A stretch of DNA of 64,000 bases from Agrobacterium cavarae. GTDB lineage: Bacteria > Pseudomonadota > Alphaproteobacteria > Rhizobiales > Rhizobiaceae. The translations under genes and the position numbers were made by a program. Position 1 is the first letter of the stretch. Every line of letters begins with the position of its first letter. The stretch covers positions 62,169-126,168 of the forward strand of contig NZ_SISF01000025.1 in the NCBI RefSeq assembly GCF_004310285.1, given 5' to 3'. The notes beneath the pieces were generated by a model, which saw only the letters and a program-made list of their open reading frames with translations, was not told the DNA's origin and made no database searches. Positions 1-64,000 of the stretch are shown piece after piece.

Positions 1-1541
1 TCGACGATTTGGCCTGCATAGAGCACGGCCACGCGGTGGGCGATGCGTTCGACCACAGCCATGTCGTGAGAGACGAAGAGATAGGCAAGATCGCGCTCTT
101 TTTGCAGGTCGATCAGAAGATCGAGAACGCGAGCCTGGACGGACACATCGAGCGCCGACACTGCCTCGTCCAGCACGAGAATGGAGGGATCGAGCATCAG
201 CGCGCGGGCGATGCAAAGGCGCTGGCGCTGGCCACCGGAAAACTCGTGTGGGTAGCGGGTGAGGCTATCGGATGGAAGGCCAACGCGATCGAGAAGCGCT
301 GTCATGCGCGACGTGATTTGTCCGTCGATCCGGATGCCCGCTGCAATGACGGGCTCGGCCAAAAGGCTTTGCACATCGAGACGCGGATTGAGCGAAGCAT
401 AGGGGTTCTGGAACACCATCTGCATCTGCATCTGCATCGGCTTCTGCGCCTTTGTCGACTCGGACGATTGCGTGGTGAAAGAGCCTCGTGTGGTCTTGAC
501 CAGACCGAGAAGAGCTCGGGCAGTGGTCGATTTGCCCGATCCGCTTTCTCCGACAACCGCCAGAGTCTCGCCCCGGCATATCTCGAAATCCACAGCTTCC
601 ACCGCATGGATTGCGCCGGCGGGTCTGCGTAAGAGCCCCGTCGTCGTGGGGAAGCGTACGGTCAACTCCTTGACCGCAAGTATGGCGGGCTCGTACGCGT
701 GTTTCAGTCGCGGCGCGTCGTCGCGGACATGCCGACCGTTGGCAAAATGCGGCACGGCGTTCAGCAGGTGTTGTGTGTAGCTGTGCTGCGGACGATCGAG
801 AATATCGTCGGCTTTTCCCTGTTCGACTACCTTTCCAGACTGCATGACGAGCACGCGGTCGGCGATACCGGCAACCAGCCCGAGATCATGGGTGATAAAG
901 ATAAGGCCGGTGCCGGTCTCGCGTTGAAGCTCGGCGAGAAGCGCCATGATCTGCGCCTGGACAGAGACATCCAGTGCGGTGGTCGGCTCATCGGCAATGA
1001 GAAGGCGAGGGGAGGCTGCGAGCGCCATCGCGATCATCACCCGCTGCAGCATTCCGCCCGAAAGCTGGTGCGGATAGTAACCAAGGCGTCTCGCTGCGTC
1101 GGGAATGCGCATCCGGTCGAGAGCGCGGAGTGTCTCGGCACGCGCCTCTGTCCCGCCCTTGCCTTGCAGGCGGAAGACTTCCTCGATCTGCTTGCCGATG
1201 GTGAGAACCGGATTGAGCGAGGTCATCGGCTCCTGAAAGATCATGCCGATCTCCGACCCTCGGATGCGCTCCATACGCCCAGTGTCCAGAGTGGCGAGAT
1301 CCAGCGTCTTTCCATCTGCGAGCGACAGATCGATCCGACCACTGGTGATCGTACCGCCGCTGTAGTCGATGAGGCGATTGATCGACAGCGCGGTGACGGA
1401 TTTTCCCGATCCGCTTTCGCCGACGATCGCAAGCGTTTCGCCCGCATCGAGCGTGAAGGTCACGCCGTCCACGATCGGCTTGATGGCTTTGCCGCGACCA
1501 AAGCCGACGCTTAGATTTTGAACCGAAAGAAGCTCAGTCAT
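1..1541 (-). CDS. Fused dipeptide/oligopeptide ABC transporter ATPase (DppD-DppF type), cut by window edge
   Basis: This protein powers peptide-type import at the inner membrane. It starts with [10 protein letters not shown] at 1541 and stays open to base 1, so about 513 residues are visible and the C-terminus is missing. Two complete nucleotide-binding domains are seen: Walker A GESGSGKS twice, signature LSGGMLQRV in the first and FSGGQRQRL in the second, with Walker B LIADEP and LVLDEA. The start overlaps the stop of the upstream permease by 4 bp (ATGA), so the two are translationally coupled. Just before the second Q-loop ([13 protein letters not shown]) is an MQMQMQ stretch coded by a hexanucleotide repeat. 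Neighbours suggest muropeptide import, but the ligand is inference. Confidence 0.93.
417..437 (-). repeat. In-frame hexanucleotide tandem repeat (3.5 x CATCTG)
   Basis: The plus strand reads CATCTG three times and then CAT. On the coding strand this gives alternating Met-Gln codons directly in front of the Q-loop of the second ATPase domain. Related ATPases normally carry one MQMVFQ here, so extra units look like replication-slippage expansion that keeps the frame. Confidence 0.85.
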
Positions 1542-2380
1542 GATGCCACCCGTCGCATGCGCGGATCGAGCAGATCGCGCAACGCATCGCCCAGAAGGTT
1601 GAAGCCGAGAATGCCGAGCATGACGGCGAGACCCGGGAAGATCAGCAGCCACGGCGCCATTTCCATCAGGTTGATGCTGTCCGCCAGCATCAGGCCGAGC
1701 GAGGAGTTCGGTGGCTGTGTGCCAAGGCCAAGGAAGCTCAAGCCCGATTCGGTGAGAAGCGACCATGCCAACGCCAGTGTCACTTGCACGGTCAGTGGCG
1801 CTACCAGATTGAGCATCAGGTGCCGGGTGAGGATGTAGGAGGTAGAACTGCCGAAGGTGCGGGCCGCATCGACGAAATCACGCGCCTTGATCGACAGTGC
1901 CGGTCCGCGCACCACGCGTGTGAAGATTGGCGTGTAGACGAAGGCGATGGCGAGAATGCTGGTGAAGGTGCCGGGGCCGACGACGGTGATGAACAGCAGG
2001 GCAAGCAGGATGGCCGGGAAGGCGAGCAGAATATCCATAAGCCGCATGACCACACCATCCCACAGGCGGCCGACCCATGCGGCGGTGAGCCCCAGAACCG
2101 TGCCGATCACGGCGGCGATGCCGACGGAGGAAAAGGCGACGAGGAAGGATTGACCGATGCCGATCATCAAGCGGCTGAGCACATCGCGCCCGAACATGTC
2201 GGTGCCCATCCAGTGAGCGGCGCTTGGGCCTTGCAGGCGGTCGATGCGGAACTGCTGCAGCGGGTCATAGGGCGTCAGTCCGAGCCAGGCGGCAAGCGCC
2301 AGCAATAGGTAGGTAAGGACGATCGCCGCGCCGACGCAACCGCTCGGGTGACGCAACAGCCTGGAAAGCAGAGAGGTCAT
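1538..2380 (-). CDS. Peptide-type ABC transporter permease, DppC family
   Basis: A 280-residue inner-membrane permease of the DppC/OppC family. It has an N-terminal hydrophobic segment (about residues 15-35), a periplasmic loop with the typical GTDMFGRDVLSRLMIG motif, and a BPD_transp_1 core. The EAA-type cytoplasmic loop is near residues 165-185 (DAARTFGSSTSYILTRHL). It pairs with the DppB-type permease, overlapping its stop by 4 bp, and overlaps the ATPase start by 4 bp. The three form a tightly coupled operon. The substrate cannot be read from the sequence; murQ, murA and a sugar kinase upstream point to cell-wall peptides. Confidence 0.93.
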   Translation of the reverse strand: MTSLLSRLLRHPSGCVGAAIVLTYLLLALAAWLGLTPYDPLQQFRIDRLQGPSAAHWMGTDMFGRDVLSRLMIGIGQSFLVAFSSVGIAAVIGTVLGLTAAWVGRLWDGVVMRLMDILLAFPAILLALLFITVVGPGTFTSILAIAFVYTPIFTRVVRGPALSIKARDFVDAARTFGSSTSYILTRHLMLNLVAPLTVQVTLALAWSLLTESGLSFLGLGTQPPNSSLGLMLADSINLMEMAPWLLIFPGLAVMLGILGFNLLGDALRDLLDPRMRRVAS

Positions 2381-3339
2381 GACCGGCTCCCCAAGCGAAT
2401 GCGCGGATCGAGCGCGACATAGGCGAGATCGACGATGAGGTTGACGATCATGAAGTTCAACGCGACGAACAACACCGCACCCTGCACTAGCGCGTAGTCG
2501 CGTTGCAGGATGGCTTCCAGCGTCATGCGCCCAAGGCCGGGAAGTGCAAAGATTTGCTCGACCAGCACCGCGCCGCCAAGCAGATAGCCGAACTCGACAC
2601 CGCAGAGCGTGATGACGGGAATGAGGGCGTTGGGCAGGGCATGCCGCCAGATGACGTTTCGGCGCGCGACACCTTTGCTGCGCGCGGTACGCACATAGTC
2701 ATCGCTCAAGACATCGAGCATCGCCGAACGGGAAATGCGCGTGACGGAGGCGGTAAAGGAAAGTCCAAGCGTCAGCGCCGGGAAAAACAGCTGCGACAGG
2801 TTGCCGATCGGATCCTGCGTCAAGGGCACGTAATCGCCCATGGCTGGCAGAATGCCGAAGCCCGCCGAGAGGATGTAGATGATGCCGAGGCCAAAGACGA
2901 AGCTTGGCGTGGATTGCCCGATCATGGCGAAAATCCGGACGCTGAGATCCGAGCCGCGGCCAGCGCGCGTTGCCGCAAAGACGCCGAGCGGCAGGCCGAG
3001 AACAAGAGCGATCACCACCGAAAAGCAGGCGAGTTCCAGCGTCAGAGGGAAACGCTGGAGAATCACCTCGAGAACCGGCTTGCCATAGGTGACCGAGAGA
3101 CCGAGATTTCCTGTGATGACGCCGGAAAGCCAGCGGCCATACTGGACGAGCCAACCCTGATCGATACCGAAATAGGCCGATAGCGCCTGCTTCTGCTCCG
3201 GCGTCAGCAACCCGGCCTCGGTGCCGAGCATGGCGGTGATGGAGTCACCGGGAACGAGGCGGATGGCGACGAACACCAGAACGGAGACACCCAGCATCAC
3301 CAGCGGGAATGTCACAAGACGTCGTAGCAGATAGGTCAT
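2377..3339 (-). CDS. Peptide-type ABC transporter permease, DppB family
   Basis: An integral membrane permease of the DppB/OppB family, about 320 residues. It starts MTYLLRRLVTFPLVMLGVSVLVF, the usual family opening with the first membrane helix. The EAA loop (DYVRTARSKGVARRNVIWRH) lies near residue 220 and the C-terminus ends in the common LDPRIRLG. An in-frame ATG seven codons upstream exists, but 3339 is preferred because GAGG sits about 11 bases before it and the family starts there. It lies 24 bp after the binding-protein stop and overlaps the DppC-type gene, so it belongs to one transport operon. Confidence 0.92.
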   Translation of the reverse strand: MTYLLRRLVTFPLVMLGVSVLVFVAIRLVPGDSITAMLGTEAGLLTPEQKQALSAYFGIDQGWLVQYGRWLSGVITGNLGLSVTYGKPVLEVILQRFPLTLELACFSVVIALVLGLPLGVFAATRAGRGSDLSVRIFAMIGQSTPSFVFGLGIIYILSAGFGILPAMGDYVPLTQDPIGNLSQLFFPALTLGLSFTASVTRISRSAMLDVLSDDYVRTARSKGVARRNVIWRHALPNALIPVITLCGVEFGYLLGGAVLVEQIFALPGLGRMTLEAILQRDYALVQGAVLFVALNFMIVNLIVDLAYVALDPRIRLGSRS

Positions 3340-3363
3340 GTCGTCATCCGCCTCATGCACGCA

Positions 3364-4878
3364 TTACTTAACGGTGACCTTGGAAAGGCCGAAGAGAGAG
3401 CCATCCGGGGTTGCCACGAAGTTTTCGACATTCTGCTGCTGCGCAGTGTAGGAATAGCCGGTGTAGAGCCAGATCCATGGCGAGACTTCGGCGAGATGCT
3501 TGTCGAAAGCGGCGAAGATTTCCTTGCGCTTGGCGACATCGGTTTCGACACGACCCTTCTGCATCAGGTCGTCCAGCGTGTCGTCGATATAGTGGGCGAC
3601 CTTTTGCAGGTTGCCGGCTTTCGTCCAGTAGCGGTTATACATGGTGTAAGGATCAGCCCGGCCACCATTCAGCGCAATGGCCATGTCGAAATCGCCCTTC
3701 AGCCAAGTGTCGACATAGACATTGAGTTCCATCATCTTGATATCGAGATTGATGCCGATTTCCTTCAACTGCGACTGGATGACCTGAGCTTCGGCAGCCG
3801 CGGTCGGCGGTTCGCCGGTTGCGGCAATCACGGTTGCGGAGAAGCCATCCTTCAGCCCGGCATCGGCCATCAGCTTCTTGGCTTTCTCCAGATCCCTCTT
3901 GTAGCAGAAGAGGCTGTTCGGATCCGAGCGATAGAGCGGCATCGTCAGCGGTCCGGTGACTTCGCCTTCGCCGAGCAGAGCCGTATCGAGAACATCCTGA
4001 CGGTCTATAGCGCAGGAGATTGCCTGCCGCACCGCAAGCTCCGTCATCGGCTTGCGCGACGCGTTCAGTTGCAGCGCGTGATAGGAGAGAACCGGCTTGC
4101 GGTTCAGCGTCAGTCCGGCAACCTTCGGCACAAGCGTTGCGACCAGGGGGTCGTTCAACAGGGCGAAATCGACCTTTTTCGCGCGTAGTGCTGCAAGAAT
4201 GGCGTTCTCATCCGGCAACACGCTGATGTCGATGCCATCTACACCCACCTTGCCGCCAGCCCACTCGGCATTGGCTTTGAGCACTTCCTTCTGGTTCGGC
4301 TCCCAGCTTTCCAGCTTGAACGGGCCGCTGCCAACGGCAGCCGTGCCGATCTTGCCGGAGGTGATTTCGGACGCAGGAACGATCGCCGCATTGATGCTGC
4401 CCATAGCGGTCAAAAGCGGAACATCGGGCTGCGACAGGTTGAAGACCACCGTCGCGGCGTCTGGCGTATCGATGCTGGCAATCGAAAGATAGTTCGCGCG
4501 TGCCGCAGCACCCGTTGCCTGGTCGAGAATGCGCTCGAAGGAAGCCTTCACGTCGGCGGAGGTGACGGCAGCACCATTGTGAAAATTGGCAGTTGGGTCC
4601 AGCTTGAAGGTCAGCGTCTTGGCGTCGGGCGAGAAGGTCCATTCTTTCGCAAGCGCTGGCACGACCTTGAGATCGCCATCCAGACGAACCAGAGGTTCAT
4701 AGATCAGTTCAAGCAGGCGGATGGAGGAAAAGGCCGTCTGCTTGTGCGGGTCAAGGCCCGTGGCATCCTGCGCCCATGCCATCTTCAAGGTGGCTGCGAA
4801 ACCGGGTGCGGCGGTAGCCGTCAGCAGGCTTCCGGCGATTGCCGCACAAGCCAGCCATTTTCGAGCGATCATCGTCAT
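3364..4878 (-). CDS. Periplasmic peptide-type substrate-binding protein (SBP family 5)
   Basis: About 504 residues with a Sec signal peptide (MTMIARKWLACAAIAGSLLTA then APGFA before ATLKM). Family-5 binding-protein features include the conserved LVRLDGDLKVVPALAKEWTF strand and the FHNGAAVTSADVKASFERI segment. The start at 4878 is chosen because AGAGGGAG sits 8-9 bases upstream and it begins the signal peptide; a longer in-frame start 20 codons upstream would put charged sequence in front of it. The product delivers ligand to the permeases encoded next. Its place directly after murQ argues for a muropeptide or related cell-wall ligand rather than general dipeptides; that is inference. Confidence 0.9.
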   Translation of the reverse strand: MTMIARKWLACAAIAGSLLTATAAPGFAATLKMAWAQDATGLDPHKQTAFSSIRLLELIYEPLVRLDGDLKVVPALAKEWTFSPDAKTLTFKLDPTANFHNGAAVTSADVKASFERILDQATGAAARANYLSIASIDTPDAATVVFNLSQPDVPLLTAMGSINAAIVPASEITSGKIGTAAVGSGPFKLESWEPNQKEVLKANAEWAGGKVGVDGIDISVLPDENAILAALRAKKVDFALLNDPLVATLVPKVAGLTLNRKPVLSYHALQLNASRKPMTELAVRQAISCAIDRQDVLDTALLGEGEVTGPLTMPLYRSDPNSLFCYKRDLEKAKKLMADAGLKDGFSATVIAATGEPPTAAAEAQVIQSQLKEIGINLDIKMMELNVYVDTWLKGDFDMAIALNGGRADPYTMYNRYWTKAGNLQKVAHYIDDTLDDLMQKGRVETDVAKRKEIFAAFDKHLAEVSPWIWLYTGYSYTAQQQNVENFVATPDGSLFGLSKVTVK

Positions 4879-4947
4879 GCTTATTCTCCCTCTGGTTGGC
4901 TGATCCCGTCTCTTTTTCGAACGCCGGGTATGCAGCACGTCTCGCGT

Positions 4948-5877
<930 letters not shown>

Positions 5878-5931
5878 TCACTCGATTTTTTAACAGACTA
5901 CGATCGTATATTCCGCGTGTCAATTAATATT

Positions 5932-5946
5932 GGAATATATTATTCC
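5932..5946. promoter_or_regulatory. Candidate RpiR/MurR operator, GGAATA-TAT-TATTCC
   Basis: A perfect inverted repeat (6-bp arms, 3-bp spacer) in the AT-rich gap between the kinase gene and murQ. A near-identical site lies at 8208-8223 between the regulator and murA. A further TATTCC half-site is at 5908-5914. Confidence 0.6.
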
Positions 5947-5980
5947 GTTTGTAGCGGCTCACTATCCGTTTGGATTCCGT

Positions 5981-6865
5981 TCAGGACGACAGGCGTTTTG
6001 CCAGGATGATCGCACCAGCAACGGCGTCGCCATCCGCGGGTTTCAAGCGCTTCCGCACGTCGGGCGCAAGCCAGGGCTCAAGCGGTCCGGAGAGGCCACC
6101 GAGCAGTGTAACGGCCGGTGCGCCATACTCGATCAGGCGTCGTACCAGTCCATCGATATGGCCAGCACCAGATTGAACGATCTGGCGGGCGGCAGGGTCT
6201 CCCTGATCGGCATGACGCAGGACCAGTGGAGCGAGCGTCGCGTAATCCGTGGCGGTTGCCTTGTCCATCCAGCCGACGATGTTGGCGGGCAGGTTATCGA
6301 AGCGGTTGAGAACCTCGGACAGCAAAGCCGTCTTATCCCGGCGTCCGTCAAAGGCGAGAAGGGCGGATTGGATCGCCTTCAATCCCATATCCGCACCGCT
6401 GCCTTCATCGGAGATCGGAAAGCCGTAGCCTCCGGCGCGTTTTTCCTCGCCACCGACCAGTGCCAGCCCGATCGAGCCGGTGCCGGCAATCACGATGCCG
6501 CCATCGTGACCGGAATGCGCGCCGAGACAGGCGGCCGCACCGTCGGAGGTGAAGCAGATATTGCCGAACGGATGGGGCAGGGCTTCCAAATGTTCGCGCG
6601 AGCCCGCACGCGTTAGCCCGGCAATGCCGATGCCTGCCACGACATTCGGGGCGTTGGAAGGATCAAGGCCGGCCTCTTCGGCAGCACCCGTCCAGGCCCG
6701 CAGCACCGATGCCCAGGCATTGGGTACCCCGAGGCGCGTCGTGGCCGGGCCGGACAGTCCTTGCCCGATCACGTGGCCATCTTCATCGACGATCCTCGCC
6801 CGGCAGCCCGTGCCGCCGCCATCGACACCGAGATACAGTGTCTGGTCGCTAAGCGGCGTCGTCAT
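5981..6865 (-). CDS. BadF/BadG/BcrA/BcrD-type sugar kinase (MurNAc/GlcNAc kinase-like)
   Basis: A 294-residue ATPase-fold kinase. It has the phosphate-1 motif LYLGVDGGGTGCRARI at residues 11-26, an IVIAGTGSIGLAL phosphate-2 loop and YGFPISDEGSGADMG, all typical of BadF/BadG-type N-acetylglucosamine/glucosamine kinases. Clostridium acetobutylicum MurK, which phosphorylates MurNAc and GlcNAc, belongs to this family. Supplying MurNAc-6-phosphate to MurQ is therefore the natural role here (inference). The start at 6865 overlaps the murA stop by 4 bp (ATGA), which favours it over an upstream in-frame ATG and shows translational coupling. Confidence 0.85.
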   Translation of the reverse strand: MTTPLSDQTLYLGVDGGGTGCRARIVDEDGHVIGQGLSGPATTRLGVPNAWASVLRAWTGAAEEAGLDPSNAPNVVAGIGIAGLTRAGSREHLEALPHPFGNICFTSDGAAACLGAHSGHDGGIVIAGTGSIGLALVGGEEKRAGGYGFPISDEGSGADMGLKAIQSALLAFDGRRDKTALLSEVLNRFDNLPANIVGWMDKATATDYATLAPLVLRHADQGDPAARQIVQSGAGHIDGLVRRLIEYGAPAVTLLGGLSGPLEPWLAPDVRKRLKPADGDAVAGAIILAKRLSS

Positions 6866-8118
6866 AGCGACACACGGCGAATGTTGGCGCCACATTGTGC
6901 CAGCTTGCGGTCCAATTGCTCGTAACCGCGATCAAGGTGATAGACACGCTTGATGATGGTCTCACCTTGCGCTGCAAGCGCTGCCAGCACGAGGCACACG
7001 GACGCACGCAGATCGGTCGCCATGACAGGTGCACCCTTGAGGGACGGCTGCCCCCGGACTGTGGCGACGGAGCCGTTGAGCGCAATATTGGTACCGAGCC
7101 GTGAGAGTTCCGGCACATGCATGAAGCGGTTCTCGAAGATGGTTTCGCGGATGACGCTGGCACCCTCGGCAATCGACGCCATCGCCATGAATTGTGCCTG
7201 CAAATCCGTCGGGAAGCCCGGGTAGGGTTCGGTGGTGAAATCGGCAGGCTTGATCCGCCCATGACCTTCGACGACGACGCCACGATCTCCGGGCCAGACG
7301 GTGGCGCCCATGCTTTCCAGCACCTGCAGAACCGATGAGAGATGTTCCATCCGGGCGTTGACGAGTTCGATGCGCCCGCCGGTGATCATCGCCGCTGCCG
7401 CATAGGTGCCGGCCTCGACGCGGTCCGCAATCGCGTGGTGGCTTGCGGCACGCCAGGTCGTGCTGCCCTTGACCAGAAGCCGATGCGTGCCAGCGCCTTC
7501 AATCTCCGCGCCCATGGAAACAAGGCAGGCGACGAGATCGACCACTTCCGGTTCGCGCGCGGCATTGAGGATTTCCGTTTCGCCGGTTGCACAGCACGCC
7601 GCCATCAATGCGGTCTCACTGGCACCAACGGACGGGCCGGGCAGAACGACGCGCGCACCTTTCAATCCGTCCGAGGCGTTGGCGACGATATAGCCTCCTT
7701 CCACGGCAATCGTCGCGCCAAGGGCGGACAGTACCTTGAGATGCATATCGACGGGGCGCGCGCCAATGGCGCAGCCGCCGGGCAGCGATACCCGCGCCGA
7801 GCCGAAGCGGGCAAGGAGCGGCGCCAGCACCAGAATCGAGGCGCGCATCTTGCGCACGGTCTCGTAGTCGACTTCGCCCGGCGTTACATTCTGCGCGTTG
7901 ATGACGGTGCCGCCAGCGTTCCGCTGAACCTCCGCGCCGTAGAGCGAGATGATTCGCAGCATGTTGTCGACATCCGATACCTTGGGCAGGTTCGTCAGCT
8001 CGAGCGGATGCGGAGACAGGAGGGCGGCAGCAATTTGCGGCAGGGCCGCGTTCTTGGCGCCGGCGATCGGAACCGCGCCATCAAGCCTCGTTCCGCCGGT
8101 GATATGCAGCTCATCCAT
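6862..8118 (-). CDS. murA: UDP-N-acetylglucosamine 1-carboxyvinyltransferase (MurA paralogue)
   Basis: Transfers enolpyruvate from PEP to UDP-GlcNAc, the first committed step of UDP-MurNAc synthesis. It has 418 residues, full length for MurA. Lys22 lies in AGAKNAALP and the fosfomycin-target Cys116 in [11 protein letters not shown], so the active site looks intact. The repeated EPSP-synthase-like domains are complete. It is the first gene of a catabolic operon with a kinase and murQ, an unusual place for a biosynthetic gene, so it is probably a second copy beside a housekeeping murA elsewhere. Transcription is likely under the divergent RpiR-type regulator. Confidence 0.93.
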
Positions 8119-8207
8119 AAAAGACCTTCCGGGTCAAAACTGATGCTGAAATCTGGATAGCCAATCATAAGATAAGCGCTATAATATTCCAGAGAATTTT
8201 TGATTTA

Positions 8208-8223
8208 CGAATATCTTATTCCG
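8208..8223. promoter_or_regulatory. Candidate RpiR/MurR operator in the murA/regulator divergent promoter
   Basis: CGAATA-TCT-TATTCCG is an inverted repeat with one arm mismatch, matching the site at 5932-5946 in arm sequence and spacing. It lies 15 bp before the regulator start, where binding would block expression of the regulator and perhaps of divergent murA. A TATTCC half-site also occurs at 8185-8190. Confidence 0.6.
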
Positions 8224-8237
8224 ATCGGGGGAACGCC

Positions 8238-9086
8238 ATGTCCGTCTTGAAGGTGATCCAGGCGAAGTTGGAATTCATGACGGATGCCGAGCGCCAGATC
8301 GGCCAGTTCATCGTCGATGATCCCGATCGCATGGTGCAGCTTTCGTCTGCCGAACTTGCTGCAGCAACCGGCCGCAGCCAATCCAGCGTCGTGAAATTCT
8401 CGCAGAAGATCGGCTATGACGGCTATCAGCAGCTGAAACTTGCCGTGACCAAGGCCAAGGCGCAGGAATGGCGTGTTCCGTCCGGCATGATCCACGGGAC
8501 GATCGATGCGGGCGATAACTTCGTCACCATCCAGCAGAAGCTGGTTGCGAGTAAGGTCTCCGCCATGCAACAGACGATGGAGGTGAATGCCGAAGACGCG
8601 GTCACCGCGGCGGTCTCCGCACTGGCGTCGGCAAGGCGCATCCATCTCGCCGGCATCGGCGCTTCTTCGCTCGTTGCCCGCGACTTTTCCTACAAGCTCT
8701 TGAAGCTCGGATTGGTGGCGCTGATGGATCGCGATCCGCATGTGCAGATGGCCAATGCCGCCTCGCTCAACAATCGCGATGTGCTCTTCGCCATCTCTCA
8801 CTCCGGCAGTACCAACGAGACGATCCGACTGGCGGAACTGGCGAAAAAAGGCGGCGCCACGGTCGTCACCCTGACGGGTCTTCATGGCAATCGTCTGAGC
8901 CAGATCGCCGATATCACGCTTCATACCGTGGCGGATGAAGAGCGTGTGCGCTCTTCCGCCATCACCTCGCGCGATGCGCAACTTGCCATCTGCGATCTGG
9001 TCTTCCTGCTGTTGATCGCCAAGATTCCCGGCGCGAATGACGCCATTCACGCCAGCGAGGCCGCGGTCTCCGTTCTCAAGTCGTGA
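8238..9086 (+). CDS. RpiR/MurR-family transcriptional regulator
   Basis: 282 residues: an N-terminal HTH_6 domain (about 1-80, with LAAATGRSQSSVVKFSQKIGYDGYQQLK as the recognition region) and a C-terminal SIS sugar-phosphate-binding domain (about 120-260, HLAGIGASS and AISHSGSTNETIRLAE). In E. coli the relative MurR represses murQP and responds to MurNAc-6-phosphate. Its divergent position from murA-kinase-murQ supports the same role here. A GGGG run 6-8 bases upstream serves as ribosome binding site. It converges with the sugar permease gene, 6 bp away. Confidence 0.93.
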   Translation: MSVLKVIQAKLEFMTDAERQIGQFIVDDPDRMVQLSSAELAAATGRSQSSVVKFSQKIGYDGYQQLKLAVTKAKAQEWRVPSGMIHGTIDAGDNFVTIQQKLVASKVSAMQQTMEVNAEDAVTAAVSALASARRIHLAGIGASSLVARDFSYKLLKLGLVALMDRDPHVQMANAASLNNRDVLFAISHSGSTNETIRLAELAKKGGATVVTLTGLHGNRLSQIADITLHTVADEERVRSSAITSRDAQLAICDLVFLLLIAKIPGANDAIHASEAAVSVLKS

Positions 9087-9092
9087 CCATGT

Positions 9093-9941
9093 CTACTTGA
9101 TCGCGCCTGCCGTCATGCCGTTGATGAACTGCCGCGACAGCGCGATGTAGAGGATGATGATCGGCAATGCCGACAGCGTCAGCCCGGAAAACAGCACGCC
9201 CCAATCGGTACCGAACTCACCCATGAAGGCGGTCAGTCCCTGAGGTAGGGTCTTCAGATTGTTATTCTGAATGAAGATCAGCGGGAAAAAGAAGTCGTTC
9301 CAGATCGGCACGACATTCTGGATCGCTGCGATCACCATGGCCGGGCGCACCAGTGGCAGCATGATGGACCACATGATGCGCGCTTCATTGGCGCCATCCA
9401 TACGGGCGGCATCCTCCAGCTCGTTCGGCAGGCTGCGGATGAAGCCGGTGAGGATGAAGACGGTCGTCGGCAGGCCGGTGGCGACATAGATGAAGATCAG
9501 CGACAGCCGCGAGTCGATCAGCCCGAAATCCCGCATCTGGATGAAGAGCGGAATGATGGCGAGTTTCAGCGGCAAGGTCAGCCCCGCCAGAAAGAAAAGA
9601 AGAATGAAGCCGGAGCCTCGGAACTCGTAACGGGCGATGGCATAGGCCGCCATCGTGCCGAGGATAAGGATGAGCGCAATCGAGCTTGCCGTGACGATGA
9701 GCGAATTGCTCATATAGAGCAGGAAGTCCGTCTCGTTCCACACGCGAAGAAGGCTTTTGACATTGGTGAAATCGGGAATGGAGAAGGGGGACTGAAAGAT
9801 CTGCGCGTTGGTCTTGAAGGCGGAAAAGAACATGATGACGATCGGCGTCAGCATGACGATGCTGTTGCCGATCAGCAGGATCTTGATCAGGCCATCCCAG
9901 CCATAGGTGCGGAAGCTGCCGCGGTCGATCCCTTTCCTCAT
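9093..9941 (-). CDS. Carbohydrate ABC transporter permease, MalG family
   Basis: A 282-residue inner-membrane permease with six predicted helices, the first at about residues 18-40 (ILLIGNSIVMLTPIVIMFFSAF). The EAA loop near residues 180-200 (ELEDAARMDGANEARIMWSIMLPLVRP) is the classic MalG/CUT1 form. It is the last gene of the transport operon and overlaps the MalF-type permease by 4 bp. The imported sugar is unknown. The regulator next to it is convergent, so whether it controls this operon is open. Confidence 0.93.
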   Translation of the reverse strand: MRKGIDRGSFRTYGWDGLIKILLIGNSIVMLTPIVIMFFSAFKTNAQIFQSPFSIPDFTNVKSLLRVWNETDFLLYMSNSLIVTASSIALILILGTMAAYAIARYEFRGSGFILLFFLAGLTLPLKLAIIPLFIQMRDFGLIDSRLSLIFIYVATGLPTTVFILTGFIRSLPNELEDAARMDGANEARIMWSIMLPLVRPAMVIAAIQNVVPIWNDFFFPLIFIQNNNLKTLPQGLTAFMGEFGTDWGVLFSGLTLSALPIIILYIALSRQFINGMTAGAIK

Positions 9942-10858
9942 AGCTGGATCTCCCGTCTGCGCAGTCTGACTGTAATGACGCTGGAGACCACGGCGATGAA
10001 CAGGAAGATCAGCACCGCAAGCGCGCTACCGGGCCCGAAGTTCTCCGCCGAGGCGGACATGCTGCCGAAGGCGGTGCGGTAGAAATAAAGCCCGAGCACA
10101 TCCGTTGCCTCATGCGGATTGCCGTCCACACCGGCCATGATAAAGGGAAGTTCAAACCAGTTGAAGGCACCGACGAAGAGCAGGGTGAAGACGACGGTCG
10201 CCGAAGGGGCAACCAGCGGCCAGACGATCTTGCTCATCTTCACCCATTCGTTTTCGGTCTCCATGCGCACGGCATCGAGGATTTCCGAGGGTATGCGCTG
10301 CATCCCGGCGAGGAAGACCAGCGTGGGAAAGCCGACCATGTGCCAGGCATTGGCAACGACGATGGCCGTCAATGCCGTGGAATCCTGGCCGAGCCAGGGC
10401 TGGGCGAGACTGCCGAGCCCGACGGCCCTGAGACTCGCATTCACCGCGCCGAAGAGGGGATGGTAGAAGAGCTTCCACAACAGGCCGACAATGACGGTGG
10501 AGAGCACGACGGGAAGAAAGACGGCGATGCGGTGGAAGCGCGCACCCCAGAGTTCGCGCCACAGGCAGTAGGCCAGGATGAAGCCGACGCCGTTTTGAAG
10601 CACCATCAGGGCGAAGAAGACAAAGATATTGTGCTTGAAGGCGTTGATCGTGCGTTCGGAGAAGGGGTACTCGAAGAGCACGCGGTGGAAATTGTCGAAC
10701 CAGACGAAGTCGCCGCGGACCAGGCCTCGCCATTCGTAGAAGGCATAGGCGAAGGCCGACAGGATCGGGTAGACGAGAAACAGGCACATGAAGGCGATCG
10801 GCGGGACCACAAGGGCCGCAATCCAAAGTCTTCTGCCTGTCAACTTGCTGGACATCAT
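9938..10858 (-). CDS. Carbohydrate ABC transporter permease, MalF family
   Basis: About 306 residues of the MalF/UgpA-like CUT1 family. A first membrane segment lies near residues 12-35 (ALVVPPIAFMCLFLVYPILSAFAYAF), and the EAA loop reads EILDAVRMETENEWVKMSKIVWPLVAP. The start is given at the first ATG (10858); a TTG one codon upstream and an ATG one codon downstream are also possible. It sits about 155 bp after the binding-protein gene, a gap that holds a strong hairpin, and overlaps the MalG-type gene by 4 bp. Confidence 0.92.
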   Translation of the reverse strand: MMSSKLTGRRLWIAALVVPPIAFMCLFLVYPILSAFAYAFYEWRGLVRGDFVWFDNFHRVLFEYPFSERTINAFKHNIFVFFALMVLQNGVGFILAYCLWRELWGARFHRIAVFLPVVLSTVIVGLLWKLFYHPLFGAVNASLRAVGLGSLAQPWLGQDSTALTAIVVANAWHMVGFPTLVFLAGMQRIPSEILDAVRMETENEWVKMSKIVWPLVAPSATVVFTLLFVGAFNWFELPFIMAGVDGNPHEATDVLGLYFYRTAFGSMSASAENFGPGSALAVLIFLFIAVVSSVITVRLRRREIQL

Positions 10859-10892
10859 CAAACTATCCCAACGGCCATCGATCGGTGGAGTA

Positions 10893-10915
10893 GGCCGCTC
10901 CGATGAGGAGCGGCC
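10893..10915 (-). other. Intercistronic hairpin after the sugar-binding-protein gene
   Basis: GGCCGCTCC / GGAGCGGCC is a 9-bp perfect stem with a 5-nt loop and no following T tract. A stem here, after the binding-protein gene and before the permeases, usually stabilises the upstream mRNA so that binding protein is made in excess. Confidence 0.6.
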
Positions 10916-11013
10916 GGCGAGAGCATCGGCGGTAAAGGCGGTTCACCGGCGTGCTCTCGATCCGTGCAAAACGTCACAGGCCAAACGGTTCTCAGTCTGG
11001 CTGTGACGCCCGG

Positions 11014-12252
11014 TCACTTCTTGAACGGTGCGTACCACGCGGCGAGACCATCGGTCATCGATTTGCCGACCTCGGCAGGCGTCGCCTGTCCGTTCAGCAT
11101 CTTCGAAACGCCCGCCTGGATGAGGTTCGAGCCCGTCGGTTCGCCGTAGCGGAAGTTTACGAGCGTCATATAGGGGATCGAATCCTTGTTGAGCGCGGCG
11201 ACTTCGGCCAGCAGAGGATTATCGAAGGTGACGCCTGGAACGGCAGAAACGTTGTTCAGCCCGTTGGCGAATGCCTGTCCGAAGTCCTTGCTGGAAACGT
11301 AGTTGAGGAACTTCAGCACCGCTCGCGGGTCTTTCGGCTTGGCATTGCCGCCGAAGCCGGAATCATAGAAGAGGCCAACCAGCTTCTCATCTTCCGCCTT
11401 CAGGCCGGGGGCGGCGAAGACACCCATCTTCAGATCCGGATTCTGTTTGGCGAAGTTGGCAAGCTCGAAGGAGCCACCGGCAAACATGCCGGCCATGCCG
11501 GACGTAAACAATTGCTGCGCGGACGCGTAGTCCAGGCCAACAAAGCCATCGGGAAAGTACTGCGAGATTTCCTTGAGCTTGGTCAGAGCTTCGACATAGC
11601 GCTTGTCGTTGAAATCGGTCTTGCCCGCCATCAGGTCGGCGTAGAAGGCCTTGCCCATGATCGACGACGTCAGGGCGGAGACGATGGTCTCATTCTGCCA
11701 GCCGGTTGCCGTGCCATTGGCAAAGGGCATCACGCCCGCCGCCTTCAGCTTCTCGCAAGCCGCAATGAACTCGTCCCAGCTTTTCGGCTCGGTGATGCCG
11801 TTCTTCTCGAAAATCTCGGTGTTGTAGATGACGAGCATGGTCTGGCTCGCGGCCGGAACGGCATAGAGCGTCTTGTCCGAGCGCATCGTTGCGGAGGCAA
11901 GAGCCGGTTCCGAGAAGCCCTTCAGTGCCGGGATCTTGGTATCGTCCAGCGGCATGAGATAGCCAGCACCCGCCAGGCTTTCAATGCCGCCATAGGTGCG
12001 GGTCATCATCAGATCCGGACCCTTGCCGCCCGCAAGCGCGGTGGAAAGGACGGTGTTGTAGCTCGTTGCTTCGAAGGCCTCGAACTTGACCGTAACATCC
12101 GGGTTGGCCTTGTTGAAATCGGCGAAGAATCTTTCATATTCGGCCTTATCTTCTTGGCGCCAGGTCCAGAAGGTCAGGTCTGCTGCGAAGGTTGCGCTGG
12201 CCGACAGGATGGTGCTGCAGGCAATCGCCGCTCCCAATAAAAATCGTTTCAT
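11014..12252 (-). CDS. Sugar ABC transporter substrate-binding protein (SBP family 1)
   Basis: A 412-residue periplasmic protein with a clear signal peptide (MKRFLLGAAIACSTILSASA, cleavage near TFA-ADL). Family-1 features include LTFWTWRQEDKAEYERFFADF and the motif GKGPDLMMTRTYGG near the hinge. The family binds oligosaccharides, sugar alcohols or glycerol phosphate; the ligand here cannot be assigned. AGGAGAGGA lies directly before the start. It follows the ATPase gene by 41 bp and precedes the two permeases, so all four genes look co-transcribed. Confidence 0.93.
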   Translation of the reverse strand: MKRFLLGAAIACSTILSASATFAADLTFWTWRQEDKAEYERFFADFNKANPDVTVKFEAFEATSYNTVLSTALAGGKGPDLMMTRTYGGIESLAGAGYLMPLDDTKIPALKGFSEPALASATMRSDKTLYAVPAASQTMLVIYNTEIFEKNGITEPKSWDEFIAACEKLKAAGVMPFANGTATGWQNETIVSALTSSIMGKAFYADLMAGKTDFNDKRYVEALTKLKEISQYFPDGFVGLDYASAQQLFTSGMAGMFAGGSFELANFAKQNPDLKMGVFAAPGLKAEDEKLVGLFYDSGFGGNAKPKDPRAVLKFLNYVSSKDFGQAFANGLNNVSAVPGVTFDNPLLAEVAALNKDSIPYMTLVNFRYGEPTGSNLIQAGVSKMLNGQATPAEVGKSMTDGLAAWYAPFKK

Positions 12253-12293
12253 CTGTTCCTCTCCTTCTTTTTTGGTTTACGGGACTTATTCGA

Positions 12294-13364
12294 TCACACC
12301 GCAAGTCGTTGCGCTGTTTCACGGCTGAAGTAATGGACTTTCTCAGGCTCGACGCTGATCGTAACCGGGGTGTCAGGCGCATATTGCGTATCCGGCCCGC
12401 AACGTACCGAGACAGGTGCGCCATCCCCCATCCGCACATAAACGTAGGCGCTATCGCCGAGATATTCGGTGTATACGACCTTCGCAGCAAAGCCGTCCTG
12501 GCGCGTGCCCGATGAAATCGACATGCCGTCCGGCCTCACACCCATCAACAGCTCTCGCTCTCGCGACGATGGCAGACGGGGCAATGAGATCTGGCCGATA
12601 CCGGGTGCGGTGAGCCGGTTGCCCTCCCGCTCGACGGTCAGCATCGCCATGCGTGGCGAGCCGATGAAGTTGGCAACAAAGACGTTGGCCGGCGTCTCGT
12701 AAAGCTCACGCGGGGAACCGAACTGCTCGATCCGGCCGCCATTCATCACCACGATGCGATCGGCAAGCGTCATGGCCTCGACCTGGTCGTGGGTCACATA
12801 GATGGTCGTGCCGCCGATCTCCCGGTGGAGACGGGCGATCTCGAGCCGCACTTCTGAACGCAATGCCGCATCGAGGTTGGAGAGCGGTTCGTCCAGCAGG
12901 AGAAGCTGCGGTTTGCGCACCAGCGCACGGCCGATGGCAACGCGCTGTCGCTGTCCGCCTGACAACTCGCGCGGCTTGCGCTCCAGCAGGGCTTCCAGCC
13001 GCAACATGCGGGTGGCTTCGCCGATACGCGCTTCGACTTCCGCTTTGCCGAGGCCCATCAGCCGCGCACCGAAGGCCATATTCTCATAGACATTCATATG
13101 CGGGTAAAGAGCGTAGGACTGGAACACCATGGCGATCCCGCGTCGTGATGGCGCGATCTCGTTCATGCGCTTGTCATTCAGGCGGAATTCGCCATCGGTG
13201 ATCGGATCGAGACCGGCGATCAGGCGAAGAAGGGTCGATTTTCCGCAACCGGACGGCCCGACAAAGACGATCAGTTCGCGGTCTTTCACATCCAGATCGA
13301 TGCCATGGAGAACCTCGACGGACTTGAAACGCTTCTTGATGCCGCGCAGGGACAGTTGAGCCAA
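12294..13364 (-). CDS. Carbohydrate ABC transporter ATPase (MalK/UgpC family)
   Basis: 356 residues: a nucleotide-binding domain with Walker A GPSGCGKST (about 36-44), Q-loop MVFQSYALYPHMNVYENM, signature ELSGGQRQRVAIGRAL, Walker B LLLLDEPLSNLD and switch His in YVTHDQVEAM. A C-terminal TOBE/OB region (about 240-350) is typical of MalK-type proteins. It energises the two permeases encoded downstream. It lies 19 bp after the HAD phosphatase gene and is probably in the same transcript. Confidence 0.94.
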   Translation of the reverse strand: MAQLSLRGIKKRFKSVEVLHGIDLDVKDRELIVFVGPSGCGKSTLLRLIAGLDPITDGEFRLNDKRMNEIAPSRRGIAMVFQSYALYPHMNVYENMAFGARLMGLGKAEVEARIGEATRMLRLEALLERKPRELSGGQRQRVAIGRALVRKPQLLLLDEPLSNLDAALRSEVRLEIARLHREIGGTTIYVTHDQVEAMTLADRIVVMNGGRIEQFGSPRELYETPANVFVANFIGSPRMAMLTVEREGNRLTAPGIGQISLPRLPSSRERELLMGVRPDGMSISSGTRQDGFAAKVVYTEYLGDSAYVYVRMGDGAPVSVRCGPDTQYAPDTPVTISVEPEKVHYFSRETAQRLAV

Positions 13365-13383
13365 GGTCAGATCTCCATTTCGC

Positions 13384-14025
13384 TCAGGACGTGCCGCTTG
13401 GCGGCGTATCGGCGATCGCTTCGTCTATCGCCGCGATCGTCGTCGCCGCATCCAGATGGTGAATGCTGTGCCAGCCGAGCCTGCGCGATGTCTCGATGTT
13501 TTCCAGCGTGTCGTCGATAAAGACGATCTGCTCGGGCAAAACATGTTCGCGGTGCTGAACCGCCAGGTAAATCTCCTCGCCCGGCTTCTCCATGCCCATC
13601 TCATGGGAGAGGTAGCAGGCATCGAAAAGATCGGCTCCGAGCATGGTTTCAATGATGTGGCGCCAATGAATGGCCTGCGTGTTCGACAGACAGACAACGC
13701 GATGGCTGGATTTCAGGGTGCGGGCGTAATCCACCATGCCGGTGAAAACGCCTTCGAGAAGCGCAGTTTCCGCTTGCGCTACCTGTTCAGCGGTCAGCCC
13801 GTAAATCTCGGACGCGCGAGCCAGATAGTCATCCTCGCCGATCTGTCCCAGGCGAAACTGCATGTTGAGGCGAAGCAGGCCCGCGTTCGCTTGAGCGGTC
13901 GGCGACCAGAGCCCACCCGCTTCAAGCGCAGCTCGGCGCCTCTCGACATTCAGTTCGATGAAGACTCCGCCGACATCGAAGACGATAAGCTTGTCGTCGC
14001 TGTGTCTATCCGGCTTGACCACCAC
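13384..14025 (-). CDS. HAD-superfamily phosphatase, YihX-like
   Basis: 213 residues. HAD motif I is FDVGGVF (Asp nucleophile, Gly at +2 instead of Asp), motif II is CLSNTQ, motif III Lys lies in MGMEKPGEEIY and motif IV is VFIDDTLENIE. The motif I variant and overall pattern resemble E. coli YihX, an alpha-glucose-1-phosphate phosphatase. The start is a GTG with GGAG about 7 bases upstream. As first gene of a sugar transporter operon it may dephosphorylate an imported or intermediate sugar phosphate. The substrate is inference. Confidence 0.85.
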   Translation of the reverse strand: MVVKPDRHSDDKLIVFDVGGVFIELNVERRRAALEAGGLWSPTAQANAGLLRLNMQFRLGQIGEDDYLARASEIYGLTAEQVAQAETALLEGVFTGMVDYARTLKSSHRVVCLSNTQAIHWRHIIETMLGADLFDACYLSHEMGMEKPGEEIYLAVQHREHVLPEQIVFIDDTLENIETSRRLGWHSIHHLDAATTIAAIDEAIADTPPSGTS

Positions 14026-14176
14026 ATATTCTCCGCAGGAACAACCCTATAATGCGAAGGAAAACGCGCTACGCCCTTCTACGGGCTCCACATTGGCAAA
14101 AGCGGCGGGAATTATCAATTCCTAATTTCGTTAAAAATCAGAATAAAATATTTTTGTTGATCGCCAGAAACGGCAT

Positions 14177-14206
14177 CGCCGGCAGTGGGCAGTACCCATG
14201 CCGGCG
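14177..14206 (-). terminator. Hairpin downstream of the seven-gene catabolic operon
   Basis: CGCCGGCA / TGCCGGCG with a nested TGGG/CCCA stem lies about 30 bp after the SDR stop. There is no long T tract, so it may terminate weakly or mark an mRNA 3' end. Confidence 0.45.
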
Positions 14207-14236
14207 TTGCAGGTGATCAGTCCCTCGGATTGAGAA

Positions 14237-15019
14237 CTATTGGTCGAATATCCCGGTCTGGGACGCCACCTTGCGATAGGCCGCACCCGCCGTGAAGCCG
14301 CCGTCAATGACAAAGTCTTCGCCGGTAATGAAGCTTGAGGCGTCAGACGCCAGGAAGAGCACCAGTTCGGCGATCTCTTCCGGCTTGCCGCTGCGCTTCA
14401 TCGGCGTCATGTCGATCATCGGTTTCAGGTGAGGGCTGTTGGCGTTCAGACCCGTAACGACGAGGCCAGGGCAGACCGCATTGACGCGGATGGCTTTGGG
14501 CGTCAGTTCCATGGCAGCACTGCGGGTGAGCCCGCGCAGGCCCCATTTGCTCGCCGTATAGGCGGGATCATAATGGCCGGAAAAGCCACTATTGGATGAG
14601 ATGTTGACGATCGATCCGCCGCCGGATTTCGCCATCAATTCCGTCACCGCCTGAATGCCGAGGAAGGCGCCTGTGAGGTTGACCTTCAGCACGCGCTCCC
14701 ACGCTTCCAGGCTGGTGGTTTCGACGATGGTGCGGTTGATGATGCCGGCATTGTTGACGAGAATGTCGATGCGGCCTTTCCACTCGGTTGCAAGCGCAAC
14801 AACGCCTGCCCAACTGGTTGGGTCTGTCACGTCGAGATAGATGAAGCGGGCCTCGCGGCCTTCCCTCTGTAGGGCTTCAGCCAGCGCACGACCTTCGTCC
14901 GCCAGCACATCGGCAATGATGACGGCCGCACCCTTGGAGGCGAAGAGGCGGGCTTCAGCCTCGCCCTGTCCGCGAGCGCCACCGGTGATGATGGCAAGAC
15001 GTCCTGAAAGATCGGTCAT
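14237..15019 (-). CDS. SDR-family oxidoreductase (NAD(P)-dependent)
   Basis: 260 residues of classical short-chain dehydrogenase. Cofactor loop is TGGARGQG at residues 12-19, then NNAG near 89-92, Ser near 142 (NISSNSG) and YTASK near 155-159. The C-terminal IDGGFTAG segment is present. It is the last gene of a seven-gene minus-strand operon that begins with the monooxygenase/reductase fusion at 20259, and lies 3 bp after the FAH-family gene. In that setting it likely oxidises or reduces a hydroxyl/keto intermediate of aromatic ring breakdown. The substrate is unknown. Confidence 0.9.
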   Translation of the reverse strand: MTDLSGRLAIITGGARGQGEAEARLFASKGAAVIIADVLADEGRALAEALQREGREARFIYLDVTDPTSWAGVVALATEWKGRIDILVNNAGIINRTIVETTSLEAWERVLKVNLTGAFLGIQAVTELMAKSGGGSIVNISSNSGFSGHYDPAYTASKWGLRGLTRSAAMELTPKAIRVNAVCPGLVVTGLNANSPHLKPMIDMTPMKRSGKPEEIAELVLFLASDASSFITGEDFVIDGGFTAGAAYRKVASQTGIFDQ

Positions 15020-15022
15020 GGC

Positions 15023-15871
15023 TCAGTCCCTCGCTTCTACGGTTTGCTGCCGCTGCTCACCCAGACCCTCGATCCCGAGCGTCATGACTTGGCCGGGCTT
15101 CAGGAAGACAGGTTCCGGCTTGATACCCATGCCCACACCCGGCGGCGTGCCGGTGGCGATCACGTCGCCGGGCTCAAGCGTCATGAACTGGCTGATATAG
15201 CTGACGAGATGCGCGACGCCGAAGATCATCGTATTCGTGTTGCCGGTCTGCCGGCGCACGCCGTCCACATCCAGCCACAGCGCGAGGTTTTGAGGGTCGG
15301 CTACCTCGTCGCGAGTGACCAGCCAAGGGCCTGTCGGGCCAAACGTGTCGTGGCTCTTGCCCTTGGTCCACTGGCCGCCGCGCTCGGATTGGAAGGCGCG
15401 CTCGGACACATCGTTGACCACGCAGTAGCCGGCGACGTGGTTCAGCGCGTCCGCCTCGCTGACATATTTCGCCCGCGTGCCGATGACGACGCCAAGCTCG
15501 ACCTCCCAATCGGCCTTCTTCGATCCGCGCGGGATTTCGACATCGTCATTCGGGCCGACGACGGCTGAGGTCGCCTTCATGAACAGGATCGGTTCCTCCG
15601 GCGGTGTCTTGCCGGTTTCCTTTGCATGGTCTGCATAGTTGAGGCCAACGCAGATGAACTTGCCCGGACGGGGCACGCATGCGCCGATGCGGTCGACCGA
15701 CACTTGTGGCAGCGTCGCGAGCTCGATGGCCGCAAGCCGCGCAAGTCCGGCGTCGGAGAGCACCTCGCCGGTAAAGTCGGCGATGACGCCGGAAAGGTCA
15801 CGCACAGTTCCGTCCTGGGCGACGATGGCGGGCTTTTCAGCGCCTGCCGGGCCGTATCGCAAAAGTTTCAT
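15023..15871 (-). CDS. Fumarylacetoacetate hydrolase (FAH)-family protein
   Basis: 282 residues with the FAH fold. Key motifs are CVGLNYADHAKETG, the metal-binding DWEVELGVVIG near residue 125, and IFGVAHLVSYISQFMTLEPGDVIATGTPPGVG. Members hydrolyse or decarboxylate ring-fission products in aromatic breakdown; some are annotated ureidoglycolate lyase. The start at 15871 shares one base with the upstream stop (TGATG), so coupling is certain. The reading frame stays open further upstream, but that part overlaps the cupin gene and has no FAH similarity, so it was rejected. A C-C cleavage or hydrolysis step in the island pathway is likely. Confidence 0.9.
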   Translation of the reverse strand: MKLLRYGPAGAEKPAIVAQDGTVRDLSGVIADFTGEVLSDAGLARLAAIELATLPQVSVDRIGACVPRPGKFICVGLNYADHAKETGKTPPEEPILFMKATSAVVGPNDDVEIPRGSKKADWEVELGVVIGTRAKYVSEADALNHVAGYCVVNDVSERAFQSERGGQWTKGKSHDTFGPTGPWLVTRDEVADPQNLALWLDVDGVRRQTGNTNTMIFGVAHLVSYISQFMTLEPGDVIATGTPPGVGMGIKPEPVFLKPGQVMTLGIEGLGEQRQQTVEARD

Positions 15872-16296
15872 CAGGCTCTCCTGAAACCCTCGAGAACGGA
15901 ATCGTCCACATCCGGCAGGTTGACGACGATGTTGTCCGGCGTGCGGGTGGTCAGCCACACCAGCTCTTCCGTCGTCGACATGTTGACTTCGATATGCGGC
16001 CAGTTCGGCGGCACGAAGATGAAGTCGCCTTCCTCCATGTCGAGATACTCTTTCCAGTTCTCGCCGAAATAGATGCGCGCCTTGCCTTTCAGCACATAGC
16101 CGCCAGTCTCCGCTTCGCCATGATGGTGCGGATAGGAGCGATAGCCCGGCTCGTTGGAGACCTTGCCGAACCAGATCCTGGTGGCTGGCGTGTGCTGTGG
16201 GCTGACACCCGAAATGCGGACGCAGCCGCCGGATTGGCCGGTTCCGGTGTCTTCCTGGCCCTTGCGGGTAATGAAGGGTCTGATGGTGCTGGTCAT
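15871..16296 (-). CDS. Cupin-domain protein
   Basis: 141 residues forming one cupin barrel. Motif 1 is HHHGEAETGGYVLKGKARIYFG and motif 2 lies around GDFIFVPPNWPH, giving probable metal ligands His-His-Glu and a later His. It could be a small dioxygenase, isomerase or a binding/sensor protein; the sequence does not decide. It is tightly packed between the RidA gene (28 bp) and the FAH gene (1-base overlap), so it is part of the same pathway. Confidence 0.85.
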   Translation of the reverse strand: MTSTIRPFITRKGQEDTGTGQSGGCVRISGVSPQHTPATRIWFGKVSNEPGYRSYPHHHGEAETGGYVLKGKARIYFGENWKEYLDMEEGDFIFVPPNWPHIEVNMSTTEELVWLTTRTPDNIVVNLPDVDDSVLEGFRRA

Positions 16297-16324
16297 GGAC
16301 TCTCTCCTCCTCTGCAGATTTCAA

Positions 16325-16723
16325 TCAATCGGGAACGACGGCCAGCGCCTGGATTTCGATCTTGGCGCGGTCTTCCATCAAGGACACCACCTGGACTGCC
16401 GCCATGGGTGGGAAGTGACGACCGATGATCTCGCGGTAGATCGCGCCGATTTCCTTCATGCGTGATTTGTAGGAAACGCGATCGGTGAAGTACCAGGTCA
16501 TCTGGATCAGGTGCTCAGGCTTTGCATCCGCAGCCTTCAGCACACTGACGATATTGAGAAGCGTCTGGCGCACCTGTTCGACGAAGTCGTCCGAGTGGAA
16601 CTGGCAATGCTCGTCCCAACCGATCTGACCGCCGACCTGTACGATGCGACCGCGCGCGCTGATCCCGTTCGAGTAACCGATCGGCTTTGCCCAGCCGTCC
16701 GGCTGGATGATTTCATGCATCAT
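16325..16723 (-). CDS. RidA/YjgF-family enamine/imine deaminase
   Basis: 132 residues of the Rid family, which hydrolyses reactive enamines and imines to ketones and ammonia. The family trace is visible (VQVGGQIGWDE, then FVEQVRQTLLNIVSVLKAADAKPEHLIQMTWYFTD and AVQVVSLMEDRAKIEIQALAV). The usual RidA active-site Arg falls in a divergent segment here, so it belongs to a Rid subgroup tied to catabolic clusters rather than housekeeping RidA. Its presence suggests a nitrogen-bearing intermediate in the pathway. It overlaps the thioesterase gene by 11 bp. Confidence 0.88.
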   Translation of the reverse strand: MMHEIIQPDGWAKPIGYSNGISARGRIVQVGGQIGWDEHCQFHSDDFVEQVRQTLLNIVSVLKAADAKPEHLIQMTWYFTDRVSYKSRMKEIGAIYREIIGRHFPPMAAVQVVSLMEDRAKIEIQALAVVPD

Positions 16724-17132
16724 GTCTTGGCTCCAGATAACGTGTGAGACCTGCGCGCACGTCGTCAGGCCAGGGATGGGATTTGTGGTCTTCGAGCGAG
16801 GTCATCACGATCCTCTGCTTGACCGACCAGATGATGTCGCCACGGACGGTGACGATGGTTTCGAGATCGAGCGAGGCCCGGCCGATCGAGCGGACATGCA
16901 CGGCAAAATCGAGCGTGTCGCCATAGACGGCGGGCCTCTTGAACTCGAGGTTCATGGTCACCGTCGGCAGTCCAAGCTTGCGCTCGAACATCAGTTCCTT
17001 CCAGGTGACGCCGAAGGAAGCGAACATCGCCTCGTTCACGTCGACGAGCATGGAGAGATAGGCCGGATGATAGGCAATTCCCGTGAGGTCGCAGTCGCCA
17101 AAGCGCATGGGTTTGGAATGGGTAAAAGGCAT
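16713..17132 (-). CDS. 4-hydroxybenzoyl-CoA thioesterase-family (hot-dog fold) protein
   Basis: 139 residues of single hot-dog fold. The active-site region MRFGDCDLTGIAYHPAYL has Asp as in Pseudomonas-type 4-hydroxybenzoyl-CoA thioesterase. It likely releases CoA from an aromatic or ring-reduced acyl-CoA, which fits the upstream fusion protein whose relatives work on CoA thioesters. It lies 18 bp after the SDR gene and overlaps the RidA gene. Confidence 0.88.
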   Translation of the reverse strand: MPFTHSKPMRFGDCDLTGIAYHPAYLSMLVDVNEAMFASFGVTWKELMFERKLGLPTVTMNLEFKRPAVYGDTLDFAVHVRSIGRASLDLETIVTVRGDIIWSVKQRIVMTSLEDHKSHPWPDDVRAGLTRYLEPRHDA

Positions 17133-17150
17133 TTTTATTTTGAACTCCGT

Positions 17151-17939
17151 TTAGCCTGCCATGACCTCACCGCCGGCAATCGCGATTGCCTGACCGGTGA
17201 CAGAACCCGCTGAAGGCGAAGCAAGCCACAACGTGGTGTCCGCGACTTCCTGCGGCTGGATCAACCTGCCTTGCGGGTTGGACCTGGTGAATTCCGCCAG
17301 CGCTTCCTCGCGGCTGCGCCCGGTCTTCTGCATGATGGTGTCGAGCGACTGCTGGATGATCGGCGTATCGGTAAAGCCGGGGCAGACGGCGTTGACCGTT
17401 ACGCCCTTCTTCGCCAGTTCCAGCGCCAGAGCCCGTGTCAGGCCGATCACACCGTGCTTGGCCGCACAGTAGGCGGAAACATAGGCATAACCCGTCAGCC
17501 CCGCCGTCGAGGCGATGTTGATGATACGCGCTCCCTCGCCATGGGCCTTAAGGTCAGGCAGAACGGCTTGCGTCACATTGAACACGCCTGTCAGATCAAC
17601 CGAAAGAACATGGCTCCACATATCGGCGGATGTCTTCTCGAAGGGTGCGCTTGGCGCTTCACCGGCATTGTTGACCAGAATGGAGACGGTGCCGAAGGTG
17701 CTTTGGGCCTTCTCCAGACCAGCGGCAATCGCCTCCGGCTTCGTCACGTCGAAACCGTCGAGGACCAAGGCCCGGCTTCCGATCTCGGCAGCGACCGTTT
17801 CCAGCGGCTCGCGGCGGCGACCGGCGAGCGTCACATTGGCCCCGGCCATCGCCAGCGTGCGGGCGATGGCAGCACCGATGCCGCTTCCGGCACCGGTGAC
17901 GAGCGCGTGTCGTCCTTCAAGGGGAAGAGCATCTAGCAT
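17151..17939 (-). CDS. SDR-family oxidoreductase (hydroxyacyl-CoA dehydrogenase-like)
   Basis: About 262 residues. Cofactor loop is TGAGSGIG near residue 15, then NNAG, Ser in NIASTAG and YCAAK. The long insert near residues 190-225 (TPIIQQSLDTIMQKTGRSREEA) is common in 3-hydroxybutyrate dehydrogenase-like SDRs. The start at 17939 (MLDALPLEGRHALVTG) lies 7 bp after the preceding stop; a longer start inside that gene is less likely. A beta-oxidation-like oxidation of a hydroxylated acyl-CoA would suit the operon. This is inference. Confidence 0.88.
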   Translation of the reverse strand: MLDALPLEGRHALVTGAGSGIGAAIARTLAMAGANVTLAGRRREPLETVAAEIGSRALVLDGFDVTKPEAIAAGLEKAQSTFGTVSILVNNAGEAPSAPFEKTSADMWSHVLSVDLTGVFNVTQAVLPDLKAHGEGARIINIASTAGLTGYAYVSAYCAAKHGVIGLTRALALELAKKGVTVNAVCPGFTDTPIIQQSLDTIMQKTGRSREEALAEFTRSNPQGRLIQPQEVADTTLWLASPSAGSVTGQAIAIAGGEVMAG

Positions 17940-17946
17940 GGCGCTC

Positions 17947-20259
17947 TCACTTGCCCGCGCTGGCGCGTTCGAGGTTCGCCTCATACTGGAACTTGCTGGA
18001 CATATATTGTTTTGGCCAGGGCACGTTCTTCAGCCCGATCTTTGCCGCCTCGTGCAGAGCCCAGGCGGGATCGGCCAGATGAGGACGCGCCACGGCGCAG
18101 AGGTCCGCTCGGCCTGCGGAGATGATGGAGTTGGCATGATCGGCCTCGGAAATGGCGCCGACGGCAATGGTTGGAATACCGATCTCGTTGCGGATCTTGT
18201 CGGAGAAGGGCGTCTGGAACAGGCGTCCATAGACCGGCTTTTCCTCTTTCCAGACTTGGCCCGATGAGCAGTCGATCAGGTCTGCGCCTGCGTCCTTGAA
18301 CATCCTGGCGAAGATCGCGGCATCTTCCGGCGTATTGCCGCCTTCCGTCCAATCATGGCAGGAAAGTCGAACCGAGATCGGCTTGTCTTCCGGCCAGGCT
18401 TCACGCACGGCGGCGAAAACTTCCAGCGGGTAGCGAGCACGGTTTTCGTATGATCCGCCATATTCGTCCTCGCGCCGGTTGGTCAGCGGCGAGAGGAACG
18501 AGGAGATCAGGTAGCCGTGGGCTGCGTGGAATTCCAGCCAGTCGGCGCCGGCTTCCGCTGCGCGACGGGTGGCGGCCACGAAATCGGCCTTCACCCGGTC
18601 CATATCGGCGCGGTCCATCGCCTTGGGAACGACGCTGTGTTTCAGGTAAGGGATCGCCGAGGCGGAGAGAAGCGGCCATCCGCCTTCCTCCAGAGGCTGA
18701 TCGATGCCGTCCCATGCCCGTTTGGTTGCGCCCTTGCGTCCTGCATGACCAAGCTGGATGCCGACCTTGGCGGCGCTATTGGTGTGAACGAAATCGACAA
18801 AGCGCTTCCAGCCCTTCGTCTGCTCGTCGTTCCACAGACCAAGGCACCCGGGCGTGATGCGGGCATCCGGAGAGACGCAGGTCATTTCAGCGAAGATCAG
18901 ACCAGCACCGCCGAGCGCACGGGCGCCGAGATGGACCATATGGAAATCGTCGAGTAGACCATCCGTCGCCGAGTACATCGCCATGGGAGAGACAACGATG
19001 CGGTTTGGCAGCGTCGTGCCGCGCGACGTATAGGGTGTGAACATTGGAGGCAGGCAGCGCTCGTTCTCCTTGACGGCGAGGCCCGAGTGACGGGCGAACC
19101 AGTGCTCGTAACCCTCGAGCCATTCCTTGTCCCGCAGACGCACGTTCTCGTGGCTGATGCGCTGCGAGCGGGTCAGCATGGAATACATGAACTGTTCCGG
19201 CGGGAGCGTATCGGCATAGCGATCGCCAACGACTTCGAACCATTCCATGGCGTTTCGGGCGGCGTTCTGGATGCGGGCCACGTCGACGCGGCGGATGTCC
19301 TCATAGGTCTTCAGCACATCGGCGATGCTATCCTTGCCGTGGCCAGCCTTGTTGAACTGGTTGGCAAGCTCGATTGCATCATCGATCGCAAGCTTCGTGC
19401 CAGAGCCGATGGCGAAATGCGCGGTGTGAGCGGCGTCGCCCATCAGTACCACATGGGAGTTGCCGTTGAAGTGGCTCCACTTGCCGCAGATCAGCCGGTT
19501 GAAGTTTAGCCAGGCGGAACCGACCATGTGGCGCGCATTGGTCATCAACTCGGCGCCTTCAAGCGTCTCAGCAAAGAGGTTCTGACAGAAATCGATCGAT
19601 TCCTGCTGGGTCATCTGGCCGAGGCCATGGTCCTCGTAAGCCTTCTCGGTGGTTTCGACGATGAAGGTCGAGGTATTCTCATCGAATTTGTAGATATGCG
19701 CCTGGAACCAGCCGTGATCGGTCTTGCGGAAGTCGAAGGTGAAAGCGTCGAAGAGCTTGTTGGTGCCGAGCCAGATGTAGCGGTTCGGGCGCTTGACGAG
19801 GTCCGGTTGGAACACTTCCGGATAGCGGTTGCGGACCTTGGAGTTGAAGCCGTCGGAGGCGATGATCAGATCCGCATCGGGGAAATCCTGGTCGCCGCCG
19901 GCGTCGGTTTCGAAGACCAGTTCAACGCCGAGCGCCTCACAGCGGCTCTGGAGAATGTTGAGAAGCTTCTTGCGACCAATGCCGACAAAGCCGTGGCCGG
20001 TGGTGCGCTGGCGCGTACCTTTGAAGAGCACCTCGATATCGTCCCAGTGGTTGAAAGCCTGCTGGATTTCGTCAGCGCTTTCCTTGTCCCATGTCTGCAT
20101 GGACGCCATGGTCTGGTCGGAGAAGACGACGCCCCAACCGAATGTGTCATAGGGGCGGTTGCGCTCGATGACGCGGATATGATGCTCGGGATGCAGTTTC
20201 TTCATCAGCAGGCTGAAATAGAGCCCTGCCGGGCCTCCACCGATACAAACGATACGCAT
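17947..20259 (-). CDS. Bifunctional flavin monooxygenase/Old Yellow Enzyme fusion (salicylyl-CoA 5-hydroxylase / 2-aminobenzoyl-CoA monooxygenase-reductase type)
   Basis: 770 residues in two catalytic parts. Residues 1-370 are a group A FAD monooxygenase (MRIVCIGGGPAGLYFSLLMKK; MGDAAHTAHFAIGSGTKLAIDDA). Residues about 395-765 are an Old Yellow Enzyme-like FMN reductase (PNRIVVSPMAMYSA; QLGHAGRKG; HAAHGYLISSFLSPLTNRR). This layout matches 2-aminobenzoyl-CoA monooxygenase/reductase of Azoarcus evansii and proteins annotated as bifunctional salicylyl-CoA 5-hydroxylase/oxidoreductase. Such enzymes hydroxylate and dearomatise an aryl-CoA. It is first in a seven-gene operon and its promoter region holds two inverted repeats. 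No aryl-CoA ligase gene is nearby. Confidence 0.9.
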   Translation of the reverse strand: MRIVCIGGGPAGLYFSLLMKKLHPEHHIRVIERNRPYDTFGWGVVFSDQTMASMQTWDKESADEIQQAFNHWDDIEVLFKGTRQRTTGHGFVGIGRKKLLNILQSRCEALGVELVFETDAGGDQDFPDADLIIASDGFNSKVRNRYPEVFQPDLVKRPNRYIWLGTNKLFDAFTFDFRKTDHGWFQAHIYKFDENTSTFIVETTEKAYEDHGLGQMTQQESIDFCQNLFAETLEGAELMTNARHMVGSAWLNFNRLICGKWSHFNGNSHVVLMGDAAHTAHFAIGSGTKLAIDDAIELANQFNKAGHGKDSIADVLKTYEDIRRVDVARIQNAARNAMEWFEVVGDRYADTLPPEQFMYSMLTRSQRISHENVRLRDKEWLEGYEHWFARHSGLAVKENERCLPPMFTPYTSRGTTLPNRIVVSPMAMYSATDGLLDDFHMVHLGARALGGAGLIFAEMTCVSPDARITPGCLGLWNDEQTKGWKRFVDFVHTNSAAKVGIQLGHAGRKGATKRAWDGIDQPLEEGGWPLLSASAIPYLKHSVVPKAMDRADMDRVKADFVAATRRAAEAGADWLEFHAAHGYLISSFLSPLTNRREDEYGGSYENRARYPLEVFAAVREAWPEDKPISVRLSCHDWTEGGNTPEDAAIFARMFKDAGADLIDCSSGQVWKEEKPVYGRLFQTPFSDKIRNEIGIPTIAVGAISEADHANSIISAGRADLCAVARPHLADPAWALHEAAKIGLKNVPWPKQYMSSKFQYEANLERASAGK

Positions 20260-20340
20260 GTAACCCTCCGTGGCTTTGGGTGCGCCGTCATGTGCGCTTA
20301 TTTGAAGATTAAACTAATTTTCGATATCGGGACTGTCAAG

Positions 20341-20354
20341 TATGCAGATGCATA
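20341..20354. promoter_or_regulatory. Inverted repeat TATGCA-GA-TGCATA upstream of the fusion-enzyme operon
   Basis: A perfect 6-bp inverted repeat with a 2-bp spacer, 82-95 bp before the operon start. Similar TGCATA palindromes lie at 26452-26461 (before iorA) and 44559-44566 (before the cyclase operon). Confidence 0.45.
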
Positions 20355-20362
20355 TATCGAAT

Positions 20363-20384
20363 TTTATTTTAGACTTAAAATAAA
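20363..20384. promoter_or_regulatory. Candidate operator: 9-bp inverted repeat containing TTTAGACTTAAA
   Basis: Arms TTTATTTTA and TAAAATAAA are perfect complements around GACT. The core 20368-20379 matches the shared motif TTTARRCTTRAA found before the LLM gene (21673), iorA (26532) and the cyclase operon (44419). Confidence 0.6.
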
Positions 20385-20522
20385 TGGTCGCAGGGGTGGT
20401 GCCTGCGACCTTTGGAAATCGGGGTTCGTGTTGCCAAAGTTTTCGCCAAAGGCGCGCTAAACCTTTGTTTTCATTACAAGAGGCTTCAAGCCTTGATAGC
20501 TTCAGCTTGCAAGAGCGGCATG

Positions 20523-21626
20523 CTACCTTGCGACAGGCACACGAATGCCCGCCTGCTCCAAAAGCGGCAGAACGGCATCCCGGAAGTATGGGAACTCCTC
20601 GGCGTAATCGACGAAGGAGAGCGTCGTCCCGGCAAAGCCAGCCTTGTGCAGCGAGACCAGTCCCTCTGCCACCTGCTGCGGGGTTCCGACCAGCGGGAAA
20701 CCACCATGGCCGGCGGCCATACGATCTCTGATGAGTGCCAGAAGATCGTGTGGGAAGGAATGGGCGTGGGCAAATTGCAGCTTCACCAGATTATCCACCG
20801 CGCCCCAGTCGGCATTGTCCTTGCCGAAATGCTGCAGATAGTCGGTCGCCTCCTTTTCGGTCGGACGGCAGACGACATGTGAGAAGGTCAAGACGCCGGT
20901 ATTATGGCCGGCTTCCGCACCCTTTGCCTTCAACTCCGCAATCTCCGCGGCGGAGCGGCTGAGATCGATTGCCGGGGTAAAGAGGAAATCGGCATTGCGC
21001 AGGGCAAAGTCTCGGCCCTGTCCGGAGCCTGCGGCATTCAGGATGGGCACCTTGCGGGAAGGGCGGGGATCGCCAAGAATGTTCTTCAGGTGGAAATACG
21101 TACCGTCGTAATCGAACGCCTTCTCCCTCTGCCAGAGCGCCTTGACGACATCGAACCACTCTTCGGCATAGGCGTAGCGGCTCTCGTGATCGGCGGGGAG
21201 ATTGAGCCCCAGTGCCTCATATTCCGGCTGGTTCCAGCCAGCCACGATGTTCAACCCGACGCGACCGTTGCTGATCTGATCGATGGTGGCGATCTGCTTT
21301 GCCACCACGGCTGGATGATTGGCGGCGGTATGAATGGTGGCGAAGACATTGATGTTGCGGGTGCTGGCCAGCAATCCTGCAGCCCATGTCATTGTTTCCA
21401 GCACGTTGCCGTGGAAATTCGTCTCGCCGCCATAACCGATCCAGCGGGCGATTGGCAGCATGAAGTCAATCCCTGCATCATCCAGCAGGCGGGCGAGCTT
21501 GAGATTGTTGTTCCAACTGTTGTCCCAGCGCTCCGGCACTTTGGTCACGGACATCCCGCCCGAGCAATTGGATGCGAATGTGCCAAGCAAAAACTGCCCG
21601 GCGGCGAACATTGAGTTCTCCGTCAT
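20523..21626 (-). CDS. LLM-class flavin-dependent monooxygenase (RutA/alkanesulfonate monooxygenase-like)
   Basis: 367 residues of luciferase-like monooxygenase. Recognisable stretches are GIDFMLPIARWIGYGG, RINVF-type strand NINVFATIHTAANHPAVVAKQIATIDQISNGRVGLNIVAGWNQPEYEALG and the flavin-phosphate loop near GSGQGRDFALRNADF. These resemble RutA and dialkylsulfone/alkanesulfonate monooxygenases, which need reduced FMN from a separate reductase. The flavin reductase at 24587-25096 is the nearest supplier. It is a single-gene unit with a candidate operator 47-58 bp upstream and diverges from the MarR-like gene. Confidence 0.9.
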   Translation of the reverse strand: MTENSMFAAGQFLLGTFASNCSGGMSVTKVPERWDNSWNNNLKLARLLDDAGIDFMLPIARWIGYGGETNFHGNVLETMTWAAGLLASTRNINVFATIHTAANHPAVVAKQIATIDQISNGRVGLNIVAGWNQPEYEALGLNLPADHESRYAYAEEWFDVVKALWQREKAFDYDGTYFHLKNILGDPRPSRKVPILNAAGSGQGRDFALRNADFLFTPAIDLSRSAAEIAELKAKGAEAGHNTGVLTFSHVVCRPTEKEATDYLQHFGKDNADWGAVDNLVKLQFAHAHSFPHDLLALIRDRMAAGHGGFPLVGTPQQVAEGLVSLHKAGFAGTTLSFVDYAEEFPYFRDAVLPLLEQAGIRVPVAR

Positions 21627-21672
21627 GGTTGGTTCCCCATTTTTATAATAGAATTTACAATAGAAAGTCTAT

Positions 21673-21684
21673 TTTAAACTTGAA
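21673..21684. promoter_or_regulatory. Candidate operator TTTAAACTTGAA before the LLM monooxygenase gene
   Basis: Matches the shared 12-bp motif TTTARRCTTRAA of this island. It lies in the divergent promoter between the LLM gene and the MarR-like gene, 47-58 bp from the LLM start. Confidence 0.5.
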
Positions 21685-21731
21685 GCTTGTCAATGGGCAA
21701 TCGAGCCCTCACAAAGGCACTAAAGTGCTGT

Positions 21732-21821
21732 GCGTCCTAGTGGACGCAAAAAGGACGCTTTACCTTTTTGAATCAACGCATCGTGCTTTCCGAAAATCGA
21801 GGCCAATTTTCGGGCCGATGC
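21732..21821. repeat. RIME-like palindromic intergenic repeat, copy 1
   Basis: Two linked palindromes: GCGTCC-TAG-TGGACGC, then GCATCGTGC followed by CCGAAAAT and ATTTTCGG arms and GCCGATGC. The same unit recurs at 31775-31870, 53053-53133 and 54851-54895. It resembles the short mosaic repeats (RIME) known from rhizobial intergenic regions. Confidence 0.75.
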
Positions 21822-21848
21822 AGTAGCAAGAGCAGGGCGACGAGATCG

Positions 21849-22424
21849 ATGAGCAAGCAGAAGGGCGGCGACGAAAAGCAGGATCAGGACCCGGCACTGG
21901 ACCGGCGTTGGCATCTGGCCCGCACGCCCGTCGAAGTCGATCTGGCGGAGGCCGAATTCGCGTTGATGCGCGCCTTCGAGGCGTTTGGCCGATGGCAGGC
22001 CGAGTGCCTAGGCTCAGTGGTCGATCTTGCGGTGAGTGGTCCGGAAAACGCCATGCTGCATATCATCCGCATGAACGAGCGGCCGAAATCGATCAAGGAT
22101 CTGGCGCGACTGGCCAATCGCGAAGACATCCCGAACATGCAATATAGCCTGCGCAAGCTGATCGCAGCCGGTCTGGTTCAAAAGAGCGGCAGCGGACGGT
22201 CGGGCGTCGTCTACAGCGTGACCGAGAAGGGCAAGCTGGTGACCGATCGCTATGCGGATGTGCGCGCCTCGCTACTGGCGAAGGCGGTTCAATCCGTGCC
22301 GGAGCTACGCCATCGTCTTGAAGACGCAACCACCACGCTCGATTTGATGACCGGAATCTACGAGCATGCGGCGTTGAGTGCCGCGACCCATCGTCGCCTG
22401 CCGAAAGAACCGATGGAAGACTGA
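21849..22424 (+). CDS. Winged-helix MarR-like transcriptional regulator
   Basis: 191 residues. The winged-helix domain spans about residues 60-125 (IKDLARLANREDIPNMQYSLRKLIAAGLVQKSGSGRSGVVYSVTEKGKLV), flanked by helices that would form the dimer interface. The start at 21849 is chosen because the longer frame upstream reads through the intergenic repeat. It is divergent from the LLM gene and converges on the StyA-like gene. Its position inside the island makes it a likely local regulator and a candidate for binding the shared TTTARRCTTRAA motif. Confidence 0.85.
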   Translation: MSKQKGGDEKQDQDPALDRRWHLARTPVEVDLAEAEFALMRAFEAFGRWQAECLGSVVDLAVSGPENAMLHIIRMNERPKSIKDLARLANREDIPNMQYSLRKLIAAGLVQKSGSGRSGVVYSVTEKGKLVTDRYADVRASLLAKAVQSVPELRHRLEDATTTLDLMTGIYEHAALSAATHRRLPKEPMED

Positions 22425-22445
22425 GGCCGCGCGGATGCGCGGCCT
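22424..22445. terminator. Hairpin between convergent genes (possible bidirectional terminator)
   Basis: AGGCCGCGC-GGAT-GCGCGGCCT, a 9-bp perfect stem that begins at the stop codon of the MarR-like gene and lies 18 bp from the StyA-like stop. No clear T tract on either side. Confidence 0.5.
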
Positions 22446-22463
22446 GTCAACTCGTGAAAAGAC

Positions 22464-23696
22464 TTAAGCGGCAAGCTTTGTCAGATAGGCATCGGCTTCT
22501 TCCGGGACGGCGAACCATGGGAAGAAGTCGCGCGGATCGTTGAAGCCGTTGGCGATGCGCTTTGCCAGTGCGGGATAGGCCTGGGCCGAGCCCATGATGT
22601 TCAGCACATGCGGGGGTGGTGGCGCGAGCAGCGCATTCGTCCAGCCGACCACATATTGCGCATAGCTCCAATAGGCCTCGAAGGTTGCCTGCTTGAAGGC
22701 GTCGTCAAACGGCCTGTCGCCATGGGCGAGGATGGCATCCATATAATATTTCGCCGCTTTCGATGCGTTGTTCGACCCTTGCCCGGTGATCGGGTCGTTG
22801 AGGCAGACGGCGTCGGCCAGGCCAAGGACCGTTGCACCCGAGGGCAGCTTACCGATCGGCTTGCGCACCGTCGGAGCAAAGGCTCCAGCCAGGCGGCCAT
22901 TGTCATCCGTCAGCGACACATTGGTACAGCGCTCCGCCTCCCAAGGCAGGAAGGTGTCGAGAATCCATTTCGATTTTTCGAGATGCGCGTCCGGAGAGTT
23001 CACATCTCTCCAGCAGTCCATCGGGCCGCCAGGAATGCCTTCGAACACCATGATGTCGCAGGCGCCCGTGGTGGTGAGCGCCGGGAAGGTGAAGTACTCA
23101 CCGACACCCGGAATGAGATTGAAATTGACCGCCGAATGACCGGCGCGCGGCGCCATGCCCTTCACATAGGTCAGCGCCAGCGCGCGCTGCGGCTTGTCAT
23201 AGGGCGAGCGTTGCGGATCGCGCTCGAACATCTTGGCGATATCGCCCTTGCCAGCGGCGACAATCACCAGATCGCTTTCCCGCGCATAGGTTTCGAGGTC
23301 TTCGATCCCGGCATCATGGATGGTCAACTGCCCACCGCGATGTTCGAATTCCGTCAGCCAGCGCGGGATCTTGACGCGCTGATCGACGCTCTGGGCCTTG
23401 CTGTCGAGCTTTCCATTCCACTCGATAGCCTTGCCGCCATCGGGTGCCGGAACCACGAAGTTGATCGAATCGACGGTGGGGCAGCTGTCGCCCCAGAAGT
23501 TCAGACCGAGTTCGCGCTCATTCTGCAAGGCGTTATCGAACATGCACTGGCTGGACAGAACCCGACCGGCGGCGATCTCTTCTGCCGTTCTGTTTTGTAC
23601 GATGTGAACCGCGTGCCCCGCATCCAGCAGGCCACAGGCGAGTTGCAGTCCGGACTGGCCGCCGCCAACAATGGTGAAACTGCGCTTCTTCGTCAT
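22464..23696 (-). CDS. Styrene/indole monooxygenase (StyA)-like FAD monooxygenase
   Basis: About 410 residues, near the 415 of StyA. It starts MTKKRSFTIVGGGQSGLQLACGLL with the GxGxxG dinucleotide fold, and has NDPITGQGSNNASKAAKYYMDAI, the FAD-binding DG-like region of group E monooxygenases. These enzymes epoxidise styrene or indole with FADH2 from a partner reductase; a StyB-like reductase is encoded two genes upstream in the same operon. The start at 23696 has AGGGAG about 8 bases before it; an ATG two codons earlier is too close to the ribosome site. Substrate probably indolic or styrene-like. Confidence 0.88.
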   Translation of the reverse strand: MTKKRSFTIVGGGQSGLQLACGLLDAGHAVHIVQNRTAEEIAAGRVLSSQCMFDNALQNERELGLNFWGDSCPTVDSINFVVPAPDGGKAIEWNGKLDSKAQSVDQRVKIPRWLTEFEHRGGQLTIHDAGIEDLETYARESDLVIVAAGKGDIAKMFERDPQRSPYDKPQRALALTYVKGMAPRAGHSAVNFNLIPGVGEYFTFPALTTTGACDIMVFEGIPGGPMDCWRDVNSPDAHLEKSKWILDTFLPWEAERCTNVSLTDDNGRLAGAFAPTVRKPIGKLPSGATVLGLADAVCLNDPITGQGSNNASKAAKYYMDAILAHGDRPFDDAFKQATFEAYWSYAQYVVGWTNALLAPPPPHVLNIMGSAQAYPALAKRIANGFNDPRDFFPWFAVPEEADAYLTKLAA

Positions 23697-23759
23697 TTCC
23701 ATTCTCCCTGTTTTCTCAAGTTCCGCTGTGATGTTCCCGTTTATTGATCTCAGCACGGC

Positions 23760-24545
23760 TCAATCCATGAGGCGCGGGATAGCCGGCTCGTTGCGTTCCG
23801 GTCCCATGGCGGTGTAGCCGCCATCGACGCGAATATCGGTGCCGGTAATGAAGCTCGCATTGTCGGAGAGGAGAAAGGCCACGGCTTCCGCCACTTCTTC
23901 GGGGCTGCCGGTGCGTCCCAGCAGGTGAAAATCCTTGGCGACGCTGTCTGCCTTTTCGCGGGTGTTCTTGGTCAACTCGACCATCACATTGCTCCAGGTC
24001 CAGCCGGGAGACACGGCATTGACGCGAATGCCGTCAGGCGCCAGATCCATGGCCTGGTTGCGGGTCAATTGCAGGATCGCGGCCTTCGAAACGGGATATA
24101 CCCACCGTCCGGTCTGTGCGACGCGCGACGAGATCGAGCCGAAATTGACGATGGCGCCCTTGTTCTTGGCGAGGTGCTTGTGGGCTGCCTGCATGAGAGC
24201 GATCGAGCCGACGACGTTGATGTCGAAGGCCTCCAGCCAGTCGGCCCGGCTCGTCTCAACGCCATTGTCGAGATAGGTACAGGCGACATTGACGAGAAAG
24301 TCGAGGCGGCCGGTGGCTTCCACGGTCTTCTCAACGAGCGCGCCGATGTCGGTATCGCTGGTAATGTCGGTGCGGATGAAGTGGACCTTCTCTCCCGCGC
24401 GCTCAGCCACTGCCTGACCGGCCTCATCATTGATATCGGCAATCACCACCGAAAGGCCGTAGCCGGCAAGCACCTTGGCAATACCCTCGCCAATCAGTGT
24501 CGCGCCGCCGGAAATGATCGCAGTTTTCCCTTGAAGTCCGCGCAT
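23760..24545 (-). CDS. Divergent SDR-family oxidoreductase
   Basis: 261 residues. The SDR fold is clear (WVYPVSK active-site Tyr/Lys, IRVDGGYTAM near the C-terminus), but two normally firm motifs are altered. The cofactor loop reads SGGATLIGEG, with Leu in place of the middle Gly, and the NNAG motif reads NVACTY. AAGGAG sits 6 bases before the ATG at 24545. It lies between the flavin reductase and monooxygenase genes, 41 and 63 bp away, so it probably acts on the monooxygenase product. Cofactor binding should be regarded as unproven. Confidence 0.85.
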   Translation of the reverse strand: MRGLQGKTAIISGGATLIGEGIAKVLAGYGLSVVIADINDEAGQAVAERAGEKVHFIRTDITSDTDIGALVEKTVEATGRLDFLVNVACTYLDNGVETSRADWLEAFDINVVGSIALMQAAHKHLAKNKGAIVNFGSISSRVAQTGRWVYPVSKAAILQLTRNQAMDLAPDGIRVNAVSPGWTWSNVMVELTKNTREKADSVAKDFHLLGRTGSPEEVAEAVAFLLSDNASFITGTDIRVDGGYTAMGPERNEPAIPRLMD

Positions 24546-24586
24546 CGTCGTCTCCTTGCAAATGTCAGCAGAAATTGTGAGTGGAT

Positions 24587-25096
24587 TCAGGCCGCGGCCT
24601 GCGGCGGAGCCGCTGCCGTCAAAAACGCGCCGTTGCCGTAGATCAGCGGATTGTCGTCTTCCGGTGCGCAATGCGTCTTGGCGACGGTGCCGATCAGGAT
24701 CAGATGCGTGCCGAACTCCTTGACCTCGGCGATCTCGCATTCGAAGGAGACGCAGGTCTGGGACAGGACCGGCGCGCCGGTGATAGCGCCCTTGATCCAC
24801 TCGCCGGCGGCAAAGCGTTCTTCACGCACGAGGCCAGCGCGCCCGGCAAAGACTTCCGCCACCGGCTGTTGATCGAGCGCCAGCACGTTGACGGCAAACA
24901 CGCCGCTTGCTTCTACCACGGCTGCCACCGAACTCGATCGATTGACGCAGGCCAGAAGTGATGGAGGCTCGGTCGATAGCGAACAGACGGCGGTGGCCGT
25001 CAGCCCGCAGCGGTTGCCCTCTGCATCCATGGAAGTGATGATGGTGACACCGCCGGTCAGCTTGCGCATGCCGGCGCGGAATTCCTCGCTACTCAT
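24587..25096 (-). CDS. Flavin reductase (StyB/HpaC-like)
   Basis: 169 residues of the flavin reductase-like domain: MRKLTGGVTIITSMDAEGNRCGLTATAVCSLSTEPPSLLACVNRSS at the N-terminus and FECEIAEVKEFGTHLILIGTVAKTH further on. It would pass reduced FAD/FMN to the StyA-like enzyme in the same operon and perhaps to the LLM enzyme. The start at 25096 has AAGGGAA upstream; the frame remains open further upstream but that part overlaps the AraC gene region and was rejected. It is the first gene of a three-gene operon divergent from araC. Confidence 0.9.
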   Translation of the reverse strand: MSSEEFRAGMRKLTGGVTIITSMDAEGNRCGLTATAVCSLSTEPPSLLACVNRSSSVAAVVEASGVFAVNVLALDQQPVAEVFAGRAGLVREERFAAGEWIKGAITGAPVLSQTCVSFECEIAEVKEFGTHLILIGTVAKTHCAPEDDNPLIYGNGAFLTAAAPPQAAA

Positions 25097-25137
25097 GTTT
25101 TTGTTCCCTTTGCGAATGGATTTCGCATTCGTTTTAT

Positions 25138-25145
25138 GTTTAAAC
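25138..25145. promoter_or_regulatory. GTTTAAAC palindrome before the flavin reductase operon
   Basis: TTTAAACTT at 25139-25147 matches the first nine positions of the shared TTTARRCTTRAA motif but not the last three. It lies about 45 bp before the reductase start in the divergent promoter with the AraC-family gene. Weak evidence. Confidence 0.35.
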
Positions 25146-25261
25146 TTTCGATGATGTTCCGGCGAATAGGTCCAATCGGCAATCCAGATTGCGCAGGGAT
25201 TTGTCCAGTTTCGGCGACAGGCGGTCTGAAACTTCACTTTTGTCATTTCGGCGAGTGACTG

Positions 25262-26254
25262 ATGATCGATATCGGCAAGCAGCAGCCAGACGCCCGTCCT
25301 GTGGTGGACACCCATGACGTGGACGAGGCGCGCGAAGCGATCGGACGCATATTCTGTCCGCATTTTCTGCTCGTCGATGGACGTTGGAAAAGCGGCTTTC
25401 ACGCGGTTCACGATGTGGTGGAGGAGCCGGGCCACTCCATCAATGTCGTCTCTTATGGTTCCGCGGTCGAAATCGATCCGGGCGAGCTTTCGCGCTTCTT
25501 TCTTCTGCAGCTTCCAATAAAGGGCAGTGCCGTGGTTCGCTGTGGGAATGATGAGACCCATGTTGCAGAGGGCCGCACGGGAACGCTTCTGTCGCCAACG
25601 CTCTCGACCCGCATGCGTTGGGCGGAGGGATGCGAGAAGCTGATCGTACTGCTGGAACGCGATTTAGTGGAAAGCCATTTCGAGACTCTGGCGCATGAGC
25701 GATCCGAGCGCATCGAGTTCGAACCGGCCATCGATCTGACGTCCGGCATCGGGCAGGGGATCTTTCAGCACAGCCTGCTGATGTCAGGAGCCGCCAAGGA
25801 CAGAGGGCATTTTTCCGAGGCCTATCGGATCATGCTTCGGGACGGGCTGATCAACCTTCTGTTGAGCGGACTGCCGCATAACCGCAAGGGTCTTCTTCAA
25901 CGATCAAGTCCAGGTGCGGGTCCCGTACCGGTTCAGCGCGCCGAAGACTATATCAGGACCAATGCCGAGCGTTCCATCACCGCAGCCGATATTGCCGAGG
26001 CGGCGGGCGTTCCACTGCGCACCCTCCAGGACAGCTATCGAAAGGCCAGGGGGCAAACCTTGATGGAGGCGGTGCAGGAAGCACGCCTGGAGCTTTTGCG
26101 CAAAACCCTGTTGGCGCCATCTGCCGATATTAGTGTCGCAGACGCCGTCTTTTCCTCCGGTCTCGGCCACCTCGGCCGTGCCGCCTTTGCCTATCGAGAA
26201 AGGTACGGCGAAACGCCCTCACAGACATTGCGACAGAGCAGAGGCATGTCTTGA
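25262..26254 (+). CDS. AraC-family transcriptional regulator
   Basis: 330 residues. The N-terminal two thirds form an AraC-binding-like sensor domain. The C-terminus (about 220-325) holds two helix-turn-helix units: ITAADIAEAAGVPLRTLQDSYRKARG and ISVADAVFSSGLGHLGRAAFAYRERYGETPSQTLRQ. It is divergent from the StyB/StyA operon and upstream of iorAB, so it probably activates one or both in response to a pathway compound. A TGA immediately precedes the ATG and no strong ribosome site is seen, so expression may be low. Confidence 0.9.
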   Translation: MIDIGKQQPDARPVVDTHDVDEAREAIGRIFCPHFLLVDGRWKSGFHAVHDVVEEPGHSINVVSYGSAVEIDPGELSRFFLLQLPIKGSAVVRCGNDETHVAEGRTGTLLSPTLSTRMRWAEGCEKLIVLLERDLVESHFETLAHERSERIEFEPAIDLTSGIGQGIFQHSLLMSGAAKDRGHFSEAYRIMLRDGLINLLLSGLPHNRKGLLQRSSPGAGPVPVQRAEDYIRTNAERSITAADIAEAAGVPLRTLQDSYRKARGQTLMEAVQEARLELLRKTLLAPSADISVADAVFSSGLGHLGRAAFAYRERYGETPSQTLRQSRGMS

Positions 26255-26451
26255 CGCGTACGTGACGTGTGACCCGCGACAGGGTTGAACGTCTCGTGAA
26301 CAGCCGTGAGGACGAGCCTTGGAATGGTCCTTTGTGCCGCCTACCCAAATCGATGATGTTTTAAGCGTAAAGAAAATCACCTGCGCTGGCGTTGGCTCCG
26401 CGCCACTGGGGTGGAAAAGTTGCGCCGTGGCGCCGATCTGCGCAAGAAATG

Positions 26452-26461
26452 TGCATATGCA
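26452..26461. promoter_or_regulatory. TGCATATGCA palindrome upstream of iorA
   Basis: A perfect 10-bp palindrome about 165 bp before iorA, followed directly by ATATGG. It is related to the TATGCA/TGCATA inverted repeat at 20341-20354. Confidence 0.4.
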
Positions 26462-26531
26462 TATGGCTTTGCCTGTATAGCCGTGCAAAAATATGCAGTT
26501 TAGAGGCTTGATATCGAGTTTTTGCAATTAC

Positions 26532-26543
26532 TTTAGGCTTAAA
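26532..26543. promoter_or_regulatory. Candidate operator TTTAGGCTTAAA upstream of iorA
   Basis: One base from the perfect palindrome TTTAAGCTTAAA found at 44419-44430. It lies 80-91 bp before the iorA start. Confidence 0.55.
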
Positions 26544-26622
26544 TCTTTCCCTGTTGACATCTGCTCGAAAGTAGAAATATGATTTTGCATATAAAGGCGT
26601 AATAGTCATAAGGGGAACCACC

Positions 26623-28776
26623 ATGGCCGAACGGTCATTTGCGCGCGAGGTCGAAGATCTCAAGCTCGGTGAAGGCGAAATCTTCAGCGGCGAGGGGATC
26701 CTCGCCATTACCAAGGCGCTGCTGCAATCCGGCGTGTCCTATGTCGGCGGCTATCAGGGATCGCCGATTTCCCACCTCATGGATGTCTTGGCAGACGCCA
26801 AGGATGTCATGAAGGAGCTGGGCGTTCATTTTGAATCCTCGGCTTCAGAGGCGGCAGCCGCGGCCATGCTTTCTGCCTCCGTCATGTATCCGGTCCGCGG
26901 TGCGGTGACCTGGAAGTCCACGGCTGGAACCAATGTGGCCTCCGACGCGCTGTCCAACCTGTCCTCCGGCGGTGTGACAGGTGGCGCTCTTGTGATCATC
27001 GGCGAGGATTATGGCGAAGGCTCCTCCATCATGCAGGAGCGCAGCCACGCCTTTGCGATGAAATCGCAGATGTGGCTTTTGACGCCGCGTCCGAATTTGA
27101 CCTCCATCGTCGATGCCGTCGAAAAGGGCTTTGAGCTTTCCGAAGCGTCCAGCACGCCTGTGATGCTGCAGGTTGGTATCCGCAGCTGTCACGTTCATGG
27201 CCAGTTCGTTGCCAAGGATAACAAGCGTCCGTCCTACACGCTGAAGCAGGCGCTGGAAAATCCGGTGCGCGATCTCAACCGCATCGTTCTGCCGCCCGCG
27301 TCCTTCCAGCACGAGAAGGACAAGCTGGAGCGTCGTTGGCCAGCGGCAGTCGAGTTCGTCAAAACCAACCAGTTGAACGAGTTTTTCGGTCCATCCGAAG
27401 GCGAGGTTGGCCTTATTCTTCAGGGCGGTCTCTACAACAGCACCATGCGGGCGCTCCAGCATCTCGGCCTCGCCGATGTCTATGGCAACAGCCGCATTCC
27501 GCTCTATGTCATGAATGTCTCCTACCCGCTGATCGATGACGAAATCATCGCGTTTGCCGCTGGCAAGAAGGCGGTGCTGATGGTGGAAGAGGGCGCGCCT
27601 GAATATATCGAACAGGCGCTCCACACGCTGATGCGCCGTCGCGACATCCAGACCAAGGTTTCCGGCAAGGACCTGCTGCCGATGGGCGGCGAGTATACGA
27701 CGCCGGTACTGATCAAGGGGCTGACCGGGTTTCTTGAGGTCAACGCGCCGCAGCTTCTCGGCAATCGCCCACCAGTTCCCGATCCTTCTGCCGTGTTGAG
27801 CGATCCGAAGGTAAAGGCGCTGGCGGACGTCGTACCGGCCCGCCCGGCTGGCTTCTGCACAGGCTGTCCCGAGCGACCCATCTTCGCTGCGATGAAACTG
27901 GTCGAAAAGGAACTTGGACCGCATCACGTGTCTGCCGATATCGGCTGCCACCTCTTCTCCATCCTGCCACCCTTCAATATTGGCGGCACAACGATGGGCT
28001 ACGGCCTTGGCCCGGCCTCTGCCTCGGCATTCAATGTCGAGGCCGACAAGCGCTCGATTTCAGTCATGGGCGATGGTGGTTTCTGGCACAACGGTCTTGC
28101 GACTTCCGTCGGCAACGCCGTCTTCAACAAGCAGGATGGTGTGACGATCATCGTCGACAACTTCTATGCCTCTGCAACGGGCGGACAGGATGTGCTGTCG
28201 TCACGTGCCGACAATCCCAACCGCAAGACCAACAATTCGATCGTCAAGGCGGTGAAGGGTATCGGCGCCACCTGGGTCAAGCAGATCGACCGCACCTACG
28301 ACGTGGCAAAGATGCGCGACACGTTGAAAGAGGCGCTGACGACGGACGAGAAGGGTCCGAAAATCATCGTCGCCTCATCGGAATGCATGCTCAACAAGCA
28401 ACGTCGCGTAAAGCCGCAATTCGCCAAGGCGGTGAAGGACGGCAAGCGCATGGTGAAAGAACGCTTCGGCGTGGATGAGGATGTCTGCACCGGCGATCAC
28501 GCCTGCATCCGCCTGTCCGGCTGTCCGTCGCTTTCCGTCAAGCATACCGATGATCCGCTGAAAGACGATCCGGTCGCGGCGATCGACAACTCCTGTGTCG
28601 GTTGCGGCAACTGCGGTGAAGTCTCGGAAGCAGCGGTTCTCTGCCCATCCTTCTACCGGGCCGATGTCATCCACAATCCGACAAAGACCGACAGGTTTCT
28701 CTATCGCCTGCGGTCGGCGGTCATCCAGTGGCTGCAAAAGCGCAGAAACGCGTCCCGCGTTGTGTTTCCGGCGTAA
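26623..28776 (+). CDS. Indolepyruvate ferredoxin oxidoreductase-type 2-ketoacid oxidoreductase, alpha subunit
   Basis: 717 residues. N-terminal pyrimidine/transketolase-like domains (YQGSPISHLMDVL; SSASEAAAAAM) are followed by a thiamine-diphosphate domain (FCTGCPERPIFAAM; MGDGGFWHNGL...NFYASATGGQ). Two ferredoxin-like Cys clusters are at the C-terminus (CTGDHACIRLSGCPSL; CVGCGNCGE...LCP). IorA enzymes convert arylpyruvates to arylacetyl-CoA with ferredoxin as acceptor. Here it pairs with the beta subunit 15 bp downstream and an aromatic-acid importer. True substrate is unknown; indolepyruvate is the family name only. Confidence 0.9.
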   Translation: MAERSFAREVEDLKLGEGEIFSGEGILAITKALLQSGVSYVGGYQGSPISHLMDVLADAKDVMKELGVHFESSASEAAAAAMLSASVMYPVRGAVTWKSTAGTNVASDALSNLSSGGVTGGALVIIGEDYGEGSSIMQERSHAFAMKSQMWLLTPRPNLTSIVDAVEKGFELSEASSTPVMLQVGIRSCHVHGQFVAKDNKRPSYTLKQALENPVRDLNRIVLPPASFQHEKDKLERRWPAAVEFVKTNQLNEFFGPSEGEVGLILQGGLYNSTMRALQHLGLADVYGNSRIPLYVMNVSYPLIDDEIIAFAAGKKAVLMVEEGAPEYIEQALHTLMRRRDIQTKVSGKDLLPMGGEYTTPVLIKGLTGFLEVNAPQLLGNRPPVPDPSAVLSDPKVKALADVVPARPAGFCTGCPERPIFAAMKLVEKELGPHHVSADIGCHLFSILPPFNIGGTTMGYGLGPASASAFNVEADKRSISVMGDGGFWHNGLATSVGNAVFNKQDGVTIIVDNFYASATGGQDVLSSRADNPNRKTNNSIVKAVKGIGATWVKQIDRTYDVAKMRDTLKEALTTDEKGPKIIVASSECMLNKQRRVKPQFAKAVKDGKRMVKERFGVDEDVCTGDHACIRLSGCPSLSVKHTDDPLKDDPVAAIDNSCVGCGNCGEVSEAAVLCPSFYRADVIHNPTKTDRFLYRLRSAVIQWLQKRRNASRVVFPA

Positions 28777-28791
28777 AGAGGGAAGATCATC

Positions 28792-30342
28792 ATGGATAGC
28801 TTGCAAACAGAGTTTTCGTCCGTCCTTTCCGCTGACAAGCCGCTTTCGATCGCCATTCTCGCCATGGGTGGCCAGGGCGGCGGTGTCCTGGCGGATTGGA
28901 TCATAGCGCTTGCCGAAGGGCAGGGATGGGTTGCTCAGACGACCTCGGTCCCAGGCGTCGCCCAGCGCACTGGCGCAACCATCTATTATCTCGAATTGCT
29001 GAAGGCCCGTGAGGGCGAAAAGCCGATCCTGTCCTTGATGCCGACACCCGGCGACGTCGATATCGTCATTGCCGCGGAATTGATGGAGGCCGGCCGTTCG
29101 GTCATTCGCGGCCTTGTAACGCCCGACAAGACATTGCTGATCGCTTCCACTCATCGCTCTTATGCAGTCGGTGAAAAGGAAAAGCCGGGTGACGGCATCG
29201 GCAATCCCACTGTCGTGGTCGATGCGACGGACTTTGCCGCCAAAAAGACGATTGCTTTCGACATGGATACGCTCGCCGTTAAGAATGGCAGTGTGGTGTC
29301 GTCTGCACTTTTCGGTGCGCTGGCGGCGTCCAAGGCACTGCCTTTCTCCAAGGATGTCTTCGAAGAGACGATCAAATCGGGCGGCAAGGGGATCGAGGCC
29401 AGCCTTCGCGCCTTCAACGCTGCTCACGATCGGGCGACCAAGGGCGAGAACGACAAGCTTTCCGCCACCCCCGCCAAGAAGCTGAAAGAGCTTCCCGCTT
29501 CCGCGGGACATCCCTCGCTGGATAAACTCATTGGTCGCATTCGCACGGAGTTTCCGCCAAACGCGCATTCCATGCTCTATGCCGGTGTGAAGAAGCTGAC
29601 GGAGTTTCAGGATCCGGCTTACGCAGACGAGTACCTGACAAGGGTGGCCTCGCTTTGCAAGGCCGATGCGGCGAATGGCGGCGCTGACAAGGATTATGCT
29701 TTCACGCTTCAGGCGGCGAAATATCTGGCTGTCGCCATGGCCTATGATGACGTCATCCGTGTCGCGGACCTGAAAACACGCTCTGCCCGCTTCGAGCGCG
29801 TGCGCAACGAGGTCGGCGTCAAGGGCGATCAGCTGCTCTACACGACGGAATACATGCATCCACGCATGGAAGAGGTGTGCGGCACGCTTCCACGCAGGCT
29901 CGGCCAGTGGATCGAGACCAGCCCGAAACTCTTCGCTTTCCTGAACCGCCGTATCGACAAGGGCAGGCGCGTGAAGACCGGCACTCTGTTCTGGTTTCTC
30001 GGGCTTTACGTCACGTCCGCTTTGCGACGCTTCCGCCGGGGCAGCTTGCGCCACCATATCGAAGTTGCCCACCGCGATGCCTGGGTAGGGAAAGCGCAAG
30101 AGGTCTTGGCCGCCAATTACGATCTCGCTGTGGAGGTTCTGGGCAACCGTCGTCTGGTGAAGGGTTATTCGGATACGCATTCGCGTGGCCTGTCCAAATT
30201 CGATCGCGTGATGTCGGCGCTGCCCGTGCTGCGCGATCGTGAGGATGGGGCTGCCTGGATGCGACGTTTGCGGCAGGCAGCACTTCTGGATGAGCAGGGG
30301 ATTGCGCTCGATGGCGCCCTGAAGACCGTCGCGACGCTCTGA
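28792..30342 (+). CDS. Indolepyruvate oxidoreductase-type beta subunit with DUF6537-like C-terminal extension
   Basis: 516 residues. The first about 200 residues are the gamma/beta domain of 2-ketoacid oxidoreductases (IAILAMGGQGGGVLADWIIALAE; TSVPGVAQRTGATIYYLELL). The remaining about 300 residues form an Arg/Lys-rich helical region that classical IorB (about 200 residues) lacks and that matches my memory of the DUF6537 extension. A ribosome site GGGAAGATC precedes the ATG. It is co-transcribed with the alpha subunit. The extension may hold the partner or an electron carrier; no Cys cluster is visible in it. Confidence 0.88.
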   Translation: MDSLQTEFSSVLSADKPLSIAILAMGGQGGGVLADWIIALAEGQGWVAQTTSVPGVAQRTGATIYYLELLKAREGEKPILSLMPTPGDVDIVIAAELMEAGRSVIRGLVTPDKTLLIASTHRSYAVGEKEKPGDGIGNPTVVVDATDFAAKKTIAFDMDTLAVKNGSVVSSALFGALAASKALPFSKDVFEETIKSGGKGIEASLRAFNAAHDRATKGENDKLSATPAKKLKELPASAGHPSLDKLIGRIRTEFPPNAHSMLYAGVKKLTEFQDPAYADEYLTRVASLCKADAANGGADKDYAFTLQAAKYLAVAMAYDDVIRVADLKTRSARFERVRNEVGVKGDQLLYTTEYMHPRMEEVCGTLPRRLGQWIETSPKLFAFLNRRIDKGRRVKTGTLFWFLGLYVTSALRRFRRGSLRHHIEVAHRDAWVGKAQEVLAANYDLAVEVLGNRRLVKGYSDTHSRGLSKFDRVMSALPVLRDREDGAAWMRRLRQAALLDEQGIALDGALKTVATL

Positions 30343-30469
30343 GCCTTGGCCGCGAAGCTATAACCATAAGAACGGCGGCGCCCTGGGAAGGGCGACCGTC
30401 CCCATTTCACCATTTCAATTCGTGTCGAATGCGCGGGGCCTGGCCTCGTGCACAAGGGGGAACTTTGTC

Positions 30470-31783
30470 ATGACACAGTCCATCGGACGACCGTCTCATG
30501 CTGCAGCGACGCCTGCAGAAATCACATCGCGCAAGAGCCTGCTGGTGGTGGCGCTCTGCTGGTTCGCTATCTTCGCGGAAGGCTACGACGTTGGCGTTCT
30601 CGGCGCCATTCTTCCTGCCCTTGCGACCGATCCGGTCTGGAAACTGACGCCGCTCGAATTGGGCGCTATGGGAAGCTATACCGTGATAGGCATGCTGATC
30701 GGCGGCATCGTCGTTGGCACGCTGAGCGAACTCTACGGGCGCAAGCCGCTCTTCATGGGCTGCCTCAGCCTGTTTGCCGCCTGCATGATCGCGACCTCAC
30801 TGGCGCCGACACCATTCTGGTTTGCGGTCAGTCGCTTCGTCGCCGGTCTCGGCCTTGGCGGCATCATTCCCGTTGCTGCGGCACTCACGGTGGAGTACTC
30901 GCCCAAGAGCCGCAAGAGCTTCAATTATGGCCTGATGTATTCCGGTTACTCGCTCGGCATTCTGGCGGCGGCGCTCTTCAGCCGGGGCTTTCTCGCAGAG
31001 TATGGCTGGCGCGTGATCGTTCTCTTTGGTGCAGCACCGCTTCTCGTCGTGCCGGTCTTCTATTTCCTGCTGCCTGAATCCGTCGAAAGCCTCGTCTTGC
31101 GCGGCAAGCACAGGCAAGCTGCTGAAACGGCGACGCGCATGGGTATCGCCGTTCCGAAGACCGTTCAGAGAAACCGGAAAGGTCCGGGCTGGTCGGCTGT
31201 TTTGAAAACCATCTTTGCCCGCGACAAGGCCTTCGAGACGATCTGCTTCTGGGTCGGTCTGTTTCTCGGGCTTCTTCTCGTCTATGGCCTGGCGCAGTGG
31301 CTGCCGCAGATCATGCGCAAGAATGGCTATGATCTTGGGGACAGCCTGCTCTTCCTCGCGGTCTTCAGCCTGTCCTCGGCCATTGGTGGTATCGTGCTCG
31401 GCACATGGGCCGACAGGTTCGGGATCAAGCGCACGGTCGCGCTCTCCTATCTGGTGGGTGCCATCGGCATCGCCGCACTCACCTTCAAGAGTTCCATTGT
31501 GCTGAACTACGTCTTCGTCGCCATAGCCGGTTTCGGCACGGTGTCTGCGTCCCTCATTCTCACCGGATTTCTGGCGCAGCGGCTTGACCCCACGATCCGC
31601 TCGGCAGGCACGGGTTTTGCACTCAGCTTCTCCCGTATCGGCGCGCTGACAGGCCCGCTGCTCGGCGGCTTCATCGCCAGCACAAATCTTGCGCCTGAGT
31701 GGAACTTTTACATATTTGCGGCTGTAGCGGCCTTGGCGGCACTCGCGACTGTGTTAATACCGTCATCGACGAGAGCGTCTTAA
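30470..31783 (+). CDS. MFS transporter, aromatic acid:H+ symporter (AAHS)-like
   Basis: 437 residues with 12 predicted helices. AAHS-type markers are EGYDVGVLGAILPAL in the first helix region, the loop GTLSELYGRKPLFMG and the repeat-loop GTWADRFGIKRTV. Relatives import benzoate, hydroxybenzoates and similar acids. The start at 30470 is preferred over one 16 codons upstream because AAGGGGG sits about 11 bases before it. It lies 127 bp after the iorB-like gene on the same strand and probably imports the pathway substrate. Its last codons and stop lie inside a RIME-like repeat. Confidence 0.88.
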   Translation: MTQSIGRPSHAAATPAEITSRKSLLVVALCWFAIFAEGYDVGVLGAILPALATDPVWKLTPLELGAMGSYTVIGMLIGGIVVGTLSELYGRKPLFMGCLSLFAACMIATSLAPTPFWFAVSRFVAGLGLGGIIPVAAALTVEYSPKSRKSFNYGLMYSGYSLGILAAALFSRGFLAEYGWRVIVLFGAAPLLVVPVFYFLLPESVESLVLRGKHRQAAETATRMGIAVPKTVQRNRKGPGWSAVLKTIFARDKAFETICFWVGLFLGLLLVYGLAQWLPQIMRKNGYDLGDSLLFLAVFSLSSAIGGIVLGTWADRFGIKRTVALSYLVGAIGIAALTFKSSIVLNYVFVAIAGFGTVSASLILTGFLAQRLDPTIRSAGTGFALSFSRIGALTGPLLGGFIASTNLAPEWNFYIFAAVAALAALATVLIPSSTRAS

Positions 31784-31870
31784 GTCCGTTAGGACGCACA
31801 AAGGCCGCTCTCCATTTTGAGCCTGTGCATCGTGCTGTCCAAAAATCGACGTCGATTCTTTGGCCGATGC
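31775..31870. repeat. RIME-like palindromic intergenic repeat, copy 2
   Basis: Same two-palindrome layout as copy 1 (GCGTC...GGACGC, then GTGCATCGTGC, AAAAATCGACGTCGATTCTTT and GCCGATGC). It begins inside the MFS gene and supplies its last two sense codons and TAA stop. Confidence 0.75.
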
Positions 31871-31925
31871 CGGGGTCGATATGAGACGACGTCATTGCAG
31901 TGTTTCGGGTTTAAGGGAGGGACTT

Positions 31926-33497
31926 TTGAGACTAGGTGCACCGAAAGAAATATATGAGAGCGAAGCGCGCGTCGCGATGACGCCGGATAGCGCTCAGGCC
32001 TTGCAGAAACTGGGCTACGAATGCCTCATCGAAACCGGGGCTGGCAAATCTGCCGGTTTCTCCGACGAGGCTTATCGAGCAGCGGGCGTGACCGTGGTGG
32101 AGAGCGCAGATGCGCTTTACTCGGGTTCCGATATCATCGCCAAGGTTCGCCCGCCGGAAGCCTCCGAGATCGATCGGCTTTCGCCGGATAAGACGTTGAT
32201 TTCCTTCTTTTACCCGGCGCAGAACCAGACGCTGCTGGAACAGGCAAAGGACAAGGGTGCCGCTGTCATCGCCATGGACATGGTGCCGCGCATTTCGCGC
32301 GCCCAGAAAATGGATGCCCTGTCTTCCATGGCAAACATCGCCGGCTACCGTGCCGTCATTGAGGCAGGCAATAATTTCGGCCGCTTTTTCACCGGACAGG
32401 TGACGGCGGCGGGCAAGGTGCCGCCAGCCAAGGTTCTGATCATCGGTGCAGGTGTTGCGGGTCTTGCTGCGATCGGCACCGCCACGTCGCTTGGCGCGAT
32501 CACCTATGCCTTCGACGTGCGCCCGGAAGTGGCGGAGCAGATCGAGTCCATGGGCGCGGAGTTCGTCTATCTCGATTTCGCCGAGCAGCAGGATGGTGCT
32601 GCGACCGGCGGTTATGCCGCTCCGTCATCGCCTGAATTCCGCGAGAAGCAACTGGCCAAATTCCGCGAGCTTGCGCCGCAGATCGACATCGTCATCACCA
32701 CGGCGCTGATCCCGGGTCGCGATGCGCCAAAGCTTTGGCTCGCCGATATGGTCGCGGCAATGAAGCCGGGCTCCGTCATCGTCGATCTTGCCGCGGAACG
32801 CGGCGGGAACTGCGATCTCACCGTTCCCGATCAACGCATCGTTTCGGACAACGGTGTGATTGTCATCGGCTATACGGATTTCCCGAGCCGCATGGCGGCC
32901 CAGGCCTCCACGCTCTATGCCACCAATATCCGCCACATGATGGCCGATCTGACGCCGGGCAAGGATGGGCAGGTCGTGCACAACATGGAAGACGATGTCA
33001 TCCGTGGTGCGACGGTTGCCTATAAGGGTGAGATTACCTATCCGCCGCCGCCGCCGAAGATCAAGGCCATTGCCGCGCAGAAGCCGAAGGAGAAAGCCAA
33101 GGAGCTGACGCCTGCGGAAAAGCGGGCTCAGGAAATCACGCTGTTCAAGACCCAGACCAGAAATCAGGTCGCTCTTCTGGCTGTGGGCACGGCACTGCTT
33201 CTTCTCGTCGGCGTTTATGCGCCTGCAAGCTTCATGAGCCACTTCATCGTCTTCGTTCTGGCATGCTTCATCGGCTTCCAGGTCATCTGGAATGTCAGCC
33301 ATTCTCTTCATACGCCGTTGATGGCGGTGACGAATGCCGTATCGGGCATCGTCATCCTGGGGGCGTTGCTGCAGGTCGGTTCGAGCAACTGGCTCGTCGT
33401 CATTCTTGCGGCGCTCTCGGTGCTGATTGCGACGATCAATATCGTGGGTGGCTTCCTCGTGACACGGCGCATGCTTGCCATGTTCCAGAAGTCTTGA
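31926..33497 (+). CDS. pntA: NAD(P) transhydrogenase, alpha subunit
   Basis: About 523 residues, E. coli PntA-like layout. The NAD(H)-binding domain I opens [23 protein letters not shown] and has [23 protein letters not shown] linker rich in Lys/Pro follows, then four predicted helices from about residue 415. The start is a TTG at 31926 with GGGAGGG 5 bases upstream; family proteins begin exactly here, and the longer ATG-started frame reads through the intergenic repeat. It couples proton flow to NADPH formation. It may be core metabolism, but its place after an oxygenase island means it could also supply NADPH. Confidence 0.93.
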
Positions 33498-33516
33498 GCC
33501 GGGTGAGGGGATAATC

Positions 33517-34950
33517 ATGACACTTGGTATTGTTTCGGCGGCCTATGTTGCCGCAGCGGTTCTTTTCATCCTATCGCTCGGCGGTCTCTCCGGCCAGGAA
33601 AGCGCCAAACGCGCAGTCTGGTACGGCATCACCGGCATGGCGCTCGCGATCATCGCTACGGTTTTCGGGCCGGATGTCGGCAACTGGTTCATCGTACTGG
33701 TAATGCTGGCAGGCGGGGCGGTTCTCGGCCACTTCGTGGCAAGCCGCGTGCAGATGACGGAAATGCCGCAGCTCGTGGCCGCGCTCCATTCCTTCGTCGG
33801 TCTGGCAGCCGTCTTCATCGGCTTCAACGCCCATATCGAAGAAGCGCATGTCGCTTCTCTCGATGAAGCGTCACGCTCGGCGCTGACCGGGTTTGCCGCA
33901 CTTCTGGCGCACAAGACGCCGGTGGAACTGGCGATCATGAAGGTCGAGGTGTTCCTTGGCGTCTTCATCGGTGCCGTCACCTTCACCGGCTCGGTGGTTG
34001 CCTTCGGCAAGCTGGCCGGCAAGGTCGATGGCAAGGCGAAGAAGCTGCCCGGCGGACATCTTCTCAACGCCGCGGCGGCGGCTGCATCCATCCTGTTGCT
34101 CATCCTGTATTGCAACGGCGCGGGCGCATGGACGCTGGTGCTGATGACGCTGCTCGCCTTCTTCATCGGCTATCACCTGATCATGGGCATCGGCGGCGCC
34201 GATATGCCGGTCGTGGTCTCGATGCTCAACAGCTATTCCGGCTGGGCGGCAGCGGCGATCGGCTTCACGCTTGGCAATGATCTTCTGATCGTCACCGGTG
34301 CGCTGGTCGGCTCTTCAGGTGCGATCCTGTCCTACATCATGTGCAAGGCGATGAACCGGTCCTTCATTTCGGTCATCCTCGGTGGTTTTGGCGGTGCAAG
34401 CGGTCCGGCAATGGAAATCAGCGGCGAACAGGTGGCGATCGATGCCGAAGGCGTTGCCGCAGCCCTTAACGAAGCCGACAGCGTCGTCATCGTCCCGGGC
34501 TACGGCATGGCGGTGGCGCAGGCGCAGGCCGCGGTGTCGGAACTGACGCGCAAGCTGCGCGCAGCCGGCAAGACCGTGCGTTTTGCCATCCATCCCGTTG
34601 CAGGCCGCCTGCCGGGCCACATGAACGTGCTTCTGGCCGAAGCCAAGGTGCCCTACGATATCGTCCTGGAAATGGACGAGATCAACGACGATTTCCCGAA
34701 CACCGACGTCGTCATCGTCATCGGCTCCAACGACATCGTCAATCCGGCGGCGCTGGAGGATCCAAACTCTCCGATCGCCGGCATGCCGGTGCTCGAAGTG
34801 TGGAAGGCAAAGCAGGTCTTCGTCTCCAAGCGCGGCCAGGGAACCGGCTATTCCGGTATCGAGAACCCGCTGTTCTTCAAGGAGAACACCCGCATGTTCT
34901 ATGGCGACGCCAAGCAGAGCGTCAGCGCGCTGGTGCCTTTGCTTTCATGA
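33517..34950 (+). CDS. pntB: NAD(P) transhydrogenase, beta subunit
   Basis: 477 residues: an N-terminal membrane domain with about nine helices ([20 protein letters not shown] onward) and a C-terminal NADP(H)-binding domain III with [39 protein letters not shown] and [11 protein letters not shown]. The start at 33517 has GTGAGGGG 6 bases upstream. It lies 19 bp after pntA and forms the usual two-gene unit. A terminator-like hairpin follows. Confidence 0.95.
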
Positions 34951-34959
34951 TAAAAAAAC

Positions 34960-34994
34960 GGTGAGGCCTCGTCATTCGAGACAGAGGCCTCGCC
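34960..34994 (-). terminator. Rho-independent terminator for the cupin gene (between convergent genes)
   Basis: Stem GGTGAGGCCTC / GAGGCCTCGCC (11 bp with one G-T pair, 13-nt loop). Read on the minus strand it is followed by seven T residues, so it ends transcripts from the cupin gene at 35016-35504. The hairpin may also serve pntB. Confidence 0.75.
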
Positions 34995-35015
34995 ACCTGT
35001 GCTCGTTGTTATCGC

Positions 35016-35504
35016 CTAACGCCAGAGTTCGACCAAGCCGCCGGATGTTTTCAGCACCGGATCGGTTTCGGGAATAGGAAGAGATTTTATCCGCGCCAGC
35101 ATCTTCTCACTCGGCGCGTTGCGCTGAATGTCTGCCTCCTGCCCCGGAGGGTAAGCACCGACCACCTGAAAATCGTTCGAGCTTTCCAGCCGCTTATGCC
35201 CCGTTCCCGCAGGCAGAAGCAGGCAGTCGCCTTGCCTCACATCCAGTATCTTTCCATCCGGTCCACCGATCTGCAGCTTCGCCTCACCGCGTCCAACGCC
35301 GAGGACCTCGTGCGCACCGCTGTGATAGTGATGATAGGCGAAGACACCGTTTCGCCAGATGCCGGTCCAGCCATTGTCGTGGAACATGTCCTCGAAAGCC
35401 GATGAATCCACATCGGCCCGGATCTGGCTATAGATCAGAACTGGCAAAGTGGGATGATTGGGAACCCAGTCGCTTGGCGAAAGGATAAAATGGTCTATCT
35501 GCAT
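35016..35504 (-). CDS. Cupin-fold protein, YjlB-like
   Basis: 162 residues with a cupin core. The metal-site motif is FAYHHYHSGAHEVLGVGRGEAKLQIGG (His ligands and Glu) with a second motif GDCLLLPAGTGHKRL. The opening ILSPSDWVPNHPTLPVLIY and the ending are those of the YjlB group, whose function is unknown. It converges with pntB and stands alone, 173 bp from the MFS gene. No pathway role can be assigned. Confidence 0.85.
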   Translation of the reverse strand: MQIDHFILSPSDWVPNHPTLPVLIYSQIRADVDSSAFEDMFHDNGWTGIWRNGVFAYHHYHSGAHEVLGVGRGEAKLQIGGPDGKILDVRQGDCLLLPAGTGHKRLESSNDFQVVGAYPPGQEADIQRNAPSEKMLARIKSLPIPETDPVLKTSGGLVELWR

Positions 35505-35625
35505 CTCGCTATTCTCGCTCTGATTTCATTGTTTCGAACGGTCATCCACTCGATAACTCAGATATCGGCATGCAGTTCAGGCCGATCAGCGAAAGACACG
35601 AAAGCACAGCCGCAGCACATACAAA

Positions 35626-35652
35626 ACGCCCCCTCGAAGAACGAGGGAGCGT
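35626..35652 (-). terminator. Terminator hairpin downstream of the MFS gene
   Basis: ACGC(x)CCCTCG / CGAGGG(x)GCGT, an 11-bp stem with one mismatch and a 5-nt loop. On the minus strand the stem's 3' arm is followed by TTTTG. It lies 26 bp after the MFS stop. Confidence 0.7.
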
Positions 35653-35677
35653 CTTGGTCCGCGGGAGGACGATTGGG

Positions 35678-36991
35678 TCAGGCGGGATGCTGCGTGTTTG
35701 CAGATGGTGCCTTCATCCGGGTGACGAAGAGAAGGCTTAGAGCACCGCAGGCGAGAAGTGCTGAGACGATGACCAATCCGGCCGAGTAGCTGCCGGTCTG
35801 ATCCTTCAGATAGCCCATGACGAAGGGTCCGAGATAACCGGCAAGGTTGCCGATGGAGTTGATGAGTGCAATCCCTGCAGCCGCGCCGACACCTGTCAGG
35901 AAGGTCGTCGGAAGTGCCCAGAAGGTGGGAAGGGCGGAGAAGATGCCCATGCCGGCGAAGGTCAGAGCTATCACGGCCACGATCGGGGTCGAAAGTGTCG
36001 CCGCGCAGACACCAAAGCCTATTGCTGCGAGGATGACGGCGAAGGCGAAATGGCCAAGACGTTCCTGCCGCGCATCGGAGCGGCGTGTCCAGTAGATCAT
36101 CGCCACCACGCCGAACATGTTGACGCCGGCTGTCGCAAGTCCGATGTGGAAGTTGCTCATCTCGCCGAAGCTCTTGATCATCTGCGGAAGCCAGAAACCG
36201 AGCGTATAGGAACCCAGCACGACGCAGAAATAGATGAATGCGAAGCCGAGGACCTTCTTGTCCATTAGGGCTGCTTTCAGTGACTTCTCACCATGCTGAT
36301 TGGCAATCGCGCCCCGTTCGGCGGCCATCTTGGCCGAAAGCCAGTCACGCTGACCCGGCGACAACCACTTTGCCTGTTCAGGGCGGTCTGTCAGGTAGAA
36401 GATCGTGACGATGCCGAGAATAACCGCGGGAATCGCTTCCAAAATGAACATCCACTGCCAGCCCCGCATGCTCAACCAGTCGAGGCCGAGAAGGGCTGAA
36501 GAGATCGGCGCGCCGATCATGGCCGACAACGGGATGGACACCATGAAGAGGCCAATGGCCTTACCGCGCGTCTTGGCCGGAAACCAGTAGGTGAGGTACA
36601 GGATGATGCCGGGGAAGAAGCCAGCCTCAGCGGCGCCGAGCAAAAAGCGAATAATGTAGAAGCTGGTTGGATTGGTGACGAATGCCATGGCACCGGACAA
36701 CAAGCCCCAGGTGATCATGATGCGCGCGATCCACACCCGCGCACCAAGCTTGTGTAGAAAGATGTTGCTCGGCACTTCGAAAAGCGCATAGCCGATGAAG
36801 AAGATGCCGGCGCCCAGTCCATAAACGGTCGCGGAAAAACCGAGATCCGCATTCATGGTCAGCGCTGCAAAACCGATATTGACGCGGTCCAGATAGGCTA
36901 TGAAATAAAGAAGCATAACAAAGGGAATGAGCCGCCAGAGAACGGCTTTCATGGTGGAAGCCTCCAGGCTTCCATTTTCTGTTTTTGACAT
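35678..36991 (-). CDS. MFS transporter, anion:cation symporter (ACS)-like
   Basis: 437 residues with 12 predicted helices. ACS-type features include LWRLIPFVMLLYFIAYLDRVNIGFAALTMN in helix 1, EVPSNIFLHKLGARVWIARIMITWG and GAAEAGFFPGIILYLTYWFP. Relatives import organic anions such as tartrate, phthalate or hydroxyphenyl acids. The start at 36991 has GGAGGAAATC directly before the ATG; the open frame continues upstream but lacks a ribosome site. It lies 162 bp after the iron-type dehydrogenase gene on the same strand, so the two may form one unit under the LysR-type regulator. Confidence 0.88.
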   Translation of the reverse strand: MSKTENGSLEASTMKAVLWRLIPFVMLLYFIAYLDRVNIGFAALTMNADLGFSATVYGLGAGIFFIGYALFEVPSNIFLHKLGARVWIARIMITWGLLSGAMAFVTNPTSFYIIRFLLGAAEAGFFPGIILYLTYWFPAKTRGKAIGLFMVSIPLSAMIGAPISSALLGLDWLSMRGWQWMFILEAIPAVILGIVTIFYLTDRPEQAKWLSPGQRDWLSAKMAAERGAIANQHGEKSLKAALMDKKVLGFAFIYFCVVLGSYTLGFWLPQMIKSFGEMSNFHIGLATAGVNMFGVVAMIYWTRRSDARQERLGHFAFAVILAAIGFGVCAATLSTPIVAVIALTFAGMGIFSALPTFWALPTTFLTGVGAAAGIALINSIGNLAGYLGPFVMGYLKDQTGSYSAGLVIVSALLACGALSLLFVTRMKAPSANTQHPA

Positions 36992-37153
36992 GATTTCCTC
37001 CACAGTAATCAGTTGTCTGCAAGTCAGGTCACACGCGCGGTCATGGCCCCCGGCATGCGGCCGCCCGGTGAAAGGCAAGGCGCACGCGGCGCTCAGGGCT
37101 CCCAACCCTGGCTCCGCAGCCGGTCAAAATGCGCCATGGGCCTGTGTGTGATG

Positions 37154-38290
37154 TCAGTAGGATCGTGAGAGCATCGCTTGGTAATCTTCGTGGGAAGCCT
37201 CGCGCGGATTGGTCTTATGGGTGTGATCTTTCAGCGCGCCGGCGATGATTGCGGGAAACAGGCTATCTTCAACGCCGAGCTCGGAGAGCTTGACGGGAAG
37301 ACCGATGCGCCGTGTCATGGCTTCCACTGCAGGGACGACGTCGTCGGGACCGGCAAGACCCATGGCATGAGCCAGACGGGAGAACTTGTCTTCCTCGACC
37401 ACCGTCTGTGCCGAGCGATTGAACTCCAGAACCGCAGGCAAGAAAATCGCATTCAGCGTGCCGTGGTGCAGTTTCGGATTGAGGCCGCCCAATGAGTGGC
37501 TCAGGCTGTGAACGCAGCCAAGACCCTTTTGGAAGCTCATTGCTCCCATGGTCGCGGCGATACTCATGTTGAGCCGGGCCTCACGGTTGCCGGGTTCTGA
37601 AGTGGCGGCTGCAAGATGCCCCCAGGCACGGCGCAGCCCCTCAAGCGCGATACCATCGGCCGGCGGGTTGAAGGAGGGGGCGAGATAGGTCTCGATGCAA
37701 TGGGAAATCGCATCCATTCCGGTCGCGGCTGTCAGCATGGCGGGGAGGCTGAGCGTCAGTTCTGGATCGCAGATTGCCGCTTTCGGTACGAGATAGTTCG
37801 ATAGGAGACCGACCTTGCGGCCGTCCTCGAGGATGATGATCGCGCCGCGCCCGACTTCGCTTCCCGTGCCGGATGTCGTTGGAATGGCGATCACAGGGAA
37901 TGTCTTGGCGGGGATTTTTTCCGTGCCGCCTTCGATTGCGGCAAAGGTCTTAAGCGGTCCGTCATGCGCTGCCATTACAGCGACCGCCTTGGCGAGATCG
38001 AGCGCTGAGCCTCCGCCGATTGCAATCAGACCGTCCGCGCCGCTGGAGATGAAAAGCTCGGTTGCCGCGCGTACGGCCACTTCGTTGGGATTGCCGGGCG
38101 TTTCGTCATAGATGCCCGCAACCTTGTTGCCGACGAGCGCGCGAACCCGCTCTACCATCCCAAGCGCCGAAATCGGCTTGTCGCTGACAATCAGCGCTCT
38201 GTCGATTTTTGCCAGTGCAAGCTCGTCTGCCAAAAGTTCAAGCGCACCATATCCGAACTGGACACGGGTGATGTAGTTTATCAGTGGCAC
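37154..38290 (-). CDS. Iron-containing alcohol dehydrogenase
   Basis: 378 residues of the Fe-ADH family. The NAD-binding loop is AIGGGSALDLAKAVAV (about 93-108), with TTSGTGSEV near 138. Metal ligands are Asp and His in GMDAISHCIE near 195-200, then two His in GCVHSLSHSLGG and the LHHGTLNAI segment. Relatives oxidise alcohols, 4-hydroxybutyrate or reduce maleylacetate. It diverges from the LysR-type gene, which probably controls it. The exact substrate is not evident. Confidence 0.9.
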   Translation of the reverse strand: MPLINYITRVQFGYGALELLADELALAKIDRALIVSDKPISALGMVERVRALVGNKVAGIYDETPGNPNEVAVRAATELFISSGADGLIAIGGGSALDLAKAVAVMAAHDGPLKTFAAIEGGTEKIPAKTFPVIAIPTTSGTGSEVGRGAIIILEDGRKVGLLSNYLVPKAAICDPELTLSLPAMLTAATGMDAISHCIETYLAPSFNPPADGIALEGLRRAWGHLAAATSEPGNREARLNMSIAATMGAMSFQKGLGCVHSLSHSLGGLNPKLHHGTLNAIFLPAVLEFNRSAQTVVEEDKFSRLAHAMGLAGPDDVVPAVEAMTRRIGLPVKLSELGVEDSLFPAIIAGALKDHTHKTNPREASHEDYQAMLSRSY

Positions 38291-38418
38291 GTCTAACCTC
38301 CCAAATTCGGCGCAAGCGACCGCTGCCGGCCCTGTGAGGGTCGTCGCGAGAGCCAGCAGCTTGTGCGTTGGCTGACGACGATATCGATATATTTCCCCCC
38401 GTAAATGCGCTAAGTGTC

Positions 38419-38432
38419 GATATGGGTATAAC
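38419..38432. promoter_or_regulatory. Candidate LysR-type regulator site, GATATGGGTATAAC
   Basis: Lies 13-26 bp before the LysR-type gene start, in the divergent promoter with the dehydrogenase gene. The same sequence with one change (GATAGGGGTATAAC, minus strand) occurs at 39389-39402 before the D-lactate dehydrogenase gene. Confidence 0.45.
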
Positions 38433-38444
38433 GGGAGGGAATAT

Positions 38445-39368
38445 ATGATGATGGATCAGACGATGCGCGGGCTTGGCCGTCTCACGATGCGGCAGATCCA
38501 CTTGCTTGCTACCATCGATGATGCCAACTCCCTCAAGGCTGCCGCCGCACGTATCGGCATGAGCCAGCCTCGGGCCACCAAAAGCCTCCAGGAAATAGAG
38601 GAAACCGCGCAGCAGCAGCTTTTCATACGCACCAATCGCGGGCTGTCGGCAACACCCGCAGGTCAATGCGCCATCCGCCATGCGAAGGTGATGATGTCTC
38701 AGGTTCGAAGCTTCCAGGAGGAGTTGCGCCACATTGCCGACGGAGAGTGGGCCCGGCTGCGGGTCGGCACCATCATGGGTGCGGTGCCGCTGGTGACGGA
38801 GGCCGTGCTTGCCTTCACCGAAAGATTTCCAAGCGTGTCGATAGAGATATTGGAGGATACGAGCGGTGAGCTTCTGCGCCAACTCGATCGCGGCGACCTT
38901 GATCTGGTGATTGGTCGCAGTTCTGTCAGTCCGACACCCGAACTCTACGATGTCTTTGCCTTTCAGGATGAAATTCTGACGGTCGTCGCCAATCCGGCGC
39001 ATCCGCTGGTGGGGCGCAAGCGCGTAATGCTGACCGACTTTTCCGACTCGCGCTGGATCGTCTACACGGCTCGAATGCCGATGCGCTTGTCCTTGGAACA
39101 GGAGTATCAGCAGGCTGGTCTCGCCTTTCCGCGCACGCTTGTCGAGACGCGATCCGCCTTCGCAACCATGTCTCTGGTTCAGTCCAGCCAGAACTACGTT
39201 GCCCTCCTGTCAAATGATGTTGCCAATGTGTTTGCGGGTCTCGGCATTGCCCGCAAACTCTCTTTCAGGCTTCATTCCAAGAGCCAGGCCTATGAGCTGA
39301 TTACCCGCACCCGCACACCCTTGCCACCGGCAGCCTCCGAGTTTATCCGGCTCTTGACGCTCAGGTGA
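38445..39368 (+). CDS. LysR-family transcriptional regulator
   Basis: 307 residues. The N-terminal HTH (about 14-73) reads MRQIHLLATIDDANSLKAAAARIGMSQPRATKSLQEIEE. A type-2 periplasmic-binding-like sensor domain follows from about residue 100 (LRVGTIMGAVPLVTEAVLAFTERFPSVSIEI). It resembles GbpR/galactose-binding-protein-regulator-type LysR proteins. Three ATG codons stand in tandem at the start with GGGAGGG upstream. It is divergent from the dehydrogenase/MFS genes and 168 bp before the D-lactate dehydrogenase, both plausible targets. Confidence 0.92.
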   Translation: MMMDQTMRGLGRLTMRQIHLLATIDDANSLKAAAARIGMSQPRATKSLQEIEETAQQQLFIRTNRGLSATPAGQCAIRHAKVMMSQVRSFQEELRHIADGEWARLRVGTIMGAVPLVTEAVLAFTERFPSVSIEILEDTSGELLRQLDRGDLDLVIGRSSVSPTPELYDVFAFQDEILTVVANPAHPLVGRKRVMLTDFSDSRWIVYTARMPMRLSLEQEYQQAGLAFPRTLVETRSAFATMSLVQSSQNYVALLSNDVANVFAGLGIARKLSFRLHSKSQAYELITRTRTPLPPAASEFIRLLTLR

Positions 39369-39388
39369 TGGTTTCGCTATCTGCTAAT

Positions 39389-39402
39389 GTTATACCCCTA
39401 TC
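39389..39402. promoter_or_regulatory. Second candidate LysR-type site, GATAGGGGTATAAC (minus orientation)
   Basis: Thirteen of 14 bases match the site at 38419-38432. It lies 135-148 bp before the D-lactate dehydrogenase start and just after the LysR-type gene. Confidence 0.4.
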
Positions 39403-39536
39403 AGGCAACAGCGGATTTACACCCGCCGGACTTCCCCTAAAATAACGCGACCTGCCATACCAGGCCGACCACGATATCAGCATGACGTCCCGTATTGAGG
39501 AGATGGACGGCCTGCAAGGATCGAAAGGCTCCTTCC

Positions 39537-41294
39537 ATGATCACGACCCTCATCGAACGTTTGCGCAGCATTGCAGGCGACAGCCATGTCCACGTCGGCG
39601 CCGGCGCGACCCGTCGCTTCCGCACCGGCTATCGTTACGGAGACGGGGAGATTGCTGCAGCCGTTCAGCCAGGCACGCTCTTGGAACAGTGGCATGTCCT
39701 GCAAGCCTGCGTGGACTCCGATGTGGCGATTATCCTTCAGGCCGCGAACACCGGTTTGACTGGCGGTTCCACGCCCTTCGGAAACGGCTATGACCGGCCA
39801 ATCGTCATCATCAACACCATGCGCCTCTCACGCGTCGATCTGATCCGCGATGGTGCACAGGTCATATGCTTGCCGGGCGCGACGCTCGAAAGTCTCGAGC
39901 GCCGATTGAAGCCGCTTGGGCGCGAGCCCCATTCCGTCATCGGCTCAAGCTGCATCGGTGCTTCGGTGACGGGCGGTGTGTGCAATAATTCCGGCGGCTC
40001 GCTGGTCCATCGCGGTCCGGCTTACACGCAGCTTTCGCTGTTTGCGCGGGTGAATGCCGAAGGCAAGCTCGAGCTCGTCAACCATCTCGGCGTGGAACTT
40101 GGACAGAACTCGGAAGATGTTCTGGCGCGTCTGGACCGCGGCGACTACACCGCCGCCGACATCCACGACGAAAATGGCGCGTGGGCATCCGACCGCGAAT
40201 ATGCAAACTATGTCCGCGATATCGATGCCTCGACGCCCGCGCGTTTCAACGCCGATCCGAGGCGGCATTACGAGGTTTCCGGCTCTGCCGGCAAGGTTGC
40301 CGTTTTTGCGGTGCGCATGGATACCTTTGCTGCCGAGGCGCAAGAGCAGGTCTTCTACGTGGGCAGCAACGACCCTGCCGTGCTGCAGACGATCCGTCGC
40401 CACGTGCTGGGCCAGTTTCGTAACCTGCCGATTGCCGGCGAGTATATGCATGCCGATGCGTTTGGCGCAGCGCAGACCTATGGCAAGGATCTCTTCGTCT
40501 TCATTCAGAAGTTTGGTTCGGTCAATGTGCCCCGCGCCTATGCGGCGAAAAGCTGGTTCGATGGCGTCACCGAAATGCTCGGGCTGGGCAAGACGCTGTC
40601 GGATCGTCTGCTTCAGACTTTGAGCCGGCTCCTACCCGAACACCTGCCGAGGCGTCTCATCGACTATCGCGACCGCTATGCGCATCACCTGATGTTTCGC
40701 ACCGGTGGTGCCTGCATTGCGGAAATGCGCGACTACCTGAATTCGATCTTCCCGGGCCTCAACGGTGACTTTCTGGAATGCACGAAGGAAGAGGGGCAGG
40801 CGGCCTTCCTCAACCGGTTTGTCACGGGGGGTGCCGTGGTGCGTTACCGCGCCGTTCATCGCAAGACCATCGAGGATATCGTGGCGCTCGACGTCGCCCT
40901 GCCACGCGATACGATCAACTGGTTCGAGACGCTGCCGGAGGAGATCAGCGACAAGATCGCGCTGAAAATCTATGTTGGCCACTTTCTCTGCCAGGTGATG
41001 CATCAGGAATATCTGGTGCATAAGGGTGTGGATTGCGAAGCGCTGGAACACGCGATCATGAAAACGCTGGACGTGCGCGGCGCGGAATATCCGGCGGAGC
41101 ACAACGTCGGCCACCTCTATGAGGCAAAGCCAGCACTCAAGGCCTTTTACCGTCAACTGGACCCAACCAACAGCTTCAATACGGGAATCGGCAAGACATC
41201 GCGGCTGCGCAAATGGGAGGCGGTTGAGGTGACGGGACAACAAGAAGCGGCAAACGATGCCTGCGCCTGCGGAGACCTGCGTCAAAGCGGCTGA
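39537..41294 (+). CDS. dld: Quinone-dependent D-lactate dehydrogenase (Dld)
   Basis: 585 residues, close to the 571 of E. coli Dld. The FAD-binding PCMH domain covers about residues 30-200 (AIILQAANTGLTGGSTPFG; IGSSCIGASVTGGVCNNSGGSLVHRG) and the membrane-binding/cap region follows. The peripheral inner-membrane enzyme oxidises D-lactate to pyruvate and feeds quinone. The start at 39537 has AAAGG 8 bases upstream. It is convergent with the MarR gene. D-lactate is also released by MurQ encoded in this window, but a link is only a suggestion. Confidence 0.92.
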   Translation: MITTLIERLRSIAGDSHVHVGAGATRRFRTGYRYGDGEIAAAVQPGTLLEQWHVLQACVDSDVAIILQAANTGLTGGSTPFGNGYDRPIVIINTMRLSRVDLIRDGAQVICLPGATLESLERRLKPLGREPHSVIGSSCIGASVTGGVCNNSGGSLVHRGPAYTQLSLFARVNAEGKLELVNHLGVELGQNSEDVLARLDRGDYTAADIHDENGAWASDREYANYVRDIDASTPARFNADPRRHYEVSGSAGKVAVFAVRMDTFAAEAQEQVFYVGSNDPAVLQTIRRHVLGQFRNLPIAGEYMHADAFGAAQTYGKDLFVFIQKFGSVNVPRAYAAKSWFDGVTEMLGLGKTLSDRLLQTLSRLLPEHLPRRLIDYRDRYAHHLMFRTGGACIAEMRDYLNSIFPGLNGDFLECTKEEGQAAFLNRFVTGGAVVRYRAVHRKTIEDIVALDVALPRDTINWFETLPEEISDKIALKIYVGHFLCQVMHQEYLVHKGVDCEALEHAIMKTLDVRGAEYPAEHNVGHLYEAKPALKAFYRQLDPTNSFNTGIGKTSRLRKWEAVEVTGQQEAANDACACGDLRQSG

Positions 41295-41305
41295 CCGACT
41301 GCCCT

Positions 41306-41812
41306 CTAGATATCGTGACGACGGATATTGCGCAGAATCTTGTGCAGGGTCGTCACGAAGGCGCGATATTCCTCGTCGTCGATGTCTTTGAACATCCGGC
41401 ACATGTCGTTGTACATGATCGGCCAGACATCTTCGAAAACGGCGCGGCCTTCATCGGTGATTGTCACATCGCGCACCCGCATGTCGTCGGCGCGCGGCAC
41501 GCGGCGTACCAGGCCCTGTTCCTCAAGCGAATCCAGCGTTCGGCTCATGGTCGATTGCTCGGTAACGGCGAAGACGGAAAGCTCGTTGATGGTGAGCGAC
41601 GAGGAGACGTTAAGAACGGCAAGGGCGCGCATCTTCACGGTGGTGACGTCGCGCGCCTTCATGTCTTCGGCAAGGTTTGCATTCCACCGCGCCATGATGC
41701 GGTTCATGATGTAGGGCGCAAAATTGTTGAGCCCGATCTCGCCGAGGCTGGGAATGCGTTTGGTCTGGTCGTCGGGATTTCCGAGGAATTCGACGGAAAA
41801 GCCGTTATCCAA
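41306..41812 (-). CDS. MarR-family transcriptional regulator
   Basis: 168 residues. The MarR winged helix spans about residues 60-130: LTINELSVFAVTEQSTMSRTLDSLEEQGLVRRVPRADDMRVRDVTITDEG. It is the third gene of a cyclase-FAD oxidoreductase-marR operon, 17 bp after the oxidoreductase, so it likely represses its own operon. A perfect palindrome TTTAAGCTTAAA upstream of the operon is a natural operator for a dimeric MarR protein. Close variants sit before the catabolic island units, so this protein may control those too. Confidence 0.9.
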   Translation of the reverse strand: MDNGFSVEFLGNPDDQTKRIPSLGEIGLNNFAPYIMNRIMARWNANLAEDMKARDVTTVKMRALAVLNVSSSLTINELSVFAVTEQSTMSRTLDSLEEQGLVRRVPRADDMRVRDVTITDEGRAVFEDVWPIMYNDMCRMFKDIDDEEYRAFVTTLHKILRNIRRHDI

Positions 41813-41829
41813 GTGATTTCATCCCTTTA

Positions 41830-43419
41830 TCAGCGCAAAGACGAGGCGAGCAGGAAACCGGAGCCGCCTGCAAGACCCGGGCCTGGATGCGTGGACGCCC
41901 CGATATGGTAGAGCCCCGCAACATGGGTCTTGTGGTTAACCGAGCTTTTGAACGGACGCCAGAGAAAGAATTGGTCGAGCCCGCAGAAACCACCGTAAGG
42001 ATCGCCGCCGACGAGGTTCATGTTCATCGCCTCTAGGTCCGTCGGCGCGTAGGCACGGCGCTTCAGAACGATCTCGTCGAAATTCTCGATCTGCGCGCGC
42101 AGCGTGGTTTCTATGCGATCGGCAAAGGCCTCTCGCAACGCCTCCGTCCAGCGGCCGTCCGCTGGGCAGGCAAGCTCATTGGCCGCATCGCCCTTGATAT
42201 GGCGCGGCGTATCCGGCACCTGCAGCCAGAGAATGGCTGCGCCATCCGGCGCGCGGCTGGGGTCAAGCGATGTCGGCTGGCCGACGCAGACCGTCGGTTC
42301 TGCCGGAAGAAGACCGCGTTCGGCTTCATTGGCGGATCGGGATACTCCATCGAGACCAGGGGTTAGATGCAAGAGCGCCACCTTGCTCAGTTCTTCCCCG
42401 GCGCGCCAACGCGGGGCTGCCTTCAGCGCATAATGGATCTGCATGTTGCCCTTGCCGTATCGATAGCTGGCAAGTCCTTCCTGAACGGGCTGGGGAAGGG
42501 TGGCGGATGAGGCGCTGAGAAGGCGCTCGTAGAGCTGGTGTGGCGTGACCGATGCGATGATGCCTTGGGCTGCGCGTAACCGATTTCCATCGGCGAGCGT
42601 GACGCCGACGGCCTTGCCGGACCCATCGATATCGACCCGCTCGACATCGGCGTTGCGCATGATGCTGCCGCCCTGATCGGTGATCAGCTGCTCGAAGGCT
42701 GCGAGCAGATTATCGGCCCCGCCTTTGACGATGGGGCAACCCGCCGCCTCGATGGCAAAGCCGATGACGCGGGTCATTTCTGCGGAATAGGCGCTCTCCG
42801 GCCCGAGGCCGCAATGCAGCGCCCAGGGGGCAAAAAGCCCGCGCAGTTCTTCGGAGCGATAGGTTGTTTCGAGATAGCCGCGCGCAGGCGCCAAGGCTTC
42901 CCCGAAAAATGCGGTGAGTCCCTTCAACCCCCGTTTCCAGACCTCGCGACCAAGCAGCCTGGCTGTCGCCGTGGACCAGAGATTGCCGCCGAGCAGGCCG
43001 AAGACGAAGCCGGCATTGCCTGCGAAACGACCCATCTCCCGGTCGAAGGCCTTGCCGTCCCCCTCGGAGATACCATCGAAATGGGTTATGTTGCGGGCAC
43101 GATCCATCGAGAGAATGGCATTCGTGCCATCCGGCCGCAGAACGCCGGTTGGCGTCGATGTGTGGCAGAATTCCAGCCCTCTCGCCTCCAGATCCTTGCC
43201 GAGAGCGGCAAAGGCAGGCGAGGTCAAAAACAGAACCATGGTCGTTGCCATGACGTCGTGGCGAAAGCCTGGAAGGGTGATCTCTTCGGTGCGCAGGCAG
43301 CCGCCGATACGGTCGTTTCTCTCAAGCAGCAGGACGCGCTTGCCCTTCTTGCCCAAGAGAGCCGCAGCCACCAGCGCATTGATGCCGCTTCCGACGATGA
43401 TGTAATCAGGATCAGCCAT
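41830..43419 (-). CDS. FAD-dependent oxidoreductase, phytoene dehydrogenase-like
   Basis: 529 residues. The N-terminal dinucleotide fold reads MADPDYIIVGSGINALVAAALLGKKGKRVLLLERNDRIGGCLRT. The C-terminus has the flavin-contact motif GLYHIGASTHPGPGLAGGSGFLLA typical of COG1233 proteins. These catalyse desaturations or oxidations on hydrophobic or amine substrates, so the family name does not mean a carotenoid role. The start at 43419 has GGAG 7 bases upstream; an ATG 12 codons earlier lacks one. It lies 100 bp after the cyclase gene, with a hairpin (43469-43489) in the gap. Confidence 0.87.
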   Translation of the reverse strand: MADPDYIIVGSGINALVAAALLGKKGKRVLLLERNDRIGGCLRTEEITLPGFRHDVMATTMVLFLTSPAFAALGKDLEARGLEFCHTSTPTGVLRPDGTNAILSMDRARNITHFDGISEGDGKAFDREMGRFAGNAGFVFGLLGGNLWSTATARLLGREVWKRGLKGLTAFFGEALAPARGYLETTYRSEELRGLFAPWALHCGLGPESAYSAEMTRVIGFAIEAAGCPIVKGGADNLLAAFEQLITDQGGSIMRNADVERVDIDGSGKAVGVTLADGNRLRAAQGIIASVTPHQLYERLLSASSATLPQPVQEGLASYRYGKGNMQIHYALKAAPRWRAGEELSKVALLHLTPGLDGVSRSANEAERGLLPAEPTVCVGQPTSLDPSRAPDGAAILWLQVPDTPRHIKGDAANELACPADGRWTEALREAFADRIETTLRAQIENFDEIVLKRRAYAPTDLEAMNMNLVGGDPYGGFCGLDQFFLWRPFKSSVNHKTHVAGLYHIGASTHPGPGLAGGSGFLLASSLR

Positions 43420-43519
43420 GGGAAACTCCGGGATAGGCGAAGGCAGCATCTTCATGATGGGGAGATGCGGAGGCGTGAATCACGTCTCCGACCGATAGAT
43501 AAGGCTGTGCCAGGCTGGC

Positions 43520-44305
43520 TTAGACGACGAGCGCCAGCGCACGCACGGGCGAGCCCGTTCCCTTGACCAGCTTCAGCGGCGCCGCAATCAGGATCGCGCC
43601 CTTTGGCGGCAACTGATCGAGATGGCAGAGGCTGGCAAGACCGTACTTGTTTGCCTTGTGCATGAGGTTGTGGGCCGGGAAGGGTGGGTTCATGCCGCCT
43701 GCGGAGCCTGCATCCGTGCCGATGGTTTCCTGGCCCCAGCCGATAATGCCCTTGGAGAGAAGATATTCGATGGCTTCTGCCGTTGGGCCGGGGGAGTGCG
43801 GACCGTTCTCATCGGCATTGAGGAAGGTCTCCGTCGAGCCGTTGCGCTTGTACCAGTCGGTGCGCAGCAGCACCCAGGTGCCGGGTTCGATTGCGCCGTG
43901 CTCTGCTTCCCATTCCTGAATGCTTTCGACAGTCAGCAGGTAATCCGGGTTTTCAGCCGCTTCCTTTGAGCGGTCGATGACATTGACCGGCGCGACGAAG
44001 TTCTGCGGGGGAATGGTGTCGGTCGTGTTTTCGGCATTGTCCTTGCCGGTTATCCAATGGCACGGCGCGTCAAAATGGGTGCCGGTATGTTCGCCAAGCT
44101 CCAGCCAGTTCCAGGCCCAGAACGGGCCGTCCTGATCATAGGCGGAAATGGTATGGACTTTGACATTGGGGGTGTTCTTGCCGAACTGCGGCGGCAGGTA
44201 AAGAACTGGTGTGTCCGGCCCAAGCGGCGCGGTCAGATCCACCACCTTCACCTTGCCGGAAAGCAACCCGCTGGCAAGCCCTGCAATCATCGAAGCATCG
44301 GTCAT
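43520..44305 (-). CDS. Cyclase-family metal hydrolase, isatin hydrolase-like
   Basis: 261 residues of the cyclase/kynurenine formamidase superfamily. The metal-binding signature HTGTHFDAPCHW fits HxGTHxDxPxH (about residues 73-85). The length and the motifs WLELGEHTGTH and GTDAGSAGGMNPPFPAHNLM resemble isatin hydrolases more than the shorter KynB formamidases (about 210 residues). Isatin hydrolase opens isatin to isatinate during indole or indoleacetate breakdown. It heads an operon with the FAD oxidoreductase and MarR genes and carries the strongest copy of the shared operator motif. Substrate assignment is inference. Confidence 0.85.
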   Translation of the reverse strand: MTDASMIAGLASGLLSGKVKVVDLTAPLGPDTPVLYLPPQFGKNTPNVKVHTISAYDQDGPFWAWNWLELGEHTGTHFDAPCHWITGKDNAENTTDTIPPQNFVAPVNVIDRSKEAAENPDYLLTVESIQEWEAEHGAIEPGTWVLLRTDWYKRNGSTETFLNADENGPHSPGPTAEAIEYLLSKGIIGWGQETIGTDAGSAGGMNPPFPAHNLMHKANKYGLASLCHLDQLPPKGAILIAAPLKLVKGTGSPVRALALVV

Positions 44306-44418
44306 TCAAGTTCCCCTTTTTTGAACCGTCTGTTCCTGCTTCGTCAGCGCTGCTGAAAGAAGCAGATGCGATAATGGGAAAAACCTATGACCAAAAATAT
44401 GGATATGCAAGAATTTTG

Positions 44419-44430
44419 TTTAAGCTTAAA
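44419..44430. promoter_or_regulatory. Perfect palindrome TTTAAGCTTAAA, candidate MarR operator
   Basis: A 12-bp perfect palindrome 114-125 bp before the cyclase start. It is the most symmetrical member of the TTTARRCTTRAA set (20368, 21673, 26532). ATATGCA lies just upstream at 44403-44409. Confidence 0.6.
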
Positions 44431-44558
44431 TTGTTTTTCGGAAGTGGTTTGAAGAGCCTTGATGGTGCCTCAATATCAGCGCGGTGAAGGACATAGCCAC
44501 GGCTTGAGATGACTCCCAAGCAACCCACGCTGCTCTCAAGATTCTGTCAAATCTGTAC

Positions 44559-44566
44559 ATGCATAT
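44559..44566. promoter_or_regulatory. ATGCATAT motif in the cyclase/MarR divergent region
   Basis: ATGCATAT, with a palindromic ATGCAT core, belongs to the TGCATA-type sites also seen at 20341-20354 and 26452-26461. Short and therefore weak evidence. Confidence 0.3.
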
Positions 44567-44831
44567 ATCCGAAGCGGACCGCATCACGAAGGCATGCCAG
44601 CTTGAGGACCCCAGGCCTCGCAATCGCCCGTCTGCCGCTGCCGAAACATTGCTTGAAGCTTTGAGAATGTTGACCCCGCAGCACGAATGGTGTTCTAGAC
44701 TACCGATAAGAGCATGTCTCGTAAAAAGCAGGCAGAGGTTTTGCCGTCACGACATGCGTTAGAACAAGAAACTTGAAGGGCCCGGGTTCTGTATGAGAGA
44801 CCGCGGCACACTTCAGGACAAGGGATGGGTT

Positions 44832-45338
44832 ATGTCGGCTATCGATCTGGAAGCGATCATCAGCGATACGCAGGATGGCAAGAAACAGGAACTGCGCCTG
44901 TGGCTGCGCTTGCTCTCTACGACCAAACTCATCTCCCAGGAAATCCGTCGCCGCCTGCGCCGCGAATTCGGCGCCACGCTGCCGCAGTTCGATCTTCTCT
45001 CGCAGCTCTACCGCGAAACGGACGGCCTGCGGCTTGGCGAACTTTCCAAGCGCACGATGGTCACCAACGGCAATATCACCGGTCTGGTGGAGCGGCTGGA
45101 AGCAGATGGCCTCGTCATCCGCGAACGCCTCCCCGACGACCGCCGCGTCATCGTCGCCCACCTCACCGATAAGGGGCGCACGACCTTCGACGCCATGGCA
45201 AAGGCCCATGACGGCTGGCTGAAAGACATGATGGCTGATGTGGACCCCATCGTTATCTCGGGGCTGATTATGCATGTGGGGCAGGTGAAGCAGTCGACGC
45301 GCAATCATCTTTCGGGGGATGATGGGGATGAGGAGTGA
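44832..45338 (+). CDS. MarR-family transcriptional regulator
   Basis: 168 residues. The winged helix is clear: LRLGELSKRTMVTNGNITGLVERLEADGLVIRERLPDDRRVIVAHLTDKG (about 72-122), with a helical N-terminus for dimerisation. The start at 44832 has AAGGGA 8 bases before it. It is divergent from the cyclase operon, the third MarR-like gene in the neighbourhood. MarR proteins often control aromatic catabolism next to their gene. Its targets cannot be told apart from those of the other two. Confidence 0.9.
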   Translation: MSAIDLEAIISDTQDGKKQELRLWLRLLSTTKLISQEIRRRLRREFGATLPQFDLLSQLYRETDGLRLGELSKRTMVTNGNITGLVERLEADGLVIRERLPDDRRVIVAHLTDKGRTTFDAMAKAHDGWLKDMMADVDPIVISGLIMHVGQVKQSTRNHLSGDDGDEE

Positions 45339-45613
45339 AGGGTGCAATTTGGCGGCGCGTAACAGCGCGATGTCTGACGCACAGAAATGTCTCTCACTGC
45401 CGTCCTTTGTTAACGGGTGTCGGCAGCCTCAACCGGTTAATCGAAGCTTCCGTTCAAGCTTGTTTCAGATTTTGGCATCCCAGTCATTGGTTTGCTAGAT
45501 TATTGCCCGTGATTCATGTCGAGCTCGATGCTTTTTAAAGACGTTGGAGAATATCGCCCGCAGAGAATGTTCTGCGGGCATGTAAGGTGGTTCTCTTAGG
45601 ATCGGAGGCCAAG

Positions 45614-46573
45614 ATGATCTTCAATTTGCTGCTCGACCTTTTGAACCTTCGCCAGCGTAGTATTCGCCAAGATTTTGATCGCCGCATACAAAGGCAGTTG
45701 AATGCCTTGGGAAAACTCTCAGCGATTAGCCTCTCGCTGGAGCGAAGAAAGGGACGTAAAGCCTACGAGCGGCTCTTGGCGCAAGATAGTGAATTCTACG
45801 TGCTGCACCGTGGAGCGGCAATCGCAGCGACGTGGCTTTCCGCTATTTCAGTATCCATTTTGAATGATATTTCACTGCGGGACACCGATATTGACGGAAC
45901 ACCGGATACGGAGCAGACCGTAGCTTTAGCTTTCTTTTCCCGACTAGCTAACGACCTATGGGCGATCATCGAGCTAGTCGAACGCGGTTTCGATATTCAG
46001 GCAAGAGGGCTTTCGCGAAGCTTCCTTGAGCACGTCGATGTACTGATCTGCTGCATTCACGATCTCGAGCTCACGGAGAAGTTCGCGGACACGATCGAGC
46101 CTGAGCAAGCAAATCAATTCTGGCATAAACATATAAGTAAAAATAAAATGAAGCGTCGGGTCGCTGAGCTAGTCAACAATCGGATGGGCTTGGCGGGAAG
46201 CAACATAGTCGACAGCTTGCGCGCGCCTGCCGAAATCGCAGGCTCAACGATCTTACACCCTACAATGCTTGCGGGATTGGCTGCCGCGTTTGGTGGAGAA
46301 GACGTGGAATACCAGACTTATCCTATCTTTCCTCGTCCAATGATCGCCTCAGGTGGAATCTATAGAACAGTATTGATCCATCTTTTTTGGTTGTTCCTGC
46401 TCATGGGACCGTTGCCAAAAGAGCCACACGGTGCATGGAATTCAATAATCAAGAACCGAGATATCAAACGGAACAGGATGTTGAGCGAACTGCTAAGGAT
46501 CAATCAAGATATGCACGGCTTTATGTTGGAATGGCATGTGACGATGAAGCCGATGGACGCAAAAATTCCCTAA
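45614..46573 (+). CDS. Hypothetical protein (DUF5677-like?), orphan gene
   Basis: 319 residues, not firmly recognised. The sequence is helical, with a basic N-terminal region (RQRSIRQDFDRRIQRQLNAL), an acidic middle (DIDGTPDTEQTVALAFFSRLANDLWAIIELVERGFDIQARGLSRSFLEHVDVL) and a hydrophobic stretch near 270-287 (VLIHLFWLFLLMGPLP). The middle recalls DUF5677-type proteins, but that is uncertain. GGAGG lies 6 bases before the ATG at 45614. Its base composition is more AT-rich than the neighbours, and it stands alone about 0.5 kb from a tRNA gene, which suggests acquisition by transfer. Confidence 0.7.
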   Translation: MIFNLLLDLLNLRQRSIRQDFDRRIQRQLNALGKLSAISLSLERRKGRKAYERLLAQDSEFYVLHRGAAIAATWLSAISVSILNDISLRDTDIDGTPDTEQTVALAFFSRLANDLWAIIELVERGFDIQARGLSRSFLEHVDVLICCIHDLELTEKFADTIEPEQANQFWHKHISKNKMKRRVAELVNNRMGLAGSNIVDSLRAPAEIAGSTILHPTMLAGLAAAFGGEDVEYQTYPIFPRPMIASGGIYRTVLIHLFWLFLLMGPLPKEPHGAWNSIIKNRDIKRNRMLSELLRINQDMHGFMLEWHVTMKPMDAKIP

Positions 46574-46777
46574 AAAGAGACTGTTCTATTTCGGTACTCT
46601 TACAAAGGGCTGGGTGTGTGCGGTACGGATGATGTTAAGCCGCATGCCTCAGGAGCGTCACTCTTATTTTTCGAGAAGCGACCGTTCCCGTTGGGCGATG
46701 TCGTCAAATTCCTAAGCCCGACGCGGGTCTCGGCAAATCCCCGGCGACCCGCTTCGAATTGCGAACACAAAGAGCTA

Positions 46778-46903
46778 TTACGGCTTCTTCTGCTTGCTGG
46801 CCTCGACAGTTTTCGCACCCAGAGTAGGAGCGGCAGGCGGTGGGGCCTTGTCCTTCTTGGGTTTGCGGATTTCCTTGTTGCCTCTGACTTGACCCTTGGC
46901 CAT
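46778..46903 (-). CDS. Small basic conserved protein (41 residues)
   Basis: MAKGQVRGNKEIRKPKKDK followed by a Pro/Ala-rich stretch and a Lys-rich end. Small proteins opening MAKGQ.R.NKE.RKPKK are common in proteobacterial genomes and have no known function. An excellent ribosome site (GAGGAG, 6 bases before ATG) supports this start over a longer frame. Strong positive charge suggests nucleic acid binding (inference). Confidence 0.8.
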   Translation of the reverse strand: MAKGQVRGNKEIRKPKKDKAPPPAAPTLGAKTVEASKQKKP

Positions 46904-47042
46904 TCGATTCTCCTCTTTAAAAGAAGAGATAGCCGCTCTTTGCAGCGGAATAGCAAGTGAAATCGAAAACACGTTTCGGATGGAAGCAGCGATCAATGCG
47001 AAGTCTGCGATTGGTGAGATCTGGATCAGTCGCTGGAAAATT

Positions 47043-47118
<76 letters not shown>

Positions 47119-47270
47119 ATAAGGGTTCCGGTATGTTTGATCCGGTTCCGGGAACCGAAGCGGTTGTTTCCGTTCGGTGGCGGCTTGATACTTCTCATGA
47201 ATGAAGATGGCAAGCCGAAAAGTTCGCCCGGCAACATTTTTTTGTGGCCGGGCGAAAAAACTTTGGAAAA

Positions 47271-47657
47271 TCAGGACTCTTCGTCGTCGCCGCCGACACC
47301 GATGATGCCGGAGACGTCGTCATCGTCGTCATCTTCATCGGCTTCGAGGAAGGTGTCGTCATCATCGTCCAGTTCGACATCGTCATCACCGATATCATCA
47401 GGAACTTCGTCGTTGGTGTTGTCGCCATCGGCGTCTTCCAGCGAAACGAGTTCGACGTCCGTGCTTTCGGTATCGACTTCCTGCACGTCCTCTTCCTCGG
47501 CCTGTTCCATCTTGGCCTGGGCCGTCGTTTCCTCGAAGAAGGAAAGCGGCCAGGACTTGCCGGTGTAAGGAGAGACAACCGGGTCGCGGTTCAGGTCGTA
47601 GAATTTCTTGCCGGTATCGGGGTCGGTGCGCTTGGTTCCAAGTTCCGCTTTTGCCAC
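47271..47657 (-). CDS. FYDLN acid-domain protein (TIGR02300 family)
   Basis: 128 residues. The conserved head VAKAELGTKRTDPDTGKKFYDLNRDPVVSPYTGKSWPLSFFEE is followed by a low-complexity tail made almost wholly of Asp and Glu (about residues 55-128). The start is a GTG at 47657; family proteins begin here, and the open frame upstream has no similarity. The Cys pair TCPxCG seen in other members is TDPDTG here, so no zinc ribbon is possible. Function unknown. It sits between the tRNA and cmk, on the opposite strand from cmk. Confidence 0.9.
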   Translation of the reverse strand: MAKAELGTKRTDPDTGKKFYDLNRDPVVSPYTGKSWPLSFFEETTAQAKMEQAEEEDVQEVDTESTDVELVSLEDADGDNTNDEVPDDIGDDDVELDDDDDTFLEADEDDDDDDVSGIIGVGGDDEES

Positions 47658-47883
47658 TGTCAAAGCCTCGAATTTTTGAATGAGTTCGGTCTTAACGCCG
47701 TGAATTCGGCAGTAGACGGTAAATTTATAGCCGGTCCCCTTAATCCCTGCCGTGGTGCCTGTCAAAGATAAACTGCATGGGATTACGGGGGTGGAAGTTT
47801 TCGGCCGCTCTCGGGGTGAATGCTCGCATTCTTTATGATAAAGCCCGCAGCCGAGACAAACGTCCATTCGAGATTTTATCCCC

Positions 47884-48516
47884 ATGACTTTTATTATCGC
47901 CATCGATGGTCCCGCGGCCGCAGGCAAGGGTACGCTTTCGCGCAAGATCGCCGAGGTTTACGGCTTCCATCACCTCGATACCGGCCTGACCTACCGCGCC
48001 ACCGCCAAGGCACTGCTTGATGCGGGCAAGCCTCTGGATGACGAGGCGATTGCGGAAGAGACCGCACTCCACCTCGATCTTGCCGGACTGGATCGCTCGG
48101 TTCTTTCGCGACACGAGGTGGGCGAGGCGGCCTCGAAGATTGCGGTCATGCCCGCCGTGCGGCGCGCGCTGGTGACGGCGCAGCGTGCCTTTTCAACGCG
48201 TGAGCCCGGCACGGTTTTGGATGGGCGCGATATCGGCACTGTTGTCTGCCCGCAGGCGCCGGTGAAGCTTTACGTCACGGCCTCGCCCGAAATCCGCGCC
48301 AGGAGACGTTATGACGAGATTGTCGCGGGCGGCGGAACTGCCGATTACGAAGCGATTTTCGCAGATGTGAAGAAGCGTGACGAGCGGGATATGGGCCGGT
48401 CTGATAGTCCTTTGAAACCAGCGGAAGACGCGCACTTGCTTGATACGTCGGAAATGAGTATAGAGGCGGCGTTTCAAACGGCAAAAGCGATTATCGATGC
48501 CGCGATGAAGAAATGA
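47884..48516 (+). CDS. cmk: Cytidylate kinase
   Basis: 210 residues. It transfers phosphate from ATP to CMP/dCMP. The P-loop is [18 protein letters not shown] (residues 7-24), followed by [10 protein letters not shown], then [32 protein letters not shown] and the lid [25 protein letters not shown]. All are typical of bacterial Cmk. It precedes rpsA, the common pairing in bacteria. In many rhizobia aroA lies directly upstream, but here only about 230 bp separate it from the FYDLN gene. Confidence 0.97.
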
Positions 48517-48684
48517 GAATTGCACGGGAACCGGCAGGTCCGATTTCCGTTCTGGAATGTCCCGAAAGCATGCCCTGCGCCGGAAAGCCTTGCACGACAA
48601 GGCGGGCATGGATTTCGGGAATGATCAACGCAAACCCCCGGCGCTTGTGTGTCCCTTGATGAAACGGACACTTCAGGAGATTTA

Positions 48685-50385
48685 ATGTCTGTAGCTACCC
48701 CCACGCGCGACGATTTCGCAGCCCTGCTCGAAGAGTCCTTTGCTTCCAACGACCTGGCTGAAGGCTACGTTGCCAAGGGCATCGTAACGGCCATCGAAAA
48801 GGATGTCGCGATTGTTGACGTTGGCCTCAAGGTCGAAGGCCGCGTTCCGCTCAAGGAATTCGGTGCCAAGTCCAAGGACGGCACGCTGAAAGTCGGCGAC
48901 GAAGTCGAAGTTTATGTCGAGCGCATCGAAAACGCTCTGGGCGAAGCCGTTCTGTCGCGCGAGAAGGCTCGCCGTGAAGAGAGCTGGGTCAAGCTCGAAG
49001 CCAAGTTCGAAGCCGGCGAGCGCGTTGAAGGCGTTATCTTCAACCAGGTCAAGGGCGGCTTCACGGTCGATCTCGACGGCGCTGTTGCCTTCCTTCCGCG
49101 TTCGCAGGTCGACATTCGTCCGATCCGCGACGTAACGCCTCTGATGCACAACCCGCAGCCCTTCGAAATCCTCAAGATGGACAAGCGTCGCGGCAACATC
49201 GTCGTTTCGCGCCGTACGGTTCTCGAAGAGTCCCGTGCCGAGCAGCGTTCTGAAATCGTTCAGAACCTCGAAGAAGGCCAGGTTGTTGACGGCGTCGTCA
49301 AGAACATAACCGATTACGGTGCGTTCGTTGACCTCGGCGGCATCGACGGCCTGCTGCACGTCACCGACATGGCATGGCGCCGCGTCAACCATCCTTCGGA
49401 AATCCTCAACATTGGCCAGCAGGTCAAGGTTCAGATCATCCGCATCAACCAGGAAACCCACCGTATCTCGCTCGGCATGAAGCAGCTCGAGTCCGATCCG
49501 TGGGATGGCATCTCCGCCAAGTACCCGGTTGGCAAGAAGATCTCCGGTACGGTCACGAACATCACCGACTACGGTGCATTCGTCGAGCTGGAGCCGGGCA
49601 TCGAAGGCCTGATCCACATTTCCGAAATGTCCTGGACCAAGAAGAACGTACATCCCGGCAAGATCCTGTCCACGAGCCAGGAAGTCGACGTTGTCGTTCT
49701 CGAAGTCGATCCGTCCAAGCGCCGTATCTCGCTCGGCCTCAAGCAGACGCTGGAAAACCCATGGCAGGCATTTGCCTACAGCCATCCGGCCGGCACTGAA
49801 GTTGAAGGCGAAGTCAAGAACAAGACCGAATTCGGCCTGTTCATTGGCCTCGAAGGCGATGTCGACGGCATGGTTCACCTGTCGGATCTCGACTGGAACC
49901 GTCCGGGCGAGCAGGTCATCGAAGAGTTCAACAAGGGTGACGTCGTCAAGGCTGTCGTTCTGGACGTTGACGTCGAGAAGGAGCGTATCTCTCTCGGTAT
50001 CAAGCAGCTCGGCAAGGATTCTGTCGGCGAAGCTGCAACGTCTGGCGAACTGCGCAAGAACGCTGTCGTTTCCGCTGAAGTCATCGGCGTCAACGAAGGC
50101 GGCATCGAAGTGAAGCTCGTCAACCACGAAGACATCACCTCCTTCATCCGCCGCAACGACCTGGCACGCGATCGTGACGATCAGCGTCCTGAGCGTTTCT
50201 CGGTTGGTCAGGTTCTCGACGCCCGCGTCGTCAACTTCTCCAAGAAGGATCGCAAGGTCATGCTTTCGATCAAGGCTCTGGAAATCGCAGAAGAGAAGGA
50301 AGCCGTCGCTCAGTTCGGTTCGTCCGACTCCGGCGCTTCGCTCGGCGATATCCTTGGCGCGGCTCTAAAGAACCGCGGCGAGTAA
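48685..50385 (+). CDS. rpsA: 30S ribosomal protein S1
   Basis: 566 residues with six S1 RNA-binding repeats, for example IVTAIEKDVAIVDVGLKVEGRVPLKEF, VKNITDYGAFVDLGGIDGLLHVTDM and VTNITDYGAFVELEPGIEGLIHISEM. S1 unfolds mRNA on the ribosome and supports initiation. The start at 48685 (MSVATPTRDDF) has AGGAGA 5-6 bases upstream and is the usual rhizobial N-terminus. It is followed by a strong terminator. Confidence 0.98.
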   Translation: MSVATPTRDDFAALLEESFASNDLAEGYVAKGIVTAIEKDVAIVDVGLKVEGRVPLKEFGAKSKDGTLKVGDEVEVYVERIENALGEAVLSREKARREESWVKLEAKFEAGERVEGVIFNQVKGGFTVDLDGAVAFLPRSQVDIRPIRDVTPLMHNPQPFEILKMDKRRGNIVVSRRTVLEESRAEQRSEIVQNLEEGQVVDGVVKNITDYGAFVDLGGIDGLLHVTDMAWRRVNHPSEILNIGQQVKVQIIRINQETHRISLGMKQLESDPWDGISAKYPVGKKISGTVTNITDYGAFVELEPGIEGLIHISEMSWTKKNVHPGKILSTSQEVDVVVLEVDPSKRRISLGLKQTLENPWQAFAYSHPAGTEVEGEVKNKTEFGLFIGLEGDVDGMVHLSDLDWNRPGEQVIEEFNKGDVVKAVVLDVDVEKERISLGIKQLGKDSVGEAATSGELRKNAVVSAEVIGVNEGGIEVKLVNHEDITSFIRRNDLARDRDDQRPERFSVGQVLDARVVNFSKKDRKVMLSIKALEIAEEKEAVAQFGSSDSGASLGDILGAALKNRGE

Positions 50386-50410
50386 TCGTCAGCTTCTGAA
50401 GCTTAAAAGA

Positions 50411-50440
50411 ACCCGCCGGGGCGATCCGGCGGGTTTTTTG
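50411..50440 (+). terminator. Rho-independent terminator after rpsA
   Basis: Stem ACCCGCCGG / CCGGCGGGT (9 bp) with loop GGCGAT and a run of six T residues. It lies 25 bp after the rpsA stop. Confidence 0.93.
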
Positions 50441-50500
50441 TTGCGGTTATTTCCAGCTGTCAGGGGGCAAGGCGCAATTCGTGGCGCCTTCACGAGCAGA

Positions 50501-52105
50501 TCAGGCGAAGTTGCCCATTCGCAGATAGTAGGATTCGGCGTCGCCCACCCGGCCATCTTCGCGCGCGCCATCTGAGACCGAGTGATCGACCGGCTCATCA
50601 TTGGCGGCCACGCGCTCTTCCTGGCCGGATAGATCGTCTGGATGATCTTGCTTCGCGTCGTTCTGGTCCGCCTGGCCGTGCCCCGCCTCTTCGCCGGCTT
50701 CGCCTTCGCCCTTAGAGGAGGGCCAGCGACCGCGCGGCGGTGCCTCCTCATCGCGCTTCTGCTCCTCGATCGGGTAGTTGACAAAGGGAAGCGGCGTTCC
50801 GGGCTTTGTCACCAGCGAGGCGACGGCGGATTGAAGTGCCGCCTGCTCGAAGACGAGGGTTTTTCCGTCGGCGGCGACCGAAGCGCGGGCAGCTATTTGC
50901 GCTTCCGGGCGTAGGAGCCCAGTCGTCGTCTCTTCAATGGGTGCCTCGGTGGCGTGCGCCTGCGGCTGTCCGGTTGTCATGACCTGCTGCTTTTTTGTGG
51001 CCTCGGTATCGGAGGCTTCTTCGTGCGGTGGGACTGGCAGCGTGGAAGCTGTGTCTGCGAGCGGATCGGCACGCTCAGGCAGTCTGCCGAGCAGTACAGC
51101 CAATAGCAGTTTCTCCATGTCCTGCGGGCTCGCGGCACGAATCTGCGCCGCAATAGTCGCCGCGTCCGCTTTCAAGAACGAGGCGAGAGCAGCATCATCC
51201 ATCGTACCATCTGGCATCACCATCGGTAGCTCCGCATTCGGGGGAAGGGCGATGGATGATCCGGCGTTGCTGGACAGAGCGGGTGGGGCAGACGCCTGCG
51301 CTTGGGGTACGGGCGGGGAAGCTTGAGGCGCACCGAGGGCTGCGGGAGTGGAAGCCGTCGCTGACGTGGCGTTTTGCGGAAGGAGAGGCGTCTGCGCCGT
51401 CGGTCTTGCAGATACCTCTGTTGAGGTCTGAGCAGCATGGGATGTCGGAGCAGGTACGTCGTCTGTCACGCCCCCTGTTGGTGCCAGAGCGGGGGCCACA
51501 GGTTTACCTGGCGAAGAGACACTTTGGTCCGGGGAGAGCGGCGGTCGAGGACCCTGCAAGGCTGGCGCGGGCACTTTGATCGGCAGAGGAGTAAGGGATG
51601 GGCTGTCGGGCATAAGATCCTGAAGATAGGGCGGCAGCGCCACCTTCACGCCATCCTTCGACTGGCCGACACGGGCCAGTTCCAGCATCACCGCCAGTCT
51701 TGCGGCATGGGGTCCGGCGTTGTTTTTCAGAATGTCCAGCATGAGCGCAATCGTCATGCCCTTCAGCAGCTTTCCCAGTTGCTGTTCAAGTGCAGCTTTC
51801 TGCGCCAATGGGAGAGATTGGAGGGCCGAGGTGAGACGGTTCACATAGGCTTCGGCATCTTCCCCCTCCAGGCGTTCCATTCCCAGAAGCGAGCCCAGAA
51901 CCTCCGTCAGCACGGTTCCGGTGCGGTGAAGCTCCGCTTCGCCGGAGACAGCGCGTGCCGCAACGACAGGGGGATTGGGTGAGGTATCGGAAATGGCCTG
52001 AGGGACATTTGGCTGATTGACCGGCGAACTGACCGCATCCTGCTTCTGCCCCGCAGTCTGCGAGGAAAATTCTCCTGCTGTGACGGCACTGACGGGCGGC
52101 AACAT
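50501..52105 (-). CDS. Pro/Ala-rich hypothetical protein
   Basis: 534 residues, not recognised as a known family. An N-terminal helical region (about 60-160; AYVNRLTSALQSLPLAQKAALEQQLGKLLKGMTIALML) is followed by a long disordered Pro/Ala/Ser-rich stretch (about 165-300). A second helical part (LASFLKADAATIAAQIRAASPQDMEKLLLAVLLGRLP) precedes a charged tail that ends in ESYYLRMGNFA. No signal peptide is seen. The layout is somewhat like hook-length-control proteins, but no flagellar gene is near, so no function is claimed. It converges with rpsA. Confidence 0.75.
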   Translation of the reverse strand: MLPPVSAVTAGEFSSQTAGQKQDAVSSPVNQPNVPQAISDTSPNPPVVAARAVSGEAELHRTGTVLTEVLGSLLGMERLEGEDAEAYVNRLTSALQSLPLAQKAALEQQLGKLLKGMTIALMLDILKNNAGPHAARLAVMLELARVGQSKDGVKVALPPYLQDLMPDSPSLTPLPIKVPAPALQGPRPPLSPDQSVSSPGKPVAPALAPTGGVTDDVPAPTSHAAQTSTEVSARPTAQTPLLPQNATSATASTPAALGAPQASPPVPQAQASAPPALSSNAGSSIALPPNAELPMVMPDGTMDDAALASFLKADAATIAAQIRAASPQDMEKLLLAVLLGRLPERADPLADTASTLPVPPHEEASDTEATKKQQVMTTGQPQAHATEAPIEETTTGLLRPEAQIAARASVAADGKTLVFEQAALQSAVASLVTKPGTPLPFVNYPIEEQKRDEEAPPRGRWPSSKGEGEAGEEAGHGQADQNDAKQDHPDDLSGQEERVAANDEPVDHSVSDGAREDGRVGDAESYYLRMGNFA

Positions 52106-52329
52106 GGCGCGCTCTTTCTTCGGTCCGAAGCGCGTTGATCCGCTGTCATCGCGTCGCAGCTTTGATGCTCAGGGATGCGCTCGAGCCGTTGCTCGTCATC
52201 CGCACCACCGGGGAATGATGTCCAAAGCCTACCCTTCGAAAGCAGGCGAACGAATCATTAAGAGCAATCATGACGGGGAATCGTTAATCGACTGCTAACC
52301 ATAAGCGTGTGGCGTCGCCACGGACCGTC

Positions 52330-52956
52330 TCAGCTATGGGCGAAGATGTCTGTATCGTCCCAGCCGAGAAGATCGAGCTTTGCCCGTGTGGGCAGGAAGG
52401 CGAAGCAGGCGGTGGCGTGGTCGTAGCGGCCGTCACGGATCAGCCGGTGGGTAAGCTTGTCGCGAAGCGCATGCAGATGGAGAACATCGGATGCGGCATA
52501 TTCGAGCTGCGCCGGGGAGAGCGTCTCAGCCGCCCAGTCTGAGGATTGCTGCGCCTTGGAGATGTCGATCTCCAGCATCTCTTTCAGATTGTCCTTCAGT
52601 CCGTGCCGGTCCGTATAGGTCCGGCAGAGCCTGGAGGCGATCTTGGTGCAGAAGACCGGCGTCGTCGTCACGCCGAAGGTGTGGAAGAGCACGGCGATAT
52701 CGAAGCGACCGTAATGGAAGATCTTCTCGCGACTCGGATCCTCCAGCATGGCGACGAGGTTTGGCGCTTCCTTCTGCCCCGCGGCAATGCGTACGACATC
52801 GGCCGTGCCGTCGCCGGGTGAAAGCTGTACGACACACAGCCTGTCGCGACGCGGCACCAAACCGAGCGTTTCCGTATCGACGGCGATTGCGCCTGTATAG
52901 CGCGCGGCATCGCTCGCAGAAATATCGCCTTCATGATAGCGGATCTTGGCAGCCAT
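52330..52956 (-). CDS. Ribonuclease D-like 3'-5' exonuclease (short form)
   Basis: 208 residues, only the DEDDy exonuclease domain. The motifs are Exo I IAVDTETLGL, Exo II HYGRFDIAVLF and Exo III YAASDVLHLHAL (Tyr and Asp). E. coli RNase D is about 375 residues with HRDC domains that are absent here, as in the short rhizobial paralogues. It likely trims 3' ends of structured RNA such as tRNA. It is a single-gene unit. Confidence 0.92.
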   Translation of the reverse strand: MAAKIRYHEGDISASDAARYTGAIAVDTETLGLVPRRDRLCVVQLSPGDGTADVVRIAAGQKEAPNLVAMLEDPSREKIFHYGRFDIAVLFHTFGVTTTPVFCTKIASRLCRTYTDRHGLKDNLKEMLEIDISKAQQSSDWAAETLSPAQLEYAASDVLHLHALRDKLTHRLIRDGRYDHATACFAFLPTRAKLDLLGWDDTDIFAHS

Positions 52957-53052
52957 TTGGTACCCCGGTTACGCGTCTTCCGGTTTCGGCTATAGCGCAA
53001 AGTGGCTGTTGGCGATACCGCTTTTGGCCCTGGAGCGCGGTGGGGTGCCACT

Positions 53053-53133
53053 GGATGCGCCAAGGACGCTCATCTTTTTTGACGAGTCGCATCCTGTCAT
53101 TGCGAAAATCGATCTCGATTTTCGGGCCGATGC
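53053..53133. repeat. RIME-like palindromic intergenic repeat, copy 3
   Basis: Outer pair GGATGCG (53053) / CGCATCC (53088), then GAAAATCGATCTCGATTTTC and GGGCCGATGC. It shares the GAAAATCG...CGATTTTCGGGCCGATGC core with copies 1 and 4. It lies between the RNase D-like and deoxyribosyltransferase-like genes. Confidence 0.7.
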
Positions 53134-53213
53134 TCCAGGCGCTCTTGCCTCGTCAGGCGGTCGCGGTCTAGGTTGACGTCAAATTCCTGCCAATGACGAA
53201 AATTCCCATATCC

Positions 53214-53783
53214 ATGACCAAGAAAATCTATCTCGCGGGACCTGAGGTCTTTCTCTCCAACGCGCGCGACATGCTGGATGCGAAGGCACAGCTTGCCCGA
53301 GACGCCGGCTTCACCCCACTGTCTCCCGGCGATCTTGAAATTCCGCCTGCCGACACAAAGACCGGCCATGGTTGCAACATCAACGCTATCGACGAGCATA
53401 TGATGCTTGAGGCGGACGCCGTCATTGCCAACCTGACGCCCTTCCGGGGAATTGCCGCCGATGTCGGTACGAGCTTCGAGCTTGGCTTCATGTGCGCTCT
53501 CGGCAAGCCGGTGTTCGCCTATACCAATATGGCGAAGAACCATTTTACCCGCATCCAAGATCACTATGCCGGCGATGTCTCGCTTAGCGATGATGGGCGT
53601 TACAGAGGACCCGACGGGCTTTCTGTCGAGAATTTCGACATGGTCGACAACCTCATGCTTCATGGCAGTATCCTGCGCCGGGGCGGGGCCATCATCGTTG
53701 GAGATGCGGCACCTGAGGAACTCTATACCGATCTGACGGCATTCAGAGAGTGCCTGAAGCTTGCTGCGGCAAAGCTTCTTTAA
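53214..53783 (+). CDS. Nucleoside 2-deoxyribosyltransferase-family protein
   Basis: About 189 residues. The opening KKIYLAGPEVFL, the central MMLEADAVIANLTPFRGIAADVGTSFELGFMCALGKPVFAYTN and catalytic-type Glu in SFELG match the family, which transfers deoxyribose between bases or cleaves nucleotides. The start could be at 53214 (family-like) or seven codons earlier at 53193; neither has a good ribosome site. It lies 26 bp before the SDR gene on the same strand and is probably co-transcribed. Confidence 0.88.
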   Translation: MTKKIYLAGPEVFLSNARDMLDAKAQLARDAGFTPLSPGDLEIPPADTKTGHGCNINAIDEHMMLEADAVIANLTPFRGIAADVGTSFELGFMCALGKPVFAYTNMAKNHFTRIQDHYAGDVSLSDDGRYRGPDGLSVENFDMVDNLMLHGSILRRGGAIIVGDAAPEELYTDLTAFRECLKLAAAKLL

Positions 53784-53809
53784 ACGGCACCAGCAAGCGG
53801 AGAGCAGAT

Positions 53810-54562
53810 ATGACAGCCACGATTCTCATCACCGGAGCGACCTCTGGCTTCGGCCTTTCCACCGCGCGTCTTTTTGCAAGCCATGGCTGGAAGGTGATCG
53901 GCACCGGCCGTCGCGCCGAGCGTCTCCAAGACCTGAAAGACGAACTCGGATCGTCCTTCCACGGTCTGGCCTTCGACATCACCGATCAGGAGGCGATGCG
54001 TTCGGCTTTCGCCGAATTGCCGCAGGAGTTTACAGCGATCGACGTGCTGGTCAACAATGCCGGCCTGGCGCTTGGAACGGCACCTGCGCCGCAAGTGCCG
54101 CTTCAGGACTGGCACACCATGGTCAACACCAATATTACGGGACTGTTGAACATCACCCACCACTTGCTGCCAACGCTGATCGAGCGCCGTGGCATCGTCG
54201 TCAATCTTTCCTCTGTCGCGGCGAGTTGGCCCTATGCCGGCGGCAATGTCTATGCCGGCACCAAGGCGTTCCTGCGCCAGTTTTCGCTCGGGCTACGATC
54301 GGATCTTCACGGCAAAGGGGTGCGCGTTACGTCCATCGAGCCCGGCATGTGCGAAACCGAGTTCACGCTGGTGCGCACCGGCGGCAACCAGCAGGCATCC
54401 GACACGCTTTACAAAGGCGTCAACCCGATCCTGCCGGAGGATATCGCCAACACCATTCACTGGGTGGTGTCTCAGCCGAAGCACATCAACATCAACGCCA
54501 TCGAGTTGATGCCGGTGAACCAATCCTTTGCAGGCTTCCAGGTCCATCGCGACACGCAGTGA
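53810..54562 (+). CDS. SDR-family oxidoreductase, YdfG-like
   Basis: 250 residues. Cofactor loop is TGATSGFG (residues 8-15), Arg-rich GTGRRAERL suggests NADP(H) preference, then NNAG, Ser in NLSSVAASWP, YAGTK and the YdfG-type SIEPGMCETEF. YdfG reduces malonic semialdehyde and oxidises 3-hydroxy acids such as serine or threonine analogues, and the close similarity along the length supports that group. The start at 53810 has a GGAGAG site about 5-10 bases upstream. Confidence 0.9.
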   Translation: MTATILITGATSGFGLSTARLFASHGWKVIGTGRRAERLQDLKDELGSSFHGLAFDITDQEAMRSAFAELPQEFTAIDVLVNNAGLALGTAPAPQVPLQDWHTMVNTNITGLLNITHHLLPTLIERRGIVVNLSSVAASWPYAGGNVYAGTKAFLRQFSLGLRSDLHGKGVRVTSIEPGMCETEFTLVRTGGNQQASDTLYKGVNPILPEDIANTIHWVVSQPKHININAIELMPVNQSFAGFQVHRDTQ

Positions 54563-54656
54563 TCAAAAAAACGTCATAGCAAAAGCAGTTATGCAATTTG
54601 CGCATTGCTGCCCTGCGAGTGTCGCGCTTTTCAGCGCCGGGTAACGGGAGTATATA

Positions 54657-54782
54657 TTGATCATCGAAACGACGCACTCCTCCTCCCAGCGTCGTTCGAT
54701 GTGGATTGGCGATACTCCTCCTCCCAATTGCCAATCAAGTTCAAAGCCTGCCGCACCTCCTCCCGCGGCAGGCTTTTTCTTT
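54657..54782 (+). ncRNA. Small RNA with three anti-Shine-Dalgarno stem-loops (alpha-r14/'cuckoo'-type)
   Basis: Three successive hairpins are visible. The first has stem 54663-54675 / 54689-54700 with loop ACTCCTCCTCCCA; the second has stem 54704-54713 / 54727-54736 with the same loop; the third has stem GCCTGCCGC / GCGGCAGGC with loop ACCTCCTCCC, followed by TTTTTCTTTT as terminator. Different stems, identical loops, points to selection on the loops. CCUCCUCCC loops are the mark of the rhizobial alpha-r14 and related 'cuckoo' sRNAs, which pair with ribosome binding sites of mRNAs. TATATT at 54651 fits a -10 box. The exact 5' end is estimated. Confidence 0.85.
54746..54782 (+). terminator. 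Rho-independent terminator of the sRNA (third hairpin)
   Basis: A 9-bp perfect GC-rich stem followed by TTTTTCTTTT. It doubles as the third CTCCTCCC-presenting loop. Confidence 0.85.
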
Positions 54783-54850
54783 TCTGGATACCTCTCCGAT
54801 ATCTAGTTTTGTCTTCCAGGCGCGATCGCTGGCTCACGAGAGATGGTTGC

Positions 54851-54895
54851 CGCATCCTGCTTTCAGAAAACCGGGTCCGACTTTCGGGCCGGTGC
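54851..54895. repeat. RIME-like palindromic intergenic repeat, copy 4 (partial)
   Basis: Only the second half of the unit: CGCATCCTGCTTTCAGAAAA, then CTTTCGGGCCGGTGC. It is degenerate compared with copies 1 and 3. Confidence 0.55.
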
Positions 54896-54930
54896 TGTAA
54901 GGCTTCCCCACCTCGTTTCCGATCGATATG

Positions 54931-57588
54931 TCACTCGGCTGCGGTCTTCAGGCAGCCATCGATGATGGTGCGGATTTCCGCCCGGCAGGAGCCGCAATTG
55001 GTGCCGGCGCTGACGCAGGCGCCCACCGCCTCGACTGTGTGGCAGCCCTCGCGGATCGCGCTGGTGATCTGGTTGATGCCGACATTGAAGCAGGAGCAGA
55101 CGGTGGCACCGGGATCGGGTCTGCCGGCGCCCGGCCTGCCAGCGACGAGCGCGAAGCGGTTGCGTAGATCCTCATGCCGCTCTTTCAACTGGGCGACCGC
55201 CCAGTTTCGCGCAACGGCGACGGGCGCTGCTGCGATAAACAGCGCCGCCAGTAACTTATCTTCGTCAAAAAAGGCGAGCCGAATGTCACCGGTTCGATTG
55301 TCGGCATAGCCGAGCGGTTCGATGCGGGCGTCGATCCCGAAGATTTTTCTGCTCCAAGATATCCAGTCATCCGGCAGCGTGTCGAAGGCAAGCTCCAGAC
55401 GATAGCCGCCCTCGGCCTTGGCGAGAGCCCAATAGGCGCAGTCGGGCTTTTGTGGAGCCGTGGCAGTCACCGCAAAAGCATAGGCCTTTGCTTCAAAGCG
55501 GCGCGCCGTAACGGCGACATTCTTCGATGCCGGCTGTCCGGAGAAGTGATCTGTGATGGGTGGCACCAGCCTGTCGATCCGGGCATTGGCGGCGAACTGA
55601 TCGTTCCAGTGCATCGGCACGAAGAGGCTGCCGCGTGCCTGCCTGTCGGTCACAAGCGCGCGTAGGATCACCGTGCCGAGAGGGCTTTCTACCTCCACCA
55701 GATCGGCACTCTCAACCCTTGCTTCCATCGCATCGCGTGGATGAAACTCGACGAAAGGTTCGGCCAGATGTGAGGATAGCCGGGCACTTTTGCCCGTGCG
55801 GGTCATGGTGTGCCACTGATCGCGGATGCGGCCCGTATTGAGCGTCAGAGGATAGTCGGCGCTCGTGCGGCTCGTCTGCGGCAGCGAGGTAGAGACGAAA
55901 CGCGCCTTCCCGTCCGCATGGAAGAATTTCCCATCGGCGAAGAAGCGCGTCGTGTGGGGGCGCTCACCGGAGCGCTGTGGCCAGTTGAAGGGTGCCAGAT
56001 CGTCATAGGCCGGTTGCCCGATCTCGGCAAATGCGCCGATATCGAAATCACGGCTGCCATTATTCTCGAAGGCCGAGAGGCTGGCATGTTCGGCGAAAAT
56101 CTCCGTGGGATTGGCATAGGTGAACGCATCGGCGTAGCCCATGCGCTTGCCGACTTCGGCAAATTGCCACCAGTCGGCTTTCGCCTCACCTGGTGCTGGA
56201 AGGTAGCCGCGCTGGCGCGAGATGCGCCGTTCCGAATTGGTGACGGTGCCGTCCTTCTCGCCCCAGCCGAGTGATGGCAGCAGCACATGCGCATGGCGTG
56301 CCGTATCGGTCGTCCCCATGATGTCAGAGACGACGACGAAGGGACATTGCTTCAGCGCCGCTTCCACGGCCCCGGCATCGGGCATGGAGACTGCCGGGTT
56401 GGTCGCCATGATCCAGAGCGCCTTGATGCGACCATCGGCCACCGCCTGGAAAAGATCGACGGCTTTGAGGCCGGGCTTAGTCGCAATCGTCGGCGTTTTC
56501 CAGAAGCGCTGCACCCGGTCCCGGTCCTCGGCGCTTTCGATGGCCATATGCGCGGCGAGCATGTTGGCAAGACCACCCACCTCGCGCCCACCCATGGCAT
56601 TGGGCTGTCCGGTCAACGAAAATGGCCCCGCGCCGGGCTTGCCGATGCGGCCTGTCGCCAGATGGCAGTTGATGATGGCGTTGACCTTGTCGGTACCGGT
56701 GGACGACTGGTTGACGCCCTGACTGTAGCAGGTGACGACGCTTTCGGTGCGCTCGAAAAGGTCATAGAAACGGGTAAGCTCGGCGAGGCTTAAGCCCGTT
56801 GCCTCGACGATGGTTGCCAAGCCGATGTCAGAGGCCGCTCTGACCGCTTCCTCAAAACCGTGCGTGTGGCTTTCGATATAGGTCTTGTCGAGTGTTGCTC
56901 CCTTGGCCAGATGCGCCAGCAGGCCGGTGAAAAGCGCCACATCCCCATCCGGCTTGATGGCAAGATGCATATCGGCAATGTCGCAGGTCATGGTGCGGCG
57001 GGGGTCTATCACCACCACCTTCATCTCCGGCCGTTCGGCTTTCGCCGCTGCAAGACGCTGATAGATGACCGGGTGACACCAGGCGAGATTGGAGCCGGTC
57101 AAAATGACGAGATCGGCGAGAAACAGATCCTCATAGACACCTGGAACCGTGTCCGAGCCGAAGGCGCGGCGATGGCCTGCGACGGAGGACGACATGCAAA
57201 GCCGCGAATTGGTGTCGATGTTGGCCGAGCCGATGAAGCCCTTCATCAGCTTGTTGGCGAGATAGTAGTCCTCGGTCAGCAATTGTCCTGAGACATAGAA
57301 GGCGACCGAATCCGGTCCATGTGTCGCGATCGCTTCGGAAAATTTCGAGGCCACGAGATCAAGCGCCTCATCCCAGTTCACTCGGTCACCACCGACGTGC
57401 GGGTAAAGCAGCCGGTCGTCGAGATCGAGCGTTTCGCAAAGTGCCGAACCCTTGGAACAGAGCCGACCGTAATTGGCCGGATGATCCGGATCGCCCTTCA
57501 CCGAAACGCCACCGTCGTCATCGATCTTCGCGATGACGCCGCAGCCGACGCCGCAATAGGGACAGGTGGTCTTGACCTCTTGTGCCAT
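54931..57588 (-). CDS. nasA: Assimilatory nitrate reductase, molybdopterin catalytic subunit
   Basis: 885 residues; reduces nitrate to nitrite in the cytoplasm. The N-terminal 4Fe-4S motif TCPYCGVGCGV (Cys 9, 12, 16) leads the molybdopterin domain (SSSVAGHRRAFGSDTVPGVYEDLFLADLVILTGSNLAWCHPV). The molydopterin-dinucleotide domain is near 590-700. The C-terminal BFD-type [2Fe-2S] domain has CSCFNVG and CVSAGTNCGSC. The start is 2 bp after the nirD stop, so it ends the nrt-nir-nas operon. Regulation by nitrogen status is likely, through the sigma-54 promoter upstream of nrtA. Confidence 0.96.
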   Translation of the reverse strand: MAQEVKTTCPYCGVGCGVIAKIDDDGGVSVKGDPDHPANYGRLCSKGSALCETLDLDDRLLYPHVGGDRVNWDEALDLVASKFSEAIATHGPDSVAFYVSGQLLTEDYYLANKLMKGFIGSANIDTNSRLCMSSSVAGHRRAFGSDTVPGVYEDLFLADLVILTGSNLAWCHPVIYQRLAAAKAERPEMKVVVIDPRRTMTCDIADMHLAIKPDGDVALFTGLLAHLAKGATLDKTYIESHTHGFEEAVRAASDIGLATIVEATGLSLAELTRFYDLFERTESVVTCYSQGVNQSSTGTDKVNAIINCHLATGRIGKPGAGPFSLTGQPNAMGGREVGGLANMLAAHMAIESAEDRDRVQRFWKTPTIATKPGLKAVDLFQAVADGRIKALWIMATNPAVSMPDAGAVEAALKQCPFVVVSDIMGTTDTARHAHVLLPSLGWGEKDGTVTNSERRISRQRGYLPAPGEAKADWWQFAEVGKRMGYADAFTYANPTEIFAEHASLSAFENNGSRDFDIGAFAEIGQPAYDDLAPFNWPQRSGERPHTTRFFADGKFFHADGKARFVSTSLPQTSRTSADYPLTLNTGRIRDQWHTMTRTGKSARLSSHLAEPFVEFHPRDAMEARVESADLVEVESPLGTVILRALVTDRQARGSLFVPMHWNDQFAANARIDRLVPPITDHFSGQPASKNVAVTARRFEAKAYAFAVTATAPQKPDCAYWALAKAEGGYRLELAFDTLPDDWISWSRKIFGIDARIEPLGYADNRTGDIRLAFFDEDKLLAALFIAAAPVAVARNWAVAQLKERHEDLRNRFALVAGRPGAGRPDPGATVCSCFNVGINQITSAIREGCHTVEAVGACVSAGTNCGSCRAEIRTIIDGCLKTAAE

Positions 57589-57590
57589 GC

Positions 57591-57920
57591 TTACTCCGCA
57601 GCGATCATCATGCTTTCAAGCGCAACAGACAGGTTGCCATCGATGTTGCGCACGGGGATGGTGCGCACCGCACCCTCGTCGGCGCCTTCGGCCCTGCCGG
57701 TTTCCAGCGAAATGACCCAGTTATGCAAAGGGCAGGTCACTGATGCGCCGTGAACGATGCCTTGAGAGAGCGGCCCGCCCTTGTGAGGGCAGTGATCTTC
57801 GATGGCATAGACGTCGTTATCGGCCGTGCGGAACACCGCAATCTTGCCCATCGGCGTCTTCACGCAGCGCGCGCCGCGCAGTGGAATGTCAGAGATATTG
57901 CCGATTTCGACCCAGTTCAT
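57591..57920 (-). CDS. nirD: Nitrite reductase (NAD(P)H) small subunit
   Basis: 109 residues with a Rieske fold. CPHKGGPL and CPLHNW supply the four [2Fe-2S] ligands (CxH...CxxH), so this is the cluster-binding assimilatory type. The start at 57920 (MNWVEIG) is preferred since AGGA lies 8 bases upstream; an ATG three codons earlier is too near that site. It works with NirB in reducing nitrite to ammonium and lies between nirB and nasA. Confidence 0.94.
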   Translation of the reverse strand: MNWVEIGNISDIPLRGARCVKTPMGKIAVFRTADNDVYAIEDHCPHKGGPLSQGIVHGASVTCPLHNWVISLETGRAEGADEGAVRTIPVRNIDGNLSVALESMMIAAE

Positions 57921-58023
57921 CGTCGTCATCCTGTGTCCGGTTGGAAGTTTTGGGATGGGGCGACATCTCCTCCATGTCGCCCCACCACCCAGCGCTATGC
58001 ACCGATGGCTTCGAAAGCCCCGG

Positions 58024-60483
58024 TCACTCTGCGGCTTGATTGAAGCCGATGGTCGCCATCGGCTTGAACTCGTGCTTGTGTTCGCCGGACACACGCTCCG
58101 ACCAGGGATCGACCTGGGCGAACTTCTGGCTGAAGACAAAGCGCTCGTAGAAGCCCTTGCGTTTGTCGGCGTCATCCATGATCTGGCGGCGGATTTCGTC
58201 GTAGCCGATGCGCTTTGCCCACTTGTAGATGCGCTCAAGATAGCGGGCCTGTTCGCGGTACATTTGCGTCAGCGCCACGATATGCTCCAGCGCCTCATCC
58301 GCAGTCTTCACCAGACCGAGAATTTCAGTACCTTTGATGTCGAGGCCTGCAGCGCCGGCAAAGTGGATTTCGAAGCCGGAATCCACGCAGATCACGCCAA
58401 TATCCTTGCACGTCGCCTCTGCGCAGTTGCGCGGACAGCCCGAAACGGCAAGCTTCAGCTTGGCCGGCGTCCACGAGCCCCACATGAACTTTTCAATGCG
58501 TATGCCAAGCCCGGTGGAATCCTGCGTGCCAAAACGGCACCACTGCTCGCCCACACAGGTTTTGACGGTGCGCAGGCCCTTGGCATAGGCTTGGCCGGAG
58601 ATGAAGCCAGCCTTGCCGAGATCGGCCCAAACGGCGGGCAGGTCTTCCTTTTCGATGCCGAGAAGATCGATACGCTGACCCCCTGTGACCTTCACCAGCG
58701 GGATCTCGAACTTGTCCACGACATCGGCGATGGCGCGCAATTCACCTGCATTGGTCACGCCGCCCCACATGCGCGGAACGACGGAATAGGTGCCGTCCTT
58801 CTGGATGTTGGCGTGCACGCGCTCATTGATGAAGCGGGACTGATAGTCATCCGCATATTCATCCGGCCAGTCGCAGACGAGGTAATAGTTCAGCGCCGGA
58901 CGGCATTTGGCGCAGCCGCACGAGGTCTTCCACTCCAGTTCCTGCATGACGGCTGGAATGGTTTTCAGCCCTTTGGCCTTGATCAGACGGCGCACATCGT
59001 CATGGCCAAGATCGGTGCATTTGCACATGGGCTGCACCGCCGTGGGATTATAGCTGTCTCCAAGCGTCAGCGTCATCAATTGCTCAACGAGCCCTGTGCA
59101 GTTGCCACAGGAGGCCGAGGCCTTGGTGTGGGCGCGCACATCGTCAAGCGAGGTCAGGCCCTTTCCGGTGATGGTGGAGGTGATTTTTCCCTTGCAAACG
59201 CCGTTGCAGCCGCAGATTTCCGCATCATCCGGCAAGGCTGCAACGGCCGCCATAGGGTCCAGAGGGGAGCCCCCCTGATAGGCCTGGCCGAAAATCAGTG
59301 TTTCGCGCATCTCGGTGATATCCGCGCCCTTCTTCATCAGGTCGAAGAACCACGAACCGTCCGAGGTCTCGCCATAGAGGACCGCGCCGATGATACGATT
59401 GTCCTTGAGGATCAGGCGCTTATAGACGCCCGCCGTCGCATCGCGCAGCACGATCTCTTCACGGTCATCGCCCTCGGCAAAATCGCCTGCGGAGAAGAGG
59501 TTGATACCGGTGACCTTGAGCTTCGTATTGGTGAAGGAGCCGTGATACTCCGACTGGCCGCCGATCAGGCGGTCGGCCAGCACTCTGGCACTTTCGTAAA
59601 GCGGCGCGACGAGACCGTAGCAGATGCCGCGATGCTCGGCGCATTCACCGAGCGCGTAGATCGAGGCGTCGGACGTCATCATGCCATCATCGACGACGAT
59701 ACCGCGATTGACGGCAAGACCCGCTTCCTTGGCAAGGCCGGAGGCTGGGCGAATGCCGACGGCCATGACCACCATGGTACCTTCGATGATGCGACCGTCT
59801 TCCAGCTCGATGCCCTCGACCTTGTCTTCACCAAGAATGCGCTTGGTATTGGCCTTGGTGATGATGTCGATGCCACGTTCGGTCAGCGCCTTTTCCAGAA
59901 GATAGGCCGCTGCCGGATCGAGCTGGCGCTCCATGATAGTCGGCATCAGGTGAATGACGGTGACATCCATGCCCTGACGCTTCAGTCCATAGGCCGCTTC
60001 GAGACCAAGAAGACCGGCGCCGATGACGATGGCGCGACCCTTGCCGCCGGCGATCTCCAGCATCTTCGTTACGTCATCGAGATCACGATAGGCAAGAACG
60101 CCGGGCAACTGGTGGCCGGGAACAGGAATGATGAAGGGAGAGGAGCCCGTGGCGATCACGAGCTTGTCGTAGGAGGCGGTGATGCCGTTTTCGCTGGTGA
60201 CGGTCTTGCGCTCTCGGTCGATATGGCTGACCTTCGCGCCCTTGTGCAGGGTCACGCCATGGGCTGCATACCAGTCGTCGTTGTGAATGACGATGTCTTC
60301 ATAGGCCTTTTCACCGGAGAGAACTGGCGAGAGCATGATGCGGTCGTAATTGACGCGCGGCTCGGCATTGAAGATGGTCACGTCGAAGACGCCGGGAGCG
60401 GTCTCGAAGAGGTTCTCCAGCATGCGGCCCGGCGCCATGCCGTTGCCGATGATGATGAGTTTCTGGGGCTTTGTTTCGGCCAT
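58024..60483 (-). CDS. nirB: Nitrite reductase (NAD(P)H) large subunit
   Basis: 819 residues; reduces nitrite to ammonium with six electrons from NAD(P)H. The order is: FAD/NAD-binding domains (LIIIGNGMAPGRMLENLFE; VIGAGLLGLEAAYGLKRQGMDVTVIHL), BFD-type [2Fe-2S] motifs (CGCNGVCKG; CGCAKCRP), then ferrodoxin-like and siroheme/4Fe-4S domains with CVGEQWCRFG and SGCPRNCAEATCKDIG supplying cluster Cys residues. It lies 6 bp after the ATPase gene. Length is normal for the family. Confidence 0.97.
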   Translation of the reverse strand: MAETKPQKLIIIGNGMAPGRMLENLFETAPGVFDVTIFNAEPRVNYDRIMLSPVLSGEKAYEDIVIHNDDWYAAHGVTLHKGAKVSHIDRERKTVTSENGITASYDKLVIATGSSPFIIPVPGHQLPGVLAYRDLDDVTKMLEIAGGKGRAIVIGAGLLGLEAAYGLKRQGMDVTVIHLMPTIMERQLDPAAAYLLEKALTERGIDIITKANTKRILGEDKVEGIELEDGRIIEGTMVVMAVGIRPASGLAKEAGLAVNRGIVVDDGMMTSDASIYALGECAEHRGICYGLVAPLYESARVLADRLIGGQSEYHGSFTNTKLKVTGINLFSAGDFAEGDDREEIVLRDATAGVYKRLILKDNRIIGAVLYGETSDGSWFFDLMKKGADITEMRETLIFGQAYQGGSPLDPMAAVAALPDDAEICGCNGVCKGKITSTITGKGLTSLDDVRAHTKASASCGNCTGLVEQLMTLTLGDSYNPTAVQPMCKCTDLGHDDVRRLIKAKGLKTIPAVMQELEWKTSCGCAKCRPALNYYLVCDWPDEYADDYQSRFINERVHANIQKDGTYSVVPRMWGGVTNAGELRAIADVVDKFEIPLVKVTGGQRIDLLGIEKEDLPAVWADLGKAGFISGQAYAKGLRTVKTCVGEQWCRFGTQDSTGLGIRIEKFMWGSWTPAKLKLAVSGCPRNCAEATCKDIGVICVDSGFEIHFAGAAGLDIKGTEILGLVKTADEALEHIVALTQMYREQARYLERIYKWAKRIGYDEIRRQIMDDADKRKGFYERFVFSQKFAQVDPWSERVSGEHKHEFKPMATIGFNQAAE

Positions 60484-60489
60484 TGGGTC

Positions 60490-61287
60490 TTACTCCGCTG
60501 CTTCGACGAAGCGGTGACGTTCATAGAGGAACTTCAGCACGGCTTCGCGGCATTTGAGGTAGGTTCGGTCGGAGGCAAGCTCGATGCGATTGCGTGGTCG
60601 CGCCAGCGGCACATCAAGTATTTCGCCGATATGAGCGGCCGGGCCGTTGGTCATCATCACGATGCGGTCGGAAAGCAGAACGGCCTCATCCACGTCGTGG
60701 GTGATCATGATCATGGTGTTGCCAAGCCGCGCATGGATTTCCATCACCGCATCCTGCAGATGGGCGCGGGTCAGCGCATCGAGCGCGCCGAAAGGCTCGT
60801 CCAGCAGCAGGATTTTTGGTTCCATCGCCAAGGCCCGGGCGATGCCGACGCGCTGCTTCATGCCGCCGGAAATCTCGGATGGCTTCTTTTCCTTCGCATG
60901 GGCCATCTGCACGAGATCAAGGTTGCGCATGACCCAATCGTGGCGCTCGGCCTTGGACTTGGTGTAGCGGAAGACCTTCTCGACGCCGAGATTGACGTTT
61001 TCGTAGACGGTGAGCCATGGCAGCAGGCTATGGTTCTGGAAGACGACCGCGCGCTCCGGGCCCGGCTCGTTGACCTCGCGGTTTTCCAGCAGCACCACGC
61101 CGGAGGAAACCTTGGTCAGGCCGGCAATCAGGTTGAGCATGGTGGACTTGCCGCAGCCGGAGTGGCCGATGACGGAGACGAACTCGCCCTTGTCGATGGT
61201 GAGGTTGATACCCTTCAACACCTCGGCGCGGCTGCCGCCCTTGTCGAAATATTTGTCGATATGATCGAGCTTCAAATAGGCGTTCAT
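60490..61287 (-). CDS. Nitrate/nitrite ABC transporter ATPase (NrtD/NasD-like)
   Basis: 265 residues. Walker A is GHSGCGKST near 41-49, Q-loop VVFQNHSLLPWLTVYENV, signature EISGGMKQRVGIARAL, Walker B ILLLDEPFGALD and switch TH in MITHDVDEAV. It is the short single-domain form, without the binding-protein-like fusion of cyanobacterial NrtC. It lies 12 bp after the permease gene and 6 bp before nirB, so transport and reduction are co-expressed. Confidence 0.94.
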   Translation of the reverse strand: MNAYLKLDHIDKYFDKGGSRAEVLKGINLTIDKGEFVSVIGHSGCGKSTMLNLIAGLTKVSSGVVLLENREVNEPGPERAVVFQNHSLLPWLTVYENVNLGVEKVFRYTKSKAERHDWVMRNLDLVQMAHAKEKKPSEISGGMKQRVGIARALAMEPKILLLDEPFGALDALTRAHLQDAVMEIHARLGNTMIMITHDVDEAVLLSDRIVMMTNGPAAHIGEILDVPLARPRNRIELASDRTYLKCREAVLKFLYERHRFVEAAE

Positions 61288-61299
61288 GAAGAAATCCTC

Positions 61300-62196
61300 T
61301 TAGTTCGCTGCCGCGCCGCGGGTGATGAGCTTTCCGGCGGCCGCCACCAGCTTGTCGAGGACGAAACCGACGACGCCGATATAGGCGAGTGCCACGATGA
61401 TGTCGGGCAGGCGGGATGAATTCCACGCGTCCCAGATGAAGAAGCCGATGCCCACGCCACCCGTCAGCATTTCAGCCGCGACGATGGCAAGCCAGGAGAG
61501 GCCGACGCCGATGCGAAGACCGGTGAAAATGTAGGGGGCGGCGGATGGCAGCATGATCTTGTAGAAGAACTCGATCTGGTTGAGGCGCAGCACTTGGGCG
61601 ACGTTGCGGTAATCCTGCGGGATGTTGCGTACTCCCACCGCGGTATTGATGATGACCGGCCAGATGGAGGTGATGAAGATCACGAAAATGGCCGAAGGAT
61701 TGCTGTCCTGAAACGCGGCCAAGGACAGCGGTAGCCATGCGAGCGGCGGGACGGTGCGCAGCACCTGAAAGATCGGATCGAGGCCTCGCATCGCCCAGAC
61801 GGACTGGCCGATGATGGCGCCAACGACGACGCCAACGATCGCTGCAAGACCGAAGCCGTAGGCCACACGTTCGAGCGAAACGAGAACGCGCCAGCCAAGG
61901 CCGATATCCTGAGACCCATAATGGAAGAAGGGGTGGACAATCAGGTCGTAGCTTTCCTCAAAGACCTGGCTCGGGGGCGGCAGCGACGCGCCGGGCGCCG
62001 AACAGAGCGCCTGCCAGAGGCCAAGCAGGATCACCAGAACGACGAGCGGCGGAACGACGTTTCGCGCAATCGATGCGGCGATCTTGCGAAAAGAGAGTAC
62101 CGACACGGGGCGGCGGTTCATGGCGATCACGGTGCCGCCCTTTGGCGTCGCAACGGCGATGGCCGTGCTTTCTGTCTTGCGTGCGGTTGCGGTCAT
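61300..62196 (-). CDS. nrtB: Nitrate/nitrite ABC transporter permease (NrtB)
   Basis: About 298 residues with six predicted helices. A first helix near residues 40-58 (VVPPLVVLVILLGLWQAL) follows a cytoplasmic N-terminus. The EAA-like loop is RNIPQDYRNVAQVLRLNQIEFFYKIMLPSAAPYIFTGLRIGVGLSW. The start at 62196 has CAGGACAAG upstream; another ATG 11 codons before is possible. It is separated from nrtA by a strong hairpin. Confidence 0.93.
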   Translation of the reverse strand: MTATARKTESTAIAVATPKGGTVIAMNRRPVSVLSFRKIAASIARNVVPPLVVLVILLGLWQALCSAPGASLPPPSQVFEESYDLIVHPFFHYGSQDIGLGWRVLVSLERVAYGFGLAAIVGVVVGAIIGQSVWAMRGLDPIFQVLRTVPPLAWLPLSLAAFQDSNPSAIFVIFITSIWPVIINTAVGVRNIPQDYRNVAQVLRLNQIEFFYKIMLPSAAPYIFTGLRIGVGLSWLAIVAAEMLTGGVGIGFFIWDAWNSSRLPDIIVALAYIGVVGFVLDKLVAAAGKLITRGAAAN

Positions 62197-62238
62197 GGTC
62201 TTGTCCTGTTTCCGGATGGTGTGTTGCACGGGTTGCGC

Positions 62239-62263
62239 GCCCCTCCGCTGGCTGCGGAGGGGC
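62239..62263 (-). other. Intercistronic hairpin after nrtA
   Basis: GCCCCTCCGC / GCGGAGGGGC, a 10-bp perfect stem with loop of 5 nt and no T tract. It lies 11 bp after the nrtA stop, a position that usually protects binding-protein mRNA and lowers downstream expression. Confidence 0.65.
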
Positions 62264-62273
62264 CATGGCGTCC

Positions 62274-63572
62274 TCAGGAGGCCGCCTTGATCGACAGGCT
62301 ATCGAGGTAAGCGGATGGGTTTTCGGGATCGAAGACCTTGCCATCGAAGAAGGTTTCCTTGCCACGGGAGGTGGAGGTCGGAATATCGGCAGCGGCAACG
62401 CCCAGGTCCTTCGCGGCAGCGCGCCACAGATCTTCGCGGTTGACCTGAGACACCAGCGCCTTGATGTCGGTGTCCGGCGCGAACTTGCCCCAGCGGATGT
62501 TTTCGGCAAGGAACCAGCTGTCATGGCTTTGGAACGGATAGGATGCTGCGTCCTTCCAGAACTTCATGTAGAGATCGGTGCCATGAGCGACGCGGCCATT
62601 GCCGTAATTGATGTCGCCCTTCAAACGGCCGAGCACGTCCTTCGGAGGAACGTTGAACCACTGGCGCTTGCCGAGAATGGTCGACATCTCCTCCTTGTTG
62701 TCCATGCTGTCGCACCATTGCTGCGCTTCCATCACGGCCATCAGCATGGCCTTAGCGGCATTCGGGTTCTTCTCAACCCAGTCGGCGCGCATGCCGAGCG
62801 CCTTTTCTGGATGACCCTTCCACAGTTCTCCGGTCGTACAGGCCGTGAAGCCGATGCCTTGGTTGACCAGCTGCTCGTTCCAGGGTTCGCCGACACAGAA
62901 GACGTCCATGTTGCCAACCTTCATGTTGGCAACCATCTGCGGTGGCGGAACGACGATGGTGGAGACGTCCTTGTCCGGATCGATGCCGCCAGCCGCCAGC
63001 CAGTAGCGAAGCCACAGATCATGTGTTCCGCCGGGGAAGGTCATCGCCGCCTTGATTTCCTTGCCGTCCGCCTTCTTCTTCTCGAAGGCAGCTTTCAGTT
63101 TCGAAGCATCGAGCTGGACGCCGGTGTCGGCGTAGTCCTTGGCAACGGAGATGCCCTGGCTATCGAGATTGAGGCGGGCGAGGATTGCCATCGGCACCGG
63201 CACGTTGTTCTGCGTCACCTTGCCGGTGTGCATGAGATAGGGCATCGGGGTCAGGATATGGGCGCCGTCGATCCCGTTGGACGCGCCGCCGAGAACGAGG
63301 TTGTCACGCGTAGCACCCCAGGAGGCCTGCTTCAGGACCTCGACATCGGGCATGCCATGCTTGGCGAAAAGTCCCTTTTCCGATGCGACGATCAGTGGTG
63401 CTGCGTCGGTCAGCGCGATGAAGCCAAGTTTCGCGCCCTTGACTTCAGGTTCGGACGTGGCGGCGAAGGCGCCAGAAGGGAAAGCCGTTCGGACGGCGGT
63501 GATCAGGGTTGCAGTGGCCGACGTCTTCAGGATCGAGCGGCGGCTGATCGAACTGGAAAGCATTTTCTTCAT
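62274..63572 (-). CDS. nrtA: Nitrate ABC transporter substrate-binding protein (NrtA)
   Basis: About 432 residues. The N-terminus MKKMLSSSISRRSILKTSATATLI has a twin-arginine motif (SRRSILK), so export by Tat is likely. The body matches NrtA (KLGFIALTDAAPLIVASEKGLFAKHGMPDVEVLKQASW; GVGNMDVF-type segment MKVGNMDVFCVGEPWNEQLV). The start at 63572 is set by the signal peptide; AAGGGGAA lies about 13 bases upstream. It is the first gene of the operon, about 195 nt after the predicted sigma-54 start site. Confidence 0.94.
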   Translation of the reverse strand: MKKMLSSSISRRSILKTSATATLITAVRTAFPSGAFAATSEPEVKGAKLGFIALTDAAPLIVASEKGLFAKHGMPDVEVLKQASWGATRDNLVLGGASNGIDGAHILTPMPYLMHTGKVTQNNVPVPMAILARLNLDSQGISVAKDYADTGVQLDASKLKAAFEKKKADGKEIKAAMTFPGGTHDLWLRYWLAAGGIDPDKDVSTIVVPPPQMVANMKVGNMDVFCVGEPWNEQLVNQGIGFTACTTGELWKGHPEKALGMRADWVEKNPNAAKAMLMAVMEAQQWCDSMDNKEEMSTILGKRQWFNVPPKDVLGRLKGDINYGNGRVAHGTDLYMKFWKDAASYPFQSHDSWFLAENIRWGKFAPDTDIKALVSQVNREDLWRAAAKDLGVAAADIPTSTSRGKETFFDGKVFDPENPSAYLDSLSIKAAS

Positions 63573-63770
63573 GTCGCATGTTCCCCTTTTTGGCAGCCTC
63601 ATGGGCGCCCTATGACTTTTGCGAAGCCCAAAAACAAAAAAACGCCGCTCGGTGATGCGCCTTCGGAACGGGAGGAGGTTCCGGGCTGCATACCTTGCGA
63701 CGTCTGTGTCGTATGAAGAACGCTGATAACGCGTTCCTGCTGCTCCGATCGCCGTTGACCCGAGCGTTTT
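63573..63770 (-). promoter_or_regulatory. Structured 5' leader of the nrt-nir-nas operon
   Basis: On the minus strand, in order: hairpin GAACGC/GCGTTC (63718-63736); small hairpin CGAC-ACAGAC-GTCG (63698-63711) with a hexaloop having A at 1 and G at 4; hairpin CGGAAC-CTCCTCCC-GTTCCG (63664-63683); then GCGGCG followed by T7-G-T5 (63630-63642), which resembles an attenuator. NasT-type ANTAR proteins bind paired hexaloops with A1 and G4 and prevent termination in nas leaders. Only one of the two hairpins fits that rule, so this is a candidate. Confidence 0.55.
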
Positions 63771-63776
63771 ACACAA

Positions 63777-63792
63777 AGCAAGCACCGTGCCA
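63777..63792 (-). promoter_or_regulatory. Sigma-54 (RpoN) promoter for the nitrate assimilation operon
   Basis: TGGCACGGTGCTTGCT on the minus strand is a perfect match to TGGCAC-N5-TTGCW, with -24 GG and -12 GC correctly spaced. Transcription should start about 12 bases downstream near 63767. This implies NtrC-type activation under nitrogen limitation. Confidence 0.88.
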
Positions 63793-64000
63793 GTTTTTGT
63801 GCTTGTCTCTACTGAATTGAAAAATATAAGTTTTTTTAGATGCAGGGTCGGTAATTGGTATTTAAGCCAAAAAATTTCAGGCTATTATTTAATCTGAGCT
63901 CCGACCCTTGGCTCCAAAAATGCAGCACTCGATGCTTCAGAACTCGCCTGTCGCGGGTTGGGCCGTGGCCGAATTCCTAACCGGGAAGCGCTCGACATAG
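63793..64000. other. Upstream region of the nitrate operon to window end
   Basis: AT-rich to about 63900, which would suit activator binding; no clear NtrC palindrome was found. From about 63920 on the composition rises again. A short frame on the minus strand from the edge (ending TGA near 63938) could be the last 20 codons of a gene outside, but cannot be verified. Confidence 0.35.

Follow-up and report, generated by a model that had tools for sequence, protein, structure and literature searches.

The αr14 RNAs form a described family of small RNAs, of which NfeR1 from Sinorhizobium meliloti (Smr14C2/SmelC397) is the founding member. NfeR1 has three hairpins with identical, ultraconserved CCUCCUCCC anti-Shine-Dalgarno (aSD) motifs on highly different stems (PMC10746234). 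It is nitrogen-regulated in S. meliloti, being activated by LsrB and repressed by NtrC, both of which bind the promoter. It silences ntrB via its aSD motifs, and mutation of the three aSD seeds abolishes this silencing (PMC10746234). The targets listed there are transporters, many of them ABC systems, plus ntrB (PMC10746234, PMC7143759). Six αr14 copies with mostly transporter targets are reported for S. meliloti, and only one of them was reliably seen by northern blot (PMC7143759). Three- and four-hairpin forms, present in multiple copies per genome and presumed to block ribosome-binding sites, have also been described (PMC3927594).

Two further systems are close. RFMSmelA075 and RFMSmelA099 (the 'cuckoo' RNAs, a name taken from citing papers) form three or four hairpins with CCUCCUCCC loops and occur in several copies per genome. 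AbcR1 and AbcR2 (αr15) resemble αr14 in that their aSD motifs are aimed at ABC transporter mRNAs and that an LsrB site is found at the AbcR1 promoter (PMC10746234, PMC7143759). They are a separate family, however, with two aSD motifs, and they bind Hfq (PMC7143759), whereas NfeR1 is described as Hfq-independent (PMC10746234). Structure, loop motif, stem divergence, multicopy state, target type, and nitrogen regulation of the αr14 family are already known.

The window (the whole 64 kb stretch of DNA analysed here) contains an end-to-end match to Rfam family RF02344 (ar14, Alphaproteobacterial ar14) at 54659-54780 (+), which covers model positions 1-123 of 123 with 120.2 bits and exceeds the gathering score of 58.8 bits by 61 bits. 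We consider it very probable that this is a trans-acting αr14 sRNA of the NfeR1 kind, one of three paralogues in its Agrobacterium genome, with the nitrate operon as a lineage-specific neighbour. The features of the locus are as follows; promoter positions are given relative to the first base of the RF02344 match, taken as the transcription start.

53810-54562, plus strand: SDR-family dehydrogenase, YdfG-like (best NCBIfam match YdfG with 315.4 bits, below the cut-off of 411); upstream of the sRNA in 36/36 genus orthologs
54560-54576, plus strand: altered NtrC-like box TGA-N11-TCA, overlapping the SDR stop codon
54592-54605, plus strand: LsrB-like box TGCA-N6-GCAT at -67 (published motif TGCA-N6-GCAT)
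54651-54655, plus strand: putative -10 element core TATAT, starting 7-9 bases before the RF02344 match start in 37/37 orthologs
54659-54780, plus strand: αr14 (NfeR1-type) sRNA, ~122 nt (RF02344 match, fold z -6.28, covariation)
54662-54701, plus strand: hairpin 1, loop ACUCCUCCUCCCA (fold; among orthologs, double-sided changes in 3/13 pairs and 93.3% of cells paired)
54704-54736, plus strand: hairpin 2, loop ACUCCUCCUCCCA (fold; double-sided changes in 6/10 pairs, 100% of cells paired)
54743-54779, plus strand: hairpin 3 and T run, loop ACCUCCUCCC, putative intrinsic terminator (fold; 11/12 pairs invariant)
54931-57588, minus strand: nasA-type assimilatory nitrate reductase (Pfam molybdopterin oxidoreductase domains and Fer2_BFD)

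The loop motif CUCCUCCC is common to all three hairpins, while the stems differ. Plus-strand copies of the longer form CTCCTCCC occupy 54680-54687, 54718-54725, and 54757-54764, and the window has one more copy, at 63670-63677 (-). A total of four in 64 kb is ordinary (2.55 expected; at least four in 27/100 shuffles), but three copies in 85 bases, each heading a hairpin, are not. Folding of 54640-54800 yields a minimum free energy of -60.1 kcal/mol (z -6.28, equalled by 0/200 shuffles) and places the motif in each of three separate loops, which have 13 bases in hairpins 1 and 2 and 10 bases in hairpin 3. A T run follows hairpin 3. A generic terminator scan returned no terminator at the sRNA; its loop limit is 8 compared to the 10 bases of the hairpin 3 loop. 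Fold and alignment thus agree on the arrangement typical of αr14, with three hairpins that each expose an unpaired CCUCCUCCC aSD motif. The RNA shares with NfeR1 the three-hairpin layout, the identical aSD loops on divergent stems, a length of ~122-123 nt, and an LsrB-type box upstream. It corresponds to the three-hairpin form among RNAs such as RFMSmelA075 and RFMSmelA099, from which it does not differ in kind; the copy on contig C7 of the same genome has four motifs. By every family feature that could be tested, the sRNA is clearly an ordinary member of the known αr14 family.

Orthologs of the window copy, each with the SDR gene upstream, are present in all 36 other genus genomes examined. 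Their alignment comprises 37 sequences including the window, of which 30 are distinct (for G029, the ortholog is L093, while L065 is a class A copy as defined below). The three loops are invariant across this set. Double-sided changes occur in 9/35 pairs (shuffled mean 4.7; 0/500 shuffles as high), 97.5% of cells across the stems are paired, and the covariation score of 0.184 (0.122 in shuffles) lies above every shuffle. One of five covariation measures, the number of further pair types, shows no excess (17 compared to 17.4 in shuffles). Hairpin 2 alone has six doubly changed pairs and no broken cell, while hairpin 1 contains two pairs that are often broken (in 12/30 and 11/30 sequences). No new kind of system is opened by this locus; it extends a known family by a well-supported ortholog set from 37 genomes in which covariation is clear.

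The initial annotation, made from the window sequence, had described three hairpins with unlike stems and one common loop at these coordinates, and the fold, the motif positions, and the RF02344 match agree with it. Its proposal that the third hairpin doubles as the terminator fits with the T run that follows, the terminator itself being putative. The likeness to αr14/'cuckoo' RNAs that it had noted proved an understatement: the αr14 covariance search that had been set beforehand as a check identifies a full family member. Conservation of the loops in related genomes, on which the proposal had been staked, is found in all 37 orthologs, and loops are held while stems diverge, as the invariant loops and covarying stems demonstrate. 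By analogy with NfeR1, its reading as an RNA that pairs with ribosome binding sites is probably right for an RNA of the αr14 type.

By the same analogy with S. meliloti, the sRNA would have a promoter of its own, with the LysR-type regulator LsrB as the probable activator, and its transcript would end at the third hairpin. The unpaired CUCCUCCC in each loop is expected to pair with purine-rich Shine-Dalgarno regions and would thereby block translation of several mRNAs, those of ABC transporter genes included; the three loops may be redundant, as they appear to be in S. meliloti. Scanning 54500-55000 for sigma-70 promoters of the E. coli type gave no match. As only one of the six S. meliloti copies was reliably detected, the window copy could be weakly expressed.

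Possible partners were sought at mRNA 5' ends throughout the source genome, as had been proposed initially. The perfect 8-base partner of the loop, GGGAGGAG, is found 3-11 bases before an ATG at 33 sites, compared to 3 for the reversed pattern. A control Shine-Dalgarno sequence, AAGGAGAA, gave 45 sites and 10 for its reverse. Because patterns of the Shine-Dalgarno type generally exceed their reverse, the 33 sites are to be read as possible partners and not as targets. We fetched 30/33 GGGAGGAG sites and 30/45 control sites and set aside those lacking an ORF of 100 aa or longer (7 and 11, respectively). This left 23/30 GGGAGGAG sites and 19 control sites, the latter reduced to 18 by removal of one duplicate. 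ABC transporter parts are encoded at 9/23 GGGAGGAG sites and at 3/18 control sites, a difference that is suggestive but not significant (Fisher p = 0.17). The control value represents three ABC families with one member each among the matches listed (25/30 families) and may be an undercount. Leaders with the matching sequence exist, but their excess is shared by the control. The target set had initially been regarded as something undescribed; its class, transporters with many ABC systems among them plus ntrB, is already in print for NfeR1.

While NfeR1 is reported to pair with ntrB, the predicted pairing is weak for the window sRNA: the ntrB start region of the source genome (AAGGAAGG) and the loop give -6.0 kcal/mol as a simple duplex energy calculated without an accessibility model. 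The published ntrB interaction is thus not clearly predicted in the source genome. A separate ranking across ORFs, which kept whichever of as many as four start codons scored best, some of them clearly internal, is unreliable. As the ABC excess is not significant and the ntrB duplex is weak, the silencing mechanism outlined above is carried over from S. meliloti.

The nitrate genes of the window are on the minus strand in the order nrtA, nrtB, nrtC, nirB, nirD, nasA. Among them, nirB, nrtB, and nrtC pass their NCBIfam cut-offs, nasA and nrtA score below and are named by Pfam domains and place, and nirD, scanned with Pfam only, has a Rieske domain. For nasA, the NCBIfam matches to Fdh-alpha (484.5 bits) and NasC (440.5 bits) are both below cut-off, which leaves the domains and the nir/nrt neighbours as the basis of the name. 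The initial annotation had placed the sRNA in head-to-tail relation with this operon. Since nasA is on the minus strand, the arrangement is instead convergent, with sRNA and nasA facing each other 3' end to 3' end at a distance of 150 bases. It had also given special meaning to the place next to nasA, which the comparison of related genomes leaves unsupported: the SDR gene is kept in 36/36 orthologous loci, while nasA is the immediate neighbour in 1/36 (G010) and lies 1.7 kb off, with one gene between, in another (G022).

In the remaining 34/36 genus genomes, nasA is absent from the ~6 kb fetched downstream of the sRNA; in 32 of these, it is located elsewhere in the genome. As to the other two, G001 has no nasA match and G014 has only a distant relative with 40% identity. 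Beyond the genus, nasA is present in 39/79 genomes sampled from the other genera of the family. None of these 39 has an αr14 within 5 kb of nasA among the matches listed, where the closest pair is 12 kb apart (G093), and the triple motif is found within 1.5 kb of nasA in 0/28 other-genus loci, a search for which the window served as positive control. A conserved nasA linkage is thus ruled out by synteny, and the nitrate operon looks like a lineage-specific, incidental neighbour of the window sRNA. Among the open-access papers listed by our searches, we saw no earlier mention of an Agrobacterium sRNA next to nitrate genes.

Among the 80 named loci examined (of at least 120, many with short flanks), one has a similar arrangement: in Agrobacterium vitis S00303 (L160), an αr14 is convergent with nasA, 25 bases from the nasA end. 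This copy has four motifs, and none of SDR, NdT, and rnd is found within 2.3 kb upstream. Because of the four motifs and the other neighbours, we read it as a separate event. From these sequences, αr14 and nasA seem to have become adjacent on two or more occasions, yet such adjacency is rare.

The alternative of a functional coupling between the sRNA and the adjoining nitrate operon, in which the sRNA controls nas genes or is controlled together with them, draws on the 150-base distance, on the paralogue of the four-hairpin type next to nasA in A. vitis, on nasA being only 1.7 kb away in G022, and on the nitrogen regulation reported for NfeR1 in S. meliloti. Pairing predictions contribute one point: the assumed nrtB start region (GTG at 62229; gene 61300-62229, -) contains GCGGAGGGGCG and pairs with the loop at -13.1 kcal/mol, the strongest of 13 start positions compared. 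The other genes of the operon reach -4.5 to -8.1 kcal/mol, like unrelated genes in the window. With the nrtB exception, neither the nas genes nor ntrB are singled out as favoured targets by simple duplex energies. Given these values and the scarcity of nasA beside the sRNA within and outside the genus, we judge such a coupling to be very unlikely. That hairpin 3, read on both strands, acts mainly as a terminator which the SDR gene and the nas operon have in common would suit the convergent arrangement but is scarcely credible, as a terminator needs neither two more covarying hairpins nor invariant loops nor a conserved promoter region, and nasA is not at the corresponding place in 34/36 relatives.

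Two observations concern the nitrate genes themselves. In three genus genomes (G010:C1, G005:C4, G028:C12), nasA matches as two abutting pieces, as if interrupted or misassembled. In G001 (91% complete), a frame of 140 aa next to the sRNA (L037 5547-5969) has a weak receiver-domain match below the Pfam cut-off; it presumably resembles NasT and may be the remnant of a nitrate regulator.

The window copy is one of three αr14 copies in the source genome that score above the cut-off (120.2 bits for the window copy, 125.6 and 107.1 bits for the others); four weaker RF02344 matches, with at most 25.6 bits, are below it. We refer to the copy on contig C5 as class A, to the window copy, which is rnd-SDR-linked, as class B, and to the copy on contig C7 as class C. 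The class C copy (L074 ~5984-6150, G000:C7, minus strand) has four aSD motifs, not three; the segments of the first three form hairpins in the fold, the last hairpin being outside the folded stretch. Four-motif αr14 RNAs are also found in other genus genomes, e.g., L075, L078, L080, and L081. Within 3.3 kb of the first αr14 paralogue (L073 6032-9351) there are matches to two more sRNA families of alphaproteobacteria, ar35 (48.7 bits, cut-off 45) and ar7 (107 bits).

The promoter regions were compared between the classes, using 29 class A loci (30 minus L036, which is of the window type) and 12 class C loci (without L092, in which the first motif differs, and L076 and L096, for which the motif search was blank); all box counts are raw pattern matches. 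The LsrB-like box is found at -64 to -67 in 37/37 class B copies, using a slightly looser pattern, and also in 29/29 class A and 11/12 class C copies. The window copy itself carries the candidate LsrB box TGCA-N6-GCAT of the NfeR1 circuit. Upstream of it, the strict NtrC box TGC-N11-GCA is not found; the sequence reads TGA-N11-TCA in the window, as it does in G001 and G010. The strict form occurs near -97 in 21/37 class B copies, the window not among them, and in 2/29 class A copies (-102 and -79), and class C has 0/12 with an NtrC-like box even in the relaxed form. That relaxed form (TG[AC]-N11-[GT]CA) covers 37/37 class B copies but was chosen after the sequences had been seen, so that only the strict counts carry weight. 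The NtrC-specific part of the NfeR1 nitrogen circuit is altered at the window copy, which thus matches this circuit only partly.

In NfeR1, the NtrC box is at -116 to -100 (PMC10746234), whereas the NtrC-like box of the Agrobacterium copies is at ~-97, and the spacing between NtrC and LsrB boxes is ~12 bases shorter in Agrobacterium than in S. meliloti. The same source describes the NtrC box as not evident in Agrobacterium (PMC10746234). A putative NtrC-like box that is conserved upstream of the LsrB-like box only in the window-type paralogue is a modest lead, and the promoter comparison suggests that the S. meliloti nitrogen input may have an Agrobacterium counterpart at just one paralogue. 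On pattern matches of this kind, we tentatively raise, as a possibility that we consider rather doubtful, that the three Agrobacterium paralogues have divided inputs. The LsrB-like box would be common to all, a conserved NtrC-like operator would be restricted to the rnd-SDR-linked copy, and one copy responding to nitrogen would carry the NtrC-NfeR1 circuit beyond the legume symbionts. Within the clade to which the window belongs, this operator would have drifted to another palindrome, with nitrogen control changed or lost.

Outside the genus, αr14 is close to rnd (3'-5' exonuclease) in 1/20 other-genus loci and in one named Rhizobium locus (L331 4223-5073; L166 7205-7999), so that the rnd linkage may predate the SDR linkage. 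In several other genera, two to three αr14 copies are clustered within ~0.3-0.6 kb (L313, L314, L315, L318, L320). In L314, L318, and L320, one αr14 copy has both an LsrB-like box and a TGC-N11-GCA box.
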